From an uncultured Anaerolineales bacterium (GTDB lineage: Bacteria > Chloroflexota > Anaerolineae > Anaerolineales > Villigracilaceae), in assembly GCA_903873975.1 (NCBI GenBank), contig CAIQQN010000104.1, forward strand, positions 1 through 37,085: a stretch of 37,085 nucleotides of DNA. Direction: 5' to 3'. The position numbers and the translations under genes were made by a program. The stretch's first letter is position 1, and each line of letters starts with the position of its first letter. The notes under the pieces are model-generated. The model was not told where the DNA came from. It did not search any database and saw only the letters and a list, made by a program, of their open reading frames with translations. Positions 1-37,085 of the stretch are shown piece by piece.

Positions 1-1130
1 AACAGGAGATTATTGAGCAGGAAAAGCGCTTCGCGCGAAAATAGCGACGTCATATCTACTTCAGCGCGCAGGTCTTTCCAGCGATAAATTAACATGGCAA
101 CCGATATTACGAAGGTTATGCCAATAAATGCAAAGAACATCGGCCCGATCGCACTTTGGGCGAAAGCGTGGACCGAAGAAAGCACCCCGGAGCGGGTCAG
201 GAATGTGCCAAAGATGACCAGGGCATAGGTCAAAATTATGAGCAGCATGTTCCATTGTTTGAACATACCGCGCTTTTCTTGGATCATGACCGAGTGCAGG
301 AAAGCCGTCCCGGTCAGCCAGGGCATAAGGGCGGCAATTTCGACCGGGTCCCAGGACCAGTAACCTCCCCAGCCAAGCACATCGTAGGCCCAGCGCATCC
401 CCAGGACCAGGCCAAGAGACAGGAAAAGCCAGGCGACCAATGTCCAGCGGCGGGTGATGCGGATCCAGCGGTCATCTGAGCGGCCAGTGACCAGGGCGGC
501 AATGGCGAAGGCAAACGGGATGACAAAAGCGACAAAGCCCAGGTACAGCAGGGGGGGGTGGAGGATCATGCCGAGATGGCGCAGGAGTGGGTTCAACCCC
601 TGTCCATCTGGCGGATACGCCAGGACTGCTCCAACAGTAGCGAACATGCGCGCCACAAAATTACCGTCGAGAGTCTGCCACCAGCGCGCAAAAGGATTCT
701 CATAGAGAATTGACAATGACAAGAAAAAAGCCAGCGTGATCGAAGTCACCACGATAACCCAGGGCAGCAGTTCGCGGTCGCGATCCCACTTGCGCAAGGT
801 GACGGATGAGGCGAAGGCTGACATCAGCCACGACCACAGGACGAGCGATCCGGCTTGTCCGCCCCACAGGGCAGTTAACTTAAGATAGAAAGGCATATCG
901 TTGCTTGTCACCGAGTAGACATATTGGAGTTCATAATGTCCTGTGACGAGCAGGTCGGCGAGCGTCAAGACCGCCAGTGTGATCAACGGAAAGGTTAATA
1001 GCATGGCCCGCCGGGCGGCTTCCACCCAGCGGTCAGATTTGTCAAAGTAACCCACAACTGCTGCTCCCACACTAAAAAGTGCCGTTAGGAATGTCAGCAC
1101 AAACACGCCATAGCCAAATTGTGCAAGCAT
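1..1130 (-). CDS. ccmF: Cytochrome c maturation heme lyase subunit CcmF (partial, C-terminus beyond left edge)
   Basis: This multi-pass membrane protein of the system I cytochrome c maturation pathway takes heme from CcmE and helps attach it to apocytochrome c. Translating the minus strand from the ATG at 1128-1130 gives an open frame of about 376 codons that reaches the window edge without a stop. It contains the periplasmic tryptophan-rich WWD motif (WGGYWSWDP, encoded near 340-375) and the HPPLLYLG motif with its heme-ligand histidine, both characteristic of CcmF/CcmC. Full CcmF is usually 600 residues or more, so roughly the N-terminal half is present. An AGGAG-like ribosome site lies just before the ATG (1134-1139 on this strand). 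It follows ccmE by 65 bases, as in typical ccm operons. Confidence 0.93.
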   Translation of the reverse strand, partial: MLAQFGYGVFVLTFLTALFSVGAAVVGYFDKSDRWVEAARRAMLLTFPLITLAVLTLADLLVTGHYELQYVYSVTSNDMPFYLKLTALWGGQAGSLVLWSWLMSAFASSVTLRKWDRDRELLPWVIVVTSITLAFFLSLSILYENPFARWWQTLDGNFVARMFATVGAVLAYPPDGQGLNPLLRHLGMILHPPLLYLGFVAFVIPFAFAIAALVTGRSDDRWIRITRRWTLVAWLFLSLGLVLGMRWAYDVLGWGGYWSWDPVEIAALMPWLTGTAFLHSVMIQEKRGMFKQWNMLLIILTYALVIFGTFLTRSGVLSSVHAFAQSAIGPMFFAFIGITFVISVAMLIYRWKDLRAEVDMTSLFSREALFLLNNLL

Positions 1131-1195
1131 GAAGGCTCCTAGTGGAAGACTAATAGTGAGCAGGATGGTGCTGAGAAATCAATGAGACCAATGGA

Positions 1196-1708
1196 CTAAT
1201 TCCCGTTGACCACCTGGCTGGGAACAGCTTCCTGGTATTTGGTGGGGCACTTGAGCAAAAGTTCATCGGCATAAAAGATGCCATCCTCACTCAGATGACC
1301 GGTGATGATCGCCTGCGCCTCATCACGCAGCAGGTCGGGTTTTGGGCCATTATAGACAATGGTCAGCCGTGCCCGCTGTGGATCTGTGACCGCTGTGTGC
1401 AGCACTGCAGCCAATCCGCCGCCCATCTCAACGGAGGCGTTATCGCCGGGAACATGGGCGATCTCAAAGGTCAAATTCATTGTCTGCGGGTCATATTGGA
1501 TGGTATCACCAATAACTGCACCGGAGATACGTAGACTGCGTCCAACCAGGCTGTTGCCTTTCGATTTTAACTCATTCACTGTCATAAAGTATTCGGCATT
1601 AGCCCGCGTGGCTGAAACGATAAGATAAATCACTGCTGCCAGGATGAGCAAGCCGCCTACAATGAATTTCTCCCGGCCTTGAAAACCGGTCTGAGGTTTT
1701 TTTTGCAT
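1196..1708 (-). CDS. ccmE: Cytochrome c maturation heme chaperone CcmE, cysteine-type
   Basis: CcmE is a membrane-anchored periplasmic heme chaperone that hands heme to CcmF. The 170-residue product has an N-terminal membrane anchor (about residues 16-33), followed by the OB-fold beta barrel. The C-terminal heme-binding motif reads CPTKY (C154 to Y158), where the classic protein has HxxxY. This CxxxY form is known from the system I* variant of some bacteria and archaea. A TTG codon 33 bases upstream (1741) keeps the frame open, but I chose the ATG at 1706-1708 because GGAG at 1716-1719 sits seven bases before it, whereas the TTG has no ribosome site. ccmF follows 65 bases downstream. Confidence 0.92.
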   Translation of the reverse strand: MQKKPQTGFQGREKFIVGGLLILAAVIYLIVSATRANAEYFMTVNELKSKGNSLVGRSLRISGAVIGDTIQYDPQTMNLTFEIAHVPGDNASVEMGGGLAAVLHTAVTDPQRARLTIVYNGPKPDLLRDEAQAIITGHLSEDGIFYADELLLKCPTKYQEAVPSQVVNGN

Positions 1709-2006
1709 TTCATAACTCCAATTTTGTTCGGTAGAGTCCAAGCTAATTTTACATAAATAGATTAACGCAGTGTGAGAATGTGAAATATTCTACACGATTA
1801 ATACTACTAAACTAACCTGGTATGTAGGGTAAATTTAACCAATTCAGTCAAATCTAGGGCTATCATTTAATGGAAAATAATCGGGGTCACCCGTCCCATC
1901 TAAATTAGGGTCATCCGACACTGTAAATCAGAGACAAATGGTCGTAAATTTAGGGGCGTAAGATCAAATCAACTAAAACTTATCTTATATCCAAAAGGAG
2001 AGAAAA
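1709..2006. promoter_or_regulatory. Divergent intergenic region between ccmE and the doxX-like gene, with two GGGTCAYCCG repeats
   Basis: About 300 AT-rich bases separate two divergent genes and must carry both promoters, but I see no convincing -35/-10 pair on either strand. Two direct repeats matching GGGTCAYCCG occur at 1884-1893 and 1908-1917, 24 bases apart start to start. The first is embedded in a small palindrome (CGGG-N4-CCCG). They could be regulator half-sites. The plus-strand gene has a good ribosome site, AAGGAG, just before 2007. Confidence 0.45.
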
Positions 2007-2612
2007 ATGAACAATGCTGTTACCACCCGCAAGGGCGAAGTCATTCAGACCCCATCATTCATCACCAAGCTATTTAACCACCCACTGGCTGGCTTGATCT
2101 GGTTGCCGATTCGTGTGTGGATCGGCTGGCAGTGGGTGATGGCTTCTATACACAAGTTCGAGAGTCCGGCCTGGATGCAGACCGGCGCGGCTCTCAAGGG
2201 CTTCTGGATAGGCGCCGTTGCCATCCCCGCCACCGGGAGTGCTCCCATTCATTACGCCTGGTACCGGGCCTTCCTGCAATTGCTGCTGAACGCACATGCA
2301 TACACCTGGTTTGCCAAGCTGGTACCGGTCGGTGAATTCCTGGTCGGCGCCGCCATGATCCTGGGTATCTTCACTGGTTTTGCGGCTTTGATGGGCGGCT
2401 TCATGAACTTCAATTTCATGATGGCTGGCTCAGCGAGCGTCAACCCAATGTTCTTCCTCCTCTCGATCCTGCTGGTCCTGGCCTGGAAAGTCTCCGGCTA
2501 CTTTGGGGCGGATTACTTCCTGGTGCCGTGGTTCGGATCGCTTTTGAACCGTCAGAAGAAAGAAAAGACCGTTAAATTGCCAGTCCGGTCTCCCGAGGGA
2601 GCCGAGGCGTAG
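2007..2612 (+). CDS. DoxX-like integral membrane protein
   Basis: This 201-residue protein belongs to the DoxX/DoxD-like family of four-helix membrane proteins, some of which form the small subunit of archaeal thiosulfate:quinone oxidoreductase. Hydrophobic segments lie around residues 30-50, 105-125, 127-145 and 145-165. The stretch VGEFLVGAAMILGIFTGFAALMG is shortened here to its key feature, an E followed by a Gly-rich helix (VGEFLVGAAMILG), which is typical of DoxX proteins. The C-terminus is basic and cytoplasmic in character. The start is set by an AAGGAG site eight bases upstream. The gene stands alone between a divergent ccm operon and a terminator at 2634. The true substrate is unknown; a role in quinone-linked sulfur or thiol oxidation is only a family-level suggestion. 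Confidence 0.8.
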   Translation: MNNAVTTRKGEVIQTPSFITKLFNHPLAGLIWLPIRVWIGWQWVMASIHKFESPAWMQTGAALKGFWIGAVAIPATGSAPIHYAWYRAFLQLLLNAHAYTWFAKLVPVGEFLVGAAMILGIFTGFAALMGGFMNFNFMMAGSASVNPMFFLLSILLVLAWKVSGYFGADYFLVPWFGSLLNRQKKEKTVKLPVRSPEGAEA

Positions 2613-2633
2613 CTGGCTCGGAACAATCGAAAA

Positions 2634-2661
2634 GGCGGCGAAGGAACTCGCCGTCTTTTTT
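2634..2661 (+). terminator. Intrinsic terminator after the DoxX-like gene
   Basis: GGCGGCGA (2634-2641) pairs with TCGCCGTC (2648-2655) across a six-base loop, with one G-T pair, followed by six T. An AAAA run precedes the stem, so it may also stop minus-strand transcription from the response-regulator gene that ends at 2672. Confidence 0.88.
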
Positions 2662-2671
2662 GTTTAAGTGG

Positions 2672-3334
2672 TTATTCCCGTTTCATGCGCTCCGACAGAT
2701 GATACTTGACGGAATAAGTCGCCAGTTCAATGCGGTTGGTCAGTTGCAACTTCTCAAGAATGGTGCTGACATAGTTACGAGCGGTCTTTTCACTGAGGTT
2801 GAGGCTCTGGGCAATCTCGGCATTGGTCTTGCCCTGCCCCACTTCAAAGAGCACCGCCATTTCCCGCTCGGTCAGGTCGCGGAAAGCGTCTTCCTCCTCC
2901 TTGTGTTCGGCAGCTCGCACGCGGGCAAATAAACGGCTTGTGGTGGCCGCGTCCATCACTGAGTTTCCCTGCGCTGCAGCGCGAATGCCGCGCAGGACCT
3001 CCTCGTTGCCCACCTCTTTCAATAAATAGCCAACCGCCCCGGCCCGGATTGCGCTCATGACCAGCTCTTCGTCCGCAAAAGAGGTGAGCATGACGACTTT
3101 GATCTCTGGGAAACTGTCTACGATTTGGCGGGTGGCCTCTAGACCGCCTTCACCGGGAAGACGGATGTCCATCAGCACCACCTGCGGATGGAAATGCCCG
3201 ACCGCCTGTAAAGCCTCCGAGGCTGTCCCGGCTTCACCGATCACCTCCATGTCGGTCTGGTCATTGATGAGAGTTTTCAATCCCAACCGCACCAGGGCAT
3301 GGTCGTCGACCAAAACCACTGGAATCTTGCTCAT
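2672..3334 (-). CDS. NarL/LuxR-family response regulator
   Basis: This 220-residue two-component response regulator probably binds DNA when phosphorylated by the neighbouring histidine kinase. The receiver domain spans about residues 4-120, with acidic pocket D10-D11, phospho-acceptor D56 in LMDIRLP, switch T84 and conserved K106. A LuxR-type helix-turn-helix follows (about 150-210, LTEREMAVL...NAEIAQSLNLSEKTARNYVSTIL). The ATG at 3332-3334 overlaps the TGA of the kinase gene in an ATGA arrangement, so the two are translationally coupled. Target genes cannot be read from the sequence; the divergent region around 1709-2006 and its repeats are one nearby possibility. Confidence 0.95.
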   Translation of the reverse strand: MSKIPVVLVDDHALVRLGLKTLINDQTDMEVIGEAGTASEALQAVGHFHPQVVLMDIRLPGEGGLEATRQIVDSFPEIKVVMLTSFADEELVMSAIRAGAVGYLLKEVGNEEVLRGIRAAAQGNSVMDAATTSRLFARVRAAEHKEEEDAFRDLTEREMAVLFEVGQGKTNAEIAQSLNLSEKTARNYVSTILEKLQLTNRIELATYSVKYHLSERMKRE

Positions 3335-4737
3335 CGTTTCTCCTCCATAGGAATATCGAGTGTCACGCTGGTACCCTTTTCTAATTTATCAATTGTCAAC
3401 TGCCCATGCAACAAGGCGGCCCGGTCACGCATGTTCCGCAAGCCGTGTCCTCCTGTAACTTGGGCTGGTAGGCCGATCCCGTCATCCTTGACTATCACAC
3501 GCAGGCGGTCTTCCCTGCAGTCAGTCGTGACCGTGACATGTCGGGCATGGGCATGCCGGACGATGTTTGCCAGGACTTCCTGTAGGATTGCCATGACATG
3601 GATGTTATGCTCGGGGGTAAGGAAACACGAATCGGGTAGATCAAGGTTCAGGTCCACGGCCACCAGCGAGCTGAAGCGCGGGTCGGTTGCCAGCTTCTGA
3701 ATTGCAAGCTTGAGGGGTTCCGGCGATTTGGCCGGGGTGTGCAACTGGCTCAGGTTCTGACGCAAATCGCCGATGGCATCGTCCAGCACGCCGACAGCGG
3801 TCGCCAGGCGGCTGGCTAGCGGGGTTTCATGCGCAGCTAGTTTTTCTGCAGAGCGGACGAGCAGGCCAGCCGTATACACTTTCTGGATGGTGCCATCGTG
3901 CAGTTCACGGGCGATCCGCTCGCGTTCATCCGCAAGTATGCGCTCCTGTTCCATGGCTTCGATCTGGCGGCTGGTCTCAATGTCAAAAATTTCCAAAAAC
4001 CTGATCGTGGTCATTGCCATTGCTAGGCCGATCATCGCTCGAATGAGTTGGGGAGGAACGAGCAAGTAGCGTGTGAAGGTGTCCGTATTCAACCAGTTTC
4101 CCGGAAAAAAGGGGACTGGAGGAGCGATTAATCCGGCCGCCAGTGCATATATTGCCATGGCGATCCCCGAAAGCTGCAGAGCTCGCACGATCCTGGGTAC
4201 ATTGTAGGGGGCGATCCGTTTGAGGGTGTGTTCGCGCAAGGCGTAGGCAGCCAGCAATCCACTCGGTAGACCAATGAAGTAACGGGTCAGCGCATTTACA
4301 GCGTTATACCAGGTATTTAAATCAGTGAACCAGATCCGGAAGGGGAACAAAGAGAGCACCAGCCAGCTCACCAACAGGGCGGCAAAACCGGCATGCAGCC
4401 AGCGACGGTGCTTCAAAGGCTCCAGTAGCGCCAGCCCAAACCCATACAGGCAGGCAAAAGAGGCGGCTAGCAGCAGGAGGTGGATATATTGCAGATAAAG
4501 GATGATTCCGGGAGCCAGGTATTCAGCCTGCAATGGGATAAAAAGATCGCCCCACTCGTGAAACCCGTGCAGGAAACCGAAGGCAGCCAGCCAGTTCACG
4601 CTGCGCGCCAGGTCCAGATGGGATGAATGCCTGGACTGAAGGGCAATCGCCAGACCCAGTACGAAGAACGTCAGTCCATAGATGAAATAGATGATTTCGT
4701 GATTGACGGTAAAGAGATTTCGGATAAAGTCAATCAT
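3331..4737 (-). CDS. Membrane sensor histidine kinase (HisKA_3 / NarL-type)
   Basis: The 468-residue protein has about seven hydrophobic segments in its first 250 residues, in the pattern of a multi-pass membrane sensor with no recognisable extracytoplasmic domain. A linker (about 251-270) leads to a HisKA_3 dimerisation domain with phospho-acceptor H280 in RIARELHDG. The ATPase domain has an N-box residue N391, DDGIG (418-422) and the GGHGLRNM box (429-436), as expected for the NarX/DesK-like class that pairs with LuxR-type regulators. The gene overlaps the regulator by four bases. No ribosome site is obvious before the ATG; a TATAAT element on the minus strand (4745-4750) lies only seven bases upstream, which would give a leaderless transcript if used. 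The signal sensed is unknown. Confidence 0.93.
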   Translation of the reverse strand: MIDFIRNLFTVNHEIIYFIYGLTFFVLGLAIALQSRHSSHLDLARSVNWLAAFGFLHGFHEWGDLFIPLQAEYLAPGIILYLQYIHLLLLAASFACLYGFGLALLEPLKHRRWLHAGFAALLVSWLVLSLFPFRIWFTDLNTWYNAVNALTRYFIGLPSGLLAAYALREHTLKRIAPYNVPRIVRALQLSGIAMAIYALAAGLIAPPVPFFPGNWLNTDTFTRYLLVPPQLIRAMIGLAMAMTTIRFLEIFDIETSRQIEAMEQERILADERERIARELHDGTIQKVYTAGLLVRSAEKLAAHETPLASRLATAVGVLDDAIGDLRQNLSQLHTPAKSPEPLKLAIQKLATDPRFSSLVAVDLNLDLPDSCFLTPEHNIHVMAILQEVLANIVRHAHARHVTVTTDCREDRLRVIVKDDGIGLPAQVTGGHGLRNMRDRAALLHGQLTIDKLEKGTSVTLDIPMEEKR

Positions 4738-4797
4738 AAAATAGATTATAGCACTGCAATCTAAAAAGGGATTTGGCCCCTCTCCACCGCTTTGTCA

Positions 4798-5712
4798 TCA
4801 GGCTGTGTTTTTTGTTTCCGCCCGTAACCGCATCCCACAGGTACGGCAAAACACATCGCTAGGTTGCGCCCGCTTGCCGCATTGAAGGCAGTATACATCC
4901 ACGGGTTCGCTCGGTTGTTGCGATTGTGTGTGTCGTTTGCGCGAGGCAAAGGAAAGGCGCGTACCACTTTTCCAGATATATAGACCACCCACTATACTGA
5001 CCACGATTAGCGCTCCTCCAATCCCTGCCAATATCCATGGCATGACACCGCTCATCGTAACCCGGCCGGGCGTGCTCGCGTTGAGTGGCTGCGCCGGTTG
5101 GACTGGCAGCCCGGTGGTGCTTAATGTGTCAGTCGCTTTCTGGTAATCAGCAATTAGAGTGAAAGATTCCCCCGTTGCCAGAGGCTGAGGTGTCGATTGA
5201 TAGTAGGTGAAACCATTTTGACCGACGCTGCTTTTTGTGAGAATGGGGTCTGTTACCAAGTCCGTAGCACCGACCGGCTGCTGAAGGGCGACTGCAAACG
5301 TATCTACTGCATAGTCGCCAGCCCATTCATAGACAATGTGACGAGCGGTCCCATTTTTTTCCAGGGCATCGTAATATTCCACCTGCATCTCCCGCAAATT
5401 AGCCGTGATCGTCAGTGTTGCCCACGATCCTTGCACGGTACGATCATAGGGAGCGTTGAGAAGCCCGCTTACCGGGTCTGAGACTGCCACCGCATAAACT
5501 TCAGCTTGGGCAGGGACCCGCAAATTCAGAGTTGCCGGAAGCGTGGAATCGGTGGATAGTGAAATGCGATAAATTACCAGCACAGCTGGCTGGTCATATT
5601 CCGGCCAGACTTGCACGTCCACTGAACTCATGCTGACCTCACTCTGTGCCTGAACATGGAAGGAAACCCACAGAGCTGCCAGAACAGCTAAAACCACAAA
5701 ATATTTCCTCAT
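4798..5712 (-). CDS. Secreted, membrane-anchored protein with C-terminal cytoplasmic zinc ribbon
   Basis: The 304-residue protein starts with a signal peptide (about residues 1-22, ending near VQA-QS). An extracytoplasmic domain of about 190 residues follows, rich in beta-strand-like sequence. A single transmembrane helix lies at about 226-250 (WILAGIGGALIVVSIVGGLYIW). After it, a basic stretch leads to a short zinc ribbon, CLQCGKRAQPSDVFCRTCG, with two CxxC knuckles. I do not recognise the outer domain; similar proteins occur in Anaerolineae and often carry no functional name. The start is supported by AAAGGTG upstream. It lies 60 bases before the kinase gene on the same strand, so it could be part of the signalling unit, for example as a partner of the sensor. 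Confidence 0.8.
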   Translation of the reverse strand: MRKYFVVLAVLAALWVSFHVQAQSEVSMSSVDVQVWPEYDQPAVLVIYRISLSTDSTLPATLNLRVPAQAEVYAVAVSDPVSGLLNAPYDRTVQGSWATLTITANLREMQVEYYDALEKNGTARHIVYEWAGDYAVDTFAVALQQPVGATDLVTDPILTKSSVGQNGFTYYQSTPQPLATGESFTLIADYQKATDTLSTTGLPVQPAQPLNASTPGRVTMSGVMPWILAGIGGALIVVSIVGGLYIWKSGTRLSFASRKRHTQSQQPSEPVDVYCLQCGKRAQPSDVFCRTCGMRLRAETKNTA

Positions 5713-5741
5713 CCAAACACCTTTAATAGAATAAGAATAGT

Positions 5742-6656
5742 CTATGTCTTAATCTTACCACGGACAGAAATGACCTTGACCAGTGACCAGACAGTCCGGT
5801 TGACCGGTATCTGGAGATTTTTCTCCTCCGCCAGGTGAATGACCTCACCGTTAATCGCATCAATTTCAGTTGGCGCACCGCGCAGGATATCTTGCAGCAT
5901 TGAGGATTGGTTCTCTGCCGTCCGCCGCGCCACCTCTTCGGCAGCACGTTCAGGATTCAGGAATGGCAGCGCGACTCCTAGTTCTTTTGCCACTGTAGCG
6001 GTTTCCCGTGCCAGTTCTCCCATCAGTGCCCGCGCGGGCGGGTGTTCGAGTAGTTTGCCATTATTTACCCGTAACAGCGCGGTCAACGGATTGATAGCCG
6101 AACTGACTACCAATTTGCCCCATACCAGCGATTGCACATTGTCTACCACATTTACAACAAAACCTGCCCTGTGGATCATCTTTTCAAGTGGGGACAGGCG
6201 CGTGTGGGACTCAAGCGACACCGGTCCCTCTCCGCCCAGGCAGACCAGACCGGGTGCGAGCAGTGTCGCACCAAGTGTGGTTACTCCCCGGGCTACGCGC
6301 GGCAGGCCCAGGGTTCCAGCGAGAATTGTATCGTTCCCGAGTCCGTTTTGGAGCGTTAATGCAACTCCATCTTCGGCGAGACAATTTGACAATTGTCGGG
6401 CAGCGTGTTCCGTCTGCCAGGCTTTGACCAGCACTAGCGCAAAATGCATGCCTTTGCATTCAGCCGGTTTGTCCGTCGCATGAACCTGAAACGCCCGGTC
6501 ATTGCCGTCTACCCGTACGCCATTTTCGCTTAGGGCAGCCAATCCCTCCGCCCAGGTACCGAGCATGGTGACGGATATATCCGCCGCGGCAAGCCGCGCC
6601 GCAAACAGAGTAGCCAGCGCGCCGGTGCCTAGAATAAGGATCGAGTCACTATTCAT
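5742..6656 (-). CDS. panE: 2-dehydropantoate 2-reductase (ketopantoate reductase)
   Basis: The enzyme reduces ketopantoate to pantoate with NADPH, the second step of pantothenate synthesis from ketoisovalerate. The product starts with a Rossmann dinucleotide motif (ILGTGALATLFAARL, from residue 8) and has the conserved LVKAWQT segment with the catalytic-type lysine. The family motif around KLVVSSAINPLTALL follows in the C-terminal helical domain. The reading frame is open for 16 further codons upstream. The ATG at 6654-6656 was chosen because it aligns with family starts and overlaps the panB stop as ATGA, showing translational coupling. At 304 residues it has normal length. The final step gene panC is not in this window. 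Confidence 0.93.
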   Translation of the reverse strand: MNSDSILILGTGALATLFAARLAAADISVTMLGTWAEGLAALSENGVRVDGNDRAFQVHATDKPAECKGMHFALVLVKAWQTEHAARQLSNCLAEDGVALTLQNGLGNDTILAGTLGLPRVARGVTTLGATLLAPGLVCLGGEGPVSLESHTRLSPLEKMIHRAGFVVNVVDNVQSLVWGKLVVSSAINPLTALLRVNNGKLLEHPPARALMGELARETATVAKELGVALPFLNPERAAEEVARRTAENQSSMLQDILRGAPTEIDAINGEVIHLAEEKNLQIPVNRTVWSLVKVISVRGKIKT

Positions 6657-7555
6657 TCGTGTCTTTGTATCTGGCGGTCGAAATGATGAATAAAAGCTTC
6701 CCATTCTTCATCGGGCATCTCCACGGTATGCTCCTTCGCCGGGAAAATGTGGCCTTGTACATCGGCGATATAAGAAGTGATGGCATTCAGCATTTCGGTG
6801 TGCAGGTCGGCGTATTTGCGGACGAATTTGGGCGTGAAGCGGTCGAATAGACCCAGAATATCGTGTGTCACCAGCACCTGGCCGTCACAACCTTCGCCTG
6901 CTCCGATGCCGATGGTGGGGATGGTCAGTCGCTTGGAAACCATCCTGGCCAGCCGGGCCGGGACGGATTCGAGCACCAGGCTGAAACACCCGGCTTCTTC
7001 AAGGAGAATTGCATCCTCGAACAGTCGCTCGGCGGTTATGGCGGTGCGTCCTTGCGGGCGGAAGCCGCCCAACAGGTTGACCGATTGTGGTGTCAGGCCG
7101 AGGTGCCCCATTACAGGAATCCCCGCTCCAATGATGGCGCGGATGGCGTTCAGGCGTTCACGTCCTCCCTCCAGTTTGACTGCCTCCATACCGCCTTGCT
7201 GGAGGAACCGCCCTGCATTACGAATGGCTTCTTCTGTTGAGACCTGGTAGGACATGAAAGGCATGTCCCCGATGAGCAGGGCCGCTCTGACTCCGCGTGC
7301 CACCGCGCGGCAATGGTGCAGCATCTCATCCATTGTAACCGGCAGGGTGTTTTCGTAGCCCAGTACCACCATGCCGAGTGAATCACCGACCAGGATGGCA
7401 TCGATTCCAGCCTGGTCAAGGACAAGCGCAGTGGGGTAATCGTAGCCGGTCAACATGGCTATTGATTCGCCACGTTCTTTTTTCAGGCGGAACGCCAGTG
7501 TGGTTATTTTCTTGCGCGTGGTTTGCGTTGTGGCATTAGGGGGAAGTGTGGACAT
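6653..7555 (-). CDS. panB: 3-methyl-2-oxobutanoate hydroxymethyltransferase (ketopantoate hydroxymethyltransferase)
   Basis: PanB adds a hydroxymethyl group from methylene-tetrahydrofolate to 2-oxoisovalerate, giving ketopantoate. The 300-residue protein has the (beta/alpha)8 hallmarks: MLTGYDYP near residue 35, metal-binding LVGDSLGM (D58), GDMPF (D97), KLEGG (E129), and the IGIGAGEGCDGQVLV motif. The start is fixed by a strong AAAGGAGGG ribosome site six bases upstream of the ATG. It is followed directly by panE with a four-base overlap, so the two steps are made from one message. About 190 bases upstream separate it from the divergent YtxH-like gene. Confidence 0.97.
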   Translation of the reverse strand: MSTLPPNATTQTTRKKITTLAFRLKKERGESIAMLTGYDYPTALVLDQAGIDAILVGDSLGMVVLGYENTLPVTMDEMLHHCRAVARGVRAALLIGDMPFMSYQVSTEEAIRNAGRFLQQGGMEAVKLEGGRERLNAIRAIIGAGIPVMGHLGLTPQSVNLLGGFRPQGRTAITAERLFEDAILLEEAGCFSLVLESVPARLARMVSKRLTIPTIGIGAGEGCDGQVLVTHDILGLFDRFTPKFVRKYADLHTEMLNAITSYIADVQGHIFPAKEHTVEMPDEEWEAFIHHFDRQIQRHE

Positions 7556-7701
7556 GGTACCCTCCTTTCAGGTAGGGGCCGGGTTGTAATTAATGTTGCA
7601 GGTTGGACTTAATTTTACTGTCGCGTTCCAAAAGATACGCGCAACACTGGCTATTATTCCACAAATATAGTACTATGGCAATCTTCCATCGTATTTCATT
7701 T

Positions 7702-7719
7702 TGTTCTATAATATGAACA
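7702..7719 (+). promoter_or_regulatory. Palindrome over a -10 element upstream of the YtxH-like gene
   Basis: TGTTC (7702-7706) and GAACA (7715-7719) form an inverted repeat around TATAATAT, which contains a consensus -10 box (TATAAT, 7707-7712). No good -35 element is seen 16-18 bases upstream, as expected for some activated promoters. The arms resemble GTTC/GAAC half-sites, but their order and spacing differ from a DinR/LexA box. A repressor or activator site is inferred. Confidence 0.4.
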
Positions 7720-7749
7720 CAATCATAACCGTTTTCACAGGAGGCTTCT

Positions 7750-7965
7750 ATGCGACGGGCTTTTAGTTTTTTCATTGGTACGTTGATCGGCGGAGTAATT
7801 GGGGCAGCATTGGCGCTGCTTTTCGCCCCTTCAGCAGGCGAGGAACTGCGCGTTCAGATTAACGATCGCACCCAGGGTTTGGTTGCCGATATCCGCCATG
7901 CGGCTAATACGAAACGGATTGAATTGCAGGATCGGTTGGAGACTTTACGCGCCCCACGGGCGTAG
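7750..7965 (+). CDS. YtxH-domain small membrane protein
   Basis: The 71-residue protein has one N-terminal glycine-rich transmembrane helix (FSFFIGTLIGGVIGAALALLFAP reduced to its key part, GTLIGGVIGAALALLFAPSAG) ending in the FAPxSG/APSAGEELR signature of YtxH-like proteins. A charged amphipathic cytoplasmic helix with possible coiled-coil character follows. A consensus AGGAGG ribosome site lies five bases upstream of the ATG. YtxH proteins are associated with general stress in Firmicutes, but their biochemical role is not known. It stands alone, and its C-terminus is short compared with many family members. Confidence 0.78.
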   Translation: MRRAFSFFIGTLIGGVIGAALALLFAPSAGEELRVQINDRTQGLVADIRHAANTKRIELQDRLETLRAPRA

Positions 7966-7994
7966 ATCCACCGGCGGGCATTCTAAAAATTGCC

Positions 7995-9182
7995 TCAACC
8001 AAATTTCAGATAAAACGCCTCAGTCATTGCCATGCAACGCCGGTAATCGGCGCGTTCAGCAATGATGCGGGCGTTTTCTTTTTTTGCACCTTCACATAGA
8101 GTAGGGTTCTCCAGCGCGGTAATGATTCCGTCTGCCAGGGATCGCGCGGATGTCGCATCGACCAGTAGACCGTTGACACCCGGCGTCACCCACTCCTGCA
8201 TCGACTCGATATTCCCCACCACTGGGAAACATCCGCAAGACATTGCTTCCAGCAACGAATTGGGTGTTCCATCATGGATACTGGGCGAGACAAAGACCTG
8301 GGCTTTCTTGAATAACTCCCACATTTGTATCCGCTCCAGCTGTGGCCAGAGTTTCGTATTAGAACGAATTCCCAGTGACTTTACCCAATGTTCAGATTCC
8401 ACATCGCCAGCCAGCTGAGTACATATGAATAGCGCTTGCGAGTTTTTTTCCAGCACCAGCGGGATGGAATGGAAAAAGACATCCTGCCGCAAGCTGCCGG
8501 GTCGCTGTCCGCGCGGGTTGACCACGATTGGGACATCCGGCAGTTCCTCCGGAAGCGCTACGGATCTTGAGGCCGCTTTAATTTCATCGAAATGGATGCC
8601 TCCTGCTCCTGGAATAACAAGCATTGGCCGGTCGGTTGCGAAACCCCATTCGTGCCCAAGGCGGATGTCTCGGGCTGTGTCGGCTATGAAACCGTCAGCA
8701 CGGCGTAGGGTGCGGCGGGTGAGTTGAGCCATCAGAATTGAGCCATGGGCATGGAGGGTCAGGTCGTTGCCCCAACTGGAAACCACCAGAGGGATATCCG
8801 CTGGCGTGGCGGAAGCCAGCATCCCCTCGAAAGGGATTCGCAGGGCGTGGACAAGGTCAGGGCGGATTTCTTCCACCAGGGTGCGGAATTGCCTCTGATG
8901 GTATGGCAGACTGAGAGGACCGAGCACGTAGCGCAGCGGGCGCAGGAGGCTGCGAAAGCGTCCGACGAATCTTCTTGTAAGTGTTGAACCTACCGTATGT
9001 TCGCTTTGTTCGCCAGCCATCCTGCCAAATGCCACCGGTAGAATATGGAATGATGCCAATCCTGGAGGCGGGTCACACGGAAAAGTCGATGCAAGGTGAG
9101 TCTGGTGACCGGTTTCTATCCTGTGACGTAACCAGGAAAGCGTGGTGGGCGAACGCCCGTCGGCGACAAAAAGCAGACGCAT
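7995..9182 (-). CDS. Glycosyltransferase family 4 protein
   Basis: The 395-residue protein is a GT-B-fold glycosyltransferase. The N-terminal Rossmann half begins MRLLFVADGRSPTTLSWLRH; the C-terminal donor-binding half contains the E-x7-E region in SPSIHDGTPNSLLEAMSCG and CFPVVGNIESMQEW. The acceptor and donor sugars cannot be told. The frame stays open for 85 more codons upstream, but that stretch is antisense to the receiver-gene remnant and the ugd promoter, so the ATG at 9180-9182 is preferred. It has no ribosome site, and a TATATT element lies eight bases upstream, which would suit a leaderless message. Divergent to ugd, it is probably part of the surface polysaccharide or glycolipid locus that extends to 15330. 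Confidence 0.88.
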   Translation of the reverse strand: MRLLFVADGRSPTTLSWLRHRIETGHQTHLASTFPCDPPPGLASFHILPVAFGRMAGEQSEHTVGSTLTRRFVGRFRSLLRPLRYVLGPLSLPYHQRQFRTLVEEIRPDLVHALRIPFEGMLASATPADIPLVVSSWGNDLTLHAHGSILMAQLTRRTLRRADGFIADTARDIRLGHEWGFATDRPMLVIPGAGGIHFDEIKAASRSVALPEELPDVPIVVNPRGQRPGSLRQDVFFHSIPLVLEKNSQALFICTQLAGDVESEHWVKSLGIRSNTKLWPQLERIQMWELFKKAQVFVSPSIHDGTPNSLLEAMSCGCFPVVGNIESMQEWVTPGVNGLLVDATSARSLADGIITALENPTLCEGAKKENARIIAERADYRRCMAMTEAFYLKFG

Positions 9183-9218
9183 GGTTGGAATATACCACAA
9201 ACCTGCATTGAAAAATGT

Positions 9219-9247
9219 TTGACGAAATGCGCCAGTTTGTGTATAGT
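9219..9247 (+). promoter_or_regulatory. Sigma-70-type promoter upstream of the receiver remnant and ugd
   Basis: TTGACG (9219-9224) and TATAGT (9242-9247) are separated by exactly 17 bases. The element reads towards the degraded response-regulator gene, whose ribosome site (AGGAG, about 9256-9260) is still intact, and then towards ugd. It probably drives the ugd operon now. The site is a sequence match only. Confidence 0.75.
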
Positions 9248-9262
9248 GTAATGGTAGGAGAA

Positions 9263-9448
9263 ATGATGTCCAAACGCCGCGTTCTGCTTGTCGAAGATAA
9301 TACTGATAACTTTGAACTGGTGGGTTTCCTTTTTGAACGCGCTGGTTATCAGGTGCTGGAAGCGTACGACGGGTAAAGGGGACTGGACCTTGCACGTCAG
9401 GAATTGCCCGCCTCTGCGGAAAATCCCAGAGAACCAAAACTTGCTTGA
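9263..9448 (+). pseudogene. Remnant of a CheY-like receiver (response regulator) gene
   Basis: From the ATG at 9263 the frame encodes 37 residues beginning MMSKRRVLLVEDNTDNFELV, the classic start of a receiver domain with its acidic pair E11-D12. A TAA stop (9374-9376) interrupts it after AYDG, and the same frame continues with receiver-like sequence (RGLDLARQELP). Homology then breaks off exactly where the phospho-acceptor strand (DLILMD-like) should begin, and the frame ends at TGA 9446-9448, 12 bases before ugd. The gene therefore lost everything after its second helix and also carries a nonsense codon. Promoter and ribosome site remain. It may persist only as a leader, or be translated as a 37-residue peptide upstream of ugd. 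Confidence 0.85.
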
Positions 9449-9460
9449 GTCAGGAGTGAT

Positions 9461-10768
9461 ATGAAACAAATCTGCGTTGTTGGTGTCGGTTATGTTGGTC
9501 TAGTTACAGCAGCCTGCTTTGCTGACCTGGGAAACCGGGTCATGGCTTTGGATGTCAATGAGAAGCGTATTGAAAACCTGAAAAAGGGGATTATGCCCAT
9601 CTACGAGCCTGGACTGGAGGAAATTGTTGAACGCAATGTGCGCGGGCATCGCTTGTCCTTTACCACATCTTATTCCGATGCGCTGAAAGAGACCGAGTTC
9701 GCCTTCATTGCCGTGGCGACGCCTTCCGGGGTTAATGGCGAAGCAGATATGCAATATGTAGCTGTTGCGGCGCAAACCATCGCTGAGACGATGACCGCGC
9801 CGTTGATCATTATCAATAAATCCACCGTCCCGGTCGGTACTGGAGACTGGATGGCCGATATTGTAAAAAAATACCAGCCGGAACCAATCCCGTTTGCGGT
9901 GGTATCCTGCCCGGAATTCTTGCGAGAGGGGACGGCCATCAGTGATTTTATGCAGCCGTACCGTACTATTCTCGGTTCATTCAACCACGAAGCTGCCGAG
10001 AAGGTGGCTCAGTTACACCTTTCCCTGCGCGCTCCCATTGTAATCACCGACCTGCGCACGGCCGAAATGATCAAATATGCCTCCAATGCTTTCCTGGCAA
10101 CAAAAATATCCTTCATCAACGAAATCGCTGATATTTGTGAAGCCCTGGGCGCGGACGTGAAAGAGGTTGCCATTGGCATGGGCTACGATAAACGTATCGG
10201 TCCGGCCATGTTGGATGCCGGTCTGGGGTGGGGCGGCTCGTGCTTCCCCAAGGATGTCAAAGCTTTGGCGTATATGGCCGAAGAAAATGGGCTTGACCCG
10301 AAAATCCTGAACACCGTGACCATTACCAATTACGAACGTCGCCGGGTGATAGTAAAACAAATTGAGGAAATGCTAGGCGGGTTGCAGGGAAGAACCGTTG
10401 GCCTGCTCGGCTTGGCCTTCAAGCCCAACACCGATGATATGCGTGAAGCCCCATCCATTGATATTGCCCAGGGATTGATCGCAGCAGGCGCGAAGGTCCG
10501 CGCCTACGACCCGGTTGCAATGGAAAATGCTCACCACCTGTTACCTGCTATCGAGACAACTGCTGATCCGTATACGCTTGCCAGGGGTTGTGACGCCTTG
10601 ATCGTCCTGACCGAGTGGAACGAGTTTAAAAACATTGACCTGGAACAAGTCCGGGAGGCCATGAAGACACCGGTGATTCTCGACGGGCGTAATATCTACG
10701 ACCCGGTGGAAATGCGTGCCCTCGGCTTCACTTATCGAGGTGTGGGTCGTGGTTTTTACAGGAAATAA
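9461..10768 (+). CDS. UDP-glucose 6-dehydrogenase
   Basis: The enzyme oxidises UDP-glucose to UDP-glucuronate with two NAD+, providing an acidic sugar donor for surface polysaccharides or glycolipids. The 435-residue protein has the N-terminal NAD motif GVGYVGLV (8-15), the central dimerisation helix region around [19 protein letters not shown], catalytic C261 in [10 protein letters not shown], and the C-terminal UDP-binding domain starting near [17 protein letters not shown]. It has the usual length. The ATG at 9461 has GGAG upstream (in tcaGGAGtgat). The methyltransferase gene starts one base after its stop, so both are likely co-translated. Related nucleotide-sugar dehydrogenases acting on other UDP-sugars share these motifs, so the exact sugar is inferred. 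Confidence 0.93.
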
Positions 10769-10769
10769 T

Positions 10770-11678
10770 ATGCCGGAAGAAAAACACCCCCCCGTCTGCG
10801 ATTACGAAGGCTCTGATTATCAGACTCGCTTCTGGGAAACAGGGGGACGTGATTATGAGGATCGCTGCGAAGCCATTGCCCTGAGACGCCTTCTTCCTAG
10901 AAGTGGCAAACTGATGCTTGAACTGGGCGCTGGTGCGGGTCGCAACACCTCGCGTTACCAGGGCTTTGAGCGCGTCATCCTCTTGGATTACTCCCGCACC
11001 CAGCTCAAACAGGCACAGGAGCGTCTGGGCACTTCCGATCGTTACATCTATGTCGCGGCAGATATTTACCGCCTGCCTTTCGTGGAGAGCCTTTTTGATG
11101 CGACAACGCTGATTCGTACTTTGCATCACATGGCCGATGCGCCTGCCGCGTTGCGCCAGGTTCGGAATGTTCTCCAGCCCGGTGCGGTTTTTATTCTGGA
11201 ATATGCCAATAAACGGAACCTGAAGGCCATCCTGCGCTATGCGATGCACCGCCAGACCTGGAACCCGTTCGGGTTGGACCCGGTCGAGTTCGCCCCTTTG
11301 AATTTTGACTTCCACCCGCGCGCGGTGCGCGGCTGGCTTCGGGAGGCGGGATTCCAGGTTGAACGGATCCTGGCTGTCTCGCATTTCCGCGTGGGTTTGC
11401 TCAAGCGTACCATTCCTGCCAGCTTCCTGGCCGGCCTTGATTCGCTTTTCCAATGGACCGGGGCACTGTGGCAATTCACCCCGAGCGTGTTCATAAAAGC
11501 TAGGGCGGAAGGTGGACAACCAGGCTCGATTCCTGCTGACTCCAAAGCGTTTTTCAAATGTCCCGAATGCGAATATACCCCTCTCGCGGATCAGGGCGAA
11601 CGCCTTACCTGTCCGGTCTGTAACCGTACCTGGAATATATTGGATGGAATTTATGATTTCCGCGGAGATGGGTTATGA
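10770..11678 (+). CDS. SAM-dependent class I methyltransferase with C-terminal zinc ribbon
   Basis: The 302-residue protein has a Rossmann-like methyltransferase domain: motif I LMLELGAGAGRNTSRY (49-63), acidic LLDYS (71-75), and a motif near residue 98 (AADIYRLPF). The segment RTLHHMADAPAALRQVRNVLQPGG-like is that of the Methyltransf_11 family. The last 40 residues form a Trm112-like zinc ribbon with Cys pairs at 264/267 and 281/284. The ATG at 10770 is used; the frame is open 54 bases further but that part overlaps ugd. The TGA overlaps the ATG of the next gene (ATGA). From context it may methylate a glycan, a lipid-linked sugar or a lipid; the substrate is not evident. Confidence 0.85.
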   Translation: MPEEKHPPVCDYEGSDYQTRFWETGGRDYEDRCEAIALRRLLPRSGKLMLELGAGAGRNTSRYQGFERVILLDYSRTQLKQAQERLGTSDRYIYVAADIYRLPFVESLFDATTLIRTLHHMADAPAALRQVRNVLQPGAVFILEYANKRNLKAILRYAMHRQTWNPFGLDPVEFAPLNFDFHPRAVRGWLREAGFQVERILAVSHFRVGLLKRTIPASFLAGLDSLFQWTGALWQFTPSVFIKARAEGGQPGSIPADSKAFFKCPECEYTPLADQGERLTCPVCNRTWNILDGIYDFRGDGL

Positions 11679-13510
11679 AGAACCGTCGGATTATTGCCAT
11701 CCTGGGGGGATTGAATATCCTGGTGATTGCTCTGTTCCTTGTACCCTATACCAATGCCACCTATCCAATGGTTGGCAATGATTTCCGGTTATTTCTGTCA
11801 CGCCTGATTGACACGCATTTGCATTACAAAGTTAACGGGTTTAGTATCCAGTGGTACACACCTAGTTTCGGTGGGGGTTTGCCGGCTTATCCCAACCCTC
11901 TCCAGATGCAATTCTCGCTGACCCAATTGTTGACCTGGTTCACTAACCCCTGGAATGCGGTGCTGGCCTCGTCTGTCCTTTATGCCATTATCGGATATTT
12001 GGTGGCTTTTTATTTTCTCCGTAATGTTCTGGAATTAAGATCATTATCGGCAATCCTTGGAGCCGTTTTCTTTATTGGCAATGGCTTTTTTGTTGAGCGT
12101 GTAGTCATTGGCCACGTTAATTTCATCACGTTCCCTTTGATTATCATTCCCATTTATGCCATGCTGAATTCTAAACTTCCCAGGTGGCTGGCCGGAGCGC
12201 TGATTTCTCTTACAGTCGCAGTGCTAGTGTATTCGGGTGGAGTCTATATTGGCGTTATTGGTTTGCTGGCTGCATTAATAATATTACCAATTGCTTATTT
12301 CTTAAAACCTTCTCTGATTTCTTGGAAGAAAATCTGGCCGGTGTTGGCTTGGGGAGGCGTGTTGACCTTCCTCTTGTGCGGGTCAAAACTCTACGCAACC
12401 TCCGCCTACATGAAAAATTTTACCCGCGAAGTCCAGGATCAGTATACCGTAAGCTGGTACATCGGTGTGGGAGGGCTGATCGCCCAACTTGCCGGTGTGA
12501 TGACTGCCCTACCCTTCCTCAAGCTGATTGGCAAAAGTAGCCTCGTTTTTGTTGTCCGTTTGGGGAAATGGACCGGCACTCCTTATAGCTTCTGGGAATT
12601 GGACTCATCTTTGTCCCCGGCTCTTATTCTTCTGCTTGTTATTGGCGCATGGAAAGCGTTATTCCGCAAGCCGCGCATTGATCAAAAGGGTATTCTCAAG
12701 AAGATCATTGCCGGGTTATGCTTGATTCTTGCAGTAGTTCTGACCGTGGAATTTTCTATCGCCAAAGGCTTTTTATTTACTGAACTCAGGACACTGCCTG
12801 TTTTACAGTCCCTGCACGCCAACACACGCTTTGCCTCTGCGTTAATTTTGCCATTGGCGATCCTTGGAGCAAAGGTGTTTAATGACTGGAGCGATAGGGT
12901 TGGATCCGCAAAAAAAACGATCCTCGCCTTTGTTTCTATTGATTCTCTGGCGCTTCTTGCTCTGTGGAGCTATTATTTGCTCCCAATGGATGTGCAGCAA
13001 CGCGTTTTTGATGTTCGTTCCCTTACCGTAACTTACCAACTTATTGCCGCCGGGGAGACCTTTCCGGTAAAAACGATTGTTCCCGATATGAACGACTATG
13101 AAGTTTTCACCTTGCAGGCCAGCAACACCACGCGCCATTATGAACCTCTATTTCGCGATAATAACGAATATTTTCATCCCCTTGTCCATGCAGGTTCAGT
13201 CTATGAGATTGACAATGGCTATTACAATTTCACCAACCCCACCGGGTACGTTTTCCCTCAGGTGAATGGTACCCAGATATACGAACGCATCTCGGTCTCT
13301 GATCGCGACAAGTTGGATGATTTTCTAAACCGACACCAACCGGAGTGGAAATTGCCGTTGACTCAAAATGTCCTCGATTGGACGGCTGGCCTGATTCTGA
13401 TCTTGGAAATCTGCGCCGTTTGCATTTTTCTGGTGAGGAAGTGGTTGTTGCGGCGTTTCTTCCACCTCCCATTGCGTTTCTGGCGTCGTTTACTAGGTAG
13501 AACGAGATGA
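11675..13510 (+). CDS. Large polytopic membrane protein, GT-C-like, first of a tandem pair
   Basis: The 611-residue protein has about 12 hydrophobic segments. It begins with a membrane helix (IIAILGGLNILVIALFLV), then an extracytoplasmic loop with NDFRLFLSRLID and WYTPSFGGGLPAYPNP. Further helices follow, and near residues 470-575 comes a soluble domain (MNDYEVFTLQ ... NPTGYVFPQVNGTQIYERI). A final helix (LILILEICAVCIFLV) and a basic tail end the protein. The acidic residue in the first outer loop and the overall architecture resemble GT-C-fold glycosyltransferases or YfhO-like proteins, but I do not recognise a family with certainty. It overlaps both the upstream methyltransferase and the downstream paralogue by ATGA. 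A role in transferring lipid-linked sugars at the outer face of the membrane is inferred from context. Confidence 0.72.
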   Translation: MKNRRIIAILGGLNILVIALFLVPYTNATYPMVGNDFRLFLSRLIDTHLHYKVNGFSIQWYTPSFGGGLPAYPNPLQMQFSLTQLLTWFTNPWNAVLASSVLYAIIGYLVAFYFLRNVLELRSLSAILGAVFFIGNGFFVERVVIGHVNFITFPLIIIPIYAMLNSKLPRWLAGALISLTVAVLVYSGGVYIGVIGLLAALIILPIAYFLKPSLISWKKIWPVLAWGGVLTFLLCGSKLYATSAYMKNFTREVQDQYTVSWYIGVGGLIAQLAGVMTALPFLKLIGKSSLVFVVRLGKWTGTPYSFWELDSSLSPALILLLVIGAWKALFRKPRIDQKGILKKIIAGLCLILAVVLTVEFSIAKGFLFTELRTLPVLQSLHANTRFASALILPLAILGAKVFNDWSDRVGSAKKTILAFVSIDSLALLALWSYYLLPMDVQQRVFDVRSLTVTYQLIAAGETFPVKTIVPDMNDYEVFTLQASNTTRHYEPLFRDNNEYFHPLVHAGSVYEIDNGYYNFTNPTGYVFPQVNGTQIYERISVSDRDKLDDFLNRHQPEWKLPLTQNVLDWTAGLILILEICAVCIFLVRKWLLRRFFHLPLRFWRRLLGRTR

Positions 13511-15330
13511 AACATCGCATTCTAATTACCGCCCTCATTATTATGAACATCCTGGTTATTGGATTATTTATCGTTCAATATACGAGCGCCACCTACCCAT
13601 TGGTTGGCAGTGATTATCAGCTTTTCGGTCCGCGGCTGATTGATTCACTTCTACATTACAAAGTTAATGGGTTCAGCATTCAATGGTATACCCCCAGTTT
13701 TGGAGCAGGCCTGCCAGCTTACCCCAATCCTCTTCAGATGCAGTTTTCGTTTCCACAGTTCTTTACCTTTATCGTAAATCCATGGGTGGCTATTTTGATG
13801 TCAGGCGTGGTTTATATCATCATTGGATTCTTGGTCACGTTTCTATTTCTGCGGGATATTTTGGAATTCAAGCCTTTATCGGCAATTCTGGGAGCGAGTT
13901 TCTTTGTCGCGAACGGCTTTTTTATTGAACAAATGGTCGTCGGACATGCAGATAAGATCACCTTTCCATTGATTGTGATCCCTGTCTATGCATTGTTAAA
14001 CCGTAAAATTCCCGCCTGGCTTGCTGGCTTATTCATATCCCTGACCGGCGTAATTTTCCTGTATTCTGGAGGAGTCTATATTGGCGTCATCTGCTTTTTC
14101 ACTACCATCATCACAATTCCTATCGTATATTTCCTGAAGCCTTCCATTCTTGCCTGGCGGAAGGTGGTCCCTGCGATCTTTTGGGGAAGTTTTTTCACCA
14201 TCCTCCTGTGCGGTTCCAAGCTTTACCCTGTCATCGCTTTCATGCAATCTTTCCCGCGGGAGGTTCATGACCAATATTTCGTAAATTGGGTTACGAGTAT
14301 AGGCGGTTTGGTCCTCCAACTCGTCGGTATAATGACAACATTTCCATTCCTGAATTTGATCGGCAAGAGTAGTCTCGTCTATGTTGTCCGGTTGGCAACC
14401 TGGACCGGATCACCATATGGTTTCTGGGAACAGGACACCTCCGTCTCTCCGGTGTTGATTATTTTACTGATTTATGGAGCTTGGCTGATGCTTACCCATA
14501 AACCGCATCTCGATAAGCGCAATCTATTAAAAAAGGGAATCGCGGGGATATGTCTCTTTTTTTCCATTATATTGGTTATCCAATTCTCGACAGCCAGAGG
14601 GTTTCTGTTCGACGCTCTATAGGGGTTGCCTTTGCTAAAATCGTTGCGGACCAATACCCGTTTTGTCGCTTCTTTCGTCCTCCCGCTGTCAATCTTGGGA
14701 GCTAAAATATTCGATTACTGGGCAAGGGGGAGATCAAGCCTGAAAACGATTTCTGCTTTTGTCTTGCTGAATGGGATTTCACTTGTTGCCCTATGGGCGT
14801 ATTACCTGCTCCCGATGAGCGTTCAGGGACGGAATTTTGATATTCAATCCATCCTGGACACTTACACTAAAATCCAGGCTGGAGAGATTTTTCCGGTGAA
14901 TAAGATCATCCCCGATATGAACGATTATGAAGTGTTCCAGGCGCATGCAAGCAATGTCTCTCATCATTACGATCCGTTATTGGGGGAGAATTCTTTTCAC
15001 CCTCTCGTCCACGAAGGATCCGTTTTTGACATCAAAGATGGTTTCTACAACATGACCGACCCAACCGGATACGTTTTCCCCTTGGAAAATAATTCCAGAT
15101 TATTCTCACGAATCCCTGTTTCTGACTATGGCAAACTGGTGGATTTTGTAAACCGCCGCCAACCGGACTGGAAATTGCCGTTGACGCAAATTGTCCTCGA
15201 CTGGGCAGCCGGTTTGACCCTTATCCTGGCAGCCTGCGCCGTTTGCGTTTTTCTGATGTGGAAGTGGCTGTTGTGGCGTCTCATCCATCTCCCGTTGCGG
15301 ATCTGGCGTCGTTTGACAGGCGGAAGGTGA
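13507..15330 (+). pseudogene. Second tandem paralogue of the GT-C-like membrane protein, interrupted by an in-frame TAG
   Basis: The frame starting at 13507 matches the preceding protein along its whole length (for example HYKVNGFSIQWYTPSFG, LPAYPNPLQMQF, YSGGVYIGVI and, near the end, KLPLTQ.VLDWAAGL). At 14620-14622 a TAG stop falls where the paralogue has ELRTLPVLQSL; here the sequence is DAL-stop-GLPLLKSL. The frame is unchanged after the stop and stays similar to the paralogue up to the natural TGA at 15330, so this is a nonsense change, not a frameshift. It leaves a 371-residue N-terminal fragment and a 234-codon frame that could only restart at a TTG (14626) without a ribosome site. The ATG overlaps the upstream stop. 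It may be a fresh pseudogene, a sequencing error, or a read-through case. Confidence 0.8.
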
Positions 15331-15373
15331 GTCAGGAATTTCCTTTTTGCGATTACATTTGGTGATTACAGCC

Positions 15374-15402
15374 TTGCATCCCAATCGGTTCTGTGTTAAA
15401 AT
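15374..15402 (+). promoter_or_regulatory. Promoter of the nusA-infB operon
   Basis: TTGCAT (15374-15379) and TAAAAT (15397-15402) are separated by 17 bases. Transcription would start near 15409, about 90 bases before the nusA ATG, leaving a structured leader. It lies 43 bases after the preceding membrane-protein gene. This is the clearest promoter before the housekeeping operon. Confidence 0.72.
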
Positions 15403-15436
15403 CCTTGGCGTCTGAGAACCCAATACCGCACGCATC

Positions 15437-15461
15437 GAAAAGTGGGCAACCCCCACTTTTC
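15437..15461 (+). promoter_or_regulatory. Perfect 10-bp hairpin in the nusA leader
   Basis: GAAAAGTGGG (15437-15446) pairs perfectly with CCCACTTTTC (15452-15461) around a five-base loop. No T run follows, so it is not a standard terminator. Lying in the predicted 5' leader of nusA, it could be an RNA-processing site or a feedback element; both are inference. Confidence 0.55.
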
Positions 15462-15501
15462 TGCATGTAACAGGAAATTTGTTCTGGGGAGCAGGTTAAG
15501 C

Positions 15502-17385
15502 ATGAAAAATGAATTTGCCCTGGCTTTCAACGAAGTGTTGGAAGAAAAACAATTGCCTAAAGAGATCATCATGGCAGCCATCGAGTCGGCCATGGTTTCG
15601 GCCTATCGCCGGGCGGTCAACGCCTCCAATGCCCAGGAGGTCGTAGCTAAAATTGACCCGGAAACAGGCAAGGTCACGATCTTTGCCGAAAAAGAAGTGG
15701 TCGAAGATGTACAGGATCAGCGCACGGAAGTGACGCTCGAGGTGGCGCGCACGGTGAACCCGGAAGCTAATTTAAATGACATGGTGGTCGTCGAATCCAC
15801 GCCTGCAGATTTTGGGCGTGTTGCAGCACAGACGGCTCGTCAGGTCATCCAGCAGCGCATCCGCGAAGCCGAACGGCAGATGCAAGCTGATTTCTTTAAT
15901 AAACAGGTTGGCGAGATCATTAGCGGTGTGGTCCAGGCAGTCAGTATGACTCAGGGCGTGACCATCGGTTTGGATATGAAGGCCGAGGGCATCATGCCCC
16001 CGAATCAGAAGATTCCTGGCGAGAAATTTAAAGTGCACGAACGTGTGCGCTCGATTGTTCTGGAAGTCAAGGATAGCCCGCGCGGTCCGCAGATCATCCT
16101 CTCACGGTCGCACCGCAATTTTCTGCGCCGTTTGCTGGAAAACGAAGTTCCCGAGATCTATCATGGTATTGTTGAGATTCGCGCAATCTCGCGCGAACCG
16201 GGACAGCGTGCTAAAGTGGCCGTCTCGGCTACCCAGCCCAACGTGGACCCGGTGGGAGCGTGTGTGGGTATCAAGGGGGTGCGCATCCAGGCCATCGTCA
16301 AGGAATTGCACGACGAGAAGATTGACATCATTGAATGGAATGCCGACCCGGTGTTGTATATTTCCAAAGCTATCAGCCCGGCTAAGGTTTCCGGTGTTTA
16401 TCTCAACGATGCTGAAAAGACCGCCACGGTGGTTGTCCAGGAGGACCAGCTCAGTCTGGCTATCGGGCGCGATGGGCAGAATGCGCGTTTGGCTGCCAAG
16501 TTGACCGGCTGGCGCATTGATATTAAGTCGCTGATTGAAGCCGCCGCGGATGCCATCGTCAAGGTGCAGAGTGACCCGTCCCTGGCGAACATTGCTGAAG
16601 TTGAACACAAAAATATACCGGTGGTTGAAGAAGTCCTGGCAAAAAAAAGCGAAGGCCGCCCGGTTACACCGGAGGAATTCATGACGCTTATCCAGTTCGT
16701 GGAGCGTGTGGAGCGGCGTACTGTCGAGCAGAAGAAAGCCACGGCAGCGGCTGAGGAAGAACGGGTTTCTGCTGCTCGCGCTGAGGTCCCGAATGCCGCC
16801 TTCGAAACGGGGATCGAAGCTTTGGGCTTGCCTGATCATGTCTACAACATTCTGATTGAGGCCGAGTACCGCACCGTCGGTGACTTAATGATGGCGATGA
16901 AACTTAATCCTGACAATGTCCTGGGCTTGGCTGGAATTGGACCCAAGTCCATGGATGCAATCAGGAAGGCCTTGGAAAATATCTCCTTCCCCGAACCGGA
17001 ATCGGTCGTTGAGCCGGTAGTTGAGGCGGTCGCTGAGGTCCCGGCCGAGGCAGTCGTTGAAGTACCAGCGGAGGCTGTTACCGAAACCGCCTCTGCGGAA
17101 GTTCTGCCCGGACCGGTATTGGCGGAGGGTGAAGCCGCCCCTGTAGCTGCGGAGATCACCGAAGAAAAAATCGAAGAGAAACCCCTGGAGGAGATCTTCA
17201 CGCTCAGGCCTGATATGTTGCAGCCTGTGGCAGCTGCGCCCGAAGATGAAGAGGATGAGTCAGATAAGAAAAAGGGTAAGAAGAAGAAAAAGAAAGTTGT
17301 CGAGATCGTATACGACGAGGATCTCGAAAAGGCCATTGCCAAGAAGAAGCATAAGCGTGGTGACGAAGGCTGGGAAGAAGATTAG
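15502..17385 (+). CDS. nusA: Transcription termination/antitermination factor NusA with extended C-terminus
   Basis: NusA binds RNA polymerase and the nascent RNA and modulates pausing, termination and antitermination. Domains in order: N-terminal polymerase-binding domain (about 1-125), S1 domain (about 135-205), KH1 with GIKGV (256-260), and KH2 with [10 protein letters not shown] (322-331). A charged linker leads to a helix-hairpin-helix repeat (about 436-492, [10 protein letters not shown]). The last 130 residues are a low-complexity Val/Glu/Ala/Pro region, then an acidic stretch and a lysine block (588-598, six K in a row), giving 627 residues against about 350-500 in most bacteria. The start is the ATG at 15502 after GGAGCAGG; the frame is open 60 bases upstream without a ribosome site. 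The usual upstream gene rimP is absent. Confidence 0.96.
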
Positions 17386-17443
17386 TCTGCCCGGTCGAAA
17401 CAAGTACTTCCTGTCCCGATGATCTATTGGATGGATATAGAAG

Positions 17444-17758
17444 GTGACTGGCAAACCTGCAAAACCACCCAGGCACATCCCCCAACGCACCTGCGTGGGC
17501 TGCCGGACCGTCTTGTCGAAGCGGTCACTGGTTCGTCTCGTCCGCCGTCCGGAAGGTGTGCAGTTGGACCCAACCGGTAAATTAGCCGGACGCGGCGCGT
17601 ATCTACACAATCGCCGTTCCTGCTGGGAAAAAGGTCTGAAAGGACCGCTGGAGCATGCCCTTAAAACTACTTTGACAACCGATGATGCCCAGCGCCTCCG
17701 CCAGTTCATGCTAACGCTGCCGGAGGATGATGAAAAGGATACCGGTGAAAAGGCATAA
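17444..17758 (+). CDS. rnpM: YlxR/RnpM family RNA-binding protein (RNase P modulator)
   Basis: The 104-residue protein has the family signature RTCVGCR near residue 15 and the GRGAYLH segment (about 49-55) that contributes to the basic RNA-binding face. In Bacillus the homologue modulates RNase P; it is nearly always encoded between nusA and infB, as here. The predicted start is a GTG at 17444, with purine-rich GGATGG about nine bases upstream; no in-frame ATG is available before the conserved core. The acidic C-terminal tail is longer than in many homologues. YlxR is the older name. Confidence 0.9.
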   Translation: MTGKPAKPPRHIPQRTCVGCRTVLSKRSLVRLVRRPEGVQLDPTGKLAGRGAYLHNRRSCWEKGLKGPLEHALKTTLTTDDAQRLRQFMLTLPEDDEKDTGEKA

Positions 17759-17875
17759 GGTTCAAATGGACTGATGAACCGCTGATCGTTCAACGGCAGG
17801 CTTGAGGGTTTCCGGCTCGATCCGGTCAGCAGATGGGGTTTGCCACAAGAGAGTTATGATTTAAGGAGATGCCGT

Positions 17876-19663
17876 ATGAGCGATCCTACCCGTAAAAAGA
17901 TTGAACTTCCCGCGAATATTTCCATTCGCGATTTTGCACAGATCATTGAAGTCAGCCCGATCCAGATCATTAAAAAATTAATGACCAATGGCGTCATGGC
18001 CAGTATCAACCAGGCGATTGATTATGATACTGCTGCTATTCTGGCCGACGAAATGGGTTTTGAACCCTCACTGCAGAGTCAGGAAGCGCCGGTGGAGAAA
18101 GAGACTGGCAATATTCCATTGTGGCGGCAGGAGATTGCTGATGAGAACGAAGCCTCCTTGAGCCCGCGTCCACCTGTTGTGACCATCCTTGGTCATGTGG
18201 ACCATGGCAAAACCACATTGCTGGATGCCATTCGAGACGCAGATGTTGCTGCCGGGGAAGCCGGTGGCATTACCCAGCATATAGGTGCTTATCAAGTGGA
18301 GTTAAAAGGCAGGCAGATCACCTTCCTGGATACACCCGGTCACGCTGCCTTCACTGCCATGCGCTCGCGTGGTGCCCAGGGTGCGGATATTGTGGTCCTG
18401 GTGATCGCTGCCGACGATGGCGTAATGCCGCAGACCAAGGAAGCCATTGCTCATGCCAGGGCAGCACGCGTGCCCATTATCGTGGCCCTGAACAAGGTGG
18501 ACAAACCCAATTCCAATCCTGATCGCGTCAAAAAACAACTTGGCGAGAACGACCTTATGCCCGATGACTGGGGTGGCAACACAATGGTCATCCCTGTTTC
18601 AGCCAAGCTGAAACAGGGTATCGAGGACTTGCTGGAAGCCATCCTGCTGGTGGCCGATAACACTGACATCCGTGCGAACTCCAAGGGTGAGGTCATTGGG
18701 ACGATCATCGAAGCAGAGTTGGATAAATCCAAGGGACCGGTTGCCACGCTCTTGGTCCAGAACGGGACTCTCAACACGGGCGATATCGTGGTGGCCGGAA
18801 ACACGTATGGCCGCCTGCGCGCCCTCTTCGACTTCCGCGGGCGGAAGATCCAGAAAGCCGGGCCTTCAATCCCGGTCTCGGTGATGGGGCTGAGCGAGTT
18901 GCCCTCCGCCGGGGATGTATTCAGGGTGGTTGGTTCGGAGAAGGAAGCCCGGCAGGCCATTCTGGAACGCCAGGAAGCCGGTAGAAAGCAGGCCTCCGTG
19001 GCCAAGAAGATCACCCTGGAGGAACTGTTCTCCAAGATTAAAGCGGGTGAGGCGCAAGAATTTAACCTCATCCTGAAAGCCGATGTGCAGGGTTCCCTTG
19101 AACCTATCATAAACGAGATTAACAACCTGGGAAAAGGCGAGATCAGGATTAACATTTTGTACGCTGAGACGGGTAATATCAGCGAAAACGACGTGTTATT
19201 GGCATCCTCCTCCCAGGCTATCATTTTCGGGTTCAGTGTCCAGGCGGATGTGGCCGCCCGTCGTCTGGCTGATACGGAAGGCGTCTCCATCCGGCTGTAT
19301 GACATTATCTACCGCCTGATCGAGGACGTGGAAAAAGCCCTTAAGGGCATGCTTGCTCCGGAATTCATCGAGAAACCTCTTGGCAAGGCGGTGGTATTGC
19401 AGGTCTTCAACCTGTCAAAAGGCACCAATGTTGCCGGCTGCCGGGTCACCGAAGGTGAAATTCGCCGTAACGCCAAAATCCGCGTTACCCGCGGGAAGGA
19501 TATTGTTTACGAAGGTGAAGTCGGTTCGCTCAAGCATGAGAAGGAAGATGTGCGCGAGATGCGCACTGGCTTCGAATGTGGCATCGGCTTGAAGAATTTC
19601 AACGATGTTCAAGTTGGTGATTTGATTGAATGTTACCTGTTGGAAAAGACAGAGATCGTATAA
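17876..19663 (+). CDS. infB: Translation initiation factor IF-2
   Basis: IF-2 is the GTPase that places initiator fMet-tRNA on the small ribosomal subunit and drives subunit joining. The 595-residue protein has a short N-terminal IF2_N module (about residues 14-60), then the G domain with G1 GHVDHGKTT (106-114), switch GGITQHIG, G3 [10 protein letters not shown]4 NKVD and G5 SAK. Domain II and the C-terminal fMet-tRNA-binding domain follow ([13 protein letters not shown]). It lacks the long repetitive N-terminal extension of enterobacterial IF-2. The ATG at 17876 has AAGGAG eight bases upstream; twelve more open codons before it are unlikely to be used. A 117-base gap after rnpM shows no clear promoter or terminator. 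Confidence 0.98.
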
Positions 19664-19691
19664 TTGATGATCATCGAGCGGAATTAAGATT

Positions 19692-20060
19692 ATGCCATCC
19701 GGTATCCGTCTTCAGCGCATTGCGGACCGCATCCGCCAGGAAATTTCGGAAATGCTCATCCGGGAGATCAGTGACCCGCGCCTCCATCAGATTTTCATCA
19801 CCGATGTAAAAGTGGACCGTGAACTGGCCTTCGCTGATATTTATGTTTCGGCAGTGGAAGGATCGGTCCGCAGTTCTGAAATACTTGAGGGGCTCGAACA
19901 CGCCAGCGGTTTTCTGCGCCGTGAACTTTCTGCCCGCGTCGAACTGCGGGCCTTCCCGCGCTTGCGCTTCCACTGGGATCCCACGCCTGAAAATGCGGAC
20001 CACATCGAACGGTTAATTGCTGATTTGCGAAAGAATGAACGACCTGCAGAAAAAAATTAG
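19692..20060 (+). CDS. rbfA: Ribosome-binding factor A
   Basis: RbfA binds the 30S subunit during late maturation of the 16S rRNA 5' end and supports growth in the cold. The 122-residue protein has the single KH-like domain with family motifs: RIADRIRQEISEML near the start, ISDPRL, ITDVKVDRELAFADIYVS, and LRFHWDPTPENADHIERL at the C-terminus. It lies 28 bases after infB, its usual neighbour, and its end overlaps the start of the DHH phosphoesterase gene by 26 bases. Confidence 0.96.
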   Translation: MPSGIRLQRIADRIRQEISEMLIREISDPRLHQIFITDVKVDRELAFADIYVSAVEGSVRSSEILEGLEHASGFLRRELSARVELRAFPRLRFHWDPTPENADHIERLIADLRKNERPAEKN

Positions 20061-20994
20061 AGGCCGCATCCAAGCGGCGCAACGCGTTCTGGTCACCTCC
20101 CACATCCGCCCGGATGGGGATGCCATCGGCTCCAGTCTGGCGCTCGCTCTGGCGTTGCTCGATGCCGGTAAACAGGTCCAGGTGGTGCTCTCCGATGGTC
20201 TCCCGGCCAATTTTAAATACCTCCCCGGCGCAGAGTTGGTCCGTACAAAAGCCGATGGCGGGTTCGATCTGATCATCAGCGTGGACTGTTCGGACTTGGA
20301 GCGCATTGGCGATGCCTTGGACGGTTACCACGCCCCAGACATTATCGTGGATCATCATGTTACTACCGACCCGTTTGGTACCCTGAACCTGATCGAGCCG
20401 GAAGCGGTTGCCACAGCCTCGGTGCTGACTCGCCACATGCGCGAATGGGGACTTTCCATCACTAAGCCCATCGCGGCAAATTTGATCACCGGTCTGGTCA
20501 CCGATACGCTCGGCTTTCGCACCTCGAATACCACCCCTGAATCTCTGCGCCAGGCCGCTGACCTTTTGGAACTCGGCGTGGATATGAGCACGCTCTACTA
20601 CCGCAGCCTCGTGCGACGGACCTTTGTGGAGGCGAAATACTGGGGTGCAGGCCTCACCAGCCTGGAGCGTGCTGACGGAATCGTATGGGCCACTTTGACC
20701 TTGAACGACCGCAAAGCCTCCGGATATACCGGCAAGGATGATGCCGATCTTATCAATATCGTTTCGGCAATTGATGACGCCGATATTGCCATCATATTTG
20801 TGGAACAAAATGCAAATAAAACAAAGATTTCGTGGCGTGGGTTAAAACCGCATGTTGACGTTTCGCAGGTTGCCTGTCAGTTCGATGGTGGAGGCCACAA
20901 GGCCGCCTCTGGTGCGGAATTAACCGGTAGCCTGGTCGAGGTCCGGGAACGTGTCCTGGCGGCCACGCGTAAAATTTTGAACCAACCCCATTAA
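20035..20994 (+). CDS. nrnA: DHH-DHHA1 phosphoesterase NrnA (oligoribonuclease / pAp phosphatase)
   Basis: NrnA degrades nano-RNA and converts 3'-phosphoadenosine 5'-phosphate to AMP. The 319-residue protein has a DHH domain with motif I SHIRPDGDAIGSS (D27, D29), the DCSD metal motif, and the name-giving VDHH motif. A DHHA1 domain ends in the glycine-rich substrate loop GGGHKAASG. The ATG at 20035 overlaps the rbfA stop by 26 bases, so translation is probably coupled; a TTG 18 bases upstream is an alternative. Its place between rbfA and truB matches Gram-positive and Chloroflexota operons. Confidence 0.93.
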   Translation: MNDLQKKIRGRIQAAQRVLVTSHIRPDGDAIGSSLALALALLDAGKQVQVVLSDGLPANFKYLPGAELVRTKADGGFDLIISVDCSDLERIGDALDGYHAPDIIVDHHVTTDPFGTLNLIEPEAVATASVLTRHMREWGLSITKPIAANLITGLVTDTLGFRTSNTTPESLRQAADLLELGVDMSTLYYRSLVRRTFVEAKYWGAGLTSLERADGIVWATLTLNDRKASGYTGKDDADLINIVSAIDDADIAIIFVEQNANKTKISWRGLKPHVDVSQVACQFDGGGHKAASGAELTGSLVEVRERVLAATRKILNQPH

Positions 20995-21020
20995 GTTGGG
21001 AGTATCTAGGAGGAATAAAA

Positions 21021-21935
21021 ATGGAAAGTCAAGAAATTAAGAACGCCATCTCTGGCATTCTCGTGGTGGACAAGCCCGTTGGCCTGACCTCGCACGATGT
21101 GGTTGAGCACATCCGCCGCGGTACCGGTATCCGCCGTGCCGGACATACCGGCACACTTGACCCGCGCGCATCCGGCGTTCTGGTCGTCTTGGTCGGACCG
21201 GCGGTGCGCTTAAGCGAGTTTGTCTCGGCTTCGGATAAGCGTTACCAGGCCATTCTGCGCCTGGGCAATGCCACCGATACCTACGACGCTGAAGGTCGCT
21301 TTACGCGTCAGCCTTTGGCCGCCCCGGTGGATGTGACCGAGGAGCAGTTCAATGAGGTTCTCCAGCGCTATATCGGTGAGATCGAACAGACGCCCCCGGC
21401 CTATTCGGCGGTGAAGGTCCATGGTCGCAAGGCTTACGAGATGGCCCGCCAGGGTGAAGAAGTGGAACTCGCTCCGCGCAAGATCAATGTTTACCATCTT
21501 GAGATCCTGGAGTGGGCGCCGCCCGAAGTGGTCATTGACGTGCATTGCTCGTCCGGTACCTACGTCCGCTCGCTGGCGAACGATGTAGGCGTTGCCTTGG
21601 GTTGTGGCGCTTACCTGATCGGGTTGCGCCGCACCAAGTCGGGCCGTTTCAGCCTACGGGACGCAACGCCCCTGCGCAAACTGGAGGAAGCCTTCACTGC
21701 CGGGAACTGGTACCAATACCTGATCCCCGCCGCCGAGGCCCTGGCAGAATGGTCCGCCGTTGAACTCCACCCCGACGAGGTGGAAGAGATCAAGCACGGC
21801 CACCGCGTTAAGGCCGCCGTGGATGCCAAGCCGGGTTTGGTGCGAGGCGTTAGCATGGCCGGTGAACTCATTGCCATCCTGGACCTCGATGAAGTCACCA
21901 TGGAATGGCAGCCCAAGAAGGTGTTCTTCTCGTAA
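21021..21935 (+). CDS. truB: tRNA pseudouridine-55 synthase
   Basis: TruB isomerises U55 in the T-loop of nearly all tRNAs. The 304-residue protein shows motif GILVVDKPVGLTSHDVV at the start, the catalytic loop GHTGTLDPRASGVL with nucleophile D47, the KRYQAILRLG strand and SSGTYVRSLANDVG in the second half. A C-terminal PUA-like part ends in the ribF overlap region. A strong AGGAGG site lies before the ATG at 21021. It follows nrnA by 26 bases. Confidence 0.97.
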   Translation: MESQEIKNAISGILVVDKPVGLTSHDVVEHIRRGTGIRRAGHTGTLDPRASGVLVVLVGPAVRLSEFVSASDKRYQAILRLGNATDTYDAEGRFTRQPLAAPVDVTEEQFNEVLQRYIGEIEQTPPAYSAVKVHGRKAYEMARQGEEVELAPRKINVYHLEILEWAPPEVVIDVHCSSGTYVRSLANDVGVALGCGAYLIGLRRTKSGRFSLRDATPLRKLEEAFTAGNWYQYLIPAAEALAEWSAVELHPDEVEEIKHGHRVKAAVDAKPGLVRGVSMAGELIAILDLDEVTMEWQPKKVFFS

Positions 21936-21940
21936 TTCCA

Positions 21941-22897
21941 TTGATCCACACTCTTTCTCTCGACGACCTTTCCCTTCAGAATGCCTGGCTGACCATCGGC
22001 ATCTTCGACGGCGTCCACCGCGGCCACCGCGAGATCCTGAGGCCGCTTGTCTCCGGGGCGCATGCAGCCGGTGAACCGGCAGCGGTGCTTACCTTCACCC
22101 CTCACCCGGCGGTTGTGCTGGGCGGTAAAACGGATTTCAAATACCTGACCACTCCTGAAGAACGCCTTGTCCTTCTGGAATCGCTTGGTGTGGACGTGGT
22201 CATCACCCAGGCTTTCAGCCGCGAATTTGCGGACCAAACCGCTGAGGAGTTTCTTCGCCACGTTGCGCGGACTCTGGGCCTGCGCCGCCTTTTCATCGGC
22301 TACGATACTGCCCTTGGACGAGGGCGGGAGGGTAATGCTGCCCGCCTGGCCGAGATCGGGAAGGAGTTGGGCTACACCGTCCAGGCGGTTCCGCCGCTTT
22401 CGGATGAAATGGGTCTAATTTCATCCACCCGCATCCGCAGGTCCATAACTGCCGGGGATGTGTCTGCTGCAGCCGGCGCTCTGGGCCGCTATTTTGATCT
22501 TACCGGCTCCGTCACCCATGGCGACGGGCGTGGGCACAGGATTAATGTCCCCACCGCCAACATTCAGGGTCCAGCCGGAAAAATCATCCCTGCCAATGGG
22601 ATCTATGCCTGTTGGGCTTGGCTTGAAGACTCAAGCCGGGGACCTGGGGCAGGCACCGGAGAGGGTAAAAAATATCCGGCTGCCACCAATGTCGGCGTCC
22701 GCCCAACTTTCACCCCCGACCTTCCCACCCCTGCGGTCGAAGCCCATCTCCTGGATTTCAGTCAGGACCTGTACGGTCAGCAGGTCAGGCTGGAGTTTGT
22801 CGAGTACCTCCGCCCTGAGGTGAAATACTCTTCTGTGGAGGCGCTGCTGGTGCAGATCCACGCTGACATTGACCTCACCCGGGAGATTTTGGCATGA
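21941..22897 (+). CDS. ribF: Bifunctional riboflavin kinase / FAD synthetase
   Basis: RibF phosphorylates riboflavin to FMN and adenylates FMN to FAD. The N-terminal FAD synthetase domain has the nucleotidyl-transferase motif GIFDGVHRGHREIL and the ISSTRIRR motif. The C-terminal riboflavin kinase domain has the PTANI motif after GDGRGHRINV, then the NVGVRPTF and EAHLLDF segments. Family members normally start at about VIHSLDDL; here that corresponds to a TTG at 21941 (MIHTLSLDDL), six bases after the truB stop. An upstream ATG at 21905 inside truB is possible and would add 12 residues, so the exact start is uncertain. The product is 318 residues, normal length. It is the last gene of the nusA operon. 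Confidence 0.93.
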   Translation: MIHTLSLDDLSLQNAWLTIGIFDGVHRGHREILRPLVSGAHAAGEPAAVLTFTPHPAVVLGGKTDFKYLTTPEERLVLLESLGVDVVITQAFSREFADQTAEEFLRHVARTLGLRRLFIGYDTALGRGREGNAARLAEIGKELGYTVQAVPPLSDEMGLISSTRIRRSITAGDVSAAAGALGRYFDLTGSVTHGDGRGHRINVPTANIQGPAGKIIPANGIYACWAWLEDSSRGPGAGTGEGKKYPAATNVGVRPTFTPDLPTPAVEAHLLDFSQDLYGQQVRLEFVEYLRPEVKYSSVEALLVQIHADIDLTREILA

Positions 22898-22941
22898 GTC
22901 GTTTCGGGAGCAATAAATCAGAAGCTTTCAAACGAGGAGCT

Positions 22942-23114
22942 TTCTCAAAGTCATGTGGGGTCCTGTTCTGGGTATCCCATCTCCGTGGAAAGGGGATGCG
23001 AAAAAAGGAGTGCTGGGGCGCTTCGCGCCCATCGCACTCCTTTTTTCGCATGGGACTCCCCTCCCCGATTCGGGGAGGGGACGGGGGTGGGGCTAAATCC
23101 CCAGACTTTGAGAA
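22942..23114. repeat. Long palindromic intergenic element (MITE- or REP-like)
   Basis: This 311-base gap between ribF and the FmdB-like gene holds no gene but strong symmetry. The outer arms TTCTCAAAGTC (22942-22952) and GACTTTGAGAA (23104-23114) are inverted copies. Inside, ATGCGAAAAAAGGAGTGC (22996-23013) is exactly inverted at 23034-23051, with a further GGGCGC/GCGCCC stem (23016-23021/23025-23030) at the tip. A second hairpin, CCCCTCCCCG/CGGGGAGGGG (23058-23067/23071-23080), sits beside it. No transposase is present. It probably blocks or shapes transcription on both strands, and may be a dispersed repeat in this genome. Confidence 0.85.
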
Positions 23115-23208
23115 GGCCCTGCTCTTTATCAGCGGCCTCTTGCCGCTCCCCTGTGAGTGCGCTATAATGACCCGCCGGTGACCGGAATAAGACAAGGAAG
23201 AAGTAAGA

Positions 23209-23568
23209 ATGCCAGTTTATACGTATCGTTGCAGCAACTGCGGTGTGCAGTTCGAAAAACAACAGTCGTTCAGAGATCAGTCGCTCCTCCGCTGCCCGGA
23301 ATGCGGCAAGCGGGCGTTAAAGAAAGTCTACCTGCCGGTGGGAATTGTCTTCAAGGGATCGGGCTTCTATGCCACCGACCATCATTCCCCTTCCGGCCAG
23401 TCGTCCAAGAAAGCGGATGAGAAGGCAGAGAAGTCAGAGGAGAAGGCGAGTGGGAAGCCGGAAGAGAAAAAAGAAAGTAAAGAAACCGCCGAAAGCAAGG
23501 AACCTGTCGCAAAGGCTGAAAAAAATCCTGAAAAGAGTTCTGAAAAGAATTCTGAGCAGCAAGAGTGA
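23209..23568 (+). CDS. FmdB-family zinc-ribbon protein with charged low-complexity tail
   Basis: The first 55 residues match the FmdB/CxxC-CxxC regulatory family: MPVYTYRCSNCG, then RCPECGKRALKKVY, with Cys knuckles at 8/11 and about 29/32, and the GSGFYATDH motif. The remaining half is almost only Lys, Glu, Ser and Ala (KKADEKAEKSEEK type), probably disordered or helical. FmdB was first linked to formamidase expression, but these proteins are widespread and their role is unclear. An AAGGAAGAAG purine tract precedes the ATG. A strong terminator follows directly. Confidence 0.87.
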   Translation: MPVYTYRCSNCGVQFEKQQSFRDQSLLRCPECGKRALKKVYLPVGIVFKGSGFYATDHHSPSGQSSKKADEKAEKSEEKASGKPEEKKESKETAESKEPVAKAEKNPEKSSEKNSEQQE

Positions 23569-23582
23569 GTTTCAAAAGAGGG

Positions 23583-23613
23583 ACGGCGCACCAATCTGGT
23601 GCGCCGTTTTTGT
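23583..23613 (+). terminator. Intrinsic terminator after the FmdB-like gene
   Basis: ACGGCGCACCA (23583-23593) pairs perfectly with TGGTGCGCCGT (23597-23607) over a three-base loop, followed by a T-rich run (23607-23615). The 11-bp stem makes this a very strong intrinsic terminator. Confidence 0.93.
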
Positions 23614-23747
23614 TTCGGTCAACTGGCAGGAGACAACCTCCTGAGAAACTCACAACCATTTTCGCATAGACGAAAAGTCTCGCATATGAATCGCACCTGA
23701 GCTTACCCTCTGAACAAAGACCGTTACCTGTCCTTAAGGAGTCCAAA

Positions 23748-24488
23748 ATGAGTGATAAGAACCTGTTTAATATCATCCTCTTGATCGCCAGACCAGCCGC
23801 TGGCAAGAGCGAAATCATCGATTATCTCAAAAAGATGTCACCTGAGGAACGTCGACAGCGCTTTCATGTGGGCGGGATCGACGAGATCGACGACTTCCCG
23901 ATGATCTGGGCCTGGTTTGAGGAGGACGACCTGCTGGACAAAATGGGTCATCCCCGGCTGCATACCGATTCAGAAGGATATTTCATCCAGATCTACCTCT
24001 GGAACCTTTTAATCGAACGGATCGGATTGGAATACCAGAAAAAACAGCGCGATCTCCCACACGATGCCGAGGCGTTAACCACATTCATCGAGTTCTCCCG
24101 CGGTAGGGAGCATGGCGGCTATCGCTCGGCATTTTCGCATCTTTCCAGGCAAATCCTCGAAAAAACGGCCTTGCTGTACGTTGATGTCACCTGGGAAGAA
24201 TCCCTGCGAAAGAATAGAAAGCGGTTCAACCCCGAGAGACCCGACAGCATCCTGGAACATTCCTTGTCGGATGCGAAATTGGAACGTCTATATAAAGAAA
24301 CCGATTGGAGGGAGGTCAGCAAAGTTGATCCCAACTACCTGGCGGTCGAAGGGATTCAGGTTCCCTATGTGGTGTTTGACAATTCCGACGATGTGACGAC
24401 CCAACGCGGGGATTCTTTAGGGATACGGCTTGAACAGGCATTGAAGCACCTCTGGACGCTTTACGAGAACCGGTCATTGGGAAAATAA
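23748..24488 (+). CDS. Uncharacterised P-loop NTPase/kinase-like protein
   Basis: The 246-residue protein carries a Walker A-like loop near its start, ARPAAGKSEI (residues 14-23), in which the first glycine is replaced by alanine. GGIDEIDDFP follows at about residue 42, then an aromatic-acidic region (IWAWFEEDDLLDKMG). A hydrophobic strand LLYVDVTW comes before the Arg/Lys-rich RKNRKRFNPERPDS, which looks like the lid and arginine residues of nucleotide kinases. I do not recognise the family; a small-molecule or nucleoside kinase is the most natural guess. A TAAGGAG ribosome site lies before the ATG. It is transcribed alone after a terminator, and the LexA-box promoter follows its end by 55 bases. 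Confidence 0.75.
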   Translation: MSDKNLFNIILLIARPAAGKSEIIDYLKKMSPEERRQRFHVGGIDEIDDFPMIWAWFEEDDLLDKMGHPRLHTDSEGYFIQIYLWNLLIERIGLEYQKKQRDLPHDAEALTTFIEFSRGREHGGYRSAFSHLSRQILEKTALLYVDVTWEESLRKNRKRFNPERPDSILEHSLSDAKLERLYKETDWREVSKVDPNYLAVEGIQVPYVVFDNSDDVTTQRGDSLGIRLEQALKHLWTLYENRSLGK

Positions 24489-24542
24489 CTATTATCACTT
24501 CTTTTCGATGTTGCAGGCGCAGGTGAGAATCGCTTTTTCCCC

Positions 24543-24571
24543 TTGACTAAACAGAACAAACGTTCTATAAT
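24543..24571 (+). promoter_or_regulatory. Sigma-70-type promoter with a LexA/DinR-type box in its spacer
   Basis: TTGACT (24543-24548) and TATAAT (24566-24571) are 17 bases apart. The spacer ends in GAACAAACGTTC (24554-24565), a perfect GAAC-N4-GTTC palindrome that fits the Bacillus-type SOS operator including its R-N-R-Y centre. LexA bound there would block RNA polymerase. No open reading frame follows; transcription would begin near 24578 and meet a terminator within 40 bases. Confidence 0.75.
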
Positions 24572-24580
24572 AATCTTGGT

Positions 24581-24616
24581 TACGGCAATGCCTGAACCTT
24601 GCCGTACTACCTTTTT
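24581..24616 (+). terminator. Intrinsic terminator just downstream of the LexA-box promoter
   Basis: TACGGCAA (24581-24588) pairs perfectly with TTGCCGTA (24599-24606) around a ten-base loop; CTACC and five T follow (24612-24616). It could end the P-loop gene transcript, or terminate an RNA of about 40 bases made from the promoter at 24543. Confidence 0.8.
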
Positions 24617-24735
24617 CTATTCAACAATGACTATTCATCATTTAATATAAACTATTACATTTTGTCCTTCATGTTCCATGGTGCCCTTTGAGTTTAATCC
24701 TAGTTCCAATCATCAATCCTCAATCCCCGGCATCC

Positions 24736-24801
24736 TCCCGGTGCTCTTCCGGCGGAACATCCCGGTGCTCTTCCGGCGGAACGTCCCGGTGCTCGTCCGG
24801 G
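24736..24801. repeat. 24-bp tandem repeat, 2.7 copies
   Basis: Units beginning TCCCGGTGCTCTTCCGGCGG start at 24736, 24760 and 24784; the first two differ at a single base and the third is partial and diverged. Because 24 is a multiple of three, it makes a false protein repeat in the shadow frame. Confidence 0.92.
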
Positions 24802-24885
24802 AGAGAAAGAGAGGGTTGTTTGTTTTGCTGAAAAACAACCTCGGGCACGATCTTTATGTCCACGAATGAACTTTATAATGAAGGA

Positions 24886-25152
24886 GCTCTCGAAGAGAAT
24901 TTGAGCGCTGGGAGGGGTTGTTTGTTCCTCCATTGTTCCTCGAAACAAACAACTAGCCGAGGCGGTCTGAGCGGAGCGAAGCGGAGACTAAGATATCCCG
25001 CATCATCCTGTGCTCCTCCGGGGCATCATGCCTACATGGATCCACTCTTGGAGTCGCATGGGAATTGTTCCTCAATTGTTCCTCAATTGATCCTCAGAAA
25101 CAATTCCAGTCCTCATCTGGCAGGTCTACTTATCATGAAGAAGTTCGAGAGC
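24886..25152. repeat. Nested inverted and tandem repeats, possible decayed mobile element or structured RNA
   Basis: GCTCTCGAA (24886-24894) and TTCGAGAGC (25144-25152) bound the stretch as inverted copies. Inside lie the hairpin GTTGTTTGTT/AACAAACAAC (24917-24926/24944-24953), an imperfect palindrome around 24966-24989 (GTCTGAGCGGAGCGAAGCG), and three 11-bp tandem units ATTGTTCCTCA (25064-25096). The last are themselves enclosed by GGAATTGTT/AACAATTCC (25061-25069/25099-25107). The motif TTGTTCCTC recurs across the block. No transposase is present. Confidence 0.7.
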
Positions 25153-25352
25153 CAAATAGGAGGTCGGAATTGTCCCTCTTTTTTTCCCCCTGGAACAGAA
25201 TATTGTCCCCGGAGGGGACGAATCGCCTTTGAAAGCGGTAGGGATTTTTGCTGGTCTTGGGATAAAATAGGATGAGAAATTCATGGCATAACTCCACTAT
25301 CCAGCGATAATGCTTGCACCCTGATCCCTGATTACCTGATCCCTTTTCCCTT

Positions 25353-26141
25353 ATGCCTGTGATCACCCTTACCACTGATTTCGGCCTCAAAGACGGCTTT
25401 GTTGGCACGCTGAAAGGTGTCATCTGGAGCATTTACCCCCTCGCCCAGATTGCCGATATCAGCCACGAAATTTCCCCACAGAACGTGCTCGAAGGCGCCT
25501 TCGCCCTCTGGCGAGCTTATCCGTTCTTCCCGTCCGGAACCATCCACGTGGCGGTCGTTGATCCCGGCGTGGGCACCTCCCGCCGCCCGCTTGCGGCCCG
25601 CCTGGGGGGGCATACCTTCGTCGGCCCGGATAACGGTCTTTTCACGCCCATGTTCGAGGATGCCGAAAAGGACTGTCGGCCGATCGAAATCGTCCACCTG
25701 ACGAACAGGAAATACTTCCTGCCTGATGTGAGCCGCACCTTCCACGGGCGTGATATCTTCGCTCCGGTCGCTGCCCACCTCGCCAACGGCGTCCCACTGG
25801 CGGACTTGGGACCGGCCATCTCCGACCCGCTGCGGCTGTCCATGCCGAAATCCGAAAAGACGGCGGACGGCTGGCGCCTCCATATCACCGTGATAGACAT
25901 CTTCGGCAATTGCACCACTGACCTGCCGGCTGCAGCCCTGACCGAACGCGAGCGGGTCACCTTCCGTCTTGGAGGACAGGAAGTGCGCGGTCTGGTAGAT
26001 TCTTACGGCCATAAAAAGCCCGGTGAGTTGATTGCTCTGGTGGATAGCGAAAACTACGTCGAGATTGCCATCGTCAATGGTAGCGCGGCAAAAGTATTAG
26101 GTGCGCGGGTTGGCGATGTGGTGGAGGTGGTAACGACTTAA
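25353..26141 (+). CDS. SAM hydroxide adenosyltransferase (DUF62 family, SAM hydrolase)
   Basis: Members of this family cleave S-adenosylmethionine with water to adenosine and methionine; related enzymes use chloride or fluoride. The 262-residue protein opens with the family motif ITLTTDFGLKDGFVG. It has VVDPGVGTSRRPLAAR, giving the Asp and Arg of the water-activating side-chain triad, and TFHGRDIFAPVAA, giving the His, so a hydrolase is expected and not a halogenase. The C-terminal domain contains IDIFGNCTTDL, as in the adenine-binding part. The ATG at 25353 has no clear ribosome site. It is followed after 20 bases by the ECF transporter genes on the same strand, suggesting a shared function. 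The biological role of such SAM hydrolysis is not known. Confidence 0.92.
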   Translation: MPVITLTTDFGLKDGFVGTLKGVIWSIYPLAQIADISHEISPQNVLEGAFALWRAYPFFPSGTIHVAVVDPGVGTSRRPLAARLGGHTFVGPDNGLFTPMFEDAEKDCRPIEIVHLTNRKYFLPDVSRTFHGRDIFAPVAAHLANGVPLADLGPAISDPLRLSMPKSEKTADGWRLHITVIDIFGNCTTDLPAAALTERERVTFRLGGQEVRGLVDSYGHKKPGELIALVDSENYVEIAIVNGSAAKVLGARVGDVVEVVTT

Positions 26142-26161
26142 GTCGTTACTACGTTTGTTAT

Positions 26162-27814
26162 ATGAATGAATTGCCTCTCACCGTTGAAAACCTCACCTTC
26201 CAATACCATCGCCGGTCCGAACCGGCCATACAGAATATCAATTTTTCCATCCAGCCCGGGCAGGTGGTTCTGGTTGCCGGTTCGAGCGGCTGTGGCAAGA
26301 CCACCTTGATGCGCTGCATCAACGGTCTCATCCCGTATACATATCAGGGGGCGATGAGCGGCGACATCCGCCTTTTTGGCAAATCCGTGCTGGGATTGGG
26401 GCTGGCCGATATCTCGCAAACAGTTGGCACCCTGCTCCAGGACCCCGAACGCCAGATCCTCGGCAGTTACGTGATGAACGAAGTCGCCTTTGGGTTGGAG
26501 AGCCTTGGGGTTCCAAGGGAGGAGATCACCCCGCGCGTTGAGAAAGCCCTCGACCGTCTCGGCATCCTGCATTTACGTGACCGCGAGACCTTCGGCACTT
26601 CCGGCGGCGAGAAGCAGAAGATCGCCCTGGCTGGGGTGCTGGTAATGGAACCCAGGATCCTCTTGCTGGATGAACCACTTGCCAGTCTTGACCCAGCTTC
26701 GGCTCAGGAGGCTTTGCAGGCATTCCGCCAGTTGGCTGATGAAGGCATCGCTGTGATGATCGTTGAGCACCGCGTCGAAGATGTGCTGTCCATCCACCCG
26801 GATGTTTTCATGTATATGGACGAGGGGAAGATGACCTATCTGGGCGACACGGCTGGGCTGATGGATGCGGTGGACTACCGCCGTATCAAACTCCCGGCAC
26901 GGGTCGTCCTGGAGCGCGCCCGCCTGGACCCGGCACCAGTCTTCGTACCGGCTGTCAGCTCTACACCAAAAGCAGCCACAGCTTTGGTGCGCTTCGAGGG
27001 AGTCCATTTCCAGTATGGCGAGGACGGACCCGAGGTCCTGAAAGACCTCAATTTTGAAATAAATGCCGGAGATGTAATTGCCGTCCTGGGCCACAACGGT
27101 TCAGGCAAGACGACCATGGTCAAGCACGCCTTGGGCCTGCTCAAGCCGACCGAGGGACGCGTCCTCCTTGAAGGACAGGAGACGCGCAAGATGACCGTAG
27201 CGCAGGCCGCCCATACGGTCGGATACGTCTTCCAAAGCCCGGCGCAGATGTTGTTTGCCGCAACCGTGCGCGAAGAACTCTCATTTGGGCCGAAAAACCT
27301 GGGATTTCCGGCAGATATGATATCCCAAAATGTGGACTGGGCGGTTGAGACGGTCAGCCTGAGAAGTGAAATGGAAATGCCACCTCTGGCGCTCTCATTC
27401 GGTCAGCAGAAGCGCATCAGCATTGCCGCCATCCTGGCGATGCGCTCGCGCATCCTGATGATGGACGAGCCCACTGCCGGGCAGGATTATTGGAACTACC
27501 AGGCCTTCATGGACGCCATATTACAGATGCCGGGCTTCGATGCGGTCATTTTCATCACCCACGACGTGGACTTGGCGGTGATCTACGCTAACCGCATTTT
27601 GCTGGTCTACCGCGGCGAGATTGTGGCGGACGGCAAGCCACAGGAGGTGTTGAAAGACGAAAAACTCCTTTGTTCATGCCGCGTTTTACCTACTTCTTTG
27701 CTAAAATTGAATATGGAATACCTGCCGAAGACGGGCAGGTTCTATCGGGCAGAAACTCTGGCGCACATACAGTCTGCTCCGGGCGGCGTCCTCGCCGCCG
27801 GGGACAGCGGCTAG
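26162..27814 (+). CDS. ECF transporter energy-coupling ATPase, two fused ABC domains
   Basis: This cytoplasmic protein carries both ATPase domains of an energy-coupling-factor vitamin/micronutrient importer in one chain of 550 residues. Domain 1: Walker A GSSGCGKTT (40-48), signature TSGGEKQ (146-152), Walker B LLLDEP (167-172), switch His in VEH (201-203). Domain 2: Walker A GHNGSGKTT (310-318), degenerate signature LSFGQQ (411-416), Walker B MMDEP (433-437), switch His in ITHD. This YkoD-like double form is common in dedicated (group I) ECF systems. It lies between the SAM hydrolase and the S and T genes. The last 25 codons contain one copy of a 20-bp direct repeat (27749-27768) and look recently rearranged. 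Confidence 0.93.
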   Translation: MNELPLTVENLTFQYHRRSEPAIQNINFSIQPGQVVLVAGSSGCGKTTLMRCINGLIPYTYQGAMSGDIRLFGKSVLGLGLADISQTVGTLLQDPERQILGSYVMNEVAFGLESLGVPREEITPRVEKALDRLGILHLRDRETFGTSGGEKQKIALAGVLVMEPRILLLDEPLASLDPASAQEALQAFRQLADEGIAVMIVEHRVEDVLSIHPDVFMYMDEGKMTYLGDTAGLMDAVDYRRIKLPARVVLERARLDPAPVFVPAVSSTPKAATALVRFEGVHFQYGEDGPEVLKDLNFEINAGDVIAVLGHNGSGKTTMVKHALGLLKPTEGRVLLEGQETRKMTVAQAAHTVGYVFQSPAQMLFAATVREELSFGPKNLGFPADMISQNVDWAVETVSLRSEMEMPPLALSFGQQKRISIAAILAMRSRILMMDEPTAGQDYWNYQAFMDAILQMPGFDAVIFITHDVDLAVIYANRILLVYRGEIVADGKPQEVLKDEKLLCSCRVLPTSLLKLNMEYLPKTGRFYRAETLAHIQSAPGGVLAAGDSG

Positions 27815-27847
27815 AGCTGGGCAAGAAGCAGAAACTCTGGCGCACAT
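27749..27847 (+). repeat. 20-bp direct repeat at the end of the ECF ATPase gene
   Basis: GCAGAAACTCTGGCGCACAT occurs exactly at 27749-27768 and 27828-27847. The first copy encodes part of the ATPase C-terminus, and the second lies in the gap before the S-component gene. A GC hairpin (GGCGGCG/CGCCGCC, about 27782-27798) sits between them. Confidence 0.9.
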
Positions 27848-27900
27848 TCAGAGTTAATGTTTATGTAAGCCCTATTCTCAATTCTCAACAGGAGGAAGAA

Positions 27901-28452
27901 ATGCAAAAGAAGTCGTTGTGGAAGTTTGGAACTCGTGAGGTAGTGTATTCTGCCATCGGCGCAGCGCTCTATGCTATCTTGAGCATTGCTACGAACTGGT
28001 TGCAGATACCTAGCGCCGCGAACGTGTCATTCCGCCCCGCTGTGGCTATTCCGATGTTCTTCGGTCTGGCTTTTGGCCCCATTGTCGGTTTCATCGCCGG
28101 CTTCCTGGGTAATATCATCAATGACTTGGTCGCGGGTGGCGGCGGTTTCTGGTTCTGGTGGCACCTGGGCGTTGGTCTGTTGGGCTTTTTCCCTGGCTTG
28201 TTGGCGGTCTCCATCACGAACTATAAAAATATCAAGTCCATCCTGATGACCGAACTATTCATTGTCATTGGCGTAGTAGTTGGCATAGGAATTGCCTCCA
28301 TATCGGATATCTGGGTTTCTGGTATGAGTTTCAGCGCGATTATCGCAGAAGACTTCATTCCAGCTGCTATCCCAGATCTGATTAACGGCCTGATCCTTGT
28401 GCCAATCCTAATGATCGCCTATGATGCAATTGTCAAGCGATCAGGACGGTAA
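27901..28452 (+). CDS. ECF transporter substrate-binding S component
   Basis: The 183-residue integral membrane protein has about six helices and sets the substrate of the transporter. It resembles the UPF0397-like group of S components: an N-terminal REVVYSAIGAALYAIL segment, FGPIVGFIAGFLGNIINDL in the third helix region, and a WFWWHLGVGLLGFFPGLL stretch. The ATG at 27901 has a consensus AGGAGG site five bases upstream, whereas the 77 extra open codons upstream overlap the ATPase gene. The substrate is unknown; co-location with a SAM hydrolase suggests a compound linked to SAM, methionine or adenosine, but that is inference. Confidence 0.88.
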   Translation: MQKKSLWKFGTREVVYSAIGAALYAILSIATNWLQIPSAANVSFRPAVAIPMFFGLAFGPIVGFIAGFLGNIINDLVAGGGGFWFWWHLGVGLLGFFPGLLAVSITNYKNIKSILMTELFIVIGVVVGIGIASISDIWVSGMSFSAIIAEDFIPAAIPDLINGLILVPILMIAYDAIVKRSGR

Positions 28453-28463
28453 ATTTCAACTCG

Positions 28464-28492
28464 CGTAGGGGCGACGTCACGTCACCCCTACG
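28464..28492 (+). repeat. Intercistronic hairpin between S and T component genes
   Basis: CGTAGGGG (28464-28471) pairs with CCCCTACG (28485-28492), with an inner ACG/CGT stem in the loop. No T run follows, so it is more likely a dispersed palindromic repeat or an mRNA-stabilising element than a terminator. Confidence 0.65.
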
Positions 28493-28502
28493 ATAACATC
28501 CG

Positions 28503-29384
28503 ATGCTAATCACCTGGCGCTACCGTCTCCGCAACGGGTTGATGGAGAAGTTCGATCCGCGGGCGAGATGGATTTTCTCATTTGCCTTCTTGTTTGCCAT
28601 CACCATGTTCTGGGATGCGCGTTTTTTGCTATTGTTCTTTATTATTAGTGTTGTATGGTATTTCTTGGGTCGCGTTTCATGGCATGACTCAAGAAGGGGT
28701 TGGTACCTGGTCACATTTATGATGTTCATGATGATTGCTGTAAATACCATCATAACAGGCGGTGGGGCGGGGGGCGTCGTCCCGCCGGGCGGACATCAAG
28801 TCTGGCCACAAGGTACTACGATTCCTTTGATTAATTGGCATTTCCATTTTGGCCTGACTTACGAACGATTGTGGTTTGCCATCTGCCAGTTCTTGCGCAT
28901 TGGCGGGATTTCGGCAATCTTCCTGATCATTCCCTACACGATGGATCCGCGTGTTTATGGTGTGACCTTCCGCGGGCTGGGACTACCTGACCGCTTTGCC
29001 TATTCAATGGAACTGGCTTTCCGCTATGTACCGACTCTGGCGCGGGATTTTGGAACGACTTTCGATGCCCAGCGGGCGCGCGGCTACGAGCTCGAACGCG
29101 TCAAAGGTGGGATCGTCAAACAAATCATCCGCATCGCCCCGCTGATCGTTCCAGTGACGATGAACTCCATCCTGACCGGGGAAGACGTGACCAATGCCAT
29201 GGATTTACGCTGTTTCGGCACACGTCCACGCACCTGGCTGTATAAACTAACTTTCCACTGGCAGGATTATGCCCTGGTTGCTTTTTCGATTTTCCTGCTG
29301 GTGGGAGGAATCGTGACGAAATATGCCTTCCATATCGGCAATTTCTGGGTTCCGGATTTCTGGCTGAGATTGGCTGACAAGTAA
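28503..29384 (+). CDS. ECF transporter transmembrane (T) component
   Basis: The 293-residue protein is the EcfT scaffold that connects the ATPases to the S component. N-terminal helices cover about residues 25-80, followed by a glycine/proline-rich loop (85-105) and further helices. The two coupling helices carry the family Ala-Arg-Gly-type motifs: ARG in DAQRARGYEL (192-194) and the related AMDLRCFGTRP (232-242), where the canonical glycine is replaced by Cys. It is the last gene of the SAM hydrolase/ECF operon and ends 11 bases from a convergent gene. No ribosome site is strong; the ATG follows the intercistronic hairpin. Confidence 0.9.
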   Translation: MLITWRYRLRNGLMEKFDPRARWIFSFAFLFAITMFWDARFLLLFFIISVVWYFLGRVSWHDSRRGWYLVTFMMFMMIAVNTIITGGGAGGVVPPGGHQVWPQGTTIPLINWHFHFGLTYERLWFAICQFLRIGGISAIFLIIPYTMDPRVYGVTFRGLGLPDRFAYSMELAFRYVPTLARDFGTTFDAQRARGYELERVKGGIVKQIIRIAPLIVPVTMNSILTGEDVTNAMDLRCFGTRPRTWLYKLTFHWQDYALVAFSIFLLVGGIVTKYAFHIGNFWVPDFWLRLADK

Positions 29385-29395
29385 AGGGTGATGGC

Positions 29396-29878
29396 TTACT
29401 CCAGCAGGGACTTCCAATCCAGTTCTTCCGTCGTCTTGTGCAAACGGTGATCGTCATCTACGATGAGAAAAGTCAGGTTGGTAAATACTTTTTCTGCCAG
29501 GGTGCGCCCTGCTTCCAGCGGGAGAAGTTCGTCCCGGGTACCGTGGACGACGATGGTCGGTACTGCGATCGGGGCGGGAAGATTCCCAGCGAATTCAGGA
29601 AGGGTCAACGCGGGGGACAGCAGCACTAGTTTCCGCACCTGACCGGGAGCCTGCGTTGCAAAAAGAGCAGCCATCAGCCCCCCCAAGCTGGAACCGATCA
29701 GTGTCCAGCCGGTTTCTTTTCCGAGAATGGCCTTGAGCTGTGCCATTCGTTCAGGTATATTTCCATCAAAATTGGGTGTCAGCATGCCTGGAAACAACCT
29801 GCGCAGGATACGGGCTTTATAAGTCTGGCTCTTGTCTCCACTGGAACCATGGATGAAAACGATGCGGGAATTTTCCAT
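29396..29878 (-). CDS. Small alpha/beta-hydrolase (RBBP9/YdeN-like)
   Basis: The 160-residue protein starts MENSRIVFIHGSSGDKSQ, with the oxyanion-type HG motif. It has the nucleophile elbow GSSLGG (Ser of GxSxG), an acidic residue in VVHGTRDELLP, and the catalytic His in DDDHRLH. Its small size without a lid domain suggests a serine esterase or hydrolase of the RBBP9/YdeN or UPF0227-like type; the substrate is unknown. The ATG at 29878 is preferred over a TTG 18 bases upstream. It lies downstream of degV on the same strand, with a terminator-like hairpin between them. Confidence 0.83.
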   Translation of the reverse strand: MENSRIVFIHGSSGDKSQTYKARILRRLFPGMLTPNFDGNIPERMAQLKAILGKETGWTLIGSSLGGLMAALFATQAPGQVRKLVLLSPALTLPEFAGNLPAPIAVPTIVVHGTRDELLPLEAGRTLAEKVFTNLTFLIVDDDHRLHKTTEELDWKSLLE

Positions 29879-29886
29879 GCCCTGAT

Positions 29887-29926
29887 TATAAAACAACCCG
29901 GGTCTCTCAAGGAAACTCGGGCTGTT
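29887..29926 (-). terminator. Probable terminator after degV
   Basis: On the minus strand AACAGCCCG (29926-29918) pairs with CGGGTTGTT (29900-29892), with one G-U pair, and is followed by TTTTAT. It lies between the degV stop and the hydrolase start. The loop is 17 bases long, so it is weaker than the other terminators here. Confidence 0.55.
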
Positions 29927-29946
29927 GTTTCATTATAGGACCAACT

Positions 29947-30801
29947 CTATTTTGCAGTGACGAATACAACAGCCACCATTCCCGCGCCTGTGTGGATGGA
30001 CAATCCAGGGGTTATGTCGGTGAAAATGATCTCATCCGGGCAGGGCAGGGCGGCTCGCAGAAGGGTTTCGAATTGGTGCCCTGCTTCCGGGGCCTTGACG
30101 TTTAGGACGGCCATTTTCTCGATCTTACGCCCGGCTGCTTTTTCCACGGATAGCTCAATGGCGCGCTTCCAGGCCTTGCTCTGGGTGCGGATTCTTTCCA
30201 GCAGTTCCAGTTTCCCATTTTGCAGGGACAGGACAGGCTTGATATCCAATAGACCGGCCATGCCTGCAGCCAGATGGCTGACGCGGCCACTCATGGCAAT
30301 GTATCTTAAGGTAGCCAGTGCCCCGAAGAGATAAGTCCGGCTGCGGACGTCTTCCGCCGCAGAAATCGCATCCTCGATCGATGCGCCTCGTGCTGCTGCT
30401 TCAGCTGCCGCCAGGACCATGAAGCCTTGTCCCATGGCGAGGCTGCAGGTATCCATCACCTCGATGCGCATGCCGGGGAGCATCCCAGCCGCCTGCCGGG
30501 CTGAAGCGTATGTGGCGCTCATCTCACTGCTGATGCTGAGACAAAGCACGGAGTCCGCACCGGAATCGAAAGCGTCTTTGAAGGCCTCGGTGAATTGACC
30601 AGGGGAGGGCGCGGCGGTGGTGGGGAGTTTCCCTTCCCGATCGATGCGTGTAAAAACCGCATCGTTGTTGATCTCATAAGCATCACGGAAACTCTCGTCT
30701 CCAAATTGGATGAGAATGGGAACCTGCATAATATTGTGTTTCTTCGCCAGTGCAAGCGGCAGGCTGGAATCGGTATCCGTGATAATGGCAATATGAGACA
30801 T
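29947..30801 (-). CDS. DegV family fatty-acid-binding protein
   Basis: DegV/FakB proteins bind a fatty acid and, with the kinase FakA, present it for phosphorylation. The 284-residue protein has the family opening IAIITDTDSSLP, the ISSEMSATYASA loop with serine/threonine ligands for the carboxylate, and the C-terminal SIHTGAGMVAVVF motif. A GGAGG site precedes the ATG. A promoter (TTGATG-17-TATAAC) is seen upstream on this strand. No fakA-like kinase is in the window, so its partner is not known. Confidence 0.93.
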   Translation of the reverse strand: MSHIAIITDTDSSLPLALAKKHNIMQVPILIQFGDESFRDAYEINNDAVFTRIDREGKLPTTAAPSPGQFTEAFKDAFDSGADSVLCLSISSEMSATYASARQAAGMLPGMRIEVMDTCSLAMGQGFMVLAAAEAAARGASIEDAISAAEDVRSRTYLFGALATLRYIAMSGRVSHLAAGMAGLLDIKPVLSLQNGKLELLERIRTQSKAWKRAIELSVEKAAGRKIEKMAVLNVKAPEAGHQFETLLRAALPCPDEIIFTDITPGLSIHTGAGMVAVVFVTAK

Positions 30802-30821
30802 TTTTCCTCCAAGGTCGATTT

Positions 30822-30850
30822 GTTATATTTAACACAATACTCCGCATCAA
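30822..30850 (-). promoter_or_regulatory. Promoter of degV
   Basis: On the minus strand TTGATG (30850-30845) and TATAAC (30827-30822) are 17 bases apart. Transcription would start about 15 bases before the degV ATG. Confidence 0.6.
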
Positions 30851-30935
30851 GGTTCGTTTATCTCTCCATCATATTAGGCTATGCCATTCCATTTACTCCA
30901 TTGCCACGACGATTCACAGAGAACCATTATTTATC

Positions 30936-30963
30936 TTGACAACATGGAGCAGTTTGGTATAAT
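30936..30963 (+). promoter_or_regulatory. Promoter of the copper-homeostasis operon
   Basis: A consensus TTGACA (30936-30941) and TATAAT (30958-30963) lie 16 bases apart, upstream of csoR. The start site would be near 30970, just before the G/C palindrome at 30977. Confidence 0.85.
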
Positions 30964-30970
30964 ATCAATT

Positions 30971-30990
30971 ACCCCACCCCCCCGGGGGGG
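30971..30990 (+). promoter_or_regulatory. Candidate CsoR operator
   Basis: ACCCCA precedes a perfect 14-base palindrome, CCCCCCCGGGGGGG (30977-30990). It lies between the -10 box and the ribosome site (AGGAG, 30993-30997) of csoR. CsoR operators are G/C-rich palindromes overlapping their own promoters, so autoregulation by copper is likely. Binding is inferred from position and composition. Confidence 0.7.
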
Positions 30991-31003
30991 ATAGGAGTGA
31001 AAA

Positions 31004-31273
31004 ATGAAAAATGAAGAGACCTTAAAAAGACTGAAGATCGTTGAGGGTCACATGCATGGCGTGATCCGCATGATAGAAGAAGATGCCTATTGCATTGACG
31101 TAATCCGCCAGATCCAGGCGGTACAAGCGGCGCTCAACAAAGTCAGTTCGGGCATCCTCGAAAACCATCTCAATTCGTGTGTGACGACTGCCATCCGTGG
31201 GGAAGACCCGGCGGAACGTGAGCGCGTGTTGAAAGAAATCACGGATGTGTTTGAGACTGCTACAAAAGTGTAG
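31004..31273 (+). CDS. csoR: Copper-sensing transcriptional repressor CsoR
   Basis: The 89-residue all-helical protein of the DUF156/CsoR-RcnR family releases its operator when it binds Cu(I). The copper ligands of the family are present: C30 in AYCIDVI, then H55 and C59 in ENHLNSC. The N-terminal region TLKRLKIVEGHMHGVIRMIEED is reduced here to its key part, RLKIVEGHMHGVIRMI, and is canonical. The gene is the first of the copper operon and lies directly behind a candidate operator. CstR or FrmR relatives have different ligand sets; the C-H-C set and the copA neighbour favour CsoR. Confidence 0.93.
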   Translation: MKNEETLKRLKIVEGHMHGVIRMIEEDAYCIDVIRQIQAVQAALNKVSSGILENHLNSCVTTAIRGEDPAERERVLKEITDVFETATKV

Positions 31274-31303
31274 CGTTTTATTCAAAATAAAAAGGAGAAA
31301 ACC

Positions 31304-31510
31304 ATGACCACTGTTACATATAAAGTCCCTGCCATCAATTGCATGCACTGCGTCCACACCATCCAAACCGAGGTAGCTGACCTGGCTGGTGTCAAGTCTG
31401 TCAAGGCGGACGCAGGTAGCAAGCAGGTCGAAATCGTCTTTGATGCACCGGCCTCCGAGGAAAAAATCAAGGCACTGCTGGCAGAGATCAATTATCCTGT
31501 TGCAGCGTAA
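31304..31510 (+). CDS. Heavy-metal-associated (HMA) protein, CopZ-like copper chaperone
   Basis: This 68-residue single HMA domain has the metal-binding motif NCMHC (C13 and C16) in the first loop and the ferredoxin-like beta-alpha-beta pattern. CopZ-type proteins carry Cu(I) in the cytoplasm to CopA or CsoR. An AAGGAG site precedes the ATG. It lies 30 bases after csoR and 60 before copA. The usual GMxCxxC Gly-Met is replaced by Ile-Asn (INCMHC). Confidence 0.88.
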   Translation: MTTVTYKVPAINCMHCVHTIQTEVADLAGVKSVKADAGSKQVEIVFDAPASEEKIKALLAEINYPVAA

Positions 31511-31570
31511 ATAACCCTCATCTCCTGGAACATGTAAACACTGTGTCCTTATGTAAATTAATGGTGATTC

Positions 31571-34033
31571 ATGCCAGACACAAAACAGCTTACAATCCCC
31601 ATTACCGGTATGACCTGCGCCAACTGCGTGGCGACAGTCGAACGCGGCCTGAAGAAGCAGGAGGGTGTCCAGACGGCTGTGGTCAACCTGGCTTCTGAGC
31701 GCGCCACGGTGACGTTCGACCCGTCAGCGGTGGGCTTACCGGACCTTGTATCTCGTGTGGCGCATGCTGGGTACGGCGTCGCGACCGGTGAAGCGGACCT
31801 GGTCATCAAGCGGTTGGCCGACGACAACGATGCCCGCCGCCTGGAAAAGAACCTGGCGAAACTCGAAGGAGTGCTTGAAGTTTCTGTCAGTATTACGACC
31901 GAACGGGCGCGAGTGAAGTATGTGCCGACGGTGGTGAGTCAGGCTGAAATAAGGGCAGCTGTTACCCGGTCAGGTTTTGAAGCGGTGGAGATGGGCGGGG
32001 AGGCTGAAGACGCAGAAGCGAAAGCCCGCGAGAACGAGATCCGCCAGCAGAAACGTCTGCTTGTAACCGGTCTGATCTTTACTGTCCCGCTGTTCCTGTT
32101 CTCGATGGGACTGGATTTCCGTATCCTGCCGATGATTTGGATGGAGCAGGTGTGGCCGAAAGTGTTGATGTTCGCCCTGGCGACGCCAGTGCAGTTTTAC
32201 GTGGGCTGGCAATACTACATTGGCGCGTATAAAGCCCTGCGTAACGGCTCGGCCAATATGGATGTGCTCATCGCCATGGGCTCGTCGGTGGCGTATATCT
32301 ACTCAATTGTGGTGTTGCTGGGGGTGTTATCGGGGCATGTCTATTTCGAAACTGCAGCGGTCATCATCACACTCATCCGGCTGGGTAAGTTCCTGGAAGC
32401 GCGGGCGAAAGGACGTACATCCGAAGCCATCAAAAAGTTGATGGGCTTGCGTGCCAAAACCGCCCACATTATTCGGGATGGCACCGAAGCCGAAGTCCCA
32501 GTTGATGATGTCAAAGTGGGGGATTTGGTGCTCGTCCGCCCGGGTGAGAAAATCCCTGTGGATGGTGTGGTCGTCGAAGGTCGCTCAGCAACAGACGAGT
32601 CGATGCTAACCGGTGAATCTCTGCCGGTTGAAAAAGGTCCGGGCGACCCTCTGATCGGTGCAACGCTGAACAAACTCGGACTGCTAAAGTTCGAGGCCAC
32701 CAAAGTGGGCAAAGAGACCGCCCTGGCGCAGATTGTCCATCTCGTGGAGGAAGCTCAGGGTAGTAAAGCACCCATCCAGAAACTGGCCGACCAGGTTTCT
32801 GCGTGGTTCGTTCCGGTGGTGATCGCCCTTGCATTGTTGACTTTCACGGGTTGGTATTTCTTCGGTCCGGCTCTACCCGTCAACACGGACACTACCGTGT
32901 TCACGCGGGCGCTCATCAACATGGTGGCGGTGCTGGTCATTGCCTGCCCCTGTGCGATGGGACTGGCGACGCCGACCGCGGTCATGGTTGGGACCGGTAA
33001 AGGCGCAGAACTTGGCATACTCTTTCGAAGCAGTGAAGCCCTGGAACGCGCCGGACGTGTCTCGGTGGTGGTGCTTGATAAGACCGGAACCATTACAAAA
33101 GGGCAGCCTGCAGTTACGGATATTGTGACAAGTGGCAGTGTGTCCCCTTCTGGGATGATAACAAGTGACGAGTTGCTCCGATTGGCAGCTTCGGTGGAAA
33201 AAGGTTCGGAACATCCATTAGGTGAGGCCATCTGGGCTGAGGCGACAACGCGCGGGCTGAACCTGGGCGAACTGGCTGGGTTCCAGGCAGAATCAGGTCA
33301 TGGCGTTGCTGCCGAAGTGGACGGACATGCAGTGGTCGTTGGCAACCTTCGCATGATGGTTGCGCGCGGCTATCCCCTGAATGGAATCACCCCTGAAGTA
33401 GAACGACTCCAGACTGAAGCCAAAACAGCCATGCTGGTGGCAGTGGATGGACAGGTACGTGGTGTGATTGCCGTCGCCGATACTATCAAGGACGGCTCGG
33501 TCGAGGCCATTGCCGACCTGCAACGCATGGGATTGAAGATTGCGATGATTACCGGCGATAACCAGAAAACTGCCGATGCAATTGCCCGTCAGGTTGGTGT
33601 TGATACGGTGTTGGCGGAAGTATTACCGGCCGGAAAATCCGAGCAGGTCAAGATATTTCAAGCAGCCGGCAGCCTGCAGTCAGCGGTCAACGTGGTCGCC
33701 ATGGTCGGGGATGGAGTGAATGACGCTCCTGCTCTTGCCCAAGCGGACGTGGGCATTGCCATCGGCACGGGAACAGACGTGGCCATGGCCGCTGCCCCGG
33801 TCACGCTGATCAGCGGTGACCTGCGCGGTGTGGCGCGGGCAGTATCCCTCTCGCGCAGCACGCTCCGCACCATAAAACAGAACCTGTTCTGGGCGTTCTT
33901 CTACAACATCATCCTCATCCCGGCAGCGGCATTGGGATATCTACAGCCGATGCTGGCCGCGCTGGCGATGGCTTTCAGCAGCGTGTTTGTCGTCTCCAAC
34001 AGCCTGCGGCTGCGAAAATCTAAAATCCAATGA
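31571..34033 (+). CDS. copA: Copper-exporting P1B-type ATPase CopA
   Basis: The 820-residue protein pumps Cu(I) out of the cytoplasm. An N-terminal HMA domain has GMTCANC (C16, C19). A second HMA-like domain (about 77-142) lacks the CxxC and reads [10 protein letters not shown] in its place. The transport core has TGES (347-350), CPC in transmembrane helix 6 (459-461), phosphorylated D503 in DKTGT, the HP motif (547-548), and [13 protein letters not shown] and MxxSS occur in the last helices (FFYNIIL, MAFSSVF), the Cu(I)-specific set of P1B-1 pumps. The start has only a weak GGTG ribosome site. It lies in the csoR operon and is followed 12 bases later by the TauE-cupredoxin gene. Confidence 0.96.
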
Positions 34034-34045
34034 GAGTATTGTGAA

Positions 34046-35134
34046 ATGAATCAACTTATCGTTGCTTTTATTACCGGCTTGACCACGGGTGGATTAAGCT
34101 GCCTGGCTGTCCAGGGTGGACTATTGACGAGTTCGCTTGAACAGCAGTTGGAACAGCAACTCGACCTGCAGATCGAACAGGAGATAGTGACGCGGCGAGC
34201 CCATCGGAACGGGAAGAACAGGGATCGGATTCTGGGGAATCCGCGGCTGGCGCTACCCATCCTGCTTTTCCTGGCATCCAAACTCGTTGTGTACACCGTC
34301 CTCGGGTTCCTGCTTGGGTCTCTGGGTTCGGTACTCCAATTGAACGCCATCGCACGCGCCATCCTGCTGATCGCCGTTGGTATCTTCATGGTGGGCAACG
34401 CATTGAGGATGTTCAATGTCCACCCCATCTTCCGCTACTTTGCGATCGAGCCGCCCAAGTTCATTACGCGCTATATCCGCCGGAAAGCGAAGAATGGCGA
34501 GAGTTTATTCGTTCCGCTGTTCCTCGGTGCTCTTACGGTTTTCATCCCATGCGGCGTGACACAGGCGATGATGGCCGTGGCGATTGGGACCGGCAGCGCT
34601 CTTCAGGGTGCAATGCTGATGTTCGCCTTCATCCTTGGTACAAGCCCGGTGTTCTTCTTGGTGGCTTACCTGGCGATGAAGCTGGTTGCCCGGTTGGAAA
34701 AGTGGTTCATGCGCTTTGTTGCGGTGGTACTCCTGGTGTTGGGACTGGTTTCGGTCAACTCCGGGCTGACATTGATGGGATCCCCTCTTTCGATGACGAA
34801 TATACTCGAGTCGGTGATAGCGGTCCATCAGGATCTAGCATCTAATTCTGTTCCGCAAACGGATGGCGTGACCTTGTACCTGAGCGCTGGGAATAGCGGC
34901 TACTCGCCTCGATTCCTACACGCGCGGGCGGACACTCCAATCACATTAAACTTGGTGACGAACCAGACCTTCTCCTGCGCGCGGTCGTTTGTCATCCCCG
35001 CACTGGGGGTGGAAAAACTCCTGCCCCAAACTGGGACAGAGACCATTTCCATCCCTGCCCAAGCCGCAGGTACGGTCATGCGTTTCTCATGCTCGATGGG
35101 CATGTACACCGGCGAGATCTTTTTTGACCAGTAG
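34046..35134 (+). CDS. TauE/SafE-type (DsbD/UreH-like) membrane protein fused to a C-terminal cupredoxin-like domain
   Basis: The 362-residue protein starts with a six-helix-type membrane unit: FITGLTTGGLSCLAVQGG with a conserved Cys near residue 19, then a second repeat with VFIPCGVTQAMMAVAIG and a Cys-Gly pair. A charged loop of Gln/Glu/Arg residues (30-62) sits after helix 1. The last 95 residues (about 265-362) look like an EfeO/cupredoxin beta-sandwich, with ligand-type residues FSCARSF and RFSCSMGMYTG (Cys, Cys, Met, Met). Proteins of this layout occur beside copA in many bacteria and are thought to act in copper handling or cuproprotein assembly at the outer face. That role is inferred from context. 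Confidence 0.82.
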   Translation: MNQLIVAFITGLTTGGLSCLAVQGGLLTSSLEQQLEQQLDLQIEQEIVTRRAHRNGKNRDRILGNPRLALPILLFLASKLVVYTVLGFLLGSLGSVLQLNAIARAILLIAVGIFMVGNALRMFNVHPIFRYFAIEPPKFITRYIRRKAKNGESLFVPLFLGALTVFIPCGVTQAMMAVAIGTGSALQGAMLMFAFILGTSPVFFLVAYLAMKLVARLEKWFMRFVAVVLLVLGLVSVNSGLTLMGSPLSMTNILESVIAVHQDLASNSVPQTDGVTLYLSAGNSGYSPRFLHARADTPITLNLVTNQTFSCARSFVIPALGVEKLLPQTGTETISIPAQAAGTVMRFSCSMGMYTGEIFFDQ

Positions 35135-35154
35135 GGATAGACCTGGAGATTATC

Positions 35155-35367
35155 ATGGTGAAAAAAACCTATCTCGTGGAAGGGATGCACTGCTCCAATT
35201 GTGCAATGAATATCGAAGGCATCGAGGATGAACTACCTGGTATCAAGCAAATTTCTGCCAGTTACCAGAAGGGGCGGATGTTGGTGGAGTTCGATGAGGC
35301 AAAGGTAAGTGAGGTGCAAATACTTGCAGCGGTGGGGAAACGCGGTTATCAGGCTTTCCCGGCGTAA
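35155..35367 (+). CDS. Second HMA-domain copper-binding protein
   Basis: The 70-residue single HMA domain carries the canonical GMHCSNC motif (C13, C16) and the beta-alpha-beta-beta-alpha-beta length. It is the last gene of the copper operon, 20 bases after the TauE-cupredoxin gene, with GGAG before the ATG. Two CopZ-like proteins in one operon suggest different delivery partners, for example CopA and the TauE-cupredoxin protein; this split is inference. Confidence 0.9.
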   Translation: MVKKTYLVEGMHCSNCAMNIEGIEDELPGIKQISASYQKGRMLVEFDEAKVSEVQILAAVGKRGYQAFPA

Positions 35368-35387
35368 TCTGGCTTTAGTTATCATGA

Positions 35388-35423
35388 AACGTTCCCGTCA
35401 CAGACAGTGACGGGAACGTTTTT
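35388..35423 (+). terminator. Strong intrinsic terminator of the copper operon
   Basis: AACGTTCCCGTCAC (35388-35401) pairs perfectly with GTGACGGGAACGTT (35407-35420) over a five-base loop, followed by T (35419-35423). With A residues before the stem it may also serve the convergent PAS gene, which ends at 35432. Confidence 0.95.
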
Positions 35424-35431
35424 CTACTTTT

Positions 35432-35812
35432 TCAGGAGATAAAATGCAGGGCGAAGAGGTGATCGTCGTAGGCGATTGGGACCATAACAACGGATGTCGC
35501 AACGGTGCCGCCGGATTTCTTTTTCCAGGTTACTTTGATGGTCGAAGGGATGAATTTCTCCATCGCCAGGTTGTAAGCCTTAACCAGTGTTTCTTGGCTG
35601 CTTCGGTCAACGAACTCTGTAAAAGAATCTTCCACTTTGTCCCATTCCTCGGGTGAACGATACCCCAGTAGGGATGCGAACTTTCCATTACACACCTTGT
35701 GGATATCGTCTAAATAGATATAAATTGCTTGTTCGGAGGAATCCAGAATACTCTTCATTTGCTTTGAAATTCCTTCAATAAGCTCCTCATGATGTTTCTG
35801 TTCGTGTGTCAT
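35432..35812 (-). CDS. Stand-alone PAS-domain protein
   Basis: The 126-residue protein begins with a charged helix (about 1-22), then a single PAS domain: ILDSSEQAIYIYLDD, KVCNGKFASLLGYRSPEEW, and the final strands TWKKKSGGTVATSVVMVPI. No output domain is attached. It may bind a small ligand or a partner protein, or be a remnant of a larger sensor kinase. An AAGG site lies before the ATG. It is convergent with the copper operon and divergent from rarD. Confidence 0.85.
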   Translation of the reverse strand: MTHEQKHHEELIEGISKQMKSILDSSEQAIYIYLDDIHKVCNGKFASLLGYRSPEEWDKVEDSFTEFVDRSSQETLVKAYNLAMEKFIPSTIKVTWKKKSGGTVATSVVMVPIAYDDHLFALHFIS

Positions 35813-35934
35813 TCATACCTTCTTTCTCTAATTTATCCGAATTATAATTGGATTCGCGAAAATAAGCAATGGTGGTGAAGAAGCTTGTTTTACTTTGGGT
35901 GTATACTTGCCGCTTGCTAAGGAGATCGCTACGC

Positions 35935-36822
35935 ATGAACAAAGGCATCTGGTACGCCCTCGGGGCGTATATTTTCTGGGGGCTGTTCCCGATCTACTGG
36001 AAACTGCTGGCAGGCGTTCCGGCCTTGCAGCTTCTGGGTCACCGCATTTTCTGGTCGTTCCTATTGCTGTTCGGCATCATCTTGATCGCCAGCCAGGCTA
36101 AGGAACTTCGAGCCGCGCTAAACCTGCGCGTGCTTCTCATCTATTCCGTCGCGGCAATCCTCATCTCAATCAACTGGCTGACCTATGTATGGGCGGTGGG
36201 GGCGGGGTTCATCGTTGAGACGAGCCTGGGTTATTTCATCAACCCGCTCCTGAGTGTGCTATTGGGTGTGATTTTCCTGCGCGAGCGCTTGCGCCCGCTC
36301 CAGTGGCTCCCCATCGGGTTGGCGGCCGCGGGAGTGCTCTACCTGACCTTCGCCTATGGTGCGCTGCCCTGGGTGGCTCTGACGCTGGCTGTCTCTTTTA
36401 GTTTCTACGGACTGGTCAAGAAGACGGCTCCTTTGGGCTCCCTGCATGGTCTGACATTGGAAACCGGTATCCTCTTCCTACCTGCGCTGGGATTTTTACT
36501 CTATTACGAATTTTCAGGAACGGGCGCTTTCCTGCATTCCACGACGCTTGTGAACCTGATGCTGGTCGGCGCGGGGCTGGTGACGGTGGTCCCGCTGCTG
36601 TTGTTTGCCTCAGCCGCACAGCGCATTCCATTGACCATGATCGGAGTCCTGCAATATATCAATCCGACCATGCAGTTCTTGCTGGGTGTACTGGTCTTTA
36701 AAGAACCATTTGATCATCACCGTCTCATCGGTTTTGGCGTTGTCTGGGCGGCGTTGATCCTCTTTGGGGTGGAAGGTATTCTGGCGCAGCGCAAGTCCAG
36801 GATCTGGGCGAATGCGGATTGA
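35935..36822 (+). CDS. rarD: RarD/EamA-family transporter
   Basis: The 295-residue inner-membrane protein has about ten helices in two EamA repeats, with the RarD hallmarks KGIWYALGAYIFWGLFPIYWK at the start (shortened: AYIFWGLFPIYWK), LGHRIFWSF, TSLGYFINPLL, and LQYINPTMQFLLGV in the last repeat. RarD proteins are annotated as chloramphenicol-sensitivity permeases; the natural substrate is not established. The ATG at 35935 has AAGGAG ten bases upstream; 22 more open codons before it lack support. A strong hairpin begins at its stop codon. Confidence 0.92.
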   Translation: MNKGIWYALGAYIFWGLFPIYWKLLAGVPALQLLGHRIFWSFLLLFGIILIASQAKELRAALNLRVLLIYSVAAILISINWLTYVWAVGAGFIVETSLGYFINPLLSVLLGVIFLRERLRPLQWLPIGLAAAGVLYLTFAYGALPWVALTLAVSFSFYGLVKKTAPLGSLHGLTLETGILFLPALGFLLYYEFSGTGAFLHSTTLVNLMLVGAGLVTVVPLLLFASAAQRIPLTMIGVLQYINPTMQFLLGVLVFKEPFDHHRLIGFGVVWAALILFGVEGILAQRKSRIWANAD

Positions 36823-36865
36823 ATCAAGACTGCGGACGAATATCTCGTCCGCAGTCTTGATTTCT
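36822..36865 (+). terminator. Intrinsic terminator overlapping the rarD stop
   Basis: AATCAAGACTGCGGACGA (36822-36839) pairs perfectly with TCGTCCGCAGTCTTGATT (36845-36862) over a five-base loop, an 18-bp stem. The T run is short (TTGATTT). It also lies 22 bases beyond the end of the convergent small-protein gene. Confidence 0.85.
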
Positions 36866-36884
36866 TGCAAGATCGACGACCTAA

Positions 36885-37064
36885 TTAATTGCCCTGGGGT
36901 TGTTCAGCTTTGCATTTCAGCAAAGCCGAGACGACCAGCAGGATGCCCAGCGCCAGCACAATCGCCGGCCCAATCAGGCGCGTGATCCACAGCGAAGTGA
37001 TCAGGATGGTGGACATGGCGGCGAAGGCCAACCCGGCGAATCCACATAGGATAATGCCGGTCAT
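36885..37064 (-). CDS. Small two-helix membrane protein
   Basis: The 59-residue product has two hydrophobic segments (about 3-25 and 31-50) and a short polar C-terminus (KCKAEQPQGN). GGGAG lies five bases before the ATG at 37062-37064, which is a good ribosome site; the GTG six bases upstream is less likely. I do not recognise a family. Upstream sequence continues beyond the window. Confidence 0.65.
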   Translation of the reverse strand: MTGIILCGFAGLAFAAMSTILITSLWITRLIGPAIVLALGILLVVSALLKCKAEQPQGN

Positions 37065-37085
37065 CTTCACTCCCTCGATCTTCTT

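Follow-up and report, generated by a model that had tools for sequence, protein, structure and literature searches.

A Probable Solo Copy of a Phage-Type Promoter and Leader Terminator with a Predicted LexA Operator in an Anaerolineae Genome

Introduction

The closest described counterparts of the locus reported here are the pR' promoter of phage lambda, whose picture of promoter-proximal termination includes the 6S RNA, and promoter P1 of GIL01, a tectivirus of Bacillus thuringiensis. Late control in the lambdoid phages operates through Q antitermination and qut (PMC6266700); the promoter runs into a terminator before the late genes, and the extent of read-through sets the output. Promoter P1 of GIL01 is directly controlled by the LexA of the host, including at a noncanonical half-site (PMC4551915). 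Among SOS-linked small-RNA loci, symE/SymR and tisB/istR combine a small RNA with nearby LexA control (PMC1891008).

In this report, we analyze a promoter that leads directly into a hairpin within a 37,085-nt stretch of DNA (the whole of which is termed the window) from an Anaerolineae-type metagenome-assembled genome (MAG) of 3.56 Mb in 330 contigs (90.2% complete, 5.37% contamination). The arrangement resembles that of lambdoid pR' but differs in that the promoter bears a LexA-type operator, that leaders of the family can have a competing third arm, and that solo chromosomal copies exist. As for GIL01 P1, direct action of host LexA on a phage promoter, including a noncanonical half-site, is predicted here; the boxes of P1, however, are downstream of the start site, whereas the box described here is within the spacer and is followed by a terminator. 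The symE/SymR and tisB/istR RNAs differ in being antisense to a toxin gene, and no toxin ORF or antisense partner was seen at the present locus. We consider it probable (roughly 70%) that the segment from 24543 to 24616 represents a phage-type control module in a solo chromosomal copy, in which a LexA-operated sigma-70 promoter is followed by a leader terminator.

Results

Promoter, Operator, and Leader Hairpin. The features of the locus are collected in Table 1. The −35 and −10 boxes were found by a promoter scan to match 11 of the 12 consensus bases with a spacer of 17 nt. The perfect palindrome GAACAAACGTTC (24554–24565) lies within this spacer and can be extended to AGAACAAACGTTCT. Taken alone, the palindrome is not significant, as 50 of 100 shuffled windows contained at least one and approximately 0.7 would be expected per window. 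A palindrome within a promoter of at least 10 of 12 consensus bases was obtained in 0 of 400 dinucleotide shuffles, and the TTGACT-17-TATAAT promoter with a GAAC-N4-GTTC palindrome in its spacer, as described in the first-pass annotation, was thus confirmed.

The RNA from 24576 to 24616 is predicted to fold with an energy of −13 kcal/mol (z = −4.2), and none of the shuffled sequences folded equally well. Both elements of an intrinsic terminator, a G+C-rich stem and a U tract directly after it, are found between 24578 and 24616. Because the stem, closed by the pairing of 24578 with 24611, runs directly into TTTTT, the assignment as a terminator is considered fair, in agreement with the earlier placement of an intrinsic terminator shortly after the −10 box. 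The hairpin is absent from the list returned by the scanner, probably on account of a loop longer than 8 nt. It was also correct that no gene directly follows: none was identified in the 736 nt past the T5 tail, and the first is that for a SAM hydroxide adenosyltransferase (SAM_HAT).

Table 1. Coordinates of the Features in the Window
Feature	Position	Strand	Basis or remark
Upstream gene (the P-loop gene of the first-pass annotation)	23748..24488	+	No Pfam or PHROG match
Pyrimidine-rich stretch immediately 5' of the −35 box, common to other copies	24533..24542	+	Flank comparison
−35 box, TTGACT	24543..24548	+	Sequence and promoter scan
Putative LexA-type operator in the promoter spacer, AGAACAAACGTTCT	24553..24566	+	Box class shared with the lexA and recA promoters
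−10 box, TATAAT	24566..24571	+	Sequence and promoter scan
Leader hairpin, beginning near the predicted start site (~24578)	24578..24611	+	Fold, −13 kcal/mol, z −4.2
T5 tail immediately 3' of the stem, where a ~39-nt transcript is predicted to end	24612..24616	+	Sequence and fold; T-rich tails in the module family
Structured repeat unit (~150 nt), 3' of solo copies and on their strand	24802..24958	+	Sequence comparison and fold
SAM_HAT, first downstream gene	25353..26141	+	Pfam PF01887/PF20257

LexA and the SOS Promoters of the Host. The first-pass annotation had proposed to look in the genome for a LexA homologue and for further boxes of this type. Both are present. One clear, full LexA is encoded at C233:19209, with DNA-binding and S24 peptidase domains (PF01726, 61.8 bits, and PF00717, respectively), and boxes were found at lexA, at recA, and at many copies of the module. 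The lexA promoter, TTGACATAGAACGGGTGTTCGTATTATAAT, has the layout TTGACA-TAGAACGGGTGTTCGTAT-TATAAT with the box GAACGGGTGTTC, and the recA promoter, TTGACGTATCGAACATCTGTGCTATACT, has the layout TTGACG-TATCGAACATCTGTGC-TATACT with the box GAACATCTGTGC. These GAAC-N4-GTTC-type boxes match that of the window in class and in place within the promoter. The box at 24553–24566 is best read as a LexA operator, because the genome has a LexA and the lexA and recA genes carry the same class of box in the same position; LexA would be expected to bind there. Unlike the module in the window, the host lexA and recA promoters lead straight into their genes without a terminator, and promoters of the same design in relatives also run directly into genes. 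A search of the literature on LexA boxes of the Chloroflexi found nothing specific.

A separate observation was made in contig C164, where a minus-strand promoter at contig position 2164 (locus L182) belongs to a gene for a membrane protein of 243 residues with no Pfam match. The membrane protein and an SOS-type double-box promoter are kept in several species (orthologous loci L229, L231, L255, and L258). The gene that follows resembles a lytic transglycosylase, and the two constitute a candidate new SOS gene pair.

A Multicopy Family. Using the segment 24480–24640 as the query, a DNA search returned four more copies in the genome. The genome census was made with pattern searches, and TTGAC-N6-GNAC-N4-GTTCTATAAT, with up to two mismatches allowed, gave 33 copies, compared with 0 for the reversed-pattern control. 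Up to 19 copies per genome were found by pattern search in members of the same genus. The operator-free query TTGAC-N18-TATAAT listed 39 sites, of which 20 have a GNAC-N4-GTT-type operator by our own count; since half of the listed sites carry it, the operator is not an artifact of having been searched for. About thirty copies are scattered through the genome, mostly without virus genes, and the copy in the window has the same promoter, operator, and leader hairpin as the family.

The left half-site is variable. GCAC replaces GAAC in many copies, GTAC or GAAA also occur among the sister copies, and GAAC, GTAC, or GCAC is found at the same place before a conserved membrane-protein gene in different species, which suggests, short of proof, that a variant left half-site is tolerated. 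In the sister copies with GCAC, GTAC, or GAAA, either LexA tolerates the variant or repression has been lost.

Copies from the same genome are alike in the promoter and in approximately 10 bases upstream, and the remaining upstream flanks are mostly unrelated; pairwise homology to the copy in the window begins at about −10. The hairpin arms vary in sequence between copies with their complementarity kept, and T-rich tails follow. The stem was above the 95th percentile of shuffles in 32 of 83 copies, a set that includes some ordinary gene promoters, and the eight bases past the stem in those 32 copies hold 3.8 T versus 2.1 T in shuffles. Arms pair with their own opposite arm at 0.97 and with the opposite arms of other copies at 0.48; the former figure is high because the strong set was selected for it, and the informative one is the cross-copy pairing.

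These comparisons bear on other explanations. The first-pass annotation had suggested that the terminator only ends the upstream P-loop gene, in which case the promoter would be a chance or relic match, and the hairpin is indeed 90 nt past the stop codon of that gene. This is very unlikely, because many unrelated loci not preceded by that gene have the same promoter with a hairpin after it, and the shuffles never yielded such a pair of promoter and box. The suggestion that the promoter is a relic of a lost SOS gene fared no better: with 33 copies in the genome, a unique promoter of one lost gene was rejected, and the members of the family that do bear genes mostly drive those for phage packaging rather than an SOS gene of the host.

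Alternatively, the hairpin RNA of ~40 nt could be a host-owned SOS small RNA that acts in trans, with the many copies supplying the dose. Promoter and hairpin are kept in many copies though the flanks differ, an equivalent copy is present in the related genome G005, and other bacteria have small RNAs tied to SOS-regulated loci (PMC1891008). However, the low cross-copy pairing of the arms argues against a common seed, no Rfam family was found at this place, in the window or at the element loci, and we regard this explanation as improbable.

A neutral, nonautonomous repeat, whose copies have no function and owe their dispersal to transposition or phage traffic, has a somewhat better but still small chance of being correct. 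Dispersed intergenic copies sit within other genome-wide repeats, and the element is present in one species and absent from another at SAM_HAT. Against neutrality, conservation is focused on the −35 box, the operator, the −10 box, and the complementarity of the hairpin and does not extend along the whole repeat. No flanking terminal inverted repeats were found in 24480–25360, where the only hairpins found are internal to the repeat field. For C9/G005, C301/G005, and C168/G009, another copy of the module is ahead of the same gene in this genome and in the relative, a comparison biased to retained copies, the sites of the relatives having been found by pattern.

Phage Packaging Genes beside Sister Copies. 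Within the same genome, at least six copies of the module are ahead of terminase genes, in contigs C61, C87, C89, C143, C200, and C42. The genes after the module were assigned by PHROGs to the large and small terminase subunits, the portal, and the protease/capsid protein, and in C42, a prophage remnant, TerL, portal, and protease/capsid follow in order. Terminase or portal genes are also 3' of the module in the relatives G004, G005, G007, G009, and G053. In four IMG/VR contigs (L288, L299, L307, and L354), the module is 0.7–0.9 kb before TerL, and the longer of these contigs continue with genes for portal and capsid/protease that are relatives of the C42 genes. More divergent forms are found in the IMG/VR contigs L373, L378/L379, and L385. 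The module belongs to one branch of these phages; it was found at up to three mismatches within 1.5 kb upstream of a TerL relative in only 6 of the 47 viral contigs with enough upstream sequence.

A third arm was identified in 15 of the copies listed, and the majority of these are linked to phage genes. Two partners are available to the 5' arm, namely the near arm, in a terminator mostly followed by a U-rich tail, and a near-perfect distal arm, and the two pairings are predicted to compete because they share bases. Such a leader has, as judged from its predicted folds, the anatomy of an attenuated late promoter. From its sequence and gene context, the module is probably the promoter of a phage packaging operon with a promoter-proximal terminator, like lambda pR'-tR', to which a LexA operator has been added.

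The copy in the window, in contrast to those 15, has no third arm. No packaging gene was matched in the region extending 1.5 kb upstream and 5 kb downstream of it, nor was any obvious phage gene found among the listed ORFs. It is a solo copy and not a working late promoter.

At L190 (C143), L175 (C87), and L278 (C61), genes for the large and small terminase subunits adjoin the module and repeat units. No portal or capsid genes were seen there, and these loci are possible terminase-only islands.

Neighbors of the Solo Copy. The closest relatives of the upstream gene, among named genomes, are in Anaerolineae/Anaerolineales MAGs. In the flanks fetched for its orthologs in relatives, the module is absent, and it was rejected as a fixed syntenic partner of this gene.

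Many solo copies are accompanied by the ~150-nt repeat unit, which in the relatives examined is always downstream and on the same strand. A total of 20 sequences of the unit were recovered from this genome and its relatives, at times two or three in a row. The consensus fold has 17 pairs, seven of which show compensatory changes, and this covariation gives modest support to the structure. The viral loci yielded no match to the unit, which was rejected as part of the phage module. At the gathering score, Rfam returned no match in the window, and at a permissive threshold the only matches in eight loci were a cspA thermoregulator and tRNA-Sec, both elsewhere; a known RNA family was rejected for the module and the structured unit.

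The comparison with related genomes that had been proposed earlier showed the arrangement kept before SAM_HAT in G005 and missing in G004. The G005 ortholog of SAM_HAT (75% identical) is preceded in the same order by the promoter TTGACAAAAAAGAACCAATGTTCTAAAAT, a weaker hairpin, and the unit. The G004 protein (84% identical) has no promoter, hairpin, or unit upstream; G004 differs on the far side as well, and a clean empty site was not obtained at this locus.

The module could be a damage-responsive attenuator leader for the unit and SAM_HAT, with read-through rather than the short RNA as its output. The identical order of promoter, hairpin, unit, and SAM_HAT in G000 and G005 would fit such a leader, as would the orientation of every unit match near module copies in relatives (downstream, same strand), the same-strand gene faced by most solo copies in our reading of the maps, and the competing third arm of the phage-type leaders. 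The absence of that arm from the window copy counts against it, the element is not needed for the gene in G004, and the leader would measure ~775 nt. We consider this explanation unlikely, though worth retaining.

Two other features of the window were recorded. The tract cctgatccctgattacctgatccc at 25322–25352, before SAM_HAT, recurs in C70 and C80, where it immediately precedes the module. A perfect 12/12 promoter at 30936–30963 (TTGACA-16-TATAAT with TG before the −10 box) precedes the gene for a CsoR-type metal repressor (31004) and that for a heavy-metal P-type ATPase (31571).

Discussion

We favor a phage-type control module, present in the window as a solo copy. In the proposed mechanism, LexA would occlude the consensus sigma-70 promoter and keep the module silent, and DNA damage with cleavage of LexA would open the promoter. 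RNA polymerase would then start at ~24578 and mostly stop at ~24616, with the release of an RNA of ~40 nt. Downstream transcription would occur only upon read-through of the terminator, and this read-through would be the output, whether regulated or leaky. The module heads the packaging operon (terS, terL, portal, and protease/capsid) in the phages and prophage remnants of this lineage, and the mechanism of the phage copies would resemble lambda pR'-tR' combined with direct LexA control in the style of GIL01.

The damage-induced ~40-nt RNA or regulated read-through put forward in the first-pass annotation is a fair prediction because the pairing of promoter and terminator recurs; the RNA itself is so far a predicted species. 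The copy in the window presumably derives from the phage module and, if active, may now be a leaky leader for the structured unit and perhaps for SAM_HAT. There is good support for the identity of the module, but not for a function of the solo copies.

If the favored reading is correct, the LexA of the host would directly control the packaging operon of a group of tailed phages, and the leader terminator would constitute a second checkpoint, in bacteria known here from MAGs only. It is also conceivable, but rather unlikely, that a LexA-gated phage promoter with competing arms has been recruited into many solo units (each a promoter, a terminator hairpin, and the ~150-nt structured repeat, which matched no Rfam family), and that these constitute a damage-responsive noncoding network that outnumbers the ordinary SOS promoters of the same strength. 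Since half of the listed consensus-strength sites carry the operator, the DNA-damage transcriptome of a cultured relative should show mainly noncoding loci.
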